This document shows, piece by piece, positions 1-64,000 of a DNA stretch of 64,000 nt. The translations under genes and the position numbers were made by a program. The DNA comes from Pseudomonadota bacterium (GTDB lineage Bacteria; Desulfobacterota; Desulfobacteria; Desulfobacterales; RPRI01), in contig JAHIFE010000189.1 in assembly GCA_018901125.1 (NCBI GenBank), forward strand, positions 1 to 64,000, read 5' to 3'. The notes beneath the pieces were generated by a model. It saw only the letters and a list, made by a program, of their open reading frames with translations. It did no database searches and had not been told where the DNA came from. How positions within the stretch are numbered: position 1 is the first letter of the stretch; each line of letters opens with the position of its first letter.

Positions 1-699
1 CATATCAAGAAGCCGCTTTACCTCATCTTCAAAACCAGCCTCAATCATTAAATCGACTCTTTTTTCTATTTGCCTGTAAAGGGCTTCTCTTTCAATATTA
101 AGGCCGATCTTTAAAACATTAAATCTATTTTCCAAAAAACCGTGCTTTTTTTGATGTTCCGAAATGCTTACACCTGTTGACTCAAACACTTCCAATGCTC
201 TTATTATTCTGAATGTGTCATTTTGATGTATTTTGTTTGCGGCTTCAGGATCAGATATCTTGAGTTGATCGTATAAAAATTGAGTTCCGTATTCTTTGGC
301 TTGTTTTTTAAGATGAATTTTAAAATCGCTGTCTGCCGCCGGTTTGACGTCAAATAAACCGTGAACCAGAGCTTTTATGTAAAGACCAGTTCCACCTACT
401 ATAAACGGAACCTTGTTTTCATCTTCGAGTCTGTTTATTATTTCATTTCCCATTGAGGCAAATTTTGCAGCACTGAAATCTTCATCAGGATCTATGATGT
501 CTATCATATGATGAAAGACACGTATGGTTTCCTGTTTTGTAGGTTTTGCGGTTCCGATATCTAAGTATTTATAAACCTGCATTGAATCGGCGCTTATAAT
601 TTCACCGCCGAAAATTTGGGCGGTTTCTATGCCGGCAGATGTTTTGCCAATGCCTGTAGGGCCGCAGATTACGATAATTGAGGGTTTTTTATTTATCAT
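1..699 (-). CDS. miaA: tRNA dimethylallyltransferase (partial, runs off the left edge)
   Basis: Reverse-strand translation from ATG at 699 reads MINKKPSIIVICGPTGIGKTSAGIETAQIFGGEIISADSMQVYKYLDIGTAKPT..., with a P-loop and the MiaA SADS(M)Q-YK--DIGTAKP motif. Confidence 0.93.
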   Translation of the reverse strand, partial: MINKKPSIIVICGPTGIGKTSAGIETAQIFGGEIISADSMQVYKYLDIGTAKPTKQETIRVFHHMIDIIDPDEDFSAAKFASMGNEIINRLEDENKVPFIVGGTGLYIKALVHGLFDVKPAADSDFKIHLKKQAKEYGTQFLYDQLKISDPEAANKIHQNDTFRIIRALEVFESTGVSISEHQKKHGFLENRFNVLKIGLNIEREALYRQIEKRVDLMIEAGFEDEVKRLLDM

Positions 700-707
700 A
701 TTCTTAA

Positions 708-3700
708 TCATATCATGCGCTCGATTTCTTTAAGCTTTTTATCCAGTCTTATAGAAGAGATTGGAATCGGCGTTTTTAACTCCTGGGCAAAAAGAGAAAC
801 CTTGTATTCTTCAATCAGCCAGAAGTACTCTTCCATTGCTTTTCTCTTTTCTTCCGATATGAACGGCGAAATGCTTTTAAGCAGTTTATCCAGAGAAAAG
901 GTATGTGTTTCAAGTTCCTTGGTTTTTATATTGTCTTTTTCAGGGTCAATTAAAGCTCTTTGTGCTCTGATTGATGAGGCTTTAAGATATCTGGGAAGAT
1001 GCAAAAGCCGGTCCGGCTCATATAGTTGAATAAAATTATTGGGTAATAGTCTTACAACCTCATTTTCTAGTCTGTCTACCATAGAAAAAGCTTCCCTGTT
1101 ATTATTAAGACAGCATCTTTTGCATAGATCCTGCAAAACAGATCTGGTCTCATGAAAAGCTTCTATTACCGGGGCAATGTTTTTTATTTTTTTTTGGCTG
1201 TAAGAAAATATATTTTTAAGGACGTACAAAGAATGAGTGTTAAAAGCATCATCGGTTCGTATGTCTTTATCGAAAAGATCATTTATTATGCCATTAAAAA
1301 GCATTTTATCAAAACTTTTGACTCCGCCAAAAAAAACGGTAAATTTATGAAGTTCACCGGGAAGTGAAATCTGTTTTTTTATATGCTTTATGTCTTTGTC
1401 AAAAGATATTAAGAAAAGAGCGATAGTACCATCCCTGTGCGATATCTGAGCCGTTTTTTCGGATTCAAAAATTCTCAGATTCACGCAAGCTTCATCTTTT
1501 TCAAGAGCCGGAAAATATATCCTACTGGTGTTTTCATCTTCCTTTATTACTATCTGTTTTGCAATATCTCCGAAATCCCATTTTAAAATACCTGTTTTTT
1601 CGTACTTTCTTTTAACTGATGCAAGCCTTTTATTATCAAGCGGCTTTGAAAAATCTTTTAATAAAATATTTTTATCTTTTCCTGCAAAGATCTCTTTCCC
1701 CTTGGCATCCGTTATCGAAAAGCGCATTTTGAGATGCTCAGGCAATGCGTCATACGACCATGCACTTGCAGGAATATCAATCCCGAAATTATAAAAAATA
1801 AAGTTTGAAAGCTCGGTTGCAAGCGCAGCTTTTCCTCTTGGCATTTTTTCTGTGATAGTATCCACCACTTTGGAAAGAGGGAGCAATTTTTTTCTGTATT
1901 CTTTTGGGAGCCCTTTAATTAGAGCACTTATTTTTTCCTGCAATAGACCGGGTACAAGCCAGTCAGTTTTTTCAGGCGAAACGGATGATGAAGAAGAAAC
2001 CGGGATCTTGACGGTTATGCCGTCATCCGGTTTTCCGGGATCAAAATTATAAAGACATTTAAAAGGTTTTTCACCCAGATTTACTCTGTCCGGATAAAGA
2101 GAAAGATCTTCTTTATCAGGTGTGTAACGCATTAAATCTTCTTTTTTCATGCGAAGAGAGTTGTCGTTTCCTGAATTTTTTATATGCCTGGAAAGCGTCC
2201 GGATATCATAAACCTGAGAAAGCTCTTTTCTGTAAAACTCAAATATGGTTTCATTCCCTGCAAAAATATCTCTTTTTCTTAACCTGTTTTCCATATCCAG
2301 AACTTCTTTTATTACTTTTTTATTATGCTCCATGAAAGGTAATAAGGTGTCAATATCTTCTTCGACAAGAGCGCATCTTATGAAAATATCCGATGCTTCT
2401 TCCGGGTTTATTCTTCCGTAAGATACCGATCTACCGGAAACGATTACAAGTCCGTATAAATTTGCTTTTTCAAGAGCCACAACTTCTCCGCGTTTTCTGT
2501 CCCAGTGCGGTTCATAATAGGAATATTTGCACTGCTCTTTTCCAATTTCTTCTATCCAGGCGCTTTCGATATTTGCGACAGTTCTTGCAAACAAGCGCGA
2601 TGTTTCAACCATTTCGGCAGATACTATCCATGTGCCGGGGTTTTTGAATAATCCTGAGCCGGGAAAAATCATAACGGATTTTTCTCTTGTTGCAGAAAAA
2701 ATATTCTTCTCTTTTTTTACGGCAATATTTGATAAAAAGCCGCTAAGTATCGATTTGTGAATGGCAGTATAAAGCGGGCTGAATTTATTGTCTGATTTAT
2801 CTGCACTGCTTAAAGCTCTCACATATTCCGGCTTCCGGCTTTTCATGCCGGTTTCAACTAAGATATTTGTTATTTGTGTATATATGTCGCGCCACTCTTT
2901 CATCCTTTTAAAAGATAAAAAGTTAGCCTTGCAGAACTTTCTTGCACCGGAAGTAGTAGCGGAAACCGCATTGTATTTATTCCATATGTTAAGAAGAGTA
3001 ATAAAATCGGAAAGCGGGTCTGAAAAAACCTTGTGAGCTCTGTCCGCTTCTTCTGTTTTATCAGCAGGCCTTTGCCTTGGGTCCTGAGAGCTTATGGCTG
3101 AAGCAATCACTGTCATTTCTTCAAGACACCCTTTGCCCGGGGCTTCAATTAACATTCTTGAAAGCCTGGGATCTATTGGAAGTGACGCCATAAGCTTGCC
3201 GGTTGGTGTTAAACCATAGAGGGCTTTATTGCCTGTTTCCTGTTTTATCGCTCCCAGCTCTAAAAGAATATCATATCCGTCCTTGATACTTTTTGGTGAA
3301 GGCCTGTCTATGAAAGGAAAGGAAGCAATGTTGCCAAGCTTTAAAGCAATCATTCTCAATACAACTTCGGCAAGATTCGATCTTAAAATTTCAGGCAAAG
3401 TATAAAGAGACCGGGCTTCATAATTTTCTTTAGTATAAAGGCGTACACAGATGCCGTTTTCCACTCTTCCGCATCTGCCTTTTCGCTGGTCTGCGCTGCT
3501 TTTTGAAACAGGAAGCACCGGAAGAGCAGTTGAACGGGATCTTGGAGTATAATGCGGAATGCGCGCAAGACCCGTGTCTATCACATATTTTATGCCCGGA
3601 ATAGTAATTGATGTTTCTGCGATATTGGTTGATATGATAATTTTTCTTGATGAGAGAGGGAAAAATACCTTTTTTTGTTCAGAAGCTGGAAGCCTTGCAA

Positions 3701-4721
3701 AAAGAGGTATTATCTCTACCGATCTGTATTTTCTTCCTTCAAGAGTTTCGGTTGCTTCCCTGATATCCTGCTCTGTGGGCATGAATATAAGTATATCACC
3801 GTAAGGATTTTCTTTAATTATGTTATCCACAGCTTCTGCCGCTAAATCCGGATAGCTTTTGTCATCATTTTTTTCAGGATCAGGTTCAGCAGAAAGGTAG
3901 CGTATATCAACAGGAAACATCCTGCCTGAGACCTCGATTACCGGAGCGTTATCAAAGGCTTTGGAAAATTTATCAGTATCAATTGTTGCTGAAGTTATAA
4001 TAAGTTTTAAGTCTTTTCTTTTTTTCAGAAGAGTCTTAAGAACTCCCAATATGAAATCAATATTAAGACTTCTTTCATGCGCCTCATCAACAATTATGGT
4101 GTCATATTCATTAAGATATGGATCGTTATTGGCTTCTGCCAGCAAAATGCCGTCGGTCATTATTTTTATATATGAGTCTTTATCCGTTTTATCGTCAAAA
4201 CGGATCTTGTAGCCGACAGCTTTTCCTGTTTCCTCCCCAAGCTCGTAGGCTATACGGGCGCAAACGGTAATAGCTGCAATTCTTCTGGGCTGGGTGCAGC
4301 CTATTTTACCAAAAATTCCCCTTCCTGCGGCAAGGCAGAATTTCGGCAACTGAGTGGTTTTGCCTGATCCGGTTTCACCAGAAATAATAACAACCTGATT
4401 TTTAACAATTGCATCTATGATTTCATCTTTTTTGGCTGTTATGGGAAGTGCGGGATCAAAATCAAATTTGGGTATATTATTTCTTCTTAACGCTTGTTCA
4501 TGAATGGAAGCATCAAGTTTTTTAGTAATATCAGAAAGCAGCTTTTCAATTTCATGGGCGGCAAGATTTTTTGAAGAGACATTTTTCAGCTTTGTGATTT
4601 CCCGGTAAAGAGCCGGCCTGTCGGCCCGCATGGCTTTGTTAATCCGGCGTTCAATTTTTTTAATTAATAAATCTTGTTGTTTCATATGCTGTAAGTTTAA
4701 ATGCTCCGATTGAGTTCTCAC
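708..4721 (-). CDS. hrpA: ATP-dependent RNA helicase HrpA (DEAH box)
   Basis: 1337 aa; GETGSGKTTQLPKF, DEAHERS, SATID and QRKGRCGR motifs; HrpA-like length and C-terminal region. Confidence 0.95.
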   Translation of the reverse strand: MRTQSEHLNLQHMKQQDLLIKKIERRINKAMRADRPALYREITKLKNVSSKNLAAHEIEKLLSDITKKLDASIHEQALRRNNIPKFDFDPALPITAKKDEIIDAIVKNQVVIISGETGSGKTTQLPKFCLAAGRGIFGKIGCTQPRRIAAITVCARIAYELGEETGKAVGYKIRFDDKTDKDSYIKIMTDGILLAEANNDPYLNEYDTIIVDEAHERSLNIDFILGVLKTLLKKRKDLKLIITSATIDTDKFSKAFDNAPVIEVSGRMFPVDIRYLSAEPDPEKNDDKSYPDLAAEAVDNIIKENPYGDILIFMPTEQDIREATETLEGRKYRSVEIIPLFARLPASEQKKVFFPLSSRKIIISTNIAETSITIPGIKYVIDTGLARIPHYTPRSRSTALPVLPVSKSSADQRKGRCGRVENGICVRLYTKENYEARSLYTLPEILRSNLAEVVLRMIALKLGNIASFPFIDRPSPKSIKDGYDILLELGAIKQETGNKALYGLTPTGKLMASLPIDPRLSRMLIEAPGKGCLEEMTVIASAISSQDPRQRPADKTEEADRAHKVFSDPLSDFITLLNIWNKYNAVSATTSGARKFCKANFLSFKRMKEWRDIYTQITNILVETGMKSRKPEYVRALSSADKSDNKFSPLYTAIHKSILSGFLSNIAVKKEKNIFSATREKSVMIFPGSGLFKNPGTWIVSAEMVETSRLFARTVANIESAWIEEIGKEQCKYSYYEPHWDRKRGEVVALEKANLYGLVIVSGRSVSYGRINPEEASDIFIRCALVEEDIDTLLPFMEHNKKVIKEVLDMENRLRKRDIFAGNETIFEFYRKELSQVYDIRTLSRHIKNSGNDNSLRMKKEDLMRYTPDKEDLSLYPDRVNLGEKPFKCLYNFDPGKPDDGITVKIPVSSSSSVSPEKTDWLVPGLLQEKISALIKGLPKEYRKKLLPLSKVVDTITEKMPRGKAALATELSNFIFYNFGIDIPASAWSYDALPEHLKMRFSITDAKGKEIFAGKDKNILLKDFSKPLDNKRLASVKRKYEKTGILKWDFGDIAKQIVIKEDENTSRIYFPALEKDEACVNLRIFESEKTAQISHRDGTIALFLISFDKDIKHIKKQISLPGELHKFTVFFGGVKSFDKMLFNGIINDLFDKDIRTDDAFNTHSLYVLKNIFSYSQKKIKNIAPVIEAFHETRSVLQDLCKRCCLNNNREAFSMVDRLENEVVRLLPNNFIQLYEPDRLLHLPRYLKASSIRAQRALIDPEKDNIKTKELETHTFSLDKLLKSISPFISEEKRKAMEEYFWLIEEYKVSLFAQELKTPIPISSIRLDKKLKEIERMI

Positions 4722-5390
4722 CGTCCCGTTATAAGATATTTTGTTTTTTTATCATATTTTTGCTAAAAATCCCATACAAGATAAGCTTATTAATAAGAGC
4801 GCTACCCGAATCAGTTAAAGATATTGTTATTACTGATATAAATTGTATTCTTGCTCAATCCTTTTTTGTAGCTTGGTCTTTTTGGGCCTTTGCTCACCGG
4901 ACACCCCGCTCTCTTATTTTTCTCGTTTGTATAGCACCCGTTTAAATTAAACCATATCACAACAGCTCATTTCCCGAGAATTGCGTCAAACATAGTCAAA
5001 ACGGTAACCTAAAAGGCTGTATAGTATTTAACAGTTAACTGCCAAGAAAAGTAATTGGATATTGAATAGGTTAGACAATGCCAATAATATCAAATATATG
5101 TTGACCATATAATCTAAATGCAATATTGACAGTATAAGAATATCCCGGTATTGAAAGGAAACTGTCCTATATAATGTTAGCTTGAGAGGGATACAATGAC
5201 CATTATAACCCCGGAAGAACTACAAAAACCACGTACAGCAGCGCAGTTGCTACCGTGGGTTGAACAGAAAATTCAAATGGCTTGCTGTGGTCGGCTGGTC
5301 GAAGAAAACATTTGAGGAATTCGATCTTGGACTGGCAGGAAGCTAACAAATCAATGGATAAAGAACAAAAAAACAGTTGAATACTGGTCA

Positions 5391-5591
5391 GTGGCTTCCA
5401 AACAGGATTTTGAAACCGCAGTAATTTCTTCACAGTTCGGGCAAGATAGTATAAAAGAAATGATGTTTCTGCGTAAGGTTGCTCTTGAGATAGACTTACA
5501 CATCGAATCACTTCTCTTCTATCCTCAAGATCATGACCACCGATATAGTACACTTGCCCAGGAAGTTAAAAAGTACGGCGTGCTCATTTAG
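5391..5591 (+). pseudogene. C-terminal remnant of an MNT-type nucleotidyltransferase-domain protein
   Basis: The frame reads TVEYWSVASKQDFETAVISSQFGQDSIKEMMFLRKVALEIDLHIESLLFYPQDHDHRYSTLAQEVKKYGVLI, like the C-terminal half of small MNT nucleotidyltransferases. No GSxxxG/DxD catalytic N-terminus precedes it in frame. Confidence 0.5.
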
Positions 5592-5720
5592 CATATTAAA
5601 TAGCCTCTTTTTATCAAATGGGGTTTATGGAAAATGCACCGTTATGATATTAGGAGGCTATTTTTTTATCTGCACGATAAGATAATATGATCAGTCCGGA
5701 ATCAATTTAAGGAGAATCAG

Positions 5721-6839
5721 TTGAAAAGCACTATTGAAAACAGAATCCTTCGTATAAAAGAAATCATTTCCGAAAAAAACCTTGATACGCTCATGGTAAT
5801 GGTTGATGAAAACCGTAGATATTTAAGTGGATTTAAAGGTCATGATACCCAGTTTGACGAATCTGCAGGGGTTCTGTTTATTTCCAAAGCAGGCCTTATT
5901 CTTGCTACTGACTCCCGTTATGAAGAGCAGGCTGTACGGGAGTCGGGACATATTTACGAAATAGTCTGTTATAAAGAAGGGCTGGCCAGGCAACTGCCTG
6001 CAATTCTGGAAAAACTTTGTACGAAAAGGCTCGGATTTGAAAGCGTTAGGTTATCATGCCTTGATCACAGAAAAATATCTGAAGAGATAAAATCAAGCGG
6101 TCTTGAAGTCGAACTGGTGGAAACAGAAAATGTTGTTGAAACATTGCGTGTAATAAAAGATGAAGAAGAGATCGAATTAATACAAAAAGCTTTGCTTATA
6201 GCTGAAACGGCTTTTATACAAATACAGGATTCAATCAGGCCCGGAATTACGGAGAAAGAGGCTGCCTGGCTTATTGAAAAAGCAATGCACGAGGCCGGAG
6301 CAGATGGTTTGTCTTTTCCTACTATTGTTGCATCAGGGCCAAACAGCGCACTTCCTCATGCGATTCCTTCAGATCGCGCATTTAAAGAAAACGAGCCTAT
6401 ACTTTTTGACTGGGGTGCAGTGTTAAACGGATATTTTTCCGATATTTCAAGAACTATCGTTATCGGAAAGCCGGATGATTATTTTATAAGGGCATATAAA
6501 ACAGTACTTGATGCCCAGTCTCTTGCAGTAAATGCGATAGCGCCGGGAGTAAATTCAAAATCTGTTGATGAAGCGGCCCGCAAACATATTGACAGCATGG
6601 AATTTAGTGGAAAATTTATCCACGGTCTTGGACATGGGACAGGCCTTTCGGTGCATGAGGATCCCAGAGTTGGCCCACTTAGTAGGGGTACGGTTCTTGA
6701 GTCTCAAATGGTGTTTACTATTGAACCCGGAATTTATATTCCGGGCTGGGGTGGTATAAGACTTGAAAATATGGTAGTTGTAAGAGAAGGCGGGGCAGAG
6801 GTTCTAAACAAGCTCGAACAAAACATTTTTTATAAATAA
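5721..6839 (+). CDS. M24 family aminopeptidase (Xaa-Pro peptidase)
   Basis: 372 aa, TTG start with AGGAGA upstream; creatinase-type N-domain and M24 metal-binding motifs (FDWGAVLNGYFSDISRT, GLGHGTGLSVHEDP, FTIEPGIY). Confidence 0.93.
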   Translation: MKSTIENRILRIKEIISEKNLDTLMVMVDENRRYLSGFKGHDTQFDESAGVLFISKAGLILATDSRYEEQAVRESGHIYEIVCYKEGLARQLPAILEKLCTKRLGFESVRLSCLDHRKISEEIKSSGLEVELVETENVVETLRVIKDEEEIELIQKALLIAETAFIQIQDSIRPGITEKEAAWLIEKAMHEAGADGLSFPTIVASGPNSALPHAIPSDRAFKENEPILFDWGAVLNGYFSDISRTIVIGKPDDYFIRAYKTVLDAQSLAVNAIAPGVNSKSVDEAARKHIDSMEFSGKFIHGLGHGTGLSVHEDPRVGPLSRGTVLESQMVFTIEPGIYIPGWGGIRLENMVVVREGGAEVLNKLEQNIFYK

Positions 6840-6855
6840 CTGGCTCATAAGGTTA

Positions 6856-7758
6856 ATGCGGATGCCTTCAATAGATTCTCTTGTTGATCAATATCTTAAT
6901 TATCTTGTCGTAGAAAAAGGACTTTCAAAGAAAACTCTTGAGTCTTATGGAAGCGATATCGCAACTTATATTGAATTTTTAGGCAAAAAGGGGATTAAAG
7001 AGATTTCGGAGGCTGACACACCAACAATTCTTATGCATATTATCGCATTAAGAGATGAAGGGCTGAAAGCAAGATCAAGGGCAAGGCATTTAGTGACATT
7101 AAGGGGGTTTTATAAATTTCTTGTACGGGAAAAGTTTATTACCAGTGATCCTACAGGAGTTATCGATCTTCCCAAAAGCGGTTTCTATCTTCCGAATGTA
7201 TTGACACAGGATGAAGTTAAATCTCTTTTATCTGTTCCGGATGTCAGTAAACCGGCCGGATTAAGAGATTCTGCAATGATTGAGCTTTTATATGCTGCCG
7301 GTCTCAGGGTTTCGGAACTTGTCGGTCTCAAGCTTTTTGATGTCAATATGGATGCATGCTTTGTCAGGGTTTTCGGTAAAGGTTCAAAAGAAAGAATAGT
7401 TCCTATCGGAACTTATGCAAAAGAGAAGATAAGTGAATACATTAATACTGCAAGACCTATTATTTTAAAAAACAATATGAGCAATTTTCTGTTTGTTGGA
7501 AGAGGGGGGAAACCTTTGACCCGTCAGGGTTTCTGGAAAATTATTAAACGATATTCAGTTCTTGGAAAAATAACAAAAAAGATAACACCTCACAGCTTAA
7601 GGCATTCTTTTGCGACTCATCTTCTGGAAGGCGGCGCTGATTTAAGATCGGTTCAGTTAATGCTGGGACATGTTGATATTTCAACAACTCAGATATATAC
7701 ACATGTTGTGCGGGATCATTTACAGAAAATACATAGTAAATACCATCCCAGAGGGTGA
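6856..7758 (+). CDS. xerD: tyrosine recombinase XerD
   Basis: 300 aa; N-terminal SAM-like domain; catalytic R (AAGLRVSEL), HSLRHSFATHLLEGG, LGH and Y (TQIYTHV). Confidence 0.9.
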   Translation: MRMPSIDSLVDQYLNYLVVEKGLSKKTLESYGSDIATYIEFLGKKGIKEISEADTPTILMHIIALRDEGLKARSRARHLVTLRGFYKFLVREKFITSDPTGVIDLPKSGFYLPNVLTQDEVKSLLSVPDVSKPAGLRDSAMIELLYAAGLRVSELVGLKLFDVNMDACFVRVFGKGSKERIVPIGTYAKEKISEYINTARPIILKNNMSNFLFVGRGGKPLTRQGFWKIIKRYSVLGKITKKITPHSLRHSFATHLLEGGADLRSVQLMLGHVDISTTQIYTHVVRDHLQKIHSKYHPRG

Positions 7759-7761
7759 GGT

Positions 7762-7815
7762 GGGAGTCGGGGATCAGGGATCAGGTGTCAGGGAGCAGGG
7801 AGCAGGGGATCGGGG
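7762..7815 (+). repeat. degenerate G-rich heptamer tandem repeat (GGGATCA/GGGAGCA) with a G-quadruplex motif
   Basis: Sequence shows ggggatcagggatcaggtgtcagggagcagggagcaggggatcgggg; 7791-7815 is GGG-N4-GGG-N4-GGGG-N3-GGGG. Confidence 0.7.
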
Positions 7816-7881
7816 AAAGATGGTTCATGAGTTGGTAGGTTCTGTGAAGGTGATGAGGGATTAATAGAAAAGGAAAATATA

Positions 7882-8376
7882 ATGTCTTCTTTTACTCATA
7901 TTGATAAAAACGGGAATGTGCGCATGGTTGATGTTACGGAGAAAAAACCAACTGACCGGAGCGCAATCGCAAGCGGTGTTGTTTCCATGAAACAAGATAC
8001 CCTTATTATGATAATGAATAAAAAGGTTAAAAAAGGAAATGTTCTTGAAACTGCCAGGATAGCAGGAATAATGGCTGCCAAAAAAACTTCAGATCTGATA
8101 CCGATGTGTCATCCTTTAAATTTAACTCATGTTGCTGTGGATTTTTATCCTGATGAAACTACAAGTACCATAAGAATAGAGTCTTCCGTCAGGATCTTTA
8201 GTCAGACAGGCGTTGAAATGGAGGCTTTGACCGCTGTTTCCATTGCGGCCTTGACAATATATGATATGTGTAAATCCTATGACAGGGAAATGACTATCTC
8301 GGATATATGCCTTCTTGAAAAACAGGGAGGCAAAAGCGGAAAATTTTCAAGAGAAAAATTAACTTCATCACGATAA
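7882..8376 (+). CDS. moaC: cyclic pyranopterin monophosphate synthase MoaC
   Basis: 164 aa; ...MVDVTEK...AAKKTSDLIPMCHPLNLTHV...GVEMEALTAVSIAALTIYDMCKS... is MoaC. Confidence 0.95.
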   Translation: MSSFTHIDKNGNVRMVDVTEKKPTDRSAIASGVVSMKQDTLIMIMNKKVKKGNVLETARIAGIMAAKKTSDLIPMCHPLNLTHVAVDFYPDETTSTIRIESSVRIFSQTGVEMEALTAVSIAALTIYDMCKSYDREMTISDICLLEKQGGKSGKFSREKLTSSR

Positions 8377-8381
8377 ACTAT

Positions 8382-9632
8382 ATGAATCGAGCAATGCAAA
8401 AAAAAATAAAAACATTATTGGGTATTTTCTTTTTGGTATCGGTTTTGGTTTCGGTTTTTGCAGGATGCGCCAAGATTATATTAAAACCGGGTGTAAAACC
8501 ATCAGCGATAATAAAGCTATCTTCATCAAGCTATCCGGATTTTACAGATGATATGAATTATGAAAATCTGGATGAAAGTATAAAACAAAGTCTTTCATAT
8601 CTTTTTAAAAGGCCTGCCAGTTCAAAATTCAAGTTTGGTGATGATATTTATACTACTTCGCAAATGATAAAATCTTTAGAAGCGTTTCAAAAATTTATCG
8701 TAAGCAGACCTTCAGCGGATGAATTAAGAAAATATATCAATACAAATTACTATGTATATAAATCAGCAGGAAGCAATAGAAAAGAGGAAGTTCTTTTTAC
8801 AGGATATTATGAGCCTGAGCTTGATGGAAGTCTTTTCAAAAGCGATATTTATAAGTATCCGGTTTACGGGATACCAGCCGATCTTGTATCTATGGATCTT
8901 TCATTATTTTCGCCAAAGTACCAGGGAGAAAAAATAACAGGACGGTACACGGGACAAAGAGTTGTTCCCTATTATGAGCGCAGGGAAATCGAAGCAGGAG
9001 CAATTGCTGATAACGAGGCTTATATTATTGCATGGGTGAAAGATCCGGTAGGTCTTTTTTTCCTTCAGATCCAGGGATCAGGAAAGATTAATCTTGATAA
9101 CGGAGAAACTGTAAATGTTCATTATCATGCTTCAAATGGGCATCCATATAAAAGCATAGGGGCTTTATTAATTCAGAAAGATATTATTGAGCGTTCAAAA
9201 ATGTCGATGCAAAGTATCCGTGAGTATTTAAATTCCAACCCGGAAAAAATGCAGGAAATTTTAAATCATAACCCAAGCTATGTTTTTTTTAAAACCGAAC
9301 AAGACGGACCTTTTGGATGTCTTGAAGTAAAACTTACGCCACAAAGATCAATAGCATTGGACAGAAGAATATTCCCCTTATCAGGTCTTGTCTATATTGA
9401 GACATTAAAGCCTGATGTAGATGAAAACGGAGAAATTCTTGGGTGGTCAAAATGCTATAAATTTGTGTTAGCACAGGATACCGGAGGCGCAATCCGCGGC
9501 CCCGGCCGGGCCGATCTTTTCTGGGGAAACGGGAAATATGCTGAAACAGCAGCGGGCAACATGCAACATAAGGGAAGCTTTTATTTTCTTATGTTAAAGT
9601 CTAATGTAGAAACAACTCAAAAGTCAAAATAA
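8382..9632 (+). CDS. mltA: membrane-bound lytic murein transglycosylase A (MltA, 3D domain)
   Basis: Signal/lipobox-like start (VSVFAGCAK); FTGYYEPELDGS; C-terminal AQDTGGAIRGPGRADLFWGNG 3D domain. Confidence 0.9.
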   Translation: MNRAMQKKIKTLLGIFFLVSVLVSVFAGCAKIILKPGVKPSAIIKLSSSSYPDFTDDMNYENLDESIKQSLSYLFKRPASSKFKFGDDIYTTSQMIKSLEAFQKFIVSRPSADELRKYINTNYYVYKSAGSNRKEEVLFTGYYEPELDGSLFKSDIYKYPVYGIPADLVSMDLSLFSPKYQGEKITGRYTGQRVVPYYERREIEAGAIADNEAYIIAWVKDPVGLFFLQIQGSGKINLDNGETVNVHYHASNGHPYKSIGALLIQKDIIERSKMSMQSIREYLNSNPEKMQEILNHNPSYVFFKTEQDGPFGCLEVKLTPQRSIALDRRIFPLSGLVYIETLKPDVDENGEILGWSKCYKFVLAQDTGGAIRGPGRADLFWGNGKYAETAAGNMQHKGSFYFLMLKSNVETTQKSK

Positions 9633-9716
9633 GTTTATAAAAAAATCAAGTCATGGAAAACAAGAGCTGCCTTCCGCTATCCGGATATGGCAAGTAATGG
9701 TTATTGCAAAGCTTTC

Positions 9717-11444
9717 TCAGCTTTCTACGGTTTGCACTAACAGCTCTTTTCTGTAATGATCCAGAATTGTTGCTTTTGAGATCATACCCATAAACAGTTT
9801 GTTCACAACAACCGGCATGCTGTATAGGCCATTGTCATCCATTATTCGAAGGACTTTTGGAAGGTCTTCATCACTACTCACCGTTAATACTTCCCGATCC
9901 ATTATCTGCTCCACAAAAACCGTATCGTACATTATGGAATCAAATAGATATGGACGGATATCATCAAAATGTACCAGGCCCAGAAAATGTTTGCTTTTGG
10001 GATCTTCCACCGGATAATAGTTTCTATGCGAATGCTTTATAACTTCGACAAACTCCCTTAAAGACATATCCGGTCTGACAGTGATACAATCTTTTTCAAG
10101 AAGTTCCGAGATGCTTAAATCCATGAGTACTCTGGCATCGGTTCCCGGTCTTAAAAGCTGGCCTCTTTCAATCAAATCCTTCATATATAAAGAGGCCGGT
10201 TCAAAATAATGGCATATGGCAGCAGAAAGAGAAGATGTGATGATCAGCGGAACAATCACTTCATAGCCCCCGGTGATTTCAACAATCAGAAAAATACCGG
10301 TGAGGGGTGCCTGCAGTATACCGCCGATCAAACCTGCCATTCCAAAAAGGGCATAGCAGCCTTCTCCCACCCAGCTGACAGAAGGGAAGATATGGGAAAG
10401 CCCTCTATAGTAAGCAAGACCTGCAAAACTTCCAACAACCAGGCTGGGGGCGAAAATGCCGCCCGAGCCACCACTGCCCAAAGTAAAGGAGGTGGCAAGA
10501 ACCTTGGCAAAACAGGCAATAGCAACAATGGTTAATCCTTGCGTATAAACCCCTTCTATCATTTTCCGGATAGAATGATATCCTTCACCAAGAATATCCG
10601 GAAATAAAAAGCCCATAAGACCCACAATGCAGCCTCCGATAGCGGCTTTTGCCCAAAGTGGCAGGCTGACTTTGTCAAAACGGTGATGGCTTACTCTCAA
10701 GGATCTTGTCATAACGATGGAAACAAAGGAGGTGACCAGGGCAAGTCCAACACATGCCAGCACATCCTGAAAACCGATATGGAATTTTTGATGACTGAAT
10801 GCGATCTGATTGCCGGCCAACAGCCAGCTGATTTGATTTCCCGCAACAGAGGCGACAGCTATAGGCACAATTTTTTCTGTAGACCATTCCCCAAGAATAA
10901 TTTCCATAGCGAAAACAAGTCCGGTAATAGGAGCGTTAAAAATCGCTGATATGGCCCCCGCTGCACCGCAACCTACCAAGGTTATTCGTTGCCGGTCATT
11001 AAAGGAAAAAATCCGGGCAATATTTGAGCCGATTGCAGCACCGCTTATAACAACCGGTGCTTCCGGACCAGCAGAGCCACCGCTTCCTATAGTCAGACAG
11101 CTTGAAACCAGCCGGGAAAAACTTGAGCGCAGGCGCAGAAAACCACCATATTTGGATACAGCTTTTATTACCTCGGGAACACCGTGTCCGGGCTCTTCCC
11201 TGACTATTTTGTTTAAGAAAAGAGAGGATAAGGCCGCACCAATAGCAGGAAGAAGAAAAGCCCACCAGTAAGACCTGTAGTGTCTGAAAAATTCCAGCAA
11301 AAATTCCAGAGACCGATTTAAGACAAATGCCGCAATTCCGCTGCATATTCCCACAACTATGCCGGTAACGATAAGTAAAGGCCGGTCATCATGCCTTAAT
11401 GCCTCCCATTTTACCGGAGATTGTCGCAAAAACGATGGTCTCAT
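9717..11444 (-). CDS. ClC-family chloride channel/transporter with C-terminal CBS domains
   Basis: 575 aa; GSGGSAGPEAPVV, GSGGSGGIFAPSLVVG; CBS pair after ~residue 450. Confidence 0.93.
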   Translation of the reverse strand: MRPSFLRQSPVKWEALRHDDRPLLIVTGIVVGICSGIAAFVLNRSLEFLLEFFRHYRSYWWAFLLPAIGAALSSLFLNKIVREEPGHGVPEVIKAVSKYGGFLRLRSSFSRLVSSCLTIGSGGSAGPEAPVVISGAAIGSNIARIFSFNDRQRITLVGCGAAGAISAIFNAPITGLVFAMEIILGEWSTEKIVPIAVASVAGNQISWLLAGNQIAFSHQKFHIGFQDVLACVGLALVTSFVSIVMTRSLRVSHHRFDKVSLPLWAKAAIGGCIVGLMGFLFPDILGEGYHSIRKMIEGVYTQGLTIVAIACFAKVLATSFTLGSGGSGGIFAPSLVVGSFAGLAYYRGLSHIFPSVSWVGEGCYALFGMAGLIGGILQAPLTGIFLIVEITGGYEVIVPLIITSSLSAAICHYFEPASLYMKDLIERGQLLRPGTDARVLMDLSISELLEKDCITVRPDMSLREFVEVIKHSHRNYYPVEDPKSKHFLGLVHFDDIRPYLFDSIMYDTVFVEQIMDREVLTVSSDEDLPKVLRIMDDNGLYSMPVVVNKLFMGMISKATILDHYRKELLVQTVES

Positions 11445-12127
11445 TTATCTGCCTTTTCCAGATGTTTTTCAAACGCCTCTATTTTTTCATAAAACATTTC
11501 AGGTGTGGGTGAGTTATTCAAGAAAGTTATAAAGGAATTATCTCTTAAGCAAAAAGATATGCGTGATAGAAAATAAAGATGAGACTTTACTGATGGGCAT
11601 ACAAGCAAAAACATTACTGATACCGGTTTCCCATCTATCGCTTCGAAATCGACTTTGTTTTTTAGAAAACAGGTGCTGACAAATGCTTTCATGTCAGTGC
11701 CGGTCAAAGGGCTTCTTGGATGAGGAATGGCGACTCCCTTGCCAATGCCGGTGGAAGTTAACTTCTCACGTTCAATCAGTGTTATATATAGAATTTCCCT
11801 GTCATGTTCCGACATATCCGGTAAAAGGGAGACAGCGTTTTTTAAAACCTCTTCAACACTGTCTCCGGGGACATCGTAGTGAAGTCCGCCGATCTTCATT
11901 GCTGAAGAGAGTGCATTTATTTCATATTCTTTTGTCTCATCCTTGTGATGATCAGAAAGTGTAAAGCTGATATTGTGCTTTTGAGCCCATTTCCCCACAA
12001 CCTCTTCGTCGAACATACAGTGGTTATCTGATTGCCTGATAGGAATCTTGCCCTGGCGTACCCATCGTTCCACAGTGTTTAGTGGGATATTAAGACATGC
12101 CGCAAATTCAGCAAGCTTTAATTTCAT
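11441..12127 (-). CDS. MerR/excisionase-type HTH fused to a PTS EIIA(Ntr)-like domain
   Basis: N-term LAEFAACLNIPLNTVERWVRQGKIPIRQ (HTH); C-term STGIGKGVAIPHPR...MFLLVCP (EIIA). Stop overlaps the ClC start by 4 bp. Confidence 0.8.
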   Translation of the reverse strand: MKLKLAEFAACLNIPLNTVERWVRQGKIPIRQSDNHCMFDEEVVGKWAQKHNISFTLSDHHKDETKEYEINALSSAMKIGGLHYDVPGDSVEEVLKNAVSLLPDMSEHDREILYITLIEREKLTSTGIGKGVAIPHPRSPLTGTDMKAFVSTCFLKNKVDFEAIDGKPVSVMFLLVCPSVKSHLYFLSRISFCLRDNSFITFLNNSPTPEMFYEKIEAFEKHLEKADK

Positions 12128-12494
12128 TTACTTTCGCCTCACATTTTTAAAAATGTAACTTTCCTTTAAAAAACAGGTGTATCAAAATAAAAAAGTAGTT
12201 TACACAGGGTTGTGTATCTAATCAATACCTTTATTCGGATTCATACCTTTATTCGGATTATACAGGATAACTTGATTGTAATCGATGAATATAACTTGAA
12301 AATAAAGCTGTTACTAATTATGATGGGCTTGTAAAAATTTAAAAAACATCGTTTTCAGTAATTCAGGTGAAAGCTGCATCCACTTTATGAAGATAGTTGC
12401 AGCTATAATAGACTACGGTTTTCAACGGAGTGACGTATACCTATCGGAAGGACATGACATTACTTTCCGGTTATTTCATCTGAGGCGGACAAAT

Positions 12495-13127
12495 TTATGA
12501 TTTTGTATCTGAGCAGGTAATACAGATCAATCTGCCGTCTTTACCCTCAACCATCTTTGTCTGCATGGTCATTTCCCCGCATATGGCACATGCTACGGAA
12601 GGTGCCAGAGATGCATATGGCGGCATGGAAAAGTCTACTTCTTTAGTATAAAAAACTTCGTTAAACGGCTTTGAAAAAAGATCGACAGCTTTTAAATATT
12701 TCTGGCGATGCCTCTGCTGTTCGTTTGCTGTTCCTTCAGATACTGCTTTTTCAAGCTTGTTAAACTCATCTGTATTTTTGCCACTGTAATTATATGAAGT
12801 TATTCTTGAGAATCTGAAAGCTTTCTCTTTAGACCGGTTTACAACAGTATAAGCATTTTTGCCGTAATCTTTTACTATCAGATTGCCTTTTCCTGCTGTT
12901 GTGCCAATCATTACCTGAAGCCCGTCAACTGCACATGAATCATTCTCGCATACTGCTACAATCTCTTCATCAATTGAGCGTTTAATATCAAGAAGCTTTA
13001 TGCTCTCTTTTGCGACAATATAACCGTAAACAAGACCGGGACACAGATGGCCATGAAATGCAACGCATTGCTCAAGGTCAAAGGGTATTTCGGTTTCTGT
13101 TTTATAGTTATTTGATGTATTTTTCAT
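12495..13127 (-). CDS. FmdE-family protein with C-terminal zinc ribbon
   Basis: VAFHGHLCPGLVYGY FmdE motif; C-terminal CAICGEMTM...CITC. ATG at 13127 is preceded by AGGAGG; the ORF-track start at 13223 looks too far upstream. Confidence 0.85.
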   Translation of the reverse strand: MKNTSNNYKTETEIPFDLEQCVAFHGHLCPGLVYGYIVAKESIKLLDIKRSIDEEIVAVCENDSCAVDGLQVMIGTTAGKGNLIVKDYGKNAYTVVNRSKEKAFRFSRITSYNYSGKNTDEFNKLEKAVSEGTANEQQRHRQKYLKAVDLFSKPFNEVFYTKEVDFSMPPYASLAPSVACAICGEMTMQTKMVEGKDGRLICITCSDTKS

Positions 13128-13470
13128 AGTTAAAATTAACCTCCTTAATAAAATGTGTTTTGATATATAAACTATTATCTTTAAGTGAATATGCAAGTTA
13201 TTTTTAGAACCACTGATGTGCATCTCCAGCTGGTTATAAGAATCATGAATGATTTCGGGTTATTCCTCAAGAAAAATATTGACATACTATGATAAAATGT
13301 GATTATTTGCCATAACCATTTTAAAATATTGAAGGTACCCGTTGTAAGTTATGGGGCACCTTCGACCGTAAGGATTTTTGATAAATTTTAGATTCGCTGT
13401 GCTAACCCCGCCCAAAGCAGCGGAGAATGCACGCTATTGCGGTTCAGATTCAGATATTTGTTTATAACGA

Positions 13471-13612
13471 GAGCCACTTTCAAAACGTTTCAGTTTGGTC
13501 AAGGTCAAGGCGGGTGAAAATATTAACCGCAGGAATACATGGAGTATTTCGAGGATTAAAATTTTCGCCCAACGCAGAGATTGGCCAAAATGGGACGTTT
13601 TGAAACTGGCTC
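13471..13612 (+). mobile_element. MITE-like element, copy A (142 bp)
   Basis: GAGCCACTTTCAAAACGT...ACGTTTTGAAACTGGCTC; flanked by ACGA at 13467-13470 and 13613-13616. Confidence 0.88.
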
Positions 13613-13748
13613 ACGAGTTAATCAGGAACAGGGAACTGCGTATGATCAAATCTAAAGCGAATAGTTCTATGTTTTTTAAAAACAAAACTGCGGCCGCAAC
13701 AATACGCAGTTTTTCTTTGTTTCCCAAACCATTAAATATTGATACAGC

Positions 13749-13784
13749 AACCATGGAAAATTCGACATTAAATTTTCCATGGTT
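13749..13784. repeat. perfect 14-bp inverted repeat (AACCATGGAAAATT-N8-AATTTTCCATGGTT)
   Basis: Read directly; arms 13749-13762 and 13771-13784. Confidence 0.85.
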
Positions 13785-13835
13785 ATGGCCTTGTTAGCAT
13801 AATAGATGGAAAATTTTCTATTGTATATAGGCAAA

Positions 13836-13855
13836 AGATGGAAAATTTTCCATCT
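13836..13855. repeat. 20-bp perfect palindrome AGATGGAAAATTTTCCATCT
   Basis: Read directly; a related ATGGAAAATTTTC core lies at 13806-13818. Confidence 0.85.
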
Positions 13856-13881
13856 ATCACAACCGTTGGCAGTGAAATAAT

Positions 13882-14307
13882 ATGAGCATACGAAAACGTA
13901 TTCAAGATTCTTTATTGCTTTATAAAAATGGTCATTATGAGGGTGCATTTCTTAACGCCCTGGTGGCTGTTGCCGCTACAGCACGCCGTGAAGATCCAGA
14001 TCGGAAAATGAAAGACGGAGATTGCTTTGAAGCTTTCTTAAATAAAAGACATAGAAACATTTTACAGGTTGAATTTCGCGGCGAATTGCATACCATTCCT
14101 CATATATTCTACAAGTGGTTTAGGTGTGAACTCGTTCATGAAGGTGGGTTGCCTATTGATGTTGAATTTATTGAAAGTGACCAATTATCACTTCGCGCGG
14201 GCGGCGCACCAAATTATGTTTTAAAAATGTCACAGGGTTGGTTCAACTGGCTTGTAGCAGCAGTAGTAGAGGCTGCCTGTAACAAGGAAGAGTTTGCAAA
14301 TACATAA
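13882..14307 (+). CDS. hypothetical protein, possible HEPN-like domain
   Basis: 141 aa; helical; FRCELVHEGG resembles the HEPN R-x4-H motif. Confidence 0.55.
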   Translation: MSIRKRIQDSLLLYKNGHYEGAFLNALVAVAATARREDPDRKMKDGDCFEAFLNKRHRNILQVEFRGELHTIPHIFYKWFRCELVHEGGLPIDVEFIESDQLSLRAGGAPNYVLKMSQGWFNWLVAAVVEAACNKEEFANT

Positions 14308-14310
14308 AAC

Positions 14311-14366
14311 TGCCAACCAAGGCAATACAGCCGATCGCTACGCTCCGGCTGATTTTTTCGTTAGGG
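14311..14366 (+). other. candidate attC-like recombination site 1
   Basis: TGCCAACCAAGGCAATACAGCCGATCGCTACGCTCCGGCTGATTTTTTCGTTAGGG: imperfect palindrome with AAC near the 5' end and GTTAGGG at the 3' end. Confidence 0.45.
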
Positions 14367-14421
14367 TGCCATACTCTGTGAATAAATATCCGCTGGGAGA
14401 TATTGGCAAGGAGATGTAAAT

Positions 14422-15120
14422 ATGTACCAAGTGCATCCTTCTGAGAGGTTGGTATCCGCGTACAAAAAACGTCCCTTTCAGGGACAACATCCGAAGGACG
14501 CGAAAGTTATTTTCTTGGGGAGAGACGCAAATTACTCAAGTGCAATTAGCAGTCATTCGTTTTTTAAACGTATCATCGAATATCACGACAATGGTGTAAA
14601 ATTTTGGGAAACATACGGCGTCCATCACCCGTTTCTCCATGATGAACATCCATACATAAAATACAAAGACGATATGTTCAAGGACGGAGTTAAGTACCAC
14701 AAGGTATTCGCAAAAATGTGCCTGAATACGCAATATGCAAAATATATCTCTTTCGTTGAGCTACTTGATGTACCAACATGTGGCAAGACTGGAGAAGACA
14801 CAAATAATATCTTCTATAAGAGTATCGACCCGGAATATATTGAGCGGCTCGAGAATTGGTTATTGAATACCGGGGATAAAATAGTTTTCGTTCCAAAAAT
14901 GGTTATTAAAGATCTTAAAAAGGTGAAGCAAAAGACCAAGCGATTCTCCTGGCTGTTGGCGGCTAACGGAGAGCTCCCGAACGACGAGCCGCACTGTATA
15001 TTAAATCAAGGGGACGTCAAATTTTACAAATGCAGCCATTTTTCCGGCGCAATTTCAAATCATCACTTGTGTAAAATTACAAATATAATAAGGGCGTTTG
15101 TCGACAACTTTATAAAATAA
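14422..15120 (+). CDS. hypothetical protein, possible uracil-DNA glycosylase superfamily fold
   Basis: 232 aa; AKVIFLGRDANYSS resembles the UDG motif A region; C-terminal KCSHFSGAISNHH sits where the HPS motif would be. Confidence 0.5.
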   Translation: MYQVHPSERLVSAYKKRPFQGQHPKDAKVIFLGRDANYSSAISSHSFFKRIIEYHDNGVKFWETYGVHHPFLHDEHPYIKYKDDMFKDGVKYHKVFAKMCLNTQYAKYISFVELLDVPTCGKTGEDTNNIFYKSIDPEYIERLENWLLNTGDKIVFVPKMVIKDLKKVKQKTKRFSWLLAANGELPNDEPHCILNQGDVKFYKCSHFSGAISNHHLCKITNIIRAFVDNFIK

Positions 15121-15131
15121 TAAAGAAAAAT

Positions 15132-15220
15132 GGCTAACACGCCGCTGGTGCCGACGCCGGAAAGCAACGGTTTGTTTTCTGTCACTTACCGTGGGCGGCG
15201 CGGCACAGCTTTTCGTAGCT
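15132..15220 (+). other. candidate attC-like site 2
   Basis: GGCTAACACGCCGCTGGTGCCGACGCC...GGGCGGCGCGGCACAGCTTTTCGTAGCT; the arms pair as an imperfect palindrome; the 3' core is GTAGCT rather than GTTAGC. Confidence 0.4.
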
Positions 15221-15242
15221 TGTGGTAAGGAGATAGAACAAA

Positions 15243-15974
15243 ATGCCAGCAATTGACGAAAAAGAATTATCGATGTTGCTTTCTCCAAATGTAGATATCA
15301 GATTGATAGAGCCACATATATATTCAGTTCTCTCGGACATCGAAGTCGGCAATACATACGACACACAGTTTGGGAATATTTATGATTGGGTAGCATGCAA
15401 TCCTATATACAACCGCCTCCTTTGGGGTTATTCGGCCGCAATATTTGCATTTATCGCCAGTGATGCCTTGAGGTTATCAAAAAAAGGGAATGTACTGGAT
15501 CTTGGATGTGGCTCCCTTGCCTTTACCGCAAAGACGTATATTCAATATCCTGAACGTCCGGTTGTTTTAGTAGATCAATCTCTAAAAATGTTAAAAATCG
15601 CCAAGTCCAGATTGATAAAAATAAATGGAACGGTTCCGGACAACATGGTTTTCCTGCACGCTGATGCTCTTAGGCTGCCATTTCATGATAATAGCTTCAA
15701 TACAATAATTTCTGAAAATCTGTTGCATTGTCTCGATGACACAGAGAACTTGCTGAAAGGATTAAAGGAAATCTTGTCAGAAGATGGCAAAATATATTTT
15801 ACGACTCTGGTTAAATGCAACCGAGTGGCTGACAGATACCTTGGGGCTTTAGCAAACGCGGGAAAATTGGTTTCCAGAAACATAGAAGACCATCAAGCAA
15901 TTTTTGAGCAACTTGGAATGCCCATAAAATATGAGGTCAATGGCAATATGGCATCTATCTACTATGGCGAATAG
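15243..15974 (+). CDS. class I SAM-dependent methyltransferase
   Basis: VLDLGCGSLAFTAKTY motif I; LHADALRLPFHDNSFNTIISENLLHCL. Confidence 0.85.
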   Translation: MPAIDEKELSMLLSPNVDIRLIEPHIYSVLSDIEVGNTYDTQFGNIYDWVACNPIYNRLLWGYSAAIFAFIASDALRLSKKGNVLDLGCGSLAFTAKTYIQYPERPVVLVDQSLKMLKIAKSRLIKINGTVPDNMVFLHADALRLPFHDNSFNTIISENLLHCLDDTENLLKGLKEILSEDGKIYFTTLVKCNRVADRYLGALANAGKLVSRNIEDHQAIFEQLGMPIKYEVNGNMASIYYGE

Positions 15975-15978
15975 AATC

Positions 15979-16064
15979 AGAGAACACAGCATTAAACCGG
16001 ACGCGGAACAGCTTGCTTTATTTTTTTCCGGCATTCGTGGACCGTGCCGGTTTGAGGGTTAGCT
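15979..16064 (+). other. candidate attC-like site 3
   Basis: AGAGAACACAGCATTAAACCGGACGCGG...CCGTGCCGGTTTGAGGGTTAGCT; AAACCGG/CCGGTTT arms; ends in GTTAGCT. Confidence 0.4.
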
Positions 16065-16083
16065 ATCATAAAGGAAAAATAAA

Positions 16084-16545
16084 ATGCAGTTGCAGCCGAT
16101 TGGACATATATTCACACAGTACAGGACCAAAGAAGAGTGCCCGATTCAACCCGTTTATTCTTCTGAAGCCAAGGGGAGGATTGAGGTCATTGAAGAATAC
16201 GCGGCTGGTCTCAAGGATATTGAGACCTTTTCTCATATATACCTATTGTATCTATTCGATCGCGCCGGAGAAATTCGGTTAATTCGTCCTACATTCCTTG
16301 ATGATGAACCACATGGAATATATGCTTCACGACACCCATGCCGTCCGAATGGCATAGGTATGTCAATTGTTCGGCTTGAAGAAAGGCAAAATAATATCTT
16401 GATCGTAAGTGGTGCTGATGTTCTTGATGGAACACCGCTTTTGGATATAAAGCCCTACATACCGAGATTTGATATCATAAAATCTGCCTCCAACGGCTGG
16501 GTTGGTGACAGGCCGTTGCGGCCAAAGCCAATTAACCGTGAGTAG
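16084..16545 (+). CDS. TrmO/TsaA-family tRNA methyltransferase (YaeB-like)
   Basis: PIGHIFTQY...IYLLYLFDR...YASRHPCRPNGIGMSIVRL...DVLDGTPLLDIKPYIP. Confidence 0.88.
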   Translation: MQLQPIGHIFTQYRTKEECPIQPVYSSEAKGRIEVIEEYAAGLKDIETFSHIYLLYLFDRAGEIRLIRPTFLDDEPHGIYASRHPCRPNGIGMSIVRLEERQNNILIVSGADVLDGTPLLDIKPYIPRFDIIKSASNGWVGDRPLRPKPINRE

Positions 16546-16553
16546 GCAAGCAA

Positions 16554-16976
16554 ATGGCAATAAAAGAAAATGAATTGAACACAGAAATTGCTGTTGAAAA
16601 CAAAAAACGTCGGATCAGGGAAACGCAGATGGAGGCTGAAAAGTCTGTTCAGCAAAAAAGGCGCGAATTAAGCGAAGCAGAAATGTCGACAAAGATAGCA
16701 CTCGAAGAGAAAAATCGCGAATTGGTCTCTCTTGCTTCCGAAAACACCAAAAACGAATCAGATGCAAAGGCATATGGGATTTCGGCAGTTATGGGGGCAC
16801 TATCAAAAACTGATCCTAAGACACTTCAGGCATTGGCAAGTGTCGGCATGAACCCGGGTCAGCTTGTAGCTAGTGCTTTCAAAGAGTTGGCAGAAAATGC
16901 GGATAAAATTGGCCAACTGAATATTTCGCCGGATCTGTTGCGCGAACTGATGGCAAATAGCAAGGAAAACATCTGA
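16554..16976 (+). CDS. coiled-coil protein resembling the C-terminal tail of an SPFH/flotillin-like protein (possibly 5'-truncated)
   Basis: IAVENKKRRIRETQMEAEKSVQQKRRELSEAEM...LASVGMNPGQLVASAFKELAENADKIGQLNISPDLLRELM; no SPFH domain upstream. Confidence 0.55.
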   Translation: MAIKENELNTEIAVENKKRRIRETQMEAEKSVQQKRRELSEAEMSTKIALEEKNRELVSLASENTKNESDAKAYGISAVMGALSKTDPKTLQALASVGMNPGQLVASAFKELAENADKIGQLNISPDLLRELMANSKENI

Positions 16977-16979
16977 GTA

Positions 16980-17918
16980 ATGGGCCGCTATAGCGAAAAT
17001 AAGATTGTACTGATAGTCAGAAAAACCAGATTGGACGAACTTGTTGCACGTTTCAATACAGAGTCACAGGCTCGATTTTACGTCGAACATCTTGGGGCTG
17101 ACTTTTCCGATTATAAACGTGAGCACGAGAAATATAAAGCTTCTGTTCAGGATGCTCAGCGAATTCTTTCACGCATGGGGCGCCTTCAAACTGTTGACAG
17201 AGAGTTTATTACAAACTTTATCTTTGGTCACACTGACACTGTCGTAGTTCTTGGTCAGGATGGTTTGGTGGCAAACGTTCTTAAATATTTAAATGGCCAG
17301 TCTGTTGTAGGGGTAAATCCCGATCCCGATCGATGGGAGGGAGTACTTCTGCCTTTTTCGGTGCCTGACCTGCCGAAAATAATTTCAGATGTGTTCTCCG
17401 GAAGCCGCTTGATTCGCGAGGTAACAATGGCGAAAGCCGAACTCAATAACGGCCAGACACTTTATGGAGTAAATGATCTCTTCATAGGACCTAAATCACA
17501 TACGTCAGCTCGATATGAACTACAGATTGGCGACCACTCGGAGACGCATTCTTCAAGTGGAATTATTGTTTCTACCGGGCTTGGGTCTACCGGCTGGTTC
17601 CGGAGCATACTTGCCGGTGCTACGGGAATTGCTTCCCGTTTATCCGGTAAAAAGCTGCAAGGGATGCTTGAAGGCAATTTTGAATGGGATTCAAACTATT
17701 TATATTTCTCGATTCGTGAGCCGTGGCCAAGCAAAACATCATCTGCCGAGACCACATTTGGAAAGATCACACCAAATAAACCTTTAAAGCTCGTTTCTCA
17801 AATGCCAGAAAATGGAGTGATCTTTAGCGACGGCATAGAAAATGACTTCCTTGAATTCAATTCGGGAAGGATAGCTTTGATTTCGGTGGCGGAAAAAACG
17901 GGCCATTTGGTTACATGA
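16980..17918 (+). CDS. NAD+ kinase-like protein
   Basis: VVVLGQDGLVANVLKYLNGQSVVGVNPDP; GIIVSTGLGSTGW; VNDLFIGPKSHTSARYEL. Confidence 0.75.
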   Translation: MGRYSENKIVLIVRKTRLDELVARFNTESQARFYVEHLGADFSDYKREHEKYKASVQDAQRILSRMGRLQTVDREFITNFIFGHTDTVVVLGQDGLVANVLKYLNGQSVVGVNPDPDRWEGVLLPFSVPDLPKIISDVFSGSRLIREVTMAKAELNNGQTLYGVNDLFIGPKSHTSARYELQIGDHSETHSSSGIIVSTGLGSTGWFRSILAGATGIASRLSGKKLQGMLEGNFEWDSNYLYFSIREPWPSKTSSAETTFGKITPNKPLKLVSQMPENGVIFSDGIENDFLEFNSGRIALISVAEKTGHLVT

Positions 17919-17923
17919 AATAC

Positions 17924-18039
17924 TGCCGAACAATGGTTTGAACACAGATTGTCACACCAAGCAGGCTTATTGGTTTAATGAAGGCCGGTGCATCAGGTGG
18001 TTTTAAGGAAGTAAACGTTGAGGTGCCAACCAGTTAAAA
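17924..18039 (+). other. candidate attC-like site 4
   Basis: TGCCGAACAATGGTTTGAACACAG...AACGTTGAGGTGCCAACCAGTTAAAA; termini imperfectly complementary. Confidence 0.35.
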
Positions 18040-18091
18040 GCCAAGCGCTCGGCCAGTACTATCCATATTTTAATCAAAACATGGGAGACTT

Positions 18092-18700
18092 ATGAAAATT
18101 GAAGATATGATTTACGCGGTTCAGCATAGTTTGGGGGTTGAAGAAGATGGTCGTCCAGGACCGGAAACTTGGGGAGCAATATACGAACGCATTGTTGGGC
18201 CCACAGAAAACGAAACCCCTGTTGCTTCAAATATTGCCATGGTTGATCCGCGAAGCGAGAAAGTTATTTCGACGCTACTTCCTGAGGTTAAGCCAATAGC
18301 GCGTGCACTTGTTCAGAAGGCGGCGCTTGGCGGAATCAGAATAAAGATTATAAGCGGTTTTAGAACATATGCAGAGCAGGACGAACTCTATGCCCAAGGA
18401 CGAACTGCGCCAGGCAGTATTGTAACCAATGCAAGAGCAGGCTATTCAAATCACAATTTTGGGATAGCCTTCGATGTCGGCGTTTTTGAAGGAAACAGCT
18501 ATCTTGGCGATTCGCCGAAATATAAGGCTGTGGGGATAATAGGTATGGATCTGGGATTAGAATGGGGCGGAAACTGGAAAACGATTGTGGATCAACCCCA
18601 CTTTCAACTTCGCCCTGCTTGGGCAAAGGATATGATGGAGAAGCAAATGTTGGCTGAACTGAGGACTCGGGTACAAGACGGCCGTCCTGTCTATGCATGA
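18092..18700 (+). CDS. M15-family peptidase (L-alanyl-D-glutamate endopeptidase-like) with N-terminal PG-binding-like segment
   Basis: VQHSLGVEEDGRPGPETWGAI; IISGFRTYAEQDELYAQGRT...SNHNFGIAFDVGVF...GLEWGGNW...PHFQL. Confidence 0.85.
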   Translation: MKIEDMIYAVQHSLGVEEDGRPGPETWGAIYERIVGPTENETPVASNIAMVDPRSEKVISTLLPEVKPIARALVQKAALGGIRIKIISGFRTYAEQDELYAQGRTAPGSIVTNARAGYSNHNFGIAFDVGVFEGNSYLGDSPKYKAVGIIGMDLGLEWGGNWKTIVDQPHFQLRPAWAKDMMEKQMLAELRTRVQDGRPVYA

Positions 18701-18889
18701 TATCCACCGCTGATTAAGCTATATTCAACTCCAGCTGCTTCACATGCTATTACCCGGTTACCAAATTACAGAGAGCTTACCGATTTATAATCTATTTACT
18801 TCTTAGGCGGCTACCGCAATTTCAAATAGATAATTGAAAAGGCTAAAGTATCTTGTTTTAACAGTGGGCACTGCATTTATCAAAAAAGC

Positions 18890-19099
18890 TCAGGTTTTTT
18901 GCGCTCGTTCTTTTTCCTTGAAAAGCTGACATTCTATCCCGGAATTTGTAAACATTTCTATTGAAGGCAGCAAACGCGATTTGAAACCTGCACTTCGACA
19001 ACCGTACGGAAAATGTTTATTGTAAGTGATATAGAAATGTTTACAGGATATGCAGTTAATCTCTGTCTTGCTTTTACTATTTGGTGTATGTTTTGCCAT
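18890..19099 (-). CDS. small Cys-containing conserved-type protein
   Basis: 69 aa: CISCKHFYITYNKHFPYGCRSAGFKSRLLPSIEMFTNSGIECQLFKEK; patterned cysteines, protein-like composition. Confidence 0.6.
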   Translation of the reverse strand: MAKHTPNSKSKTEINCISCKHFYITYNKHFPYGCRSAGFKSRLLPSIEMFTNSGIECQLFKEKERAQKT

Positions 19100-19316
19100 A
19101 AAAATAATTTTTGTTTTAACCTCGTTATCGAAAAAATCTTGTTATGAATATAACGAAAATATCGTCCGAAATCAAAAAGAAAAAGTCATAAATATTATAA
19201 CCCCCTCATGTTGTATTTGCATATCGACTTCTGCTGTACCCAAGACCATTGTTAAAAAAAAGAAATTGCTGTTAACTTTCCTAAAATTAATATCCGGCAT
19301 AATTATTTTTCACCTG

Positions 19317-19334
19317 CTAACAATAATCTAACAA
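19317..19334 (+). promoter_or_regulatory. putative Pho box (CTAACAA-TAAT-CTAACAA) upstream of phoB
   Basis: Two perfect 7-bp direct repeats, 4-bp spacer, 11-bp period; upstream of phoB. Confidence 0.65.
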
Positions 19335-19458
19335 TTGTATGAAAATATATCAGAAAAGGAAATTGGTTTGCCCTTAAATTTATTTTAATATAGAATATTG
19401 ATTGTTAAGCGTTTGAATATTAACTTGATTTAGATGATTATTCTTACAGAAGGCTGTC

Positions 19459-20154
19459 ATGAGTGATATCAGAATACTGGTGGTTGATGATGAGGAAGAT
19501 ATTACCGAGCTGATAAGATATAATCTGGTATCAGACGGCTATACGGTAAAATGCGCTTATTCGGGAGAAGAAGCCGTAAAAATTGCTATGTCAGAGCCGT
19601 TTGATCTGATTGTTCTTGATTTAATGCTTCCACGGATTGGCGGCATTGATGTCGCAAAAAGGCTAAGATCAGATCAAAAAACTATAAACATTCCCATAAT
19701 AATGCTGACCGCTAAAAGTGAAGAAGCTGATGTTCTTTCCGGTCTTGAACTTGCAGATGATTATGTCACCAAACCTTTCAGTCCTAAAATTCTAAGTGCA
19801 AGAATCAGCGCGGTTCTTCGCAGAAAAATTGATGCTTCCACTGATAGTTACGATGATAAAATCATTATCCGCGGCGATATTCAGATTCATACCGGAAGAC
19901 GCAGAGTAGAAGTATGCGGTGAACCGGTAGAGCTTTCCTTTTCAGAATTTCAGATTCTTATAATGCTGAGCAAACGTCCGGGCTGGGTGTTCAGCCGTTC
20001 TCAAATAGTTGATACGGTTCACGGCGAAGATTATCCGGTAACGGATCGCAGCGTGGATGTTCAGATTGTGGGGCTTCGCAAAAAGCTTGGCTCTTGCGGT
20101 CATTATATTGAAACAGTGCGAAGTGTAGGCTACCGGTTTAAGGAGAAGCTATGA
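19459..20154 (+). CDS. phoB: phosphate regulon response regulator PhoB
   Basis: Receiver plus OmpR-type winged helix; next to a PAS kinase and the pst operon. Confidence 0.9.
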   Translation: MSDIRILVVDDEEDITELIRYNLVSDGYTVKCAYSGEEAVKIAMSEPFDLIVLDLMLPRIGGIDVAKRLRSDQKTINIPIIMLTAKSEEADVLSGLELADDYVTKPFSPKILSARISAVLRRKIDASTDSYDDKIIIRGDIQIHTGRRRVEVCGEPVELSFSEFQILIMLSKRPGWVFSRSQIVDTVHGEDYPVTDRSVDVQIVGLRKKLGSCGHYIETVRSVGYRFKEKL

Positions 20155-21947
20155 AAAAGCGTTATCCTCTTTTTTTAAAACTATATCTGCCTTTTCTGTT
20201 GATAGTGCTTGTTCCTCTTTTTATTGAAGGCAAATATACGGACTTTTCAATGCGCCGGTTTTTTTTAGAGCAGGTTGCTGACAACCTTGAATCCACAGCC
20301 AATCTTTTGGAAGAAAACACTGCAAGCCTTATTTCAGATAAAGATCAAAGTACAGAAGTAAATAAAAATATTGATATACTTTGCAAACGGGCAGGAAAAT
20401 CTTCAAAAAAACGTATTACAGTTATGTCTGTTTCCGGTAAGGTTTTGGGGGATTCGGAAAAAAATCCGGACAAGATGGAAAATCACTCTGACAGGCCTGA
20501 ATTTGTTAAGGCAATGACCGGAGAAACAGGTGTTTTCACACGGCATAGCGATACCCTTAAACGGAAAATGATGTATCTGGCCATACCGATAACTGAAAAA
20601 GGGAAATTTGCGGGAGTAATACGGGCATCTGTAAGCATCAGTGAGATCGACCGGCAACTGGATACAATCAAGAAGCGTTTGTTTTTTGGCATGATACTGG
20701 TTTCTTTATTTGCCGCGTTTGCTGCATTTTTGTTTTCACGGCGCATCAGCCAGCCGCTGGAAAGGATTCACGAAGGGGCTGAACATTTTGCAGAAGGCGA
20801 TTTAAATTACCGTTTGTCAGTATTTGATTCGCCTGAAACCGAATTGCTGGCAAGAACCATGAACGGTATGGCTGCAAACTTAAACGATAGAATGCAGACT
20901 ATAATCCGCCAACAAAAAGAAATTGAGGCAATTCTTTCTAGTATGACCGAAGGTCTTGTTGCAGTGAATATGGAAGAAAAAATTATCAGCGTAAATTCAT
21001 CCGTTGCCCGGATGTTTCACCGGCCAGTATCTGAATTGATAAACAGAAGCGTTCAGGAAGTTGTCAGAAACCCGGAGCTTCATCAATTTGTCAGAAAGGC
21101 TTTTCTGGATGAAAGTCCTCACGAGACAGATCTATCCTTTTATTTCGACGGTGAAACTTTGTTAAACATCCGAAGCACTCCGCTTAAAAATGCAGGTGGG
21201 TACTGTATAGGGATTCTTTTTATTTTAAATGATGTTACCCGTTTGAGACACCTTGAAAATATGCGCCGTGATTTTGCAGCAAATGTTTCTCATGAAATCA
21301 AAACACCTCTTACAGCCATTAAGGGCTTTACTGAAACGCTTAAAGCAGGGGCATTGAACAAGCCGGAAGAAGCTTTCCGGTTTGTGGGAATCATTGAAAA
21401 TCACACCAACCGGCTTATTTCAATTATCGATGACCTGATGAAACTTTCTTTCATAGAACAAAACTCGGCCGGTCAGGAAATTGCTTTAACGGAATGCCTG
21501 ATTCGCCCGATACTGCTTTCCGCCATTCAGATATGCCGTTTAAAAGCTGATGAGAAAAAGATAAAAATTGTCTGTATCTGCGATGAAGGACTTTCTGCGA
21601 AAATTAATGCGGATCTTTTTGGGCAGGCATTTGTAAATCTGATTGATAATGCAATTAAATACAGTGAGCCTGAAACGAGTGTTGAAATAGAAGCGGCAAA
21701 AAATGAATCAGGGATTACGATAGTTTTTCGTGATCATGGCATAGGGATCAGTCCTGAACATATTCCACGGTTGTTTGAGCGTTTTTACCGTGTAGATGCA
21801 TCAAGAAGCCGGAAGCTTGGTGGAACCGGACTTGGGCTGGCAATAGTAAAGCATATTGTAAATGCCAATGGCGGAGATATCAGTGTTGAAAGCAAACCGG
21901 GAAAAGGCAGCAGCTTTTGCATACATATTCCCAACAAGGCATGTTAA
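20151..21947 (+). CDS. phoR: phosphate regulon sensor kinase PhoR
   Basis: TM-HAMP-PAS-HisKA (NVSHEIKTPLTAIKGF)-HATPase; 4-bp overlap with phoB. Confidence 0.88.
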   Translation: MKKRYPLFLKLYLPFLLIVLVPLFIEGKYTDFSMRRFFLEQVADNLESTANLLEENTASLISDKDQSTEVNKNIDILCKRAGKSSKKRITVMSVSGKVLGDSEKNPDKMENHSDRPEFVKAMTGETGVFTRHSDTLKRKMMYLAIPITEKGKFAGVIRASVSISEIDRQLDTIKKRLFFGMILVSLFAAFAAFLFSRRISQPLERIHEGAEHFAEGDLNYRLSVFDSPETELLARTMNGMAANLNDRMQTIIRQQKEIEAILSSMTEGLVAVNMEEKIISVNSSVARMFHRPVSELINRSVQEVVRNPELHQFVRKAFLDESPHETDLSFYFDGETLLNIRSTPLKNAGGYCIGILFILNDVTRLRHLENMRRDFAANVSHEIKTPLTAIKGFTETLKAGALNKPEEAFRFVGIIENHTNRLISIIDDLMKLSFIEQNSAGQEIALTECLIRPILLSAIQICRLKADEKKIKIVCICDEGLSAKINADLFGQAFVNLIDNAIKYSEPETSVEIEAAKNESGITIVFRDHGIGISPEHIPRLFERFYRVDASRSRKLGGTGLGLAIVKHIVNANGGDISVESKPGKGSSFCIHIPNKAC

Positions 21948-21952
21948 CGATT

Positions 21953-22094
21953 GACCCAGTTTCAAAACGTCCCATTTTGGCCGATCTCTGCGTTGGATGA
22001 AAATTTTAATCCTCGAAATACCACATGTATTCCTGCGGTTAAAATTTTCATCCGCCTTGACCTTGACCAAACTGAAACGTTTTGAAAGTGGCTC
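21953..22094 (-). mobile_element. MITE-like element, copy B (142 bp)
   Basis: Reverse orientation relative to A; flanked by GATT at 21949-21952 and 22095-22098; starts 5 bp after the phoR stop. Confidence 0.88.
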
Positions 22095-22119
22095 GATTAA
22101 ATGAAATATTCATAATACC

Positions 22120-22137
22120 CTAACAATTTTCTAACAA
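22120..22137 (+). promoter_or_regulatory. putative Pho box (CTAACAA-TTTT-CTAACAA) upstream of pstS
   Basis: Same 7-4-7 direct repeat as upstream of phoB; 80 bp before the pstS ATG. Confidence 0.7.
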
Positions 22138-22216
22138 ATGCGATCTATTATTTCAAAAACAGGAAAAAAATTATCTGTTTATAATTAAGAAAGCATATGG
22201 ATAATAATTTAAAAAA

Positions 22217-23047
22217 ATGGAGGGTAAAATGAAAAGAAGTAAGTTGGTTACCGGAGCTGTTTTGCTTGCAGCTATTTTTACATCAGGCATCGCTTTTGCG
22301 GGAAACATGTCCATAAACGGATCAACAACGGTACTTCCTATCGCACAAACAGTTGCCGAAGCCTTTATGAAAGAGCATCCTGATGTGATAATTTCCGTAT
22401 CCGGCGGAGGATCAGGAAACGGCATCAAAGCGCTTATTGACGGGACAACCGATATTGCTGACGCCTCACGCGCCATGAAAGACGAAGAAATTGAAATGGC
22501 AAAGGAAAAAGGCGCAAAGCCGGTTGAATTTGTTGTTGCGTACGACTGTATCGTACCGGTTGTACATACAAAAAATCCCCTTAAAAATATCACTGTGGAT
22601 CAATTAAAGGCCATTTATAAGGGAGAAGTCAAGAACTGGAAAGAACTGGGTGGATTAGATAAGCCGATTGTGGTTATTTCCAGGGATACTTCTTCAGGCA
22701 CTTATGAAGTCTGGGAAGAAAAAGTTATGAAAAAAGAAAGGGTTTATCCGGGAGCGCTGCTTATGGCATCCAACGGTGCAATTGTTCAGACAGTATCAAA
22801 AAATATCAATGCGATCGGCTATGTCGGGCTTGGATATATGGATAAAAGCATTAAAATGCTTTCTGTAAACAGTATTACGGGTTCAAAAGAAACAACATTG
22901 AATAAAACATATCCGGTCAGCAGGCCGCTTTTTATGTATACGCGAAAGCAGCCCTCAGGCGATGTAAAAATATTTATGGATTATGTAATAAATAAAGATA
23001 AGGGGCAGGATCTTGTTGGGAAAAGCGGTTTTATACCCTTAAAGTAA
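22217..23047 (+). CDS. pstS: phosphate ABC transporter substrate-binding protein PstS
   Basis: Signal peptide; GSTTVLPIAQ, SGGGSGNGIKALIDGTTDIADASR, SRDTSSGTYEVW. Confidence 0.93.
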   Translation: MEGKMKRSKLVTGAVLLAAIFTSGIAFAGNMSINGSTTVLPIAQTVAEAFMKEHPDVIISVSGGGSGNGIKALIDGTTDIADASRAMKDEEIEMAKEKGAKPVEFVVAYDCIVPVVHTKNPLKNITVDQLKAIYKGEVKNWKELGGLDKPIVVISRDTSSGTYEVWEEKVMKKERVYPGALLMASNGAIVQTVSKNINAIGYVGLGYMDKSIKMLSVNSITGSKETTLNKTYPVSRPLFMYTRKQPSGDVKIFMDYVINKDKGQDLVGKSGFIPLK

Positions 23048-23111
23048 ATTAAGCTACATGGGATAAAGCCGGTGGTTGATGGTTGAATGATTCAACCGTA
23101 ACTCTTTACTG

Positions 23112-23162
23112 TAAATAGCGAATAGCGGATTGAAAACAACGTACGCCGAAATTCGCTATTTA
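23112..23162. repeat. 12-bp perfect inverted repeat (TAAATAGCGAAT ... ATTCGCTATTTA) between pstS and pstC
   Basis: Arms 23112-23123 and 23151-23162; a smaller hairpin GGTTGAA-TGA-TTCAACC at 23081-23097. Confidence 0.7.
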
Positions 23163-23195
23163 CTATTGCATTTAAGCTTTTAAAGGTTTTTCTAA

Positions 23196-24089
23196 ATGGC
23201 AACTATCCGTCAACGAACAGATAATTCGGTACGCTTTATTTTTTTTGTTATTGCGCTTGCTTCAATTTCCATCCTGTTTATGATCATGATTTTTTTGTTT
23301 GCAGAAGGTATGCCGATTTTTAAAAAAGTAAGCATATATCAATTTGTTTTCGGAAAGTACTGGTATCCCACTTCAAGCCCTCCGGATTTCGGCATTTTCG
23401 CACTGATTGTGGCATCTGTGGCAGTTACGATGGTGTCAGCAGCAATTTCAATTCCGCTGGGTGTAATGACAGCAGTTTATCTTGCAGAGCTTGCCCATAA
23501 AAGAGTTGCTGAAATTTTAAAACCTATTGTTGAGCTTTTGGCCGCTCTTCCATCGGTTGTGATTGGCTTTTTCGGAATGGTTGTGGTTGCCCCGTTTCTT
23601 CAAGACACCTTTGGTATTCCAACAGGATTAAATCTGTTTAATGCGGCGCTTATGCTTTCCTTTATGTCCGTGCCCACAATATGCAGTCTTTCCGAGGATG
23701 CCATCTATAGCGTGCCTGTTGCATTGAAGGAAGGCTCGCTGGCTTTGGGTGCGACACATCTGGAAACATTGATGCGTGTTGTTTTACCGGCTTCGATTTC
23801 CGGTATAAGCACTGCGGTTATACTCGGTATGTCCAGAGCAATTGGTGAAACTATGGTGGTTTTAATGGTAGCAGGCGGTGCGGCTATGGTTCCGTCATCC
23901 CTGTTTGACCCGGTGCGGCCCATGACTGCCAGTATAGCGGCAGAAATGGCAGAAGCGCCTTTTCGCGGGGATCATTATCACGCCCTTTTTGCCACCGGTA
24001 TAGTTCTGTTTTTATTTACACTGCTGTTTAATATTATAGCAGACCGCATCTCTCATAAATATCGTCAAACAGGAGAAGCATCACTTTGA
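23196..24089 (+). CDS. pstC: phosphate ABC transporter permease PstC
   Basis: 297-aa membrane protein; EGSLALGATHLETLMRVVLPAS EAA loop; operon context. Confidence 0.92.
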   Translation: MATIRQRTDNSVRFIFFVIALASISILFMIMIFLFAEGMPIFKKVSIYQFVFGKYWYPTSSPPDFGIFALIVASVAVTMVSAAISIPLGVMTAVYLAELAHKRVAEILKPIVELLAALPSVVIGFFGMVVVAPFLQDTFGIPTGLNLFNAALMLSFMSVPTICSLSEDAIYSVPVALKEGSLALGATHLETLMRVVLPASISGISTAVILGMSRAIGETMVVLMVAGGAAMVPSSLFDPVRPMTASIAAEMAEAPFRGDHYHALFATGIVLFLFTLLFNIIADRISHKYRQTGEASL

Positions 24090-24982
24090 CAGATGAAAAA
24101 ACAATTATTGAGAGCTCCTTTGATCGGGTTTACAGAAAACGCAGACTTATTCAAAAGAGTTTATTTCTGCTTTTCAGATTAGCGGCATTGATTAACTGTG
24201 CGGGACTGTTTCTGGTTGTTTCTTTTATAGCATTAAAAGGCTACAAGGCGATTAGCTGGGAATTTTTAACACAGCCTCCGATTGATTCTATGACAAAAGG
24301 CGGAATACTGCCCTGTATTGTCGGAACGCTTTGTCTTGGTATCGGCTCAATTATTGTTGCATTGCCGATTGGTGTTGCTTCCGCCATCTACCTTAATGAA
24401 TATGCAAGCCCCGGTCGCTTTCTGAGATTGATACGCCTTGGAATCAGCAATCTTGCGGGAGTTCCGTCGGTTGTTTTTGGTTTATTTGGATTCGCATTTT
24501 TTGTAGTATATCTGAAAATGGGCGAAAGTATTCTTGCTGGGGTATTGACCCTTGCATCGCTTACGCTTCCTGTTATCATCGGTTCTACCGAAGAAGCCCT
24601 GAAATCCGTACCCGATACATACCGGGAAGCTTCTCTGGCATTGGGAGCAACACGATGGCAGACTATTTACCGTGTGGTGCTTCCAGCCGCCTTGCCGGGA
24701 ACTCTTACCGGAGCAATTCTTGGATTGAGCAGGGCTGCCGGAGAAACAGCACCGATCATGTTTACGGCAGCAGTTTTTTTTACGCCAGGTCTGCCGGGTT
24801 CAGTATTTGATAAAATAATGGCAATGCCTTATCATATCTATGTTCTGGCAACGGCCGGTACGAATATTGAAGCAACCCGCCCGCTTCAGTATGGAACAGC
24901 GCTGTTATTGATAGCAATGGTACTGGGGATGAATCTTGTAGCAATAATCTGGAGATCCGTGCTTAGAAAAAGGATGAAATAA
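24086..24982 (+). CDS. pstA: phosphate ABC transporter permease PstA
   Basis: REASLALGATRWQTIYRVVLPAALPG; operon context. Confidence 0.92.
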   Translation: MTDEKTIIESSFDRVYRKRRLIQKSLFLLFRLAALINCAGLFLVVSFIALKGYKAISWEFLTQPPIDSMTKGGILPCIVGTLCLGIGSIIVALPIGVASAIYLNEYASPGRFLRLIRLGISNLAGVPSVVFGLFGFAFFVVYLKMGESILAGVLTLASLTLPVIIGSTEEALKSVPDTYREASLALGATRWQTIYRVVLPAALPGTLTGAILGLSRAAGETAPIMFTAAVFFTPGLPGSVFDKIMAMPYHIYVLATAGTNIEATRPLQYGTALLLIAMVLGMNLVAIIWRSVLRKRMK

Positions 24983-24993
24983 AGTGATAGATA

Positions 24994-25755
24994 ATGACCG
25001 AAGATTATAAGATACGAGCAAGTCATCTTAATTTTTATTATGGTAATGCTCAGGCCCTTTATGATATTTCAATAAATATTAAACCTTCCAGGGTTACAGC
25101 TCTTATCGGGCCTTCAGGCTGTGGTAAAAGTACTTTTTTGCGCTGCCTGAACCGTATGAATGATCTTATTCCGATAAGCAGGGTTGAAGGCGAAATTATG
25201 CTTGATAATATTAATATCAATGACCCCTCGGTAGATGTTGTCATGCTACGGCGCCGGGTAGGCATGGTTTTTCAAAAACCAAATCCCTTTCCTAAAAGCA
25301 TATTTGAAAATGTTGCTTACGGGCTAAAAGTCAATGGAGTTAAAGATAAAGCATTTATTGAACGCCGTGTTGAAGAAAGCCTTAAAAAAGCCGCTTTATG
25401 GGATGAAGTCAAGGATCGAATACATCAGTCAGCTCTTATGTTGTCTGGTGGTCAGCAGCAGCGGCTTTGCATAGCAAGGGCTATGGCTGTTGAGCCGGAA
25501 GTGCTATTGATGGATGAGCCTGCATCGGCTTTAGATCCGATAGCAACGCAGAAAATCGAAGATTTAATCGGTGAGCTCAAGCAATACTATACAATTATAA
25601 TAGTGACACACAATATGCAGCAGGCGGCAAGAGTATCCGACATGACGGCTTTTTTCTACATGGGAAAGCTTATCGAAATGGATGAAACGGATACATTGTT
25701 TACCCGTCCAGGTCTAAAACAAACAGAAGATTATATAACCGGCCGTTTCGGCTGA
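24994..25755 (+). CDS. pstB: phosphate ABC transporter ATP-binding protein PstB
   Basis: [48 protein letters not shown]. Confidence 0.95.
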
Positions 25756-25761
25756 TTAGAG

Positions 25762-26439
25762 GTGAGTATGCCAAAACATCTGCAACGAGAACTGGAAAAA
25801 ATAAAAAAAAGTATCCTGACTCTTGGCGCTATGGTTGAAGACCGGGTTCGCCTTGCCATCAAAAGCATTGACGGCAGGGACGCCGATATTGCCGATCATA
25901 TTGTAAAGATGGATTACGAAATCGATGAGATGGAAGTGGATATAGAAGAAGAATGCCTCAAGGTATTGGCTCTGTATCAGCCTGTTGCCGTGGATCTTCG
26001 CTTCCTTGCATGTGTAATAAAGATCAACAATGACTTAGAGAGAATTGCAGATGAAGCGGTAAATATAGCTTACCGGGTAAAAACAATTTCTAAAGATAAG
26101 GATTCAGAATTTATTTTTGACTATGCCAATATGGCTGAAAAAGCTGAAACCATGTTAAGATTAAGCCTGGATGCGCTGGTTAAAATGGATACGGATCTGG
26201 CGTTTAAAGTATGCCTTGGAGATGATGAAGTTGATGCATTTGTACAGCATGCATATGAACAGCTTAAAATATCAATCAGTAAAATGCCTGATAAAACCGG
26301 CGCTTTTATTAATATGTTTCTTATCTCACGTCATATTGAGCGTATCGCCGATCATGCTACCAATATTGCCGAAGAAGTAATATATCTTACTGAAGGCGAG
26401 ATTGTCCGGCATGGAAAAGGCCTGCTTGAGTCGATGTAA
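25762..26439 (+). CDS. phoU: phosphate transport regulator PhoU
   Basis: Two PhoU repeats; ERIADHATNIAEEVIYLTEGE. Confidence 0.93.
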   Translation: MSMPKHLQRELEKIKKSILTLGAMVEDRVRLAIKSIDGRDADIADHIVKMDYEIDEMEVDIEEECLKVLALYQPVAVDLRFLACVIKINNDLERIADEAVNIAYRVKTISKDKDSEFIFDYANMAEKAETMLRLSLDALVKMDTDLAFKVCLGDDEVDAFVQHAYEQLKISISKMPDKTGAFINMFLISRHIERIADHATNIAEEVIYLTEGEIVRHGKGLLESM

Positions 26440-26563
26440 AGCTATGAACAGGCTCTTTTCCCAGGATTTATCTCCGTGCTCATCGTAGTCTTTTTATAAT
26501 ATGATTTATTATTCCAAGTTTATTGAAGTATGCACGGTATAAATCTGTTTTTGCAAAGCGGTA

Positions 26564-26935
26564 TTATTTTGTGAAAATACTACTGACTTCAGAACCCGGT
26601 AAAACAATTTTAGAGGCTTCCTGACGCCGCATTTCGTTTGATCTTTCTATCAGCATTTCAACCGCTTCATTCACAGCGGCAGGAAATTTTTCCAAAGCTT
26701 GTTTAAAATTATCCGCTTCTATAGGACCCTGAATCGGCAAAGGCCCTCCCTGAGTCATAACCTGAGTTTGTGCGATAAAAATTGTTTTTCTCGAATTATC
26801 CGGCAAACCATCAGGTGTTACCGGCGTAAGCCTTCTGATATAACCAGCTGTTAAATCAGTAAAAGATTCTTCTATATATAGATTATCCCGATCTATTTTT
26901 ACATCAATATTAACACCCTGCTCATTTGTAATCAT
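26564..26935 (-). CDS. conserved hypothetical protein
   Basis: 123 aa, protein-like composition, ATG start with upstream purine-rich RBS. Confidence 0.65.
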   Translation of the reverse strand: MITNEQGVNIDVKIDRDNLYIEESFTDLTAGYIRRLTPVTPDGLPDNSRKTIFIAQTQVMTQGGPLPIQGPIEADNFKQALEKFPAAVNEAVEMLIERSNEMRRQEASKIVLPGSEVSSIFTK

Positions 26936-27026
26936 TTTTGATCCCCTTTATTTTTATATTATCTGACTTTCATATCCGTATTAGAAAATTATTACAAACC
27001 GTTTTTTAAAATTGAATGAAAAATTG

Positions 27027-27932
27027 TTACTTGCAACGGTCCAATTCAATGTCATATTCTGAAACCGGATCTTCCAGTGGCTCAAGGTGTGTAAACACAG
27101 TAACATACATAACCTCGCTACGGATGTCCGCTTCCAGTTCCTCAAGCAGTTCATGCCCATGCTGGACCGTCCATGTTCCCGGAACAAGAATATGCACCGA
27201 GACAAAGCAGCGTGATCCGGCCTGTCTTGTGCGAAGGGCATGATAATCTATCCCCCGGCTCTTATATTTTTCCAGAACCGTTATTACACCATTACACTTA
27301 TCATGCGGCAATGCCGAATCCATAAGGCCTAAAACCGAACGCATGATCAGTTTAAAACCTATCCAGGTAATATAGCTGGCTATGCAAAGAGCTACTATCT
27401 GATCCAGAGGCTGCCAACCTGTCAAAGCCACCGCACTTATACCGCAAAATACTCCTATGGAAGTCCAGACATCGGTCATGAGATGATGTGCATCAGCTTC
27501 TAAGGTAACGGAATGATTTTTCTTTCCTGCGCGAAGAAGAATGCGTGAAACAACAAAATTTATCAGTGAAGCGACAGCAGAAATAATCAACCCGATTCCT
27601 AATTGCTGAATAGGAACAGGATTGATAAAACGTTTAATTGCCATTATTACTATGCTGACTGCTGCAATAACAATCAATGCGCCTTCTGCGCCGCAGGCAA
27701 AGTATTCAGCCTTGTCATGCCCGAAAAGATGTTCCTCATCCGGCGGACGTGCGGCAATAGTAAGCATGGCCAGCGCAATGCCAGCGCCAAGCAGGTTAAC
27801 CAATGATTCAGCCGCATCAGAAAGTAAACCTACCGATCCGGTAATAAAGTATGCACTGCTTTTTAATGCGATAGTGGAAATTGCTGCTAAAATTGACAGC
27901 CAGGCATATTTGGTGATTGATGAGCGGGCCAT
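27027..27932 (-). CDS. cation diffusion facilitator (CDF) family transporter
   Basis: SVGLLSDAAESLVN, LEADAHHLMTDVWTS motifs. Confidence 0.92.
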   Translation of the reverse strand: MARSSITKYAWLSILAAISTIALKSSAYFITGSVGLLSDAAESLVNLLGAGIALAMLTIAARPPDEEHLFGHDKAEYFACGAEGALIVIAAVSIVIMAIKRFINPVPIQQLGIGLIISAVASLINFVVSRILLRAGKKNHSVTLEADAHHLMTDVWTSIGVFCGISAVALTGWQPLDQIVALCIASYITWIGFKLIMRSVLGLMDSALPHDKCNGVITVLEKYKSRGIDYHALRTRQAGSRCFVSVHILVPGTWTVQHGHELLEELEADIRSEVMYVTVFTHLEPLEDPVSEYDIELDRCK

Positions 27933-27958
27933 AGATCAATTGACCTTATTGTGGGTTT

Positions 27959-28342
27959 CTATTTTTTATTTTTAAGCAGCGCCCCAAGGCTGGCAAACGG
28001 ATTGTGAGTTAAAGACGGGCCCTGGTCTACGCCGGGTCCTTCCGGGCCATACCATTGCGCATCCAGATTTCGCGAATGTTCATTATCATGGCAGTAGATA
28101 CATAGAAGTTCCCAGTTACTTCCATCGGGCGGATTGTTGTCGTGGTCATGATCTCTGTGATGTACGGTGAGTTCGCGAAGTTTTTTGCCCGTAAATTCCC
28201 GGCTGCACTTGGCACAAACATGCGGAAACAGTTTCAGCGCACGTTCTCTGTAGGTCTTTTCACGAAGTTCCCTTTGGTGTTTTACTTCGGCAATTATCTT
28301 TTCGCTACCATCAGTTTTTGTTTGATTGTTATCTGTTGTCAT
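27959..28342 (-). CDS. YajD-like HNH nuclease family protein
   Basis: FPHVCAKCSREF...LTVHHRDHDHDNNPPDGSNWELLCIYCHDNEHS. Confidence 0.82.
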   Translation of the reverse strand: MTTDNNQTKTDGSEKIIAEVKHQRELREKTYRERALKLFPHVCAKCSREFTGKKLRELTVHHRDHDHDNNPPDGSNWELLCIYCHDNEHSRNLDAQWYGPEGPGVDQGPSLTHNPFASLGALLKNKK

Positions 28343-28698
28343 ATGAAATATTCAGTTTTTGCAGTTACTGTTGTCTTTATTTCATTAAGCGTATCTTGAA
28401 GCGTCATAATAACATTTTCACGTATATCTCCGGCAACAGCAAGATACATTACATCATCCCCGATTCCAAGATCTTTATCTTCAAATATTTTTACAAGAAC
28501 CTCTACAATCCCGGGTTTATTTTTGCTTGCATCTATAATTTTTTTTAATTTGGCATGATCTACTGCAACTCTAATTCCGGAAACTTTGCGGCCATCCCGG
28601 GAAGTTCCTCTTACCACGCCATTATGACATAGTATCATACCGACTTTATCATAATCAGGATGTTTTTTTATTGTATCAACAAGAGAATCCAAGCTCAT
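28339..28698 (-). CDS. MoaE-like molybdopterin synthase large-subunit family protein (divergent)
   Basis: 119 aa; weak MoaE resemblance, adjacent to a mobA remnant; stop overlaps the yajD-like start. Confidence 0.5.
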   Translation of the reverse strand: MSLDSLVDTIKKHPDYDKVGMILCHNGVVRGTSRDGRKVSGIRVAVDHAKLKKIIDASKNKPGIVEVLVKIFEDKDLGIGDDVMYLAVAGDIRENVIMTLQDTLNEIKTTVTAKTEYFI

Positions 28699-28743
28699 TT
28701 ACTTCCTCCGATTCTTTTAAGTAATATTGTAAAAAACAGATGG

Positions 28744-28854
28744 TTAATTCTGCATTAGCTCTTTTGCTTTTTGAAATAGATCCGGAGTATTTATATTGAA
28801 AAAAGATATCAACTCCGGATCGATGGCACGTATATTTTTTCGCGAATCTTTCTC
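28744..28854 (-). pseudogene. C-terminal remnant of molybdenum cofactor guanylyltransferase (mobA)
   Basis: Reverse frame reads ...DSRKNIRAIDPELISFFNINTPDLFQKAKELMQN*, the MobA-type FFNINTP C-terminus; the rest is absent because another gene ends at 28855. Confidence 0.65.
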
Positions 28855-29556
28855 TTATTGACCAAGCATACTGTCAAGAAGTTCCTTTTGTTTGGATTCA
28901 TAAATGGCCTCGCTTATCAGGCCCTTATTATAGAAGGCTTTAAGTTTTATGAGACTTTCTTCCAGATCAGAATTGGTTTTTCGGTCTGCGGTGCTTTGGG
29001 CTGCGCCCTTCTCCTTTCCGGATGATCTCATTTGCTCACCGGTTATGATTGGGTTTTCCAATGCGGCCGCATCAGAGACGTCCGGAACCGCCTTCTCCCT
29101 GGTTAAAGGGAGTCCCGTAATGGTTACGACGGCCAGGGCCAGATCTGCCAGGTCATATGTCTGTGGGACAAGCTCTAAAGATTGGTCTTGTTTGGTCCCG
29201 AAAAATGAGTGGGCATAGGTGAGCTTGATCGATTTTTGTAGAAGTTGAATGTGTTTTACGTCTGCCCATTTGAACTTTGTAGTCGTTCTTATTCCTGAAG
29301 AATCGGGATAAGTTTGTGATGGCACACCCATAAAAAATTTCTCTTCCTCCACAATGGATTTGGTCTTATACGTTTTACTGGCACATTTTTCTATTATTTC
29401 AGCAGCCTGTACCTTAGTCAGTTGACCATAATGCTTGCTGCTGGAAACTAGTTCCAAAGGATCAGTTTGAGACGTGGCTTCTCCATACGCATAAGTTCCC
29501 ATGAAAGACATAATAATAAACACGGTTAATAATTTAAAAATACTAAACTGTTTCAT
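28855..29556 (-). CDS. secreted/lipoprotein-like hypothetical with C-terminal SHOCT-like segment
   Basis: Signal-like N-terminus; C-term DLEESLIKLKAFYNKGLISEAIYESKQKELLDSM. Confidence 0.65.
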   Translation of the reverse strand: MKQFSIFKLLTVFIIMSFMGTYAYGEATSQTDPLELVSSSKHYGQLTKVQAAEIIEKCASKTYKTKSIVEEEKFFMGVPSQTYPDSSGIRTTTKFKWADVKHIQLLQKSIKLTYAHSFFGTKQDQSLELVPQTYDLADLALAVVTITGLPLTREKAVPDVSDAAALENPIITGEQMRSSGKEKGAAQSTADRKTNSDLEESLIKLKAFYNKGLISEAIYESKQKELLDSMLGQ

Positions 29557-29825
29557 AAATTGGCTTCTCTCCTTTATTCTAATTAAAAAGTTTTGGATAT
29601 CTTTCCATTCAGGGTAAACGCAGGAAAGACTTAAAAGTTATCTGGAAACGCAAATTATTCTTTTATCAATTAATTTAAAAGTATACATAATCTATTAACA
29701 AAATTTATGCAATAATAATGTAATAATATATTTTAACCTTTTCCTATTGCACGACATTGATTGCTTATATGAAAAGAGGCTTCTTTATTCTGCTTCCCCC
29801 TTCTTTACAGCTCGTATGTCAGGCT

Positions 29826-30011
29826 CAGGGTAACCGCATTTAGATTTCATAGACATGTAAAAAGCTGGAAAACTCCACTTTTGTCATTCCGGCGAAGGCC
29901 GGAAACCAGTAATTCCATTGGGTTCTGGATACCGGACCAAGTCCGGCATGACGATTTGGGTGTTTCACAAAATTATTAAATGGCATATTAATTCCAAATG
30001 CGGTTACCCTG
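29826..30011 (+). mobile_element. 186-bp MITE-like element with 19-bp TIRs and 10-bp target duplication
   Basis: CAGGGTAACCGCATTTAGA...TCCAAATGCGGTTACCCTG (18/19 TIR match); ATGTCAGGCT at 29816-29825 and 30012-30021. Contains a CATTCCGG hairpin repeat. Confidence 0.85.
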
Positions 30012-30044
30012 ATGTCAGGCTTTCCAGTTATTGACATTCTTCAC

Positions 30045-30078
30045 CTTATTGATATATATTTTAGTATATATCAATAAG
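30045..30078. promoter_or_regulatory. perfect 14-bp inverted repeat, probable VapBC autoregulatory operator
   Basis: CTTATTGATATATA-TTTTAG-TATATATCAATAAG immediately upstream of vapB. Confidence 0.75.
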
Positions 30079-30093
30079 GATCGGAGGTGTATT

Positions 30094-30321
30094 ATGCAAA
30101 CTGCAAAAATATTTACTAATGGCCGAAGCCAGGCTATAAGGCTCCCAAAAGATTTCAGATTCTCTGGAAATGATGTTTATATTAAAAAAATCGGTAAGAT
30201 GGTTGTCCTTTTGCCCAAAGATGACCCCTGGTCATCATTAGTCAATAGCCTTGATCAGTTTACCGATGATTTTATGAAAAACAGAGATCAACCCGATCAA
30301 AATAGCCGGGAAAATTTCTAA
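30094..30321 (+). CDS. vapB: VapB-type antitoxin (AbrB fold)
   Basis: 75 aa from ATG at 30094: MQTAKIFTNGRSQAIRLPKDFRFSGNDVYIKKIG; the track start at 30031 reads through the operator. Confidence 0.88.
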   Translation: MQTAKIFTNGRSQAIRLPKDFRFSGNDVYIKKIGKMVVLLPKDDPWSSLVNSLDQFTDDFMKNRDQPDQNSRENF

Positions 30322-30722
30322 TGAAATTCATGCTCGATACAAATATCTGTATTTATATCATCAAACAGAAACCACCCGATGTGATAGAACGTTTTATACA
30401 GACCGAGCTTTCGGAAATTGGTATCTCATCGATCACATTGAGCGAATTTTTATATGGTGTTTCAAAAAGTTCAAAGCCTGTACAGAATCAAATGGCTTTG
30501 ACGCAGTTTATTGCACCACTGGAAATATTGCCCTATGATGATGAAGCTGCCCAATATTATGGTGACCTCAGATTCCTTTTAGAAAAACAGGGCACGCCTA
30601 TTGGTTCACTCGATATGCTAATCGCCGCCCACGCACTCTCGATTGACTGTATTCTTGTAACTAACAACGAAAAAGAGTTTGTTAGGATACCGAGCTTAAA
30701 AATCGAAAATTGGTCAAAATAA
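30321..30722 (+). CDS. vapC: VapC-type PIN-domain toxin
   Basis: FMLDTNICIYIIKQKP...SEFLYGVSKS...GSLDMLIAAHALS...VTNNEKEF; TAATG overlap with vapB. Confidence 0.92.
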   Translation: MKFMLDTNICIYIIKQKPPDVIERFIQTELSEIGISSITLSEFLYGVSKSSKPVQNQMALTQFIAPLEILPYDDEAAQYYGDLRFLLEKQGTPIGSLDMLIAAHALSIDCILVTNNEKEFVRIPSLKIENWSK

Positions 30723-30790
30723 TATTCTGTTTTTTCCGTAATAGCCTCTCATTCCTGAGGGGAACACAATAACGGTGGATTCACAAAAAG

Positions 30791-30897
30791 TTGAAAAACT
30801 CCTGTTTCGTCATTCCGGACTTGATCTTGAACCCAGTAAATTAAATATTTTATTGATACAGGTTTTCGCCGGTATGACGATTTGCGGACTTTTCACA
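30791..30897. repeat. CATTCCGG-type dispersed hairpin repeat, second copy
   Basis: CGTCATTCCGG...CCGGTATGACG; shares flanks (gaaaaactcc / cgatttg..tttcacaaa) with the repeat inside the 186-bp element. Confidence 0.65.
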
Positions 30898-31071
30898 AAG
30901 CTATCAAACTTAATTCCTTGACCGGAGAAGATTGTAACTATAAACAGTAGGGAACGGGGATCAGGGGGCAGAATTTTTTCTATAAACTGTAAAGTAACAC
31001 CCATAATATAGTTTGGAATTTAACATCGATGTTCAACATTCGCTATTTGCTATTCGAGCTTTATAAATATA

Positions 31072-33036
31072 ATGGATAATAATACACCTCAAATACTTGC
31101 TCCAGCAGGAAACAAAGCTTCGTTTCTTGCTGCAATTGCTGCCGGAGCAGATGCCGTTTACTGCGGGCTTAAAAATTATTCTGCCCGCATGGAGGCAAAA
31201 AATTTCACAATTGATGAGCTTGCTCCTCTTTGCCGGCTTGCCCATGAGAACGGAGTTAAAGTATATGTCGCTTTAAATTCTCTTTTAAAACATGAAGATC
31301 TTTCTTTTGCCGCAGGACTTATAGCTCAGCTATCAAGGCAGGTTAAACCTGATGGCCTGATAATACAGGATCTTGCACTTATAGATCTTGCAAAACAAAC
31401 AGGTTTTAAAGGCGAGCTTCATCTTTCCACTCTTTCCAATGTAACATTTCCTGCGGCATTAAAGCTTGTACGCGAAAACCTTGATATTGACAGGGTTGTT
31501 ATACCAAGAGAACTTTCTGTTGATGAAATTAAAGCTCTTGCCGCCGCTTGTCCCGAAAGTCTTTCGCTTGAACTTTTTATACACGGAGCGCTTTGCTACG
31601 GAATATCAGGCAGGTGTTACTGGAGCAGCTATTTCGGCGGCAAAAGCGGGCTACGCGGAAGGTGTGTGCAGCCCTGCCGAAGGATTTATTCCCAGAAAGG
31701 CAAAACCGGCAGGTTTTTTTCCTGTGTTGATCTTAGCCTTGACGTATTATCAAAGGTGTTGTTGCCGGTTTCTAAAATAAGCGCATGGAAAATCGAAGGA
31801 AGAAAAAAAGGCCCTCACTATGTTTATTATACGGTAAGTGCTTATAAGTTATTCAGAGACCAGGGAAGTGATCCGGCACAGAAAAAAAATGCCCTGGAGC
31901 TACTTTCACGCTCTCTTGGCCGAAAAGGTACCCACTATAATTTTCTCCCGCAGAGGCCTCAGAATCCGGTGAGCACAGATAGCCAGACAGGTTCGGGACT
32001 TCTTATCGGTAAAGTCTGCGGACCTGGACAAAATCCCTGGCTTTCACCAAATGAAGAACTTTTGCCGAAAGACCTTCTTCGCATCGGCTATGAAGACGAG
32101 GTTTCTCATAACACATTACGCGTGGGCAAATTTGTGCCCAAAAGAGGGCGGTTATACATAAAACCGGTAGCTGGAAGCAAGTCTGCAACGGGATCTTATG
32201 TATTTCTTACAGACAGACGTGAAAAAGCTCTTGAAGAAATGATATCCGAACTTGACAGTAAAATAAAAGAAGTGACTTTGGCAAATGAGCCGGAATTATC
32301 ATTTGCCGCAAAATTACCCGGAAGGTTTAAAGGAAATAAACCCCCTTGCGAGGTTAATGTTCACAGAAATAATGCACAATTTAATAAAGGCGCAAAAACA
32401 GGTTTGTGGCTTGATGCGGATGATATTAAAGGGGAAAAAATAAATGATTACTCCTGCTACTGGTGGCTTCCGCCCGTAACGTGGCCGGATGAAGAAAAAC
32501 AACTGAAAGAAAATATTGATTTTTTGATTGCCAGGGGCAGCAAAAACTTTGTTTTAAATGTTCCCTGGCAGATTGCGCTTTTTGACGACATTAATAATCT
32601 TAATATCTGGGCGGGGCCCTTTTGCAATATTGCAAACGTCCTTGCATTAAAAGTAATACAGTCGCTTGGATTTTCAGGCGCAATCGCAAGTCCTGAACTG
32701 GGGCGCGATGATTATCTGAATTTAATAAAAAACTCTCCGCTTCCGTTAGGAATAGTTATTTCAGGAAACTGGCCTTTATCCATATCAAGAACGCTTTCCA
32801 GCCAGATTCAAACCGATTATCCGTTTATCAGTCCAAAAGGTGAGCATGCCTGGGCAACAAAATACGGCTCAAACTTCTGGATATATCCAAACTGGAGCAT
32901 TGATCTGACGGATAAAAAAGATGAACTGATTAAAGCCGGCTACAGCATGTTTGTTAACATAGTAGAACCTTTGCCTGCTGGTATAATAATGAAAAAAAGA
33001 GAAGGCAAATGGAACTGGGGCATTGGACTGGCTTAG
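31072..33036 (+). CDS. U32 family peptidase-like protein
   Basis: QILAPAGNKASFLAAIAAGADAVYCGLKNYSAR; ELFIHGALCYGISGRCYWSSYFGGKSGLRGRCVQPCRR. Confidence 0.9.
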   Translation: MDNNTPQILAPAGNKASFLAAIAAGADAVYCGLKNYSARMEAKNFTIDELAPLCRLAHENGVKVYVALNSLLKHEDLSFAAGLIAQLSRQVKPDGLIIQDLALIDLAKQTGFKGELHLSTLSNVTFPAALKLVRENLDIDRVVIPRELSVDEIKALAAACPESLSLELFIHGALCYGISGRCYWSSYFGGKSGLRGRCVQPCRRIYSQKGKTGRFFSCVDLSLDVLSKVLLPVSKISAWKIEGRKKGPHYVYYTVSAYKLFRDQGSDPAQKKNALELLSRSLGRKGTHYNFLPQRPQNPVSTDSQTGSGLLIGKVCGPGQNPWLSPNEELLPKDLLRIGYEDEVSHNTLRVGKFVPKRGRLYIKPVAGSKSATGSYVFLTDRREKALEEMISELDSKIKEVTLANEPELSFAAKLPGRFKGNKPPCEVNVHRNNAQFNKGAKTGLWLDADDIKGEKINDYSCYWWLPPVTWPDEEKQLKENIDFLIARGSKNFVLNVPWQIALFDDINNLNIWAGPFCNIANVLALKVIQSLGFSGAIASPELGRDDYLNLIKNSPLPLGIVISGNWPLSISRTLSSQIQTDYPFISPKGEHAWATKYGSNFWIYPNWSIDLTDKKDELIKAGYSMFVNIVEPLPAGIIMKKREGKWNWGIGLA

Positions 33037-33048
33037 TGGGTTTGCAAC

Positions 33049-33984
33049 TTATTTTTGCAAAGCAGCATAATCTATAAGTACTTTCAGACCTTCCCTGATA
33101 TCATGCTTTGGTGAGTATGAAAGTTTTTGCCTGGCAAGTGTGATGTCTGCAAGGGAGTGTTTGATATCACCCTGTCTGGGTTCGGCGAATTTAATCTCAA
33201 ACTTATTGCCGGTAATATCTTTTAAAATTTCAAGCAAATCAAGCAAGGAAGTCTGTTTGCCTGAACCGATATTAAATATTTCACCATGGCCGATGCCTGG
33301 TGTATGCATTGCAAGAAGATTGGCCTGCACCACATCATCTACAAAAACAAAATCCCTTGTCTGACTTCCGTCTCCGTAAACAGTTGGGGAAATGCCTTTT
33401 AATACGGCTTCAACAAACCTTGAGATTACTCCTGAGTATATTGAGTTGGGGTCCTGGCGAGGGCCATAAACGTTAAAATATCTCAGGCTGACTGTTTCTA
33501 AGCCATAAAGCCTGGAAAAAAGAGCAAGATATTGTTCCGAAGTAACCTTGGCAAGGCCGTATGGAGACTCGGGTTCCGGTTTCATATCTTCTTTTTTGGG
33601 AAGCAACGGATTATTACCGTAAGCAGCTGCGCTGCCGGCAAAGACTAGTCTCTTTACCCCTGCTTCACGGGCTGCTAAAAGAACATTTATGGTTCCGGTT
33701 ATGTTTATATCGTGATTGTCTTTCGGGCGCTTTACGGAATCAAATACAGATACAAGGGCTGCTTCATGAAAAACATAATCGATTCCTGCCATAGCGGAAG
33801 TGATTGCTGGAATGTCTCTTATATCTGATTTAATAAACTCTATTTTATTTTTGAAAGGGAAAACGTTTTTTTCATGTCCTGATGAAAGATCATCGAAAAT
33901 TCTAACCGATTCTCCTTCTATGACAAGCTTTTCTGCTATGTGAGAGCCGATAAAGCCACATCCTCCGATGATCAGATATTTCAT
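33049..33984 (-). CDS. NAD-dependent epimerase/dehydratase (UDP-glucose 4-epimerase-like)
   Basis: GGCGFIGSHIAEKL; YGLAK; SLRYFNVYGPRQDP. Confidence 0.9.
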   Translation of the reverse strand: MKYLIIGGCGFIGSHIAEKLVIEGESVRIFDDLSSGHEKNVFPFKNKIEFIKSDIRDIPAITSAMAGIDYVFHEAALVSVFDSVKRPKDNHDINITGTINVLLAAREAGVKRLVFAGSAAAYGNNPLLPKKEDMKPEPESPYGLAKVTSEQYLALFSRLYGLETVSLRYFNVYGPRQDPNSIYSGVISRFVEAVLKGISPTVYGDGSQTRDFVFVDDVVQANLLAMHTPGIGHGEIFNIGSGKQTSLLDLLEILKDITGNKFEIKFAEPRQGDIKHSLADITLARQKLSYSPKHDIREGLKVLIDYAALQK

Positions 33985-34011
33985 CAGCCGTTTTCTCTCA
34001 TATTTATGTAC

Positions 34012-34419
34012 CTATCTATTCTCAAGATGTTTCTTAAGCTGATCTTCAAGTTTGGCGAAAAGGGTTTTTTTCTTTTCGGCCTGTTCTGCCTGAATGGATG
34101 CAACTCTTTGATCCAATCCTTTCCTTGAGTTTTTGAATTTTTCCAGTTCTTCATCCATGCTGCTTGTTTTGCTGTTTTTAGGAATTTCTTCTAAAGCAAG
34201 ATGATTTTTTAAAAAAAGTCTTGTCCCAAAAGGGCCCTCGACTATTTCTATTACTCCCGTTTCATCAAGTTTTCTGCAAAGATAATTGCCCAGTTCGGGT
34301 GAAAAAGAGAGAAAATTACAGATATTTTCTATGGATGGCGGAACAGGGTTGCGGCGTTCAAGAATCCTGATAGCAGCAACCACAAGATGGGCATCCGAAT
34401 AAAGATTAGTTTGTTCCAT
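34012..34419 (-). CDS. conserved hypothetical protein, winged-helix-like N-terminus and coiled C-terminus
   Basis: 135 aa, ATG start, coherent composition. Confidence 0.6.
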   Translation of the reverse strand: MEQTNLYSDAHLVVAAIRILERRNPVPPSIENICNFLSFSPELGNYLCRKLDETGVIEIVEGPFGTRLFLKNHLALEEIPKNSKTSSMDEELEKFKNSRKGLDQRVASIQAEQAEKKKTLFAKLEDQLKKHLENR

Positions 34420-34627
34420 AGTTGTTAATCTGAAAGTGTATGAAGTTAAAAATTATATAAATATTATAAAAATTATTAAAACCTGTATCTTGACATATAA
34501 ATGCCGGCAGAGTAACATTTTTTAATATTTTGTCAAGCACCGCCTTTTATCGGATTTTTGACAATGGAAGCGGAACAATGTGTTTTAGCAATTATAATAT
34601 AAAGACATGTAATCAAGGAAGTTATAT

Positions 34628-34894
34628 ATGAAAGACAAACGGGGATTATATTATTATCCTTTTCCTCAAAACCAGAAGATCCGCATGTATATCCTTATGT
34701 CAAAAGGTGAAATTTGTTTCAGACTCTGGAATAATGATGATATAAAACTTTGGGAAGAGCATGGATGGGTTCCTTACAGCGCCATAAAGCAGGCAATTAC
34801 GATCTATGATGGTTCTAAATTTAACCCTGATGAAGCTTATGATATTGAAATCGCAAAATCGCTAATTGCGGAAAATGAGGCTTTTAGAAAGTAA
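34628..34894 (+). CDS. conserved hypothetical protein
   Basis: 88 aa; good RBS (AAGGAAG); 3 bp upstream of nadE. Confidence 0.65.
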   Translation: MKDKRGLYYYPFPQNQKIRMYILMSKGEICFRLWNNDDIKLWEEHGWVPYSAIKQAITIYDGSKFNPDEAYDIEIAKSLIAENEAFRK

Positions 34895-34897
34895 ACC

Positions 34898-36559
34898 ATG
34901 AAAATAGCCATTGCACAAATTAATCCCGTAATTGGTGACTTTGAATTTAATTTTAGCCTGATAAAGAGCTTTGCTGATAAAGCCATAAGACAAGACTGCG
35001 ATCTGGTGGTTTTCCCGGAGCTCTCCATTACAGGTTATCCTCCCCGTGATCTTCTCGAAAAAAAAGATTTTATTGAAACAAATCTTTCATATCTTTTACG
35101 GCTTGTAGATGAAATCAGAGGCATAGGCGTAATCTGCGGGTTTGTGGATAAAAATACAGGTTATGAAGGGAATCCTCTATATAATTCTGCGGTTCTGTTT
35201 GAAAACGGAAAAATACTTCACAAGACAAATAAAAGACTGCTTCCTACATATGATGTATTTGATGAAAGCAGATATTTTGAAGCGGGAGCACAATGTGCTC
35301 CTTATAGCTATAAAGACAAAAAAATCGGTATTGCAATATGCGAGGATGCATGGAACGACAATAATAGTACTGATAAAAAAAATTATCATTTAAATCCGGT
35401 CGGTCTCATGATTAAAGACGGAGCTAACCTTATTATAAATATTTCAGCATCCCCGTTTCATATGGGTAAGCAACAATTCAGGCAAAACATGTTCGGGGCT
35501 ATTGCACGCAAATATAAGGTTCCATTTGTTTTTGTAAATCAGATAGGTGGAAATGACAGCGTTCTTTTTGATGGAACAAGCGCTGTTTTTGACATAAACG
35601 GCGAAATTGCCGCTCTTGCCCGCGATTTTGAAGAAGATTTGATATTTTATGATACGGACAGGCAATCCGGCAGCATTTTGAAAGAGAACATGCATCCTGT
35701 ATCCGAATGCAGCAATGAAGCTGTGTTAAAAGCTCTTATTATGGGAACGCGGGATTATGTAAATAAATGCGGTTTTTCCAAGGTAGTGTTAGGATTAAGC
35801 GGCGGGATAGATTCGGCACTTACGGCATTTATTGCAGCACACGCCATAGGTCCCGAGAATGTGTTTACAGTATTTATGCCGTCTGTCTATACATCAAAAG
35901 AAAATTATGAGGATACCAGAAAACTTGCGGAAAATATCGGAACTAAGTTTGAAATAATTCCAATCGACGGTGTTTTTGCCCAATTTTTAAAGATCGTCTC
36001 TCCTTCATTTAAAGAAAACGAGCCGGAAGTAACGGAGCAGAATATACAGGCAAGAATAAGAGGAACCATACTGATGGCATTGTCAAACAGAGAAAACCGC
36101 ATTCTTCTTTCAACCGGAAACAAATCCGAGCTTGCCGTTGGTTATTGTACTCTGTACGGAGATATGAACGGAGGGCTTGCCGTAATATCAGATATTCCAA
36201 AAACAATTGTTTATGAAATTGCACACTTTATAAATCGCAATAAAGAGATTATTCCCGCAAATATAATAAAGAAAGCTCCTTCCGCCGAACTAAAGCCGGA
36301 TCAAACCGACCAGGATGATCTGCCGCCTTATGACCTTCTTGATTCCATATTAAAGGGCTATATTGAGGAACTGAAAGGGGCAAAAGAGCTGATAGCCCAA
36401 GGTTTTGATGCTAAGACAGTTAAAGATATAATTTTACGGGTTGACAGAAATGAATACAAACGGCATCAGGCAGCTCCCGGGCTCAAGGTTACATCAAAGG
36501 CTTTTGGCTATGGCAGGAGATATCCGCTGGCTCAAAGGTATGCTCAAAGAGACATTTAA
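34898..36559 (+). CDS. nadE: glutamine-dependent NAD+ synthetase
   Basis: Nitrilase-type N-domain plus VLGLSGGIDSALTAFIAAHA synthetase domain. Confidence 0.95.
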   Translation: MKIAIAQINPVIGDFEFNFSLIKSFADKAIRQDCDLVVFPELSITGYPPRDLLEKKDFIETNLSYLLRLVDEIRGIGVICGFVDKNTGYEGNPLYNSAVLFENGKILHKTNKRLLPTYDVFDESRYFEAGAQCAPYSYKDKKIGIAICEDAWNDNNSTDKKNYHLNPVGLMIKDGANLIINISASPFHMGKQQFRQNMFGAIARKYKVPFVFVNQIGGNDSVLFDGTSAVFDINGEIAALARDFEEDLIFYDTDRQSGSILKENMHPVSECSNEAVLKALIMGTRDYVNKCGFSKVVLGLSGGIDSALTAFIAAHAIGPENVFTVFMPSVYTSKENYEDTRKLAENIGTKFEIIPIDGVFAQFLKIVSPSFKENEPEVTEQNIQARIRGTILMALSNRENRILLSTGNKSELAVGYCTLYGDMNGGLAVISDIPKTIVYEIAHFINRNKEIIPANIIKKAPSAELKPDQTDQDDLPPYDLLDSILKGYIEELKGAKELIAQGFDAKTVKDIILRVDRNEYKRHQAAPGLKVTSKAFGYGRRYPLAQRYAQRDI

Positions 36560-37371
36560 AGAATGTCCCTTTGATTTATTTTATCTTCAGCCCCTTTTTT
36601 ATAAGAGCTTTTTCCATACCAGTCAATCTGCCGGCATATTCCTCTTATGATACTTACTTCTCCTGCCTTAAGCTTAAGCCTTGTGAAATAATGACGCAAT
36701 TTATTCATCCAGTAGTCGGGGTTTTCATTATTTATATAATCGATTCTTATAAGAATATCTTTTACCTGCTCGTACATTCCGTCAAGCTCATGCCTTGATG
36801 CGAGTCTTGGAGAAAATTTTGTCTTATCTTCAAGCCCGGCAAGAAAAAGCTCGTAGCACACCAGCAAGACAGCCTGAGAAACATTAAAGGAAGAAAAATC
36901 TGAGGAAGGAATATTAATAAGTTCGTGGCAAAGGCGGATATCTTCGTTTAAAAGTCCTTTGTCTTCAGAGCCAAACAGGATGGCGATTTTGTTGTTTTGA
37001 GAAAGTTCTGCAAGCCTTTTTGCCATGTCCGAAGGAGATGAAACCAGCGCACGTTCTCCACCAAGTCGGGCAGTAGTTCCAACTACATAATTATATGAAG
37101 CAAGCGCTTCTTTAACATTTTCAAATATTGCGATGCCGTCAATTACATCGGAAGCAAAGTGAGTCGCAAGCTTACGGATTTTTTCAAGATCATAGTTTTC
37201 CGGCGAAATAACAACAAGATTTTTTATTCCCATATTCAGCATGGCCCTTGCAGCTGATCCAATATTTTCAGGAAACCTGGGCCGGACCATGACAATTGTA
37301 ATATTATCAGAATTGACTCTTTGCACCATAAGCAAGACCTTTGCATAACATCTAATCGGATAGGCACACAT
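36556..37371 (-). CDS. SpoU/TrmH-family RNA methyltransferase (TrmJ-like)
   Basis: VRPRFPENIGSAARAMLNMG; ILFGSEDKGLLNEDI; SFNVSQAVLLVCYEL. Confidence 0.88.
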   Translation of the reverse strand: MCAYPIRCYAKVLLMVQRVNSDNITIVMVRPRFPENIGSAARAMLNMGIKNLVVISPENYDLEKIRKLATHFASDVIDGIAIFENVKEALASYNYVVGTTARLGGERALVSSPSDMAKRLAELSQNNKIAILFGSEDKGLLNEDIRLCHELINIPSSDFSSFNVSQAVLLVCYELFLAGLEDKTKFSPRLASRHELDGMYEQVKDILIRIDYINNENPDYWMNKLRHYFTRLKLKAGEVSIIRGICRQIDWYGKSSYKKGAEDKINQRDIL

Positions 37372-37408
37372 ACCACAATCTTATGAAGATGAGTTATTCA
37401 AAGCATTC

Positions 37409-37825
37409 TTAGCTTATTATTTCAAAGCTGTTGAAAAAATAACCTATTTCAAAAGCTGCCGTCTGGGGAGAATCTGACCCGTGTACAATATTTTTTTCGA
37501 TATCAGTAGCAAAATCTGCACGAATTGTCCCGGGAGCAGCCTCTTTAAAATTTGTAGCCCCCATCAATTCCCTGTATTTTGGAATTACATTTTCGCCTTC
37601 AAGCACCATTGCGACAACCGGACCGGAAGACATGAAATCGGTTAAACTAGCAAAAAAAGGGCGTTCTTTATGAACGTCATAAAAGCCCTGAGCCTGAGCC
37701 TTGGTCATGTAAATCATTTTCATCGCTCTGATATTAATATTATTTTTTTCCAAACGCCGAATTACTTCGCCGATAAGACCACGTGAAACTCCATCCGGTT
37801 TTATAATAGACAATGTTCTTTCCAT
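37409..37825 (-). CDS. ndk: nucleoside diphosphate kinase
   Basis: [36 protein letters not shown]. Confidence 0.96.
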
Positions 37826-38092
37826 AATTTAAATAATCCTTTCAACTGTTGCGGTTTCATAATAAACCTTTATTGTTTGTGCTGACTTAGCAGAAGCAGG
37901 TATTTAAGTCAATAACGCCGGGAACTATGCAAAAGGCTAAAAACCTGTTTTTTAGCGCAAGACAATATACGGTAAAAAATTTATCGTAAAATTATTAGAT
38001 ACCTGATACATAATATGATATGGTACAAAAATTTAATAACCCTATTTACATTGTCTTGTTGTCTAACTATTTTGTTTCTTAAGGAAAAATAA

Positions 38093-39733
38093 ATGATGTC
38101 TTGTATGCGGTTGCCCAGATACATTTGCCCTGCATGGTATTGTTCGGTCATCTCATTTTTTATAATATTTCTTTTTTTATCAGTCGGTTTTGCTGAGGAC
38201 AACTCCTCCATAAACCTTGATTCTGCTGAAAAGATACATATTACTGCTGACAGTCTGGTTTCTGACAGCAATGCAAAATTTGCCGAGTTTATTGGAAATG
38301 TAGAGGCAATTCAGGGAGAATTTTTTATAAACTCTGACAGGTTGAAAATATTTTACAAAGGCGATGCAAAAGAAAAAACAGCATCCGGAACCGGTGAATC
38401 AATTGAAAAAATTATTGCTACCGGAAATGTACATATAAAATCAAAAGACATGTCTGCCGTTACACAACAGGCCCAATACAATACAGACACTATGATCATT
38501 ACATTAACCGGCGAAGGTTCAAAGGTGTTTGATCAGAAAAATTTTGTAACAGGATCTAAAATAATCCTTTACCGCAAAGAAGGCGTCACTAAGGTTGAAG
38601 GAGATAAAACCAAAAGAGTAACCGCTGTTTTCTATCCGAAAGAAAAAACTGCAGCAGCAAAGGAAGGGGAAAAAGAAAAGGGACTAAAGGCTGAAAAGCC
38701 CGAAAATATTTCAGGTGCAACAAAAGAGATTACCCCGGAAAAGCAGGTGCTGCTCCCGGAAAATACAGGCAGCACAGAAAAAGAAACACTTGCGTCAAAT
38801 GAAGCGCTCACAAAGCCAATGGTTCAGCCGGAAGCTATAGCGCTTATACCTGTTCCGCCCGCTCCCCCTGTTATTTCTCATATTACACCGAAAAATGATA
38901 ATACGAAACCGGATCAAGCCGCTGAGAAATTTACACACGGAAGATTTAAAACGAGTATGGGCGTAACAATTTTTGAAGACAAAACTGTTAATGGTGCAAC
39001 GGGTTTTCAGGAAACTCTTTCAAAAAATCTTACAGAAAACATAAAAAAGAATTGTCCGGATATACTCTTATTAAAAACCGGTGCCAATAATTACCCTTCG
39101 AGTTTTATAAATTATCCAAGACTTGCATCTGGAAATATAGATACATATAAACTCTGTGAGACCGGAAGGCTGCTGGGTCTGAATACGATCTTGACAGGCT
39201 CGATAACAGACATAAAAACAGACAGCAAATCTAGCGGCAGGTTATTCTGGAAAAAAACCGTACCGGAAATAAGCATGACAGTTCGCATAGAGCTTTTTGA
39301 TACCGAGACAGCAACAAAACTTTTTGATAAAAGCTATACCTATAAAGCAGATTCTGATAAAGCCGGGCCTGAACTTGCAAAATCAGGTAAATTCGAGCCT
39401 GCTTTTTTGAAAGCGGCTTTAACATATTATACATCCTCAGCCGGAAGCTTGCTTTGCAACATCTTGAAGGAGAAAAAATGGAAGGGATTTATTTCCTCGG
39501 TTTCGGAAGACAAAGTCAACATATCTTCCGGAAGAAATATGGGATTTGTTTCGGGCATGGTGTTTGAAGTTTTTGGAAATAAAGTAGTCAACGGAGTCGA
39601 AAACCAGAAGTTCCTGGTGCCAGGTGCCAAAGCCGGAGAGATCAAAATAACCAATGTTTTAGATAACAGTTCTGAGGCTGTAAAAATATCGGGGAGTGCT
39701 TTAAAGGAAGGCTATGTTTTAAAGCCTAAATGA
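38093..39733 (+). CDS. LptA/OstA-like N-terminal domain fused to a FlgT/CsgG-like C-terminal region
   Basis: IHITADSLVSDSNAKFAEFIGNVEAIQGEFFINSDRLKIFY; C-term ISSGRNMGFVSGMVFEVFGN...GEIKITNVLDNSS. Confidence 0.65.
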   Translation: MMSCMRLPRYICPAWYCSVISFFIIFLFLSVGFAEDNSSINLDSAEKIHITADSLVSDSNAKFAEFIGNVEAIQGEFFINSDRLKIFYKGDAKEKTASGTGESIEKIIATGNVHIKSKDMSAVTQQAQYNTDTMIITLTGEGSKVFDQKNFVTGSKIILYRKEGVTKVEGDKTKRVTAVFYPKEKTAAAKEGEKEKGLKAEKPENISGATKEITPEKQVLLPENTGSTEKETLASNEALTKPMVQPEAIALIPVPPAPPVISHITPKNDNTKPDQAAEKFTHGRFKTSMGVTIFEDKTVNGATGFQETLSKNLTENIKKNCPDILLLKTGANNYPSSFINYPRLASGNIDTYKLCETGRLLGLNTILTGSITDIKTDSKSSGRLFWKKTVPEISMTVRIELFDTETATKLFDKSYTYKADSDKAGPELAKSGKFEPAFLKAALTYYTSSAGSLLCNILKEKKWKGFISSVSEDKVNISSGRNMGFVSGMVFEVFGNKVVNGVENQKFLVPGAKAGEIKITNVLDNSSEAVKISGSALKEGYVLKPK

Positions 39734-39783
39734 GGATAAGTTCGTAAGCTCATAAGTTGCAAAGCTGATAAGTTCACAAAACC

Positions 39784-41154
39784 TTAAGCCTTCCACGCAT
39801 CATAAACTTTTTGCCTTGATCTGGCAGCAGTTTTAAGGATTCCGACATTCACATCAACATAATCATAAACTATAGCTTTGTTTTTCCCCGGTGCCGGCCT
39901 TAGTATCCTTCCAAGATATTGAAGCACTCTTCCGGCAAACCTTATGGGAGTTACTATAAACAGAGTCGACAGGTTTTTGCAATCGAAGCCTTCCCCGATA
40001 AGCTGTCCTGTGGCCACAAGCACTTTTATTTCCCCGTTATTAAGGCGATCAAGGATATCTTTCCTGTTTTTAGTCGGTACATCGCCTGTAAGTAAATCTG
40101 ATGTTATTTTATACCTGTATTTTAATATCGACTGCAAGATTTCACAGTGCTTTTTCCTGTCTGTAAGTACAAGACAGCATTTCCCATCTCCATCTTTTGA
40201 TTCTTTTGCAATGTCTGAAGCTATCAGATGATTCCTGCCATCGTTTGAGGTAAGCTCAGAGAGCATTTTGCTGTATTCATTAACAGGATCAAAAAACGGA
40301 TTGAAATCTGTTTCTCTTACAATAACCTCGGCAGGCAGAAGATCACCCTTTTCAATAAGTGCTGTTTTATCGATTTCATGCCGGACATCTCCAAGATACC
40401 AGAATATTAGTTTTGAAAGATTATCTCTGCGCCAGGGTGTTGCAGATAATCCAAGCATATATTTTGAATCAAAGCCGGATACTGCCTCGCTAAATGTCCT
40501 GCTGGGAGTCCTGTGACATTCGTCAACCACAAGATGCCCTGTTCTTAAAGAAACCTCTTCAATACATTTATAAACTGACTGAACAAGGGCGACAGTAATT
40601 TTTTCTCCTATTTTCTTTTTTCCCGATCCTATTATTCCGATTTCTTCTTTTGGGATGCCAAAAAATGTTTCAATACGTTCGATCCATTGGTTAGCAAGCT
40701 CTTTTGAATGCACAATTATCAATGCAGGCTGCATTCGCTGCTTTATCATATAAAGAGCCATTACGGTTTTGCCGCTTCCTGTAGGAGAATTCAATGTTCC
40801 AAAATCTTTGGAAAGCATGACACTGACTGCCTGATCCTGGAAAGGCTTCAACACGCCATTGAATTTAAAATCAACCGGAGGAAGAAAACGTCTGTTATCC
40901 ACAATTTCATGTTCAATTCCGTGGCGTTTACAAAGCAGTATCAGCTGGCGCATAAAACCTCTTGGAATGCAAAGGCCTCCTCCTTTTATCCTGTCAAAAA
41001 ACTTCAAAACTCTTGGAGTTCCCTTGTTCCAGCGCCCCATTTTTTCATTTTCTATCCATTTGGGGTTGGATAATGTAAGTTTTTCCGTAACCAACTGATA
41101 TATCTCGGTTGGAATTATAGAAAGCCTCAGGTTGTTTGATATAACTATTTTCAA
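39784..41154 (-). CDS. DEAD/DEAH-box helicase (XPB/UvsW-like SF2)
   Basis: NSPTGSGKTVMALYMI; VVDECHRTP; LSATPWRRD; FAGRVLQYLGRILRP. Confidence 0.85.
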   Translation of the reverse strand: MKIVISNNLRLSIIPTEIYQLVTEKLTLSNPKWIENEKMGRWNKGTPRVLKFFDRIKGGGLCIPRGFMRQLILLCKRHGIEHEIVDNRRFLPPVDFKFNGVLKPFQDQAVSVMLSKDFGTLNSPTGSGKTVMALYMIKQRMQPALIIVHSKELANQWIERIETFFGIPKEEIGIIGSGKKKIGEKITVALVQSVYKCIEEVSLRTGHLVVDECHRTPSRTFSEAVSGFDSKYMLGLSATPWRRDNLSKLIFWYLGDVRHEIDKTALIEKGDLLPAEVIVRETDFNPFFDPVNEYSKMLSELTSNDGRNHLIASDIAKESKDGDGKCCLVLTDRKKHCEILQSILKYRYKITSDLLTGDVPTKNRKDILDRLNNGEIKVLVATGQLIGEGFDCKNLSTLFIVTPIRFAGRVLQYLGRILRPAPGKNKAIVYDYVDVNVGILKTAARSRQKVYDAWKA

Positions 41155-41165
41155 GTTATCACCCT

Positions 41166-41819
41166 TTAAGCGAAGTTCTTTAGCACTTCTTTGAAAGCTA
41201 AGCTAAGTTTTGCTTCAGGATATTTTGACATATAGTTCTCAAGGTCTGCAATCTCATCAATATCCGTCCTGGATGCAAGCAGGCTGCAAGTGATACCAAG
41301 AGATTCGGCAATTGCAATAGTTGAGGAAAAAACATTTTCCGTGCTCCATGAAATATCTGCAAACAATTGAGGATAAAAAGCCGACAACCCGATAAGATAA
41401 TATCCTCCGTCTTCCGAAGGGCCAAGAACAAGTTTGCAGGTTTTAAGAAGTTCAAATGTTTTAAGGATATCAACATGCGATATAGCAGGACAATCCGTTC
41501 CTGCTATGCATATCCGTTCATAATTTAAGGCAAACCCCTGTTCAAAAACACCATACATCTTCTGCCCCAGATTTCCTTCAGGCTGATCTTTAATAATAAT
41601 GTCTTCGGATATTTCTTTAAAGTATGCTTTACTGCTTTCCTGTGTTTTACAGATAATGACATCATAATTATTCACAGAAATTAGGTTAATAATGATATGG
41701 CGAAGCATAAGATCGTAAAGAGATGAAGCAGCCTTCATGCCGATATTTTTCCCAAGCCTTGTTTTAACCTGCCCGCAAACAGGCTCTTTGGCAAAAAGAA
41801 GCAGAAGTTCTTTTTTCAT
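41166..41819 (-). CDS. TIGR04282/DUF2064-type glycosyltransferase of arsenosugar-type clusters
   Basis: LLLFAKEPVCGQVKTRLGK; AGTDCPAIS; LGPSEDGGYYLIGL. True start MKKELLLLF at 41819, ATGA overlap. Confidence 0.8.
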   Translation of the reverse strand: MKKELLLLFAKEPVCGQVKTRLGKNIGMKAASSLYDLMLRHIIINLISVNNYDVIICKTQESSKAYFKEISEDIIIKDQPEGNLGQKMYGVFEQGFALNYERICIAGTDCPAISHVDILKTFELLKTCKLVLGPSEDGGYYLIGLSAFYPQLFADISWSTENVFSSTIAIAESLGITCSLLASRTDIDEIADLENYMSKYPEAKLSLAFKEVLKNFA

Positions 41820-42505
41820 CTTATATTCCTGTATAGCTTTGCAAGACTGTAAGGCGATACTCCCAACCAATAGAGCAACGGGATAAAAAACATCAGCGCA
41901 GCAGCAGTTATAATGCCATGTTTAAAACGTCTGTAGGATACATCAACAAACAATCCGGAATAGTATAATTTGCCTTCGGCAAAAACCTTTTTTGAAAACT
42001 CATAATCTTCCATTATGGGAATTTCAGGAAAGCCCGAAACGGATTCAAAAGTATTTTTTGTAACAAAGATTGCCTGATCGCCATACATATATTTTGCATA
42101 TCGGGATCTGAGGCCGGAAATATAAGCAAAAAAACTGTCCAGTCTGCCAAGATTATCTTTGCTGCCACATCTTATTCTGAATCCGCCTGCCACAAATCCT
42201 GAATTAACAGCTTTGATGACTTCTGACTTCCATTCTCTTGGAAGAGATGTATCGGCATGCAGAAAAAGCAAAATATCACCCTTTGCCCTGCCAGCGCCAT
42301 AATTCATCTGAGTTGCACGTCCGGCTTTGGCGAATTTCAGAAGCGTAATGTTTTTAAACCCTGCCGTTATTTCCGCAGTCCGGTCTTTACTGCCGCCATC
42401 TACCACAATTACTTCGGTATCTTCATCCATAACTAAAGTCAGGGATTCAAGTTGTCCGGCTATGATCTTTTCCTCATTGAATACAGGAATTATAATTGAG
42501 ACCAT
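41816..42505 (-). CDS. family 2 glycosyltransferase (TIGR04283-like)
   Basis: SIIIPVFNEEKIIAGQL; DGGSKDRTAEI; LFLHADTSLP. Confidence 0.88.
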   Translation of the reverse strand: MVSIIIPVFNEEKIIAGQLESLTLVMDEDTEVIVVDGGSKDRTAEITAGFKNITLLKFAKAGRATQMNYGAGRAKGDILLFLHADTSLPREWKSEVIKAVNSGFVAGGFRIRCGSKDNLGRLDSFFAYISGLRSRYAKYMYGDQAIFVTKNTFESVSGFPEIPIMEDYEFSKKVFAEGKLYYSGLFVDVSYRRFKHGIITAAALMFFIPLLYWLGVSPYSLAKLYRNIR

Positions 42506-42509
42506 TGGG

Positions 42510-43496
42510 CTATTCTAAAGCGCCTTGGCATGAAGAACCAGCGCCGGCCGTACATCCATAACAATGATTGTGCAGAGCTATAGGTCGCCTGCAAAGCTTT
42601 TTTATATCAAATCTGCTGATATGATCTGAATATTTTGAACTGATAGGCATATTTAGCATCTGATTAAAATCGCAGTCAAACAGACTTCCGTTCCATGCCA
42701 CCGAAACCATTGTTCTGCACATAACATTTTCAAGAGCTTCCGGGTTAAATGCCTGTAATAATTCAAACATATATTCATCATAGTTTCCGGAAGCCAGAAG
42801 AAAATCAAGATACCTTCCTACCGGCATGTTGTTTATGCAAAACAGAGTATTAAAATCTATATCGTAATTGTTTTTTAAGCTTTGTTTGTAATTTTGCTCA
42901 AGACTTTTCTGACTTGCAGGCAGGTATGCGCCAAGAGGATTATGGACAAGATTAATGACAAGACCGCTTTCTGCTTTCCCATAACCGTTTTCATTCAGTA
43001 TTTTTGCAGCCTGTATAAACTTTCTGAAAAATCCCTTGCCACGCTGCCGGTCGGCTCTGTTCTCATCACAATCCGGAAGCGAAGCAACTATCTCCACTTT
43101 GTTTTGAGTATAGATTTGAGTAAAATCTGAATATTGACTTTCGGCCAGAATGGCAAGATTTGATCTTACGATAAGACGTCGCCCCAGCTTTGCCGTTTGT
43201 TCTATAAATTTTTTTATACCCGGATTCATCTCAGGAGCACCACCGGTAATATCAACGACACTGATACTGCTGTTTTCCCTGATTACTTTCAGGCATAAAT
43301 CCAGGATATCGGAGGACATAACTTCTTCTCTTTTATCGCCGGCTTCGACATGACAGTGCCTGCAAAAAAGATTACATCGTTTTCCCACATTTAACTGTAA
43401 TACTTCTATTTCTGCAGCATATACAGGGCCTGCCAGCTTTTGAGTGAAATGAACGGGGCATCTGTTCAATGTTGCAAGTTGATTGGAAACAGCCAT
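42510..43496 (-). CDS. arsS: ArsS-like radical SAM protein (arsenosugar biosynthesis family)
   Basis: NVGKRCNLFCRHCHVEAG; DITGGAPEMNP; CFINN-like LFCINNMPVGRYLDFL; C-terminal HCYGCTAGAGSSCQGAL. Confidence 0.85.
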   Translation of the reverse strand: MAVSNQLATLNRCPVHFTQKLAGPVYAAEIEVLQLNVGKRCNLFCRHCHVEAGDKREEVMSSDILDLCLKVIRENSSISVVDITGGAPEMNPGIKKFIEQTAKLGRRLIVRSNLAILAESQYSDFTQIYTQNKVEIVASLPDCDENRADRQRGKGFFRKFIQAAKILNENGYGKAESGLVINLVHNPLGAYLPASQKSLEQNYKQSLKNNYDIDFNTLFCINNMPVGRYLDFLLASGNYDEYMFELLQAFNPEALENVMCRTMVSVAWNGSLFDCDFNQMLNMPISSKYSDHISRFDIKKLCRRPIALHNHCYGCTAGAGSSCQGALE

Positions 43497-43497
43497 T

Positions 43498-43833
43498 TTA
43501 CATACTCTTTTTTTTGATTATTTTTCGCATCTGTGTTGAATGAACAAGAGTTATGCCTGCCATCATTGAAGATCCGACATGCACGGCCTCCATCATCTCA
43601 TCTTCGCTGATGCCAAGCGAGAGGCATTTATTAGTATAAGCATCTATACAGTAAGGACAATTCTGAGTCATTGCCACAGTGAGCGCTATAAGGGTTTTTT
43701 CCCGCTCGCTTAATTTGCCGGCTGAAGTCGAAACCTGGTAGTAATCAAAAAATTTATTGCCCTGATCGGAGGCATATTCAACAATATTGGAAAAATCCGC
43801 CAGATCTTCCGGTTCATAATAATTTGATGCCAT
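43498..43833 (-). CDS. carboxymuconolactone decarboxylase/AhpD-like protein (arsenosugar-associated)
   Basis: TVAMTQNCPYCIDAYTNKCLSLG CxxC motif; directly upstream of the ArsS-like gene. Confidence 0.8.
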   Translation of the reverse strand: MASNYYEPEDLADFSNIVEYASDQGNKFFDYYQVSTSAGKLSEREKTLIALTVAMTQNCPYCIDAYTNKCLSLGISEDEMMEAVHVGSSMMAGITLVHSTQMRKIIKKKSM

Positions 43834-44063
43834 ATTATATTCCTTTGTAAATTTGATGGATAAATGCTGTTTCCATCCGGCTGGAAGGTTTTTACCACTT
43901 TTTTTACAGAAAATTATCCTATGTTTAAAAGATTTTTATCTGCAAGATTGCGACATCGGACATCCTCCGGTGAAAAAAGGAAAATCATAAAACACAGATA
44001 TATTGTAACCGGAAGAGAGCTTTGCGTAAAGCCCCCTTTTGCCCGATTTCAGTGTCAGGCTCG

Positions 44064-44155
44064 AATTTAAATCCTCGAAATACTCTATGTATTCCTGCGT
44101 TTGAAATTTTCACATTTCTTGAACTTGAGCGAAATTGGACGTTCTTCAAAAGTCT
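44064..44155 (-). mobile_element. degenerate half-copy of the MITE-like element
   Basis: atcctcgaaatactctatgtattcctgcgtttgaaattttcac... matches the central and right part of copy B with many substitutions. Confidence 0.6.
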
Positions 44156-44268
44156 CTGCGGGCTTTATATTTCTGGAAAATAATAAAAAGCTTATCATAC
44201 GCTTTCTGTCCAAAAAACAGCCCTAAGATTAAACAAGGCGGTAGAATTTTAAAAATCAGTAAACCTTT

Positions 44269-44334
44269 GAGCCAGTTTCAAAAAGTCCCATTTTCACCCA
44301 CCTTGACCAAACTGAAACGTTTTGAAAGTGGCTC
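44269..44334 (-). mobile_element. MITE-like element, copy C (66-bp internal-deletion derivative)
   Basis: gagccagtttcaaaaagtcccatttt...ccttgaccaaactgaaacgttttgaaagtggctc; both TIRs intact; CTTT at 44265-44268 and 44335-44338. Confidence 0.85.
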
Positions 44335-44338
44335 CTTT

Positions 44339-46144
44339 TTATAATTTAACTGTCTTTACTCTTAAGCAAAGTTCATCAAGCTGAGCTTTACTGGTTTCAG
44401 ATGGCGCATTAGTCAAAAGGCATGATGCCTTCTGTGTTTTTGGAAAAGCAATTACATCCCGTATGGATGATCCGCCGCAAAGTATCATGATCAGTCTGTC
44501 GAAACCAAAAGCAATTCCGCCATGAGGTGGAGCGCCGGAATCAAGAGCTGAAAGGAGAAAGCCGAATTTTTCATTGTATGATTCCGGTGTCATGCCAAGA
44601 GTTTCGAAAACGGTTTCCTGTAATTTTTTCTGGTGAATACGTATGCTGCCGCCACCGATTTCAGATCCGTTTAATACAAGATCATAGGCTCTTGAACGAA
44701 CTGCAAGTGGGTTTTCCTTTAAAAGCTGGAAGTCTTCCTCAAGCGGGGAAGTGAAAGGGTGGTGCATTGCCTGATATCTTTTTTCTGTTTCATCATATTC
44801 TATCATAGGAAACTGAGTAACCCATAAAAAATTGAATATGTTATCATCAATAAGATTCAGCTTTTGGGCGATATGGTTTCTTAAATGTCCAAGTGCATCG
44901 TTTGTGATTTTAGGCTGATCCGCTACAAAGAAAATCAGGTCGCCGGTCTCAATTTCAATACGTTCTGCAAGGGCTTGTTTTTCATTTTCAGTAAAGAATT
45001 TTGCAATAGGAGACTGCCACCCGTCTTCTTTAACCTTTATCCAGGCAAGTCCTTTTGCTTTATAAACAGCTGCAAATGCAGTAAAATCATCAACCTCTTT
45101 TCTTGAAAAGCCAACGCATCCTTTAGCGTTTAACGCCTTAACGATACCGCCTTTTTCAACAACAGTTGAAAAAACCTTAAATCCTGATGTTTTTACTATA
45201 TCCGAAACATCTTTAAGCTCCAGCCCAAACCGCAGGTCCGGCTTATCAAGTCCATAACGACCAATTGCTTCCGAGTACGGAATTTTTAAAAACGGAGTTT
45301 GAATATCTTTGTCTAGCACATCCTTGAAAAGATTTTTTATTAAACCCTCAGCAAGATTCATAACATCATCTTCGCCCACAAAACTCATTTCAATATCTAT
45401 CTGGGTAAATTCAGGCTGACGATCGGCTCTTAAGTCCTCATCTCTGAAACAGCGCACAATCTGATAATACCTGTCAAAGCCGGAAATCATCAAAAGCTGT
45501 TTGAAAATCTGCGGAGACTGGGGAAGCGCATAAAACATTCCCGGATTTATGCGGCTTGGGACAAGATAGTCGCGGGCGCCTTCAGGAGTACTTTTAGTTA
45601 AAACCGGAGTTTCAATATCTATAAACCCAAGACCGTTTAAATATTTTCTTACAGATGCAGCAGATTTATGGCGAAGAATAAGGTTTTTTTGAATATTCGG
45701 ACGTCTTAAATCAATATGCCTGTTTTTAAGGCGCACATTTTCGGAAACATCCACAGAGTCTTCTATCAGAAAAGGAGGGGTGCATGCTTCATTTAAAATT
45801 TTAAGCTCAGATACAAAAACTTCAATCTCACCGGTCTTCAAATTCGGATTCGTCATTCCTTCGGGGCGTTTTTCAACCTTTCCCCGGATTCCTATTACAT
45901 ATTCACTTCTTATTTCATGAGCTTTGCTGTGTGAATTGCTTTCATGATCCGGATTGAAAACAACCTGGGTTAACCCTTCCCTGTCGCGCAAATCAATAAA
46001 GATTACTCCTCCGTGATCTCTTCTGCGCTGTACCCATCCCATAAGAACTACTTCCCTGCCTATATCTGCTATGTTAAGCTCGCAGCAGTTATGGGTTCTT
46101 CTCATTTTCCCAAGTATATCTGTCAACTGTTTTAATCCTTTCAA
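44339..46144 (-). CDS. aspS: aspartyl-tRNA synthetase
   Basis: Class II motifs ([36 protein letters not shown]); start may be internal (MRRTHNC). Confidence 0.96.
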
Positions 46145-46246
46145 AATATTTATATATTTTGCGGTTTATAGAATTACCGTAACAAGCATTCTAAAACTGG
46201 CCCATAAAATAGCGATGTTCGTTGTACTCTATTTACTTTGAAAAGG

Positions 46247-47518
46247 TTATAATACCTTTTCATTTGCCACAAATATTGATTTAAGCTTTTCCACTAGACC
46301 ATCTATAGGCACGGAAACCTGCTCTTTTGTGGCCATATTTCTTAAAACAGCAGATCCTTCATTTAGTTCATTATCTCCTATAATAAGAACATGACCGGCT
46401 GCAAGCCTGTCCGCTTTTTTCATTTGTCCTTTTAAACCTTTATCCGAAAAATCGGTTTCTGTTTTTATTCCCAAAAGGCTAAGAGCGCACGACCATTTCA
46501 GTGCATTTGTTTTAGCTTTATCTCCAAGAGCGGCAATAAAGATATCGGGTTTGCAGGAAACATCTGCATTATCTGAAGAAATAATTTCTGCAAGCCTGTC
46601 GAATCCTATCGCAAAACCAATTGCAGGCTGAGACGGTCCTCCCAGAGACTCTATAAGCTTGTCATAACGTCCGCCACCGGCCACAGCACTTTGGGCTCCA
46701 AGTGAACCCGTATGCACTTCAAATGTTGTTCTTGTATAATAATCGAGACCTCTTACAAGCTGTTTGTCGATTTCAAATTGAATATCCAAATCATTTAATG
46801 AATTTTTTACTTCTTCAAAATGCTCACGACATTCATCACAAAGATGTTCTATAATTGATGGGGCATCCTTCATTGCCTCACGACAGGCAAGCACCTTGCA
46901 GTCAATAACTCTTAAAGGATTTTTATCTTTTCTTCTTTCACAGTCCGAACAAAGCATTGATGTAATATTTGACATGAACTTTTGAAGCGATTTCTTAAAG
47001 CCGGGACGGCATACCGGGCACCCCAGCGAATTTAAATGCACACTAACATCAGTAACGGACAATCTTTTAAAAAGTTCAACTAACATAAATATAAGTTGAG
47101 CATCTGCAAGGGGTGAATCAACCCCCAGAATTTCAGCATTGATCTGGTAGAATTGTCTGTAACGGCCCTTTTGCGGTCTTTCTCTCCTGAACATCGGGCC
47201 TATCGTATAAAATTTCTGCACCGGATCAACCGCATAGAGTCTGTGCTGAATATATGCCCTTACAACAGATGCCGTAGCTTCAGGGCGTAAAGTAATTAAT
47301 TCGTCTTTTTTGTTAAGAAAAGTAAACATCTCCTTCTCAACAATATCGGTATCCTGTCCAATACTTCTTGAAAAAAGTTCGGTATGCTCGATAATAGGAA
47401 GACGAATCTCACAAAAGCCAAAATTTTCAAAAAGGGATATCGCGGTCTTTTCTATTTTTTTCCAAAGGCCTACCTCTTCCGGAAGAATATCTTTAAACCC
47501 TCTTATTAATTGAATCAT
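46247..47518 (-). CDS. hisS: histidyl-tRNA synthetase
   Basis: RGFKDILPEEV; LRPEATASVVRAYI; GLDYYTRTTFEV; GGGRYDKL. Confidence 0.96.
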   Translation of the reverse strand: MIQLIRGFKDILPEEVGLWKKIEKTAISLFENFGFCEIRLPIIEHTELFSRSIGQDTDIVEKEMFTFLNKKDELITLRPEATASVVRAYIQHRLYAVDPVQKFYTIGPMFRRERPQKGRYRQFYQINAEILGVDSPLADAQLIFMLVELFKRLSVTDVSVHLNSLGCPVCRPGFKKSLQKFMSNITSMLCSDCERRKDKNPLRVIDCKVLACREAMKDAPSIIEHLCDECREHFEEVKNSLNDLDIQFEIDKQLVRGLDYYTRTTFEVHTGSLGAQSAVAGGGRYDKLIESLGGPSQPAIGFAIGFDRLAEIISSDNADVSCKPDIFIAALGDKAKTNALKWSCALSLLGIKTETDFSDKGLKGQMKKADRLAAGHVLIIGDNELNEGSAVLRNMATKEQVSVPIDGLVEKLKSIFVANEKVL

Positions 47519-47581
47519 TTCCTTTTAACTTAAGCTCCGTTTATTACAGCTATATTTGAAAAATAAGATTGATAAACTTAT

Positions 47582-47723
47582 GAGCCACTTTCAAAACGTT
47601 TCAGTTTGGTCAAGGTCAAGGCGGGAGAAAATTTTAACCGCTGGAATACATGGAGTATTTCGAGGATTAATATTTTCATCCAACGCAGAGATCGGCCAAA
47701 ATGGGACGTTTTGAAACTGGCTC
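47582..47723 (+). mobile_element. MITE-like element, copy D (142 bp)
   Basis: Near identical to copy A; TTAT at 47578-47581 and 47724-47727. Confidence 0.9.
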
Positions 47724-47900
47724 TTATAATAACTTAGAATGCCGGTAAAGCAATTCTTTCTATCCCAAAATCCGGTATTTAGTCAATAACTAAGTCCTTG
47801 TTATAATATTTTGACTATAAGATTAACATAACTTATATTACCTTACCATATAAAATAAAGTTCAAAAAAATTAACAGACCTGAAAGGATGCAAATATAAT

Positions 47901-49187
47901 TTGAAACGTGAAAACTCAAACAGACTTTTTGAAACGGCAAAAAAAATAATTCCCGGTGGTGTTAACAGTCCGGTTCGTGCGTGCAAATCCGTTGACTCGG
48001 AACCGGTATTTATCAATCGGGCCGAGGGATGCAGGATTTTTGATGAGGATGGGAACGAATATATAGATTATATAGGTTCTTGGGGGCCTATGATTCTTGG
48101 CCACAGGCATCCTGCTGTTGTTGAAGCTATAAATTCGGCTCTAAAAAACGGAACCAGTTTCGGAGCGCCTACCGGTCTTGAAATTAAACTTGCAGAAATG
48201 ATTATAGAAGCTGTGCCTTCTATTGAAATGGTCCGTATGGTAAATTCAGGAACGGAAGCCACCATGAGCGCAATTCGCCTTGCAAGGGGTTTTACCGGAA
48301 GAGATATGATCATCAAGTTCGACGGCTGTTACCACGGACATTCCGATGCCCTGCTCGTTGAAGCCGGATCGGGTGTTGCCACTCTTGGGATTCCGGGAAG
48401 TCCCGGAGTACCGAAGTCTTTTGTTTCAGGGACATTGTCACTTCCTTTCAATAATATTAAAAGCGTTGAAGAAGCAATGGAAAAACACGGCTCAAAAATT
48501 GCCTGTATAATAGTAGAACCTGTTGCCGGCAATATGGGGCTTGTGCTGCCTGGCGATGGATTTTTACAGGCTTTGCGGAGCCTTACTGAAAAATATAGCG
48601 CTCTTCTCATATTTGATGAAGTAATGACCGGCTTTCGTGTTGCTTACGGCGGAGCACAATCTGTGTATGGGATCGTGCCTGATTTGACATGTCTGGGAAA
48701 AATTATCGGAGGAGGTCTTCCTGTTGGGGCATATGGCGGAAAGCTTGAGATTATGGAACATATTGCTCCTCAAGGGCCGGTCTATCAGGCCGGCACGTTG
48801 TCGGGCAATCCTCTTGCTATGGCTGCCGGAATAGCAACTTTAACCGAGCTTAAAAAACCTGGCTTTTATGATTCTTTAAACAGCATATCTGAAAAGCTTG
48901 CCAAAGGTCTTTTTGATGCTGCAAAAAAGGCAGGTATAAATGTGTCAGTAGCAAGATCCGGTTCTATGCTTGGCATGTTTTTTACGGGAAAAAAGGTTGT
49001 TGATATTGAGAGCGCAAAAAAAAGTGATCTTAAGATGTTTGCGGCTTATTACAGAAATATGCTTAATAACGGAATTTATCTTGCCCCTTCTCAGTTTGAG
49101 GCCCTGTTTGTTTCCTCTGCTCACAGTGCAGAAGATATAGATCAGACCGTTTATGCGGCAGGCAAGGTAATGTCGGAATTGAATTGA
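47901..49187 (+). CDS. hemL: glutamate-1-semialdehyde 2,1-aminomutase
   Basis: [50 protein letters not shown]. Confidence 0.96.
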
Positions 49188-49278
49188 AAATAATAAAAGT
49201 TAAGCCAAGAGAAACTGTGTAAGTATGCTTTAAACTTAACTTCTTGAAGTGCCATAAATACTAAAAGGATTGTCGGCC

Positions 49279-50199
49279 ATGGGAAATAACATAAAAACTG
49301 TTGTGTTGCTTGCCGTATTGACAGCATTTATTGTCTGGGTTGGTCAGATCTTGGGCGGCACCACTGGGATGGTTATCGCACTTATTCTTGCAGCAGCAAT
49401 GAATTTTTTCAGCTACTGGTTTTCAGATAAAATTGTATTAAGGATGTATAAAGCAAAAGAGGTTTCTTCAAACGAAGTGCCGCTTGTATATGAAATAGTA
49501 AAAAAACTTACGGTTCGTGCCGGGCTGCCGATGCCAAAGGTTTTTTTAATACCTGAAGAGTCGCCAAATGCTTTTGCCACAGGAAGAGATCCTGAACACG
49601 CCGTTGTTGCTGTGACAGTAGGTCTTGTTCATCTAATGAATAAAGAAGAGCTTGAAGGTGTTATTGCTCATGAACTTGCACACATAAAAAACCGCGATAT
49701 CCTGATAAGCTCTATTGCTGCAACACTTGCAGGCGCTGTTATGATGCTTGCCAATATGGCGCGGTTTGCAGCTTTTTTCGGTGGCCGAAGAAGTGATGAC
49801 AGTAACAACGGAGGCGGTATTATCGGGCTGATACTTATGTCGGTTATAGCTCCTGTTGCAGCCATGATTATACAGATGGCCATATCGCGATCCAGAGAAT
49901 TTTTAGCAGATTCCACAGGGGCAGGTTTTGCCGGTAATTCAAAAGGACTTTCGGAAGCTCTTGCAAAACTTGGGTCATATTCAAAAAATCTTCCCATGAC
50001 TGCAAATCCCTCAACGGCTCATATGTTTATTGTAAATCCGCTGTCCGGAAAAAGCCTCATTTATCTTTTTTCAACTCACCCCCCACTTGAAGAAAGAATT
50101 CAACGCCTTGGCGGAATCAGCCCCCAAAAAACCAGCAACGGTTCAATGCCTGATAAGGGAGAAGAAGAAGCTAAAGCTTTCTGGAAAAATCTTTCTTAG
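49279..50199 (+). CDS. htpX: protease HtpX
   Basis: MGNNIKTVVLLAVLTAF; VIAHELAHIKNRD; SREFLADSTGA. Confidence 0.94.
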   Translation: MGNNIKTVVLLAVLTAFIVWVGQILGGTTGMVIALILAAAMNFFSYWFSDKIVLRMYKAKEVSSNEVPLVYEIVKKLTVRAGLPMPKVFLIPEESPNAFATGRDPEHAVVAVTVGLVHLMNKEELEGVIAHELAHIKNRDILISSIAATLAGAVMMLANMARFAAFFGGRRSDDSNNGGGIIGLILMSVIAPVAAMIIQMAISRSREFLADSTGAGFAGNSKGLSEALAKLGSYSKNLPMTANPSTAHMFIVNPLSGKSLIYLFSTHPPLEERIQRLGGISPQKTSNGSMPDKGEEEAKAFWKNLS

Positions 50200-50841
50200 G
50201 TTAAATAAACATGTGGCTTATTCTGATGATTTCTTTATAATGGAAATACAACCTTAAAAAATATTTTGGAGTGCTCAATTATTATCTTGACAGTAAATTT
50301 ATGATGCTTTAGAGATTCAAAAAAATATAGTTGTGATTATTAATAGTTTCAGTTAGTTTATACAAAGGTGAGTTTTTAAATTACCGGGTGCAATTTTTTT
50401 GCAAATGTAGCTATTCTGATAGTCTGGAGTTTATGGAATGCAGCAATATACATGCTTAATAATAAGAAGTAATGAATCGGGGAAACGTGTTACAATTCCG
50501 TCTGCTGCTTCTTTGCCCTCATGTGACAAGCAATCCGAAACAAACGATACGGATGAACCTCCGTTATTGATTCCATCTTCTGATATCTCTATCAGGCTAA
50601 AGCCGTTTTTAAAAACCCATTTATCCTCTGTCGATAAGACTAAGTACCTGCCGATATTTTTTCCTTCACAAAAGCATTTGTCCTATGAAAGAAATATTTT
50701 GATGTTTTCACCACCTATTTAAAGAAAGATATTTTTTGGTTTAACCGGCCATTTTTAAAGATAGAATCTTATTTAAGACATTTTAAGCACAAATATAAAA
50801 ATCAACGTTAAAAAAAATTACAAAAAAAAGGAGTAAACAAA

Positions 50842-52179
50842 ATGCAAAAAAACGCGCGTTCTATAAGACGTGGCGGAATTCCCAGAAAAGCCATGAAAAT
50901 TCCTGACTATTCGGCAATTCAATCAGAAAACAATCTAACCGAGCACAATGAACTTGATGAACCTCCGTCGCTGTCTCTTGCTTCAGATGGTTTTCTAAAT
51001 CACGTTCAATCAGGAGAATTGCTTCCCGTTCGTCCGGTTAAACGCCCTCCCTCACGCATTTTAAGAAAACAGTTTATTTTTCGTGCAACCCCTGCCGAAT
51101 GGAACGACTGGCAGTGGCAACTTAGAAATCGCATCCAGAATTATGATACTCTTTCAACAATCTTAACGCTTTCTGAAGAAGAGACAGATGCCGTTAAAAC
51201 AAACGGTGATAATTTGCCTCTTTCCATTACTCCTTATTATGCAAGTCTTCTTGATAAGAACAATCCCATGCACCCGCTGCGACGTGCCGTTGTTCCTGTC
51301 AGAGCTGAACTTTGCAGGTCTTTCGGAGAAGCCGAAGACCCTCTTGGAGAAGATGCCGACAGTCCTGTTCCGGGTCTTGTGCATCGTTATCCTGACCGTG
51401 TATTGTTTTTAGTAACCGATTTTTGTTCTACCAACTGCCGCTACTGTACAAGATCAAGAATGGTAGGCCGGTCGTCGGCATCTCATGGCGGTGTGGCAAA
51501 CTGGGAAAAGGCGCTTGCTTATATTGAAGCGAACACAGGCATAAGAGATGTGTTGATTTCCGGCGGTGATCCGCTTACCCTTGGCGATGATGCTCTGGAA
51601 TGGCTTCTTTCACGTCTTTGCCGTATTTCGCATCTTGATATTGTTCGCATTGGAACAAAGGTACCTGTGGTTCTGCCTCAGCGTATCACTTCCAAATTAG
51701 TCAGAATGCTGAAGCGATATCACCCCTTGTGGATAAATATCCATTTCATGCACCCTGAGGAGGTTACGCCTGAAACCAGTACTGCCTGCACAAGGCTTGC
51801 CGATGCCGGAATACCTCTTGGAAGCCAGACTGTTCTTCTTAAAGGTATTAATGATGATGTGGATACAATGAAAGAACTTTACCACAGGCTTCTAAAAATC
51901 AGGGTGCGCCCCTATTATCTGTATCAGTGCGATCCTATTCTCGGCTCCGCGCACTTCAGGACGTCTGTTGAAAAAGGACTTGAAATCATAAAAGGCCTCA
52001 GAGGACACACATCCGGTCTGGCCGTACCTAATTTTGTTATTGACGCTCCCGGCGGCGGTGGTAAAATCCCCCTTCTGCCCGAATATGTTTTAGGGCGCTA
52101 CGGAGACGAAATTCTTCTGAAAAATTATGAAGATCTTATCTTCCGGTATCCTGACTCATCACTAAAAAGACGTTTTTAA
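50842..52179 (+). CDS. kamA: KamA-family lysine 2,3-aminomutase-like radical SAM protein
   Basis: VTDFCSTNCRYCTRSRMVG; ISGGDPLTLGDDALEWLL; NFVIDAPGGGGKIPLLPEYV. Confidence 0.9.
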   Translation: MQKNARSIRRGGIPRKAMKIPDYSAIQSENNLTEHNELDEPPSLSLASDGFLNHVQSGELLPVRPVKRPPSRILRKQFIFRATPAEWNDWQWQLRNRIQNYDTLSTILTLSEEETDAVKTNGDNLPLSITPYYASLLDKNNPMHPLRRAVVPVRAELCRSFGEAEDPLGEDADSPVPGLVHRYPDRVLFLVTDFCSTNCRYCTRSRMVGRSSASHGGVANWEKALAYIEANTGIRDVLISGGDPLTLGDDALEWLLSRLCRISHLDIVRIGTKVPVVLPQRITSKLVRMLKRYHPLWINIHFMHPEEVTPETSTACTRLADAGIPLGSQTVLLKGINDDVDTMKELYHRLLKIRVRPYYLYQCDPILGSAHFRTSVEKGLEIIKGLRGHTSGLAVPNFVIDAPGGGGKIPLLPEYVLGRYGDEILLKNYEDLIFRYPDSSLKRRF

Positions 52180-52193
52180 AAAGAAGAGGATTA

Positions 52194-53201
52194 ATGGTTG
52201 TCGGAATTACATACGATCTGCGCAATGAATATATTGCCATGGGTTTCAGCGAGGAAGAAGCTGCCGAGTTCGACAGCGAAGAAACCATAGATGCCATCGA
52301 AAAAGCCCTATCCGATCTTGGTTATAAAACAGAAAGGATAGGGCATATTAAAAATCTTGTTAAATATCTTTGTGAAGGCAGACGGTGGGATATTGTATTT
52401 AATATTGCCGAAGGCTGTTTTGGAGCAGGAAGAGAAGCACAGATTCCGGCAATTCTGGACGCCTATAAAATTGCTTACACATTTTCCGATCCCTTAGTCT
52501 TAAGCCTTACCCTTAACAAGGCTGTTACAAAACTTATTGTACAAAATCTGGGAATAGCGACTCCTGCTTTTGCCCTTGTGGAAAAATTATCGGATATCGA
52601 CTCCATTTCTCTTCCTTTTCCCCTGTTTGTCAAACCTGTTGCGGAAGGAACCGGCAAAGGAATAAGCGCTGCTTCAAAAACAACTAATAAAGAGGATCTA
52701 TATAAAGTATGTCTTGATCTTCTTGAAAGGTTTAAACAACCGGCTTTGGTTGAAACGCACCTTCCGGGACGCGAATTTACCGTTGGAATTATCGGCACGG
52801 GGGAAAAAGCCAGAGTTGCCGGAGTTATAGAAGTTCTTCTTAATGAGCAAGCTGAAGGAGATTCCTATTCCTATATCAACAAGAAAAAATATGAAGAGCT
52901 TGTTTCTTATCGTCTGGCAGATGATAAAATGGCCCGTGATGCGGCAAAAGTAGCTCTTGACGCCTGGATAGGGCTCAAATGCCTTGATGCCGGAAGAATA
53001 GATATAAGATCGGATGTAAACGGGCGCCCCAATTTCATAGAGGTTAACCCTCTTGCGGGACTGCATCCCATACATTCCGATCTTCCGATCCTGTGCAGAT
53101 TGTCCGGTATCAGTTATAAAGAACTTATTGATGAAATAATGAAATCCGCGTTAAGCAGGTATCCAGCTTTAATACAGTCAAATCAGGATAATATCTTATG
53201 A
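52194..53201 (+). CDS. D-Ala-D-Ala ligase-like ATP-grasp protein 1
   Basis: PLFVKPVAEGTGKGIS; AGRIDIRSDVNGRPNFIEVNPLAGLHP. Confidence 0.85.
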   Translation: MVVGITYDLRNEYIAMGFSEEEAAEFDSEETIDAIEKALSDLGYKTERIGHIKNLVKYLCEGRRWDIVFNIAEGCFGAGREAQIPAILDAYKIAYTFSDPLVLSLTLNKAVTKLIVQNLGIATPAFALVEKLSDIDSISLPFPLFVKPVAEGTGKGISAASKTTNKEDLYKVCLDLLERFKQPALVETHLPGREFTVGIIGTGEKARVAGVIEVLLNEQAEGDSYSYINKKKYEELVSYRLADDKMARDAAKVALDAWIGLKCLDAGRIDIRSDVNGRPNFIEVNPLAGLHPIHSDLPILCRLSGISYKELIDEIMKSALSRYPALIQSNQDNIL

Positions 53202-54178
53202 AAAAAACAGTCGGCATCTTACATGCCGACATTTCGGATAAAGCGGATGAAGATGAAAAGGATGCTCTCATACAGCTGGAAGCTGTTTCAAAAGCGCTGA
53301 CACAGCTTGGCTTTGATCCTGTTTCCGTCAAATTTGATTTGAATCTGGAAGCTGTCGGCATCCGCCTTCAAAAGCTTAACCCCGCCTTTGTATTCAATCT
53401 TGTAGAATCCGTAAATGGCTGTGGGAGCCTGATACATCTTGCTCCTTCATTTCTTGATTATCTTAAGATTGTCTACACAGGATCTAAAACACAAGCCATG
53501 TTTTTAACTTCAAACAAGCTTTTAGGCAAAGATTATCTTGCAGCAAATGACATAAATACTTCCAAAGCCTATTGCCTTTCTACTTTAAAAAAAGAAACCT
53601 CTGTTAACGGTCGGTTTATAATAAAGTCCGTCTGGGAACATGCATCAATAGGAATGAGCCAGGATTCGGTTGTTTATGTAAAAAGTGCTTCCGAACTAAT
53701 TGCAAAGCTTGAAAGATTCAAAAGCAGTATGAGCGGGGATTTTTTTTGCGAAGAATATATAGACGGGCGTGAATTTAATATTGCATTACTTTCCGGCCCG
53801 GAGGGGGTTGAAGTACTTCCGCCTGCAGAAATTCTTTTTACTGACTATCCTTCCGACAAACTTAAAATAGTTGATTACAGCGCAAAATGGAAGACTGATT
53901 CATTTGAATATCTTAATACAAACAGAACTTTTAATTTTACATCTGATGACAGTTATTTAATTGAATCTCTTAAAATAATTTCTAAAGAGTGCTGGGACTT
54001 ATTTGGCCTTAAAGGATATGCCAGGGTTGATTTCAGAATCGACGAATCCGGAAGACCATGGGTTCTTGAAATAAACGCAAATCCCTGCATCTCACCTGAC
54101 AGCGGATTTGCTGCCGCATCTAAAATGATCGGACTCGCTTTTCCTGAGATTATCAAAAGAATAATTGAAGATATTTGA
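53198..54178 (+). CDS. D-Ala-D-Ala ligase-like ATP-grasp protein 2
   Basis: FIIKSVWEHASIGMSQDSVV; YARVDFRIDESGRPWVLEINANPCISPDSGF; 4-bp overlap with the preceding gene. Confidence 0.85.
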   Translation: MKKTVGILHADISDKADEDEKDALIQLEAVSKALTQLGFDPVSVKFDLNLEAVGIRLQKLNPAFVFNLVESVNGCGSLIHLAPSFLDYLKIVYTGSKTQAMFLTSNKLLGKDYLAANDINTSKAYCLSTLKKETSVNGRFIIKSVWEHASIGMSQDSVVYVKSASELIAKLERFKSSMSGDFFCEEYIDGREFNIALLSGPEGVEVLPPAEILFTDYPSDKLKIVDYSAKWKTDSFEYLNTNRTFNFTSDDSYLIESLKIISKECWDLFGLKGYARVDFRIDESGRPWVLEINANPCISPDSGFAAASKMIGLAFPEIIKRIIEDI

Positions 54179-54204
54179 TTATTTAGTTACATGGAGACCA
54201 TGAT

Positions 54205-54720
54205 TTGGCAAGCACAGGAAAAAAAATTGACTCCATTAATAATTTAACTTTTCGCGAAATCCCCTTAGAAGATGACCCCGAAAAAATTGGGGCAATAGTC
54301 AGAAAAACGGAGTTTTTCTCGGAAAGTGAGATTGAAATTGCAATAGAGCTTGTAAAGGAAAGACTTTTAAAAGATATTCAAAGCGGATATTATTTTTTAT
54401 TTGCAGAAAGCAGTGAAAAGCTTATAGGTTATACCTGCTTTGGCCCCATTCCAGGCACCCAGTCAAGTTATGACCTTTACTGGATCGTTATCGATAACAG
54501 CTTTCAGGGGCATGGAATAGGCAAGCTTCTTAACACAATGACCGAAGATATAATCAGAGAAATGGGCGGGTCAAGGATTTATGCCGAAACATCCTCAAGG
54601 CCCCAATATGAACCAACCCGTGCTTTTTATCGTAACGCCGGATATAACGAGGCTGCATATCTGGAGGATTTTTACGCTCCTTCCGATGGAAAAATGATTT
54701 TTGTTAAAAGGATTATTTAA
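54205..54720 (+). CDS. GNAT-family acetyltransferase
   Basis: VIDNSFQGHGIGKLLNTMTEDI acetyl-CoA motif; RAFYRNAGYNEAAYLEDFY. Confidence 0.88.
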   Translation: MASTGKKIDSINNLTFREIPLEDDPEKIGAIVRKTEFFSESEIEIAIELVKERLLKDIQSGYYFLFAESSEKLIGYTCFGPIPGTQSSYDLYWIVIDNSFQGHGIGKLLNTMTEDIIREMGGSRIYAETSSRPQYEPTRAFYRNAGYNEAAYLEDFYAPSDGKMIFVKRII

Positions 54721-56170
54721 ATTGCTTGATTTAAACAAAAACAGAATTCCCGAAAATATAAAAAAAATACATTTAATCGCTGTGTGCGGAACCGGAATGG
54801 GAGCACTTGCCTGCATGCTTAAGGACATGGGCTATGAGGTAACCGGATCTGACGAGAAGATATATCCTCCTATGAGCGATTTTCTTGCAGCAAAAGGCAT
54901 TGCTCTTATGCAAGGTTTCAGTGCCGATAATCTTTCTTGCTGCCCTGACCTTGTTGTTGTGGGAAATGCGGTAAGAAGAGATAATCCCGAAGCAGTAAAG
55001 ATGGCCGAACTGGGTTCTTGTTTCTGTTCCATGCCCCAGGCTCTGAACCGGTTTGCAGCAGATGACAAAAGCAGTCTTATTGTTACCGGAACTCATGGAA
55101 AAACAACAACAACTTCCATACTGGCATGGATACTTTACAAAGCCGGTCTTGATCCATCCTTTATGATAGGAGGCATCACAAAAAACTTTAACAGCAATTA
55201 CAGGATCGGGAAAGGAAAGTATTTTGTTGTCGAAGGTGATGAATATGATACCGCTTTTTTCGATAAAGGGCCGAAGTTTCTTCATTTTGATCCGTTAATA
55301 GCAATTCTTACAAGCATTGAATTCGACCATGCGGATATATTCAGAGATCTTGACCATGTGAAAGAAACATTTTCCAGGATGATAGAAAAAATATCTCCCA
55401 AGAGCAGTCTTATAGTATTTGACGGGGATACAAATATCAAATCTCTTATCAGCAAAAGCAGTTGTAAAATAGAAAAGTATGGAAAAAACAGCGGCTCCGA
55501 ATGGAAGCTTGGTTCTTTTCGGGTTGAACCGCCCTGGACGTTTTTTGAAGTGATGAAAAAGGGAAAGGCTTTTGGTTCATTTAAAACAAAACAAGTAGGC
55601 GAGCATAATTTACTGAATGCCCTTTCGGTTGTTGCTGCTGCAGATAATCTCAAGGTTCCGGTTGATACAATACATGAGGCACTTGAAACATTTGAGGGAG
55701 TAAAAAGAAGGCAGGAAATACGCGGCGAAAGAAAAGGCATTACCGTAATGGATGATTTTGCTCATCATCCCACCGCTGTGAAAGAAACAATAAAAGCTGT
55801 AAGGCCCTTTTACCCTGATGGGCGGATAATCGCAGTTTTTGAGCCAAGAACAAATTCAAGTATGCGAAATATTTTTCAGGATGTATATCCCCTCTCATTT
55901 GACAAGGCTGATATCATTTGCATAAGCAAGCCGCCTCTTCTTGAAAAAATACCTCCCGATGAAAGATTTTCTTCTGAAAAACTGGTAGAGGATCTTAAGG
56001 TAATGGAAAAAGACGCTTATTTTTTCAGCAACACACAATCCATAATTGAGTTTCTTGTCAAAGCAGCCAAATCAGGTGATCTTATCCTTATAATGTCAAA
56101 CGGAGGTTTTGAGAATATTCACGAAAGGCTTCTTGCCGCTTTAGGAGCTGGCTGCGGTATAGTATCGTAA
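54701..56170 (+). CDS. mpl: Mur-ligase family protein (Mpl-like)
   Basis: HLIAVCGTGMGALACMLKDMGYEVTGSD; VTGTHGKTTTTSILAWIL; MDDFAHHPTAVKETI. Confidence 0.87.
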   Translation: MLKGLFKLLDLNKNRIPENIKKIHLIAVCGTGMGALACMLKDMGYEVTGSDEKIYPPMSDFLAAKGIALMQGFSADNLSCCPDLVVVGNAVRRDNPEAVKMAELGSCFCSMPQALNRFAADDKSSLIVTGTHGKTTTTSILAWILYKAGLDPSFMIGGITKNFNSNYRIGKGKYFVVEGDEYDTAFFDKGPKFLHFDPLIAILTSIEFDHADIFRDLDHVKETFSRMIEKISPKSSLIVFDGDTNIKSLISKSSCKIEKYGKNSGSEWKLGSFRVEPPWTFFEVMKKGKAFGSFKTKQVGEHNLLNALSVVAAADNLKVPVDTIHEALETFEGVKRRQEIRGERKGITVMDDFAHHPTAVKETIKAVRPFYPDGRIIAVFEPRTNSSMRNIFQDVYPLSFDKADIICISKPPLLEKIPPDERFSSEKLVEDLKVMEKDAYFFSNTQSIIEFLVKAAKSGDLILIMSNGGFENIHERLLAALGAGCGIVS

Positions 56171-56190
56171 TAAACCGTTGCTTGATTGTC

Positions 56191-57501
56191 TTATCGTTTG
56201 TCTTTCTTCAGTTTATATTTAATGTCCTGCTTGACTAATGTCTCGAGAGAGGCATCAAGATAGGCTTTTTGACAATCCACCGTATCTATATTCCCATCCC
56301 GCAAAAACTTCATATACCTGCATCCTCCGAAACAAAGAGGCAGATACTCACACCCGGTGCAGTTCTCATTTTTCCAGATACCAAGATTATAAACTGAGAC
56401 ATAATCTCTTGCTCCCGTCAGAAGATCTCCTACCTCATAGCCCTTCTTGCCGATAAAGCCCGGACATTTGTATATAACGCCGTTGAAATTAACCACATAG
56501 GAGTCGGCAGACTCTACCATGCAGGTCATAGGCATCAGTTTTTGTGTATTGTATCCTCTTTTCAAAATCTCTTCCCGCAAGTACGCGGCAATGCCCGACA
56601 GCCAAGGCTCATTGATGGATGCGCAGCCGCCCATAGAGTCGGGAGGAGCAAATTCACCTTCAGGCTGTTTTGTCACGGGGTCGAACTTCACTGTGGCAAT
56701 CTTATCCGTAGTGAGCCCTTCTGTTGTGAGATAATTGAGGAGCAATGGGAATTTTTCATAGTTGTTCCTTGTATAATTTCCTCCTATGCCTATTTTTGCA
56801 ATATCACAGGTTTCCTTGATGTTTTTGATGAGGGTATCAAAGCTGCCGGCGCCCGATTTAAAAGGACGGGATTGATTATGTGTCTCGGCCGGGCCGTCCA
56901 AACATATCTTCACCCCTTGAAGCCCGAACGCAATCAGCTCCTCTGCTGTCTTTTTTGTAAAAAGAGAACCGTTGGAAACAAGAGTAAAACCGTATGAGGC
57001 GCCCCTGCTTTCGGTGAATGCTTTAAGGGAACGGGAAATATATTTAATGAGTCCTATGCTCAAAAGAGGCTCTCCTCCGTAAAAATCTATGAGGAGAGAT
57101 TTTTTATGGAGTGGAAAATTATTTTTGATGAAATCTACGAGCTGATCCGCAGTTTCGTCCGACATGTAAAGTTTCCCCTTCATGCCCCCTTCGTAACAGT
57201 ATGTGCAGGCGAAGTTGCAGTCCAGATTGAGAACAACCATGATATTCAACCCGGTTTTTTTTGCATTAATTTCATCAAAAAAACCAAGCGCCGCAAGTTT
57301 TTCCTCATCGCTATCATGAACTATCATGCCGAGTTTTGATAGCAGGGCCTCATCGGAAGAGGATAGCGCCTCGTTATTTTCTATTGCATGATAGGTCTTT
57401 TTTTTAAGAAGTATCTTTGACATCTTCAGTGTGGAAAAAAGAAGAAGATGATCGGGGCTTTCTTCGTAAGGATATGCCTTAAGATAGTTGGAAAGCTGCA
57501 T
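56191..57501 (-). CDS. radical SAM/SPASM peptide maturase
   Basis: NLDCNFACTYCYEGG (CxxxCxxC); FYGGEPLLS; SPASM-type C-terminal Cys cluster CTGCEYLPLCFGGCRYMKF...DCQKAYLD. Confidence 0.88.
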   Translation of the reverse strand: MQLSNYLKAYPYEESPDHLLLFSTLKMSKILLKKKTYHAIENNEALSSSDEALLSKLGMIVHDSDEEKLAALGFFDEINAKKTGLNIMVVLNLDCNFACTYCYEGGMKGKLYMSDETADQLVDFIKNNFPLHKKSLLIDFYGGEPLLSIGLIKYISRSLKAFTESRGASYGFTLVSNGSLFTKKTAEELIAFGLQGVKICLDGPAETHNQSRPFKSGAGSFDTLIKNIKETCDIAKIGIGGNYTRNNYEKFPLLLNYLTTEGLTTDKIATVKFDPVTKQPEGEFAPPDSMGGCASINEPWLSGIAAYLREEILKRGYNTQKLMPMTCMVESADSYVVNFNGVIYKCPGFIGKKGYEVGDLLTGARDYVSVYNLGIWKNENCTGCEYLPLCFGGCRYMKFLRDGNIDTVDCQKAYLDASLETLVKQDIKYKLKKDKR

Positions 57502-57518
57502 AATATTTACATATGGTT

Positions 57519-57545
57519 TTAAAAAAGGGGAGTCGTGCTCCCCTT
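57519..57545 (-). terminator. terminator/attenuator hairpin between precursor peptide and radical SAM gene
   Basis: On the minus strand: AAGGGGAG-CACGA-CTCCCCTT followed by TTTT; arms 57538-57545 and 57525-57532. Confidence 0.7.
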
Positions 57546-57559
57546 CCGGTTCAGATTAT

Positions 57560-57682
57560 TCATCTATAAGGAGTTAGTGGACCCCAGCAACACATACCAT
57601 AGGCGTCTGCCATATCATTTGTATCAATGCCTTCATCAAGTACTGTGATTTCTTCTTTACTTTCTTTTTTTTCTTCTACCAT
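57560..57682 (-). CDS. candidate RiPP precursor peptide (40 aa), not in the supplied ORF track
   Basis: ATG at 57682 with AAGGAGGGGGG upstream: MVEEKKESKEEITVLDEGIDTNDMADAYGMCCWGPLTPYR*. Acidic/lysine leader, compact CCWGP tail, directly upstream of the maturase. Confidence 0.78.
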   Translation of the reverse strand: MVEEKKESKEEITVLDEGIDTNDMADAYGMCCWGPLTPYR

Positions 57683-58104
57683 ACCGTGCCCCCCTCCTTT
57701 TTTGGTTGCTGTTTAAGTTACTTGTTAGTCTTTTTCTATTTGTAACCTTTACTAACACAGCGAGCAAAAAACATACCATGCATTCCGAAAATGAGCAGTT
57801 ATGGTTTAATGATTTAATGATGTATTATACAATATACTGAATTGATAATAAATATAAAATATTCAATTATTAGTTTTATTAGGTATACAGTAACACTTAT
57901 CAATTAAAATAATTGCGATACATCACATAACGTCAAAAATATACCATTTTTTGTCAATCTTTTGACAAATTTTGTATAAATCGACTATCCCTGTTCAAAC
58001 TGTTTTAAAAAAATACATACCTTAGTTTGCCAAAATCCGGGCGTCGAAGTTGGAGGCTACATTGGTAATGATGTTTAATAGTGAAAAACAGATACACAAC
58101 AATA

Positions 58105-60069
58105 TTAAAAAGAGAACCGTAATCCGGCCTCAACCCATCTTTCAGGGTTTTGAATATCGCCAAAGACATATTGGGAACCGTTAAAGATATTGTGGGCCGT
58201 AAGAAATACATCCGTGGCAATATTTTCATTGGAATAAATATTCTTTTTGAGGTTAAAGTCCCAGATGAAATCATCGTAACTTGCTCCTGATGCTGAAGCA
58301 AGGTCCCACCATACATAGTGGCCGTATATCTGAGCACGGAAGGATTTTCTGTCGTCGTATTTTAACCCGATATTCCAGGTGTAAATTCCTGTAGCTCCTT
58401 CCTCGGTGGCAGGATTTATATCAACATATGCAAACCCTGTCCTAAGTGACAGATTGTACATGGAAATTGTTTCGGTTTCAAGCTCAATCCCTTGCCTCCT
58501 GCTTGTTCCGGTATTGATTATAAGATCATTAAAGGCGGGAGCTCCTCCTGCGGATGCCTCCTTTTTCAGGATATCTTTTATTTCATGGTGGAACACTGTG
58601 GCCTTGGCCCAGAGGTACCTTAAAGCGGTTGATTCTACCCCTGCCTGGTATGACCAGACTTTTTCAGGCTTAAGGGACGAATTCGGATCAAGGAACAATC
58701 CTCCCCCTGAGGTCCAGGAGAGAGGGGGAATGGTAAAGCCCCTTGCCACGGAAGCCCTTGCAATTGAATCCTCACCAAGCTGGTACGCGATTCCCAAAGA
58801 AGGGCTGGTAAAGGAGCCGGTAATGCTGTTATGATCGTAACGGATGCCGGGTGTAATCGACAATCGGTCTATTACTATTGTGTCATTGGCATATACCGCC
58901 CATTGGTCAATGTCGGGGTATGTAGACAATGTTGCCGGAGCGCCCACCGATTGGAGATATGTCCCGGAGGTAAACGTCTGATCAAGCTTTACGTTGTCGG
59001 CATCTACGCCGAATATCACGGTATGCTCTCCGTGAGCCCATACGAGTTTACCGCTTCCTCCCGTAGTTTTCTCATCATAAAGGCTATCTGAAAATAATTC
59101 CCCGGATGTTCCACGGATTCCCAGTCCTAATGCGTTATTCATTATATCGATTCTTTGCTTGAAGTGATGGAAGGATATATTTAAGTTAAGTTCACTTGCG
59201 AGAGAAGCATCAAGGGAGGCAGTTGCAAAAAAGGTGCGGCTTGTCCCGCTCGACCTTAAATCACCACTCGAAAAATTGCCGAGCCCGGTTTTCGGATCGC
59301 TGTAACCCATGCTCAGGCCTAGGGCCATATCTTCTGAAATGGGGATGTGGAACTTTGAATAAAGGCTATGATTGTTAAAATCTCTTGAAGATATCTGACC
59401 TTCGGAATATTGTCTGCCGGCATATAGATAATACCCCACAGTCTTTTCTTTTCCCAAGATCTCAGCTCTGTAATCCTGCGTATTTTTCTCACCATAAGAG
59501 ACGCTTAAAGAACCGGCAGGTTTTGAATCGGTTCCAGCCGTTTTAGTGATGATGTTGACAACACCGCCCAGAGCTGAACCCCATACCGATGATGCCGGCC
59601 CTTTTATGACCTCTATGCGATCGATGATACCTACTGGGATTGAATTGGTTTCAGGGGCCCCGCTACTCAGGAAATTCCAGGCCACCCCATCCATTTGGAC
59701 AAGAACATGTTTCGTCTCAGAACCCTGAATTTTAATCATGGAAGCAGAGCCGAAACTTCCTGTACCCTGGCTGAAAACTACAAAAAGGCCGGGTATCCTG
59801 TTAAGGACCTCTGCTACCGAATGGGCATTCATCTCCTCTATTTCTTTTGAAGTGACAACAGTTATATTTTCTGCAACCTGAGAGATGGGTTTAGGATGTC
59901 TGGTGGCCGAGACAACAAGATCCTTTTCCTTGTAAAACATGCGGAGAACTTCCATTTCTTCTTGAGACTGGGCGGCAAAAGCCCAGCACAAGGAGGTCGT
60001 TGCCAGGACAAAACAAAGCAAGAGGATGCATTGTCTATGTTTATAAAAATGACTATTTGAGAAATTCAT
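58105..60069 (-). CDS. TonB-dependent outer membrane receptor
   Basis: Signal peptide; plug domain (ITVVTSKEIEEMNAHSVAEVLNRIPG; IEVIKGPASSVWGSALGGVVNIITK); C-terminal F (GLRFSF). Confidence 0.93.
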   Translation of the reverse strand: MNFSNSHFYKHRQCILLLCFVLATTSLCWAFAAQSQEEMEVLRMFYKEKDLVVSATRHPKPISQVAENITVVTSKEIEEMNAHSVAEVLNRIPGLFVVFSQGTGSFGSASMIKIQGSETKHVLVQMDGVAWNFLSSGAPETNSIPVGIIDRIEVIKGPASSVWGSALGGVVNIITKTAGTDSKPAGSLSVSYGEKNTQDYRAEILGKEKTVGYYLYAGRQYSEGQISSRDFNNHSLYSKFHIPISEDMALGLSMGYSDPKTGLGNFSSGDLRSSGTSRTFFATASLDASLASELNLNISFHHFKQRIDIMNNALGLGIRGTSGELFSDSLYDEKTTGGSGKLVWAHGEHTVIFGVDADNVKLDQTFTSGTYLQSVGAPATLSTYPDIDQWAVYANDTIVIDRLSITPGIRYDHNSITGSFTSPSLGIAYQLGEDSIARASVARGFTIPPLSWTSGGGLFLDPNSSLKPEKVWSYQAGVESTALRYLWAKATVFHHEIKDILKKEASAGGAPAFNDLIINTGTSRRQGIELETETISMYNLSLRTGFAYVDINPATEEGATGIYTWNIGLKYDDRKSFRAQIYGHYVWWDLASASGASYDDFIWDFNLKKNIYSNENIATDVFLTAHNIFNGSQYVFGDIQNPERWVEAGLRFSF

Positions 60070-60217
60070 TTCTTTTTTTCTAAAATAAATTGTGATAATA
60101 AAATAACTATACTTTCATAATATATTTTATTCATATTTTATTCAATCAATTAATTCAGTTTTTTTAAAAAAATAAGGGTCCATTTGTACTGATTCCAGGC
60201 TGCCATATGAGAATATC

Positions 60218-61120
60218 GTGATAAAATATCTTTATATATTTACAATTTTAATTTTTTTATTTTTCTGTTCTGGTTTAGCCTGGGCCAGACAGGAGGTCGT
60301 GATCGTTCAAAGCAGCAGAGTGCAGCCATACGAAGATGCAATCCAGGGTTTCAAAAGTGTATGTGATGCCCAGATTAAAAGGCTTATTATCTCAGAATTG
60401 CAAGGTGCAGATGTTGTTAGGGAGATTGATAAGATCAGTCCTGATATCGTTCTTGCAATAGGGATTGACGCCCTCTCGAAGGTTAAAAGAATTAAAAACA
60501 TCCCCGTTATCTATGTCATGGTTTTAAATCCCTGGTCCATACTCTCAGGAGAAACAAACATCGGTGGCGTAAACATGAATATACCACAGGAAGAACAGTT
60601 GGTTGTTCTTTTATCTGTAATGCCGGAAATAAAAGCTATAGGCCTTTTATATAACAAGAATAAAACAGGCCATCTTGCAAAAGAGATAAAAAATGCCGCC
60701 GGAAAATTTAGTGTTAAACTGGTAACTAAAGAGGTTTATAATTCAAAGGATGTTCCTCAATTATTAACGGATATGAAAGGAAAGATAGATGTTTTCTGGA
60801 TGCTACCGGATTTGACGGTAATTACTCCTGAAACAGTTGAGTTTATGCTTCTATTTTCCCTCGAAAACAAAATACCCATTCTTGCATTTTCAGAGAAATA
60901 TGTGGAAATGGGAGCACTAATGTCGATAAGCGTAGATGCTTTTGACATGGGTTCTCAGGCTGGAGAAATAGCTAATAAGATACTCACAGGAAGTAATGCT
61001 ATGAATACAGAGCAGGTAGATGCAAGAAAGACAATTATATCGATTAATCTTAAAGCAGCAAAGAAATTAGGAATCACTATTAAGGAAAATATTCTCAGGA
61101 AAGCAAGGATTATTAACTAA
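60218..61120 (+). CDS. ABC transporter substrate-binding protein (ABC_sub_bind type)
   Basis: Signal peptide; SPDIVLAIGIDALSKVKRIKNIPVIYVMVLNP; NKIPILAFSEKYVEMGALMSISVDAFDMGSQAGEIANKIL. Confidence 0.82.
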   Translation: MIKYLYIFTILIFLFFCSGLAWARQEVVIVQSSRVQPYEDAIQGFKSVCDAQIKRLIISELQGADVVREIDKISPDIVLAIGIDALSKVKRIKNIPVIYVMVLNPWSILSGETNIGGVNMNIPQEEQLVVLLSVMPEIKAIGLLYNKNKTGHLAKEIKNAAGKFSVKLVTKEVYNSKDVPQLLTDMKGKIDVFWMLPDLTVITPETVEFMLLFSLENKIPILAFSEKYVEMGALMSISVDAFDMGSQAGEIANKILTGSNAMNTEQVDARKTIISINLKAAKKLGITIKENILRKARIIN

Positions 61121-61129
61121 AAGGAAAAA

Positions 61130-63448
61130 ATGAGGCTAAATTTACTAAAAACTTTGAATGAAAATTTTCGTATTAAGGTCTTTGCCGCTATTGGCTTTTT
61201 TATATTTGTTATATTTATTTCTTTTACTTCTCTCTTTATTCATCACCAGATTAAATCCCTGACAGATAACCTTATAAAAGATGGAAAAATACTATCAAGC
61301 GTTCTTGCTTACAACTCAAGGATTGGCGTATTTTCGGAAAATAAAGAGCTGCTCGAGGGTCCTGCTGAGGGAATTCTACAACAGGAAGGTGTTGTAGAAG
61401 TTTTGATATTTAATCTGGATGGGGAGCTGTTGAATAGTAAAAAAAGGTCCAGATTAAAATTATTAAAAAAATCAATTGAAAGAGATGAGCAGGAAAGACT
61501 TAAGATATTTAAGAAAATGAGAGAGTCTATTCCCCCGTTTTACCTTGAGGGTAATGGCTATATTGAATTCTGGGCACCCGTAATCTCAAGCTCCGGTCAC
61601 CTTGTGGAAGAATCTTTATTATTTATTAAGGATCCTCTTCAGAAAAATGACCGACCCATTGGATTTGTTAGTGTGACGATGGATAAGCAGATGCTTAATA
61701 AGCAGTTCAATGACATATTGATTAAGAGTATCCTGATGGGTATTCTCTTCCTGATGATTGGTTCCGTTGTAACATACTTAGTATTAAAGGGGATAACAAA
61801 ACCGCTTAACAGATTAACTGAAAGTGTTAAAATCTTTGGAATGGAAGGTGTAGTCGAGAAGGTGCCTGTTGAAACAGAGGATGAAATAGGAGAACTTGCG
61901 AAGGCTTTCAACAATATGGCTGAATCCTTAAAGAGAAGGGAAGAGGCACTACGCGAGAGCGAAACTCGCTATCGGACACTCTTTGAAAACATGGTAGAGG
62001 GATTCGCGTATTGCCGGATGCTTTTCGAGGGCAGCCAACCGAAGGACTTCGAATACCTCGTTGTCAACGAAGCATTCCAAACCCTGACGGAATTTAAGGA
62101 TGTGGTCGGGAAGAAGATCTCTGAGGTTATTCCTGGCATCCGTGAATCCGATCCCGAGTTGTTCGAGCGGTTTGCCCGGGTTGCGTTGACCGGCCAGTCC
62201 GAACGTTTCGAGTTTTATGTCACCGCCATGAACATGTGGTTTAATCTCTCGGTCTATTCTCCGATGAAGGAATATTTCGTAGTGGTGTTCGACGACATAA
62301 CCGAGCGCAAACGAACGGAAGAAGAACTTCTGAAAGCTAAGAAACTTGAATCCGTAGGGATTCTCGCTGGAGGCATAGCCCATGATTTCAATAATATACT
62401 GACAGCTATTTCAGGAAATATTTCTCTTGCCAAGACGTATATGGAGTCCGACAATAAGATATTTGATCTTCTGAGTGCGGCAGAACTTGCCTCTAAGAGA
62501 GCACAGGCACTTACAATGCAGTTACTGACTTTTGCCAAAGGGGGAACTCCGGTAAAGGAAGTTTCTTCAATTGCAAATATTCTAAAAGAATCTTCCCTCT
62601 TTGTACTGACCGGCTCAAAAGCGAGATGTGAGTTTTCGATAGCAGAAAATCTCTGGTCTGTTGAGGCCGATTCAGGGCAGATAAGCCAGGTAATCAATAA
62701 TATTGTTATAAATGCGAACCAGGCTATGCCGGAGGGAGGAGTCATACAGATTCGTGCCCGGAACGAAGAGATACAGGAGGGGCATGGACTGCCTGTTAAA
62801 CCGGGCAGATACATCGTGATCACCATCAAGGATCAGGGGGTGGGTATAGCTGAAAAGCACCTTTCCAAGATATTTGATCCTTATTTTTCAACAAAGCAGA
62901 CAGGGAGAGGCCTCGGACTTGCATCAACCTACTCTATCATCAAAAAGCACCACGGTCACATATCGGCAAACTCCTGTCAGGGTCGCGGAACCACTTTTTA
63001 CATCTACCTTCCGGCATCATACAAAGAAATTCCGGTAAAAGAAGAGCCAGCCCAGTTAACAGGAGAGGGCAAAATACTTATAATGGATGATGATAAATAT
63101 TTAACGGAAATAATGGGAGATATGTTGGAGATGCTGGGGTATGAAGCAGAGATAGCAAAGGATGGCGCTGAGGCGATTGCATTGTATAAAAAAGCCTGGG
63201 AATCGGGAAAACCCTATGATGCCGTCATTCTGGACCTGACCGTTCCCGGCAGTATGGGAGGAAAGGATGTTGTAAAGATATTGCTTGAGATAGATCCTGA
63301 AGTAAAAGCTGTTGTTTCAAGTGGCTACTCCGATGATCCGGTCATGTCAAATTTCCGTGAATATGGTTTCAAAGGCATGATGCCCAAGCCTTTTGATGTC
63401 AATGCATTGGGAAAAGTGTTAAATGATGTGATAAAAACGACAAGTTAG
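61130..63448 (+). CDS. hybrid sensor histidine kinase (HAMP-PAS-HisKA-HATPase-REC)
   Basis: Two TM segments; HAMP; PAS; GGIAHDFNNILTAISGN; GRGLGLASTYSI; C-terminal receiver ILIMDDDKYLTEI. Confidence 0.9.
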   Translation: MRLNLLKTLNENFRIKVFAAIGFFIFVIFISFTSLFIHHQIKSLTDNLIKDGKILSSVLAYNSRIGVFSENKELLEGPAEGILQQEGVVEVLIFNLDGELLNSKKRSRLKLLKKSIERDEQERLKIFKKMRESIPPFYLEGNGYIEFWAPVISSSGHLVEESLLFIKDPLQKNDRPIGFVSVTMDKQMLNKQFNDILIKSILMGILFLMIGSVVTYLVLKGITKPLNRLTESVKIFGMEGVVEKVPVETEDEIGELAKAFNNMAESLKRREEALRESETRYRTLFENMVEGFAYCRMLFEGSQPKDFEYLVVNEAFQTLTEFKDVVGKKISEVIPGIRESDPELFERFARVALTGQSERFEFYVTAMNMWFNLSVYSPMKEYFVVVFDDITERKRTEEELLKAKKLESVGILAGGIAHDFNNILTAISGNISLAKTYMESDNKIFDLLSAAELASKRAQALTMQLLTFAKGGTPVKEVSSIANILKESSLFVLTGSKARCEFSIAENLWSVEADSGQISQVINNIVINANQAMPEGGVIQIRARNEEIQEGHGLPVKPGRYIVITIKDQGVGIAEKHLSKIFDPYFSTKQTGRGLGLASTYSIIKKHHGHISANSCQGRGTTFYIYLPASYKEIPVKEEPAQLTGEGKILIMDDDKYLTEIMGDMLEMLGYEAEIAKDGAEAIALYKKAWESGKPYDAVILDLTVPGSMGGKDVVKILLEIDPEVKAVVSSGYSDDPVMSNFREYGFKGMMPKPFDVNALGKVLNDVIKTTS

Positions 63449-63464
63449 TAAATGAAGTCTGATT

Positions 63465-64000
63465 TTAACCTTCTGTCTCTTTCCGGCCAAAGGGAATGCC
63501 GAGCTTGCGCATTTTCGTCCGGAGCGTCGAAGGATTTATTTTCAGAAGCTTTGCTGCACCCTTTTCCCCGCCCACACGGCCACCGGTCATCTTCAGGGCA
63601 TTGGCAATCGTTTGTGAGGTCATTTGTTCCAGACTGAGGGTTTTTGCTCCATCGGTCACGGGAATCATGGCCGCTGTATTTGGGACGATATCGACAAGAT
63701 CGTTGAAGACCAGCGGTTGTTCCCTGCTGAGAATAAGGGCGCGTTCGATGGCGTTCTGGAGTTCCCGGACATTGCCGGGCCAGTTATAATGCATAAGTTT
63801 TTCGAGGGCACCGGGAGCAAGGGTGGGAATTTCCACAAAACCCATTTCCCGGGCCTTCTTCATCATGAAATATTGAACCAGGGCTGGAATATCGGCTCGC
63901 CGGTCACGAAGCGGCGGAATCACAATGGGAAAAACCCTGAGGCGAAAATAAAGATCCTCGCGGAACTTGCCCTCGGCCATCATGGCCTCCAGATTGCGGT
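63465..64000 (-). CDS. sigma-54-dependent transcriptional regulator, C-terminal part (runs off the right edge)
   Basis: EGKFREDLYFRLRVFPIVIPPLRDRRADIPALV; NWPGNVRELQNAIERA; Fis-type C-terminal HTH. Confidence 0.9.
   Translation of the reverse strand, partial: RNLEAMMAEGKFREDLYFRLRVFPIVIPPLRDRRADIPALVQYFMMKKAREMGFVEIPTLAPGALEKLMHYNWPGNVRELQNAIERALILSREQPLVFNDLVDIVPNTAAMIPVTDGAKTLSLEQMTSQTIANALKMTGGRVGGEKGAAKLLKINPSTLRTKMRKLGIPFGRKETEG

Follow-up and report, generated by a model that had tools for sequence, protein, structure and literature searches.

The window analysed here, a 64,000-nucleotide stretch of DNA from a Pseudomonadota bacterium, carries a short peptide gene, a radical SAM/SPASM maturase gene and, next to them, genes for a TonB-dependent receptor, a periplasmic binding protein and a histidine kinase. 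We interpret these genes as a geopeptide-type RiPP locus whose modified product is retrieved and sensed as a small ligand, a reading to which we assign a probability of about 0.6.

The precursor peptide is encoded on the minus strand at 57560..57682 and comprises 40 aa, with a leader that includes EEITVLDEG and a core that ends in CCWGPLTPYR; the full translation is MVEEKKESKEEITVLDEGIDTNDMADAYGMCCWGPLTPYR. A Shine-Dalgarno sequence, AAGGAGG (57693..57699, minus strand), lies 10 nt 5' of its ATG, and a gap of 58 bp separates the gene from the maturase, the ATG of which is at 57501. The sequence-only reading had proposed a 40-aa frame with AAGGAGG located 58 bp 5' of a radical SAM gene, and both its coordinates and its description are correct. 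The precursor is present in a single copy in its own genome (homologue profile, E 7e-16). Against the NCBIfam geopeptide precursor model TIGR04229 it obtains 15 bits (E 0.017) and does not reach the cut-off of 30, so that annotation by TIGR04229 would miss the peptide. Judged by its sequence, it is a member of a wider precursor family, outside TIGR04229 membership.

A frame this short, which also scores too low for the published precursor model, could have arisen by chance beside a maturase that works on another substrate. The comparative data led us to reject this explanation, which we consider hardly credible. A leader-plus-CC ORF was found 5' of 67 out of 82 maturase loci, which are partly redundant, compared to 19 of 1702 control windows (1.1%); two further precursors were found 1.7 kb 5' of maturases. 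Because this search pattern demanded CC in the upstream ORFs, independent profile tests were added. More specifically, a profile of 39 precursors was run against 396 genomes from the phylum (E<=1e-4). Of these genomes, 31 encode a maturase that exceeds the TIGR04280 cut-off, and the identical 31 hold a precursor homologue; most precursors of the 31 genomes are members of the profile, and more is learned from the lack of homologues in the remaining 365. The G285 precursor is outside the 39-sequence profile, yet was detected by it. Furthermore, nine held-out loci were drawn later, none of which contributed to the profile, and in 9/9 the best small-ORF match is a precursor just upstream of the maturase, each with CC. 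Loci L070-L077, the maturases of which are 26-32% identical and fall below the cut-off, were considered to represent another family and excluded. Because the same 31 of 396 genomes carry both genes, all nine held-out loci agree and the pattern is rare in control windows, the 40-aa ORF is not due to chance: precursor and maturase belong together. The earlier proposal of a RiPP precursor and its maturase is thus supported by a conserved small ORF with a conserved leader adjoining a modifying enzyme, and the homologous small ORF that it predicted beside family maturases is present at essentially every member. We infer that the peptide undergoes modification by the maturase.

Alignment of the 39 precursor homologues shows which parts of the peptide are kept. 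M1, C31 and C32 are invariant, and L15 and G18 are found in at least 90% of sequences. Across the family the leader EIxVLDEG, the Cys-Cys pair and a loose P-x-R end are retained, P and R being preferred at positions +7 and +9 relative to the first Cys, and the remainder of the tail drifts. CCWGP, by which the sequence-only reading had labelled the precursor, was accordingly ruled out as a family motif, as only CC is invariant. That reading had also named random drift of the CCWGPLTPYR tail across loci as evidence against it; CC and, loosely, P-x-R are maintained, and the rest of the tail does drift between loci. The core differs fast compared to the enzyme: CCWGPLTPYR in the window becomes CCGTALAPFR in L032, and the maturases are 81-82% identical. 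The aligned precursor cores have no conserved acceptor residue from which the bond could be identified. Even with the threshold relaxed to E<=1, TIGR04229 recovers only 15 of the 39 homologues. As a separate observation, L166 carries two near-identical precursors in tandem 5' of the maturase, with CCRTNQPRQN and CCRTNQPRQIVL, and G223:C114 likewise carries two precursors.

The maturase (56191..57501, minus strand, 436 aa) was identified by its match to TIGR04280, its invariant cysteines and a structure model. It scores 549.6 bits against the NCBIfam model TIGR04280, 'geopeptide radical SAM maturase', above the cut-off of 400 and over the full length (residues 1-430 on positions 1-428 of 428), which bears out the kinship with geopeptide-type SPASM maturases that the sequence-only reading had suggested. 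In Pfam it exceeds the cut-off for two families, Radical_SAM and Fer4_12. The radical SAM cluster motif CNFACTYC supplies C95, C99 and C102, and seven C-terminal cysteines (C327, C346, C381, C384, C390, C394 and C410) constitute the full SPASM set; the ten are invariant in an alignment of 46 relatives, in agreement with the CxxxCxxC motif and SPASM-type Cys cluster noted from the sequence. The predicted structure has a mean pLDDT of 91.3, and residues 1-81 of this model form a putative RRE-like fold, with three strands and helices in RRE order. The best structure match is the thioether-forming maturase CteB (PDB 5why and 5wgg, E 7e-23), which is also the top PDB match by sequence. Four relatives (L053, L055, L056 and L035) have a maturase that continues into a fused C-terminal domain of ~290 aa (about residues 430-726), entirely helical and with an invariant DDFID motif. 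This domain has no Pfam match and no significant PDB match (the best, at E 1.2, is to an isoprenoid-synthase-type fold and is not reliable), and is absent in the window's own genome. Directly 3' of the maturase of the closest relative lies a BrnT-type toxin gene of a toxin-antitoxin pair (L032 9521-9811, plus strand).

Upstream of the precursor, the minus strand encodes a dedicated TonB-dependent receptor of 654 aa (58105..60069) with Plug and beta-barrel domains, which is far under every named NCBIfam receptor cut-off. Diverging from it on the plus strand is the gene for a periplasmic binding protein of family PF04392 (60218..61120, 300 aa; 133.5 bits, cut-off 25.9); its own genome encodes just one other PF04392 protein. 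It is followed by a hybrid histidine kinase (61130..63448, plus strand, 772 aa) with an sCache_4-like sensor and HAMP, PAS, HisKA, HATPase and receiver domains. No ABC permease is found beside the PF04392 protein.

When neighbouring genes were clustered, most loci proved to encode a TonB-dependent receptor, a binding protein of family PF04392 and signalling proteins. Over more than 40 related loci, precursor and maturase are almost always accompanied by the receptor, the binding protein and a sensor kinase, and in 35 of 36 loci the next gene past the binding protein encodes a HATPase domain. The receptor is near every TIGR04280-type maturase with enough flank, the exceptions (L036 and L079) running into contig ends. 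Among the held-out loci it is present in 9/9, and the binding protein and kinase in 7/9, with little sequence past the receptor in the other two. Searching 30 genomes with the receptor at E<=1e-30 returned 27 matches, 25 of which adjoin a geopeptide maturase; nine maturase-free genomes gave no match at this threshold. Across the 396 genomes the receptor occurs in all 31 with a maturase and in four others (G096, G163, G087 and G154); G096 and G163 contain maturase relatives below the TIGR04280 cut-off, and the G087 receptor is at a contig end. In a Geobacter-like group the receptor gene is inverted yet keeps its position, so the linkage withstands this rearrangement. Maturase and receptor distances correlate with an r of 0.80, a value not corrected for species phylogeny. 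Judged by this gene linkage, the receptor, binding protein and kinase belong to the peptide locus, which is larger than the sequence-only reading stated. The linkage suggests that the peptide is released, retaken and sensed, and makes the peptide a candidate ligand of the receptor.

Two loci depart from this arrangement. In G301:C82 (L141 4996-10116) a triad of kinase, PF04392 protein and receptor is found with both peptide and maturase missing, and the sensing triad can thus exist without the peptide. In G153:C22 a paralogous cassette with no maturase holds an orphan precursor (G153:C22:98443-98526; L140 8444-8527) beside a receptor and binding protein; its core has CIC for CC, as expected if the enzyme needs CC. 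Separately, single in-frame TAG codons interrupt otherwise intact cassette genes, namely G440:C1:3452623-3453918 (L152) and those of the G301:C49 receptor and the G098:C1 PF04392 protein; these may be pseudogenes, sequence errors or cases of TAG read-through.

Such peptide-free triads would be in line with a peptide that stays inside the cell as a cofactor or regulator, for example of the kinase or receptor, with the receptor importing an unrelated substrate used jointly with the peptide. No exporter or leader peptidase is conserved downstream (the commonest family, the response regulator receiver domain, accounts for 8 of 86 genes) and no signal peptide is conserved across the 39 aligned precursors, so that secretion is unsupported, which also favours an intracellular role. 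We nevertheless think such a role improbable: the fast drift of the core is unlike that of a cofactor precursor, and in 31/31 genomes the receptor subfamily goes together with the peptide genes.

Other genes in the region were noted outside the cassette. At 50842-54720 on the plus strand, a lysine-2,3-aminomutase-like radical SAM protein, two ATP-grasp ligase-like proteins and a GNAT acetyltransferase are encoded in a row, possibly a small-molecule or osmolyte cluster; the GNAT identity was confirmed and the others were judged by eye. Just past the window (G000:C12:65321-68163; L139 5322-8164) are genes for a DUF1329 protein and then an AveC-like spirocyclase-family protein.

Expression signals were found on both sides of the precursor gene. 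Between precursor and maturase, a hairpin with a T-tract (57523..57547, minus strand; -16.3 kcal/mol, z -2.8) may act as a partial terminator or processing element. An intergenic hairpin was obtained in 16/42 loci under strict rules (0.34 expected) and in 28/50 under relaxed rules (1.5 expected). Such a recurrent hairpin fits a surplus of peptide over maturase, and would probably let the substrate peptide exceed the enzyme in amount. On the 5' side of the precursor is a tentative sigma-54-like -24/-12 site, TGGTATGTTTTTTGCT (57763..57778, minus strand; shuffle p 0.005), detected with a weight matrix built from the known consensus and unfitted to these loci; 8 of 52 loci have such a site at p<=0.02 (binomial 9e-6). 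A sigma-54 activator of 523 aa, tentatively a member of the locus, is encoded at 63465..64000 on the minus strand and extends past the window end (L139; G000:C12:60000-68410). The evidence for sigma-54 control of the locus is suggestive only. A scan for sigma-70 promoters gave no excess over shuffles.

From the conservation, co-occurrence, gene linkage, domain content and hairpin described above, we infer the chemistry, export, receptor ligand and regulation of the locus as follows. Leader recognition by an RRE and radical modification of the core are established for SPASM RiPP maturases. Here, the RRE-like N-terminal domain of the maturase would bind the leader motif EIxVLDEG, and the radical SAM cluster and two SPASM clusters would modify the core around the invariant Cys-Cys, most likely by forming a thioether cross-link. 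The product would probably leave the cell by a general route, and the dedicated TonB-dependent receptor would probably bring it back. The PF04392 protein may then relay a signal in the periplasm to the histidine kinase, which would tune the locus, perhaps through sigma-54. Retrieval and sensing are suggested by the combination of receptor, binding protein and kinase with no ABC permease.

The retrieved product could be a metallophore or a cell-cell signal. As a metallophore, the peptide would use its Cys pair, free or partly cross-linked, to bind a thiophilic metal (copper, for example) extracellularly, and would be recovered by the receptor. The dedicated receptor adjoining precursor and maturase, the invariant CC and a gene content like that of methanobactin operons (PMC3621798) argue for this role, which we hold possible although doubtful, given that an exporter gene is missing, that no metal-handling gene recurs nearby and that the two conserved potential metal ligands may be consumed in thioethers. 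As a signal, it would be a strain-specific pheromone detected by the receptor, binding protein and kinase. A core that drifts fast while the enzyme does not would suit strain specificity, and a sensor kinase with a permease-less binding protein fits sensing; however, entry through a TonB-dependent receptor would be unusual for a pheromone and release machinery is missing, and we regard this role as unlikely.

To all appearances, geopeptides are represented only by two database models; nothing relevant was found under the geopeptide family names in the literature searched, nor was a description of the combination of receptor, PF04392 protein and kinase. The maturase family is known as a database model; the precursor falls outside TIGR04229, and relative to the literature searched the receptor-sensor linkage is new. 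We propose, at somewhat less than even odds, that geopeptides are half of an undescribed retrieve-and-sense system comprising a radical-SAM-modified Cys-Cys peptide, its receptor and a binding protein/kinase reader. A receptor and sensor for the product would be the first concrete functional lead on geopeptides, one that is testable in culturable relatives of the producers, and the improved precursor alignment reaches peptides missed by the published model. Its genes occur in about 8% of the phylum genomes sampled, and MAGs with the labels Nitrospiraceae, Nitrospirae and Deferribacteres carry them too.

Compared to the NCBIfam geopeptide pair, the window locus is alike in a maturase above the TIGR04280 cut-off and in the leader-plus-CC layout and position of its precursor, and unlike in a precursor that obtains only half of the 30 bits demanded by TIGR04229. 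Furthermore, the two models contain no receptor, binding protein, kinase or hairpin, whereas the window locus does. The SCIFF/ranthipeptide maturase CteB (PDB 5wgg and 5why) shares the RRE-like domain, the radical SAM core and a SPASM domain with two auxiliary clusters, at 18-19% identity to the window maturase; CteB binds its leader through the RRE (PMC8326336). A SCIFF precursor contains six cysteines, the window core two adjacent ones. A thioether of ranthipeptide or sactipeptide type is likely by analogy, from enzyme similarity and the CC pair only. The nearest solved structures of the receptor are BtuB and ferric enterobactin receptors, with which it shares plug and barrel, the matches covering mainly its plug region.

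Methanobactin operons contain a TonB-dependent transporter, a precursor, maturation genes and regulators (PMC3621798), and in the window locus, too, a short precursor with Cys adjoins genes for a TonB-dependent receptor and regulators. Methanobactin maturation involves MbnB/MbnC, whereas a radical SAM protein is found here, which places the locus outside the MbnB/MbnC type; the common TonB-dependent receptor is a shared feature, not membership. Methanobactin operons also carry MATE exporters, of which the window locus has none, and some are regulated by FecI/FecR-like proteins in place of the binding protein and kinase found here. If our reading is true, the locus would represent a counterpart of methanobactin built on a radical SAM enzyme, or else a signalling peptide that enters via a TonB-dependent receptor.
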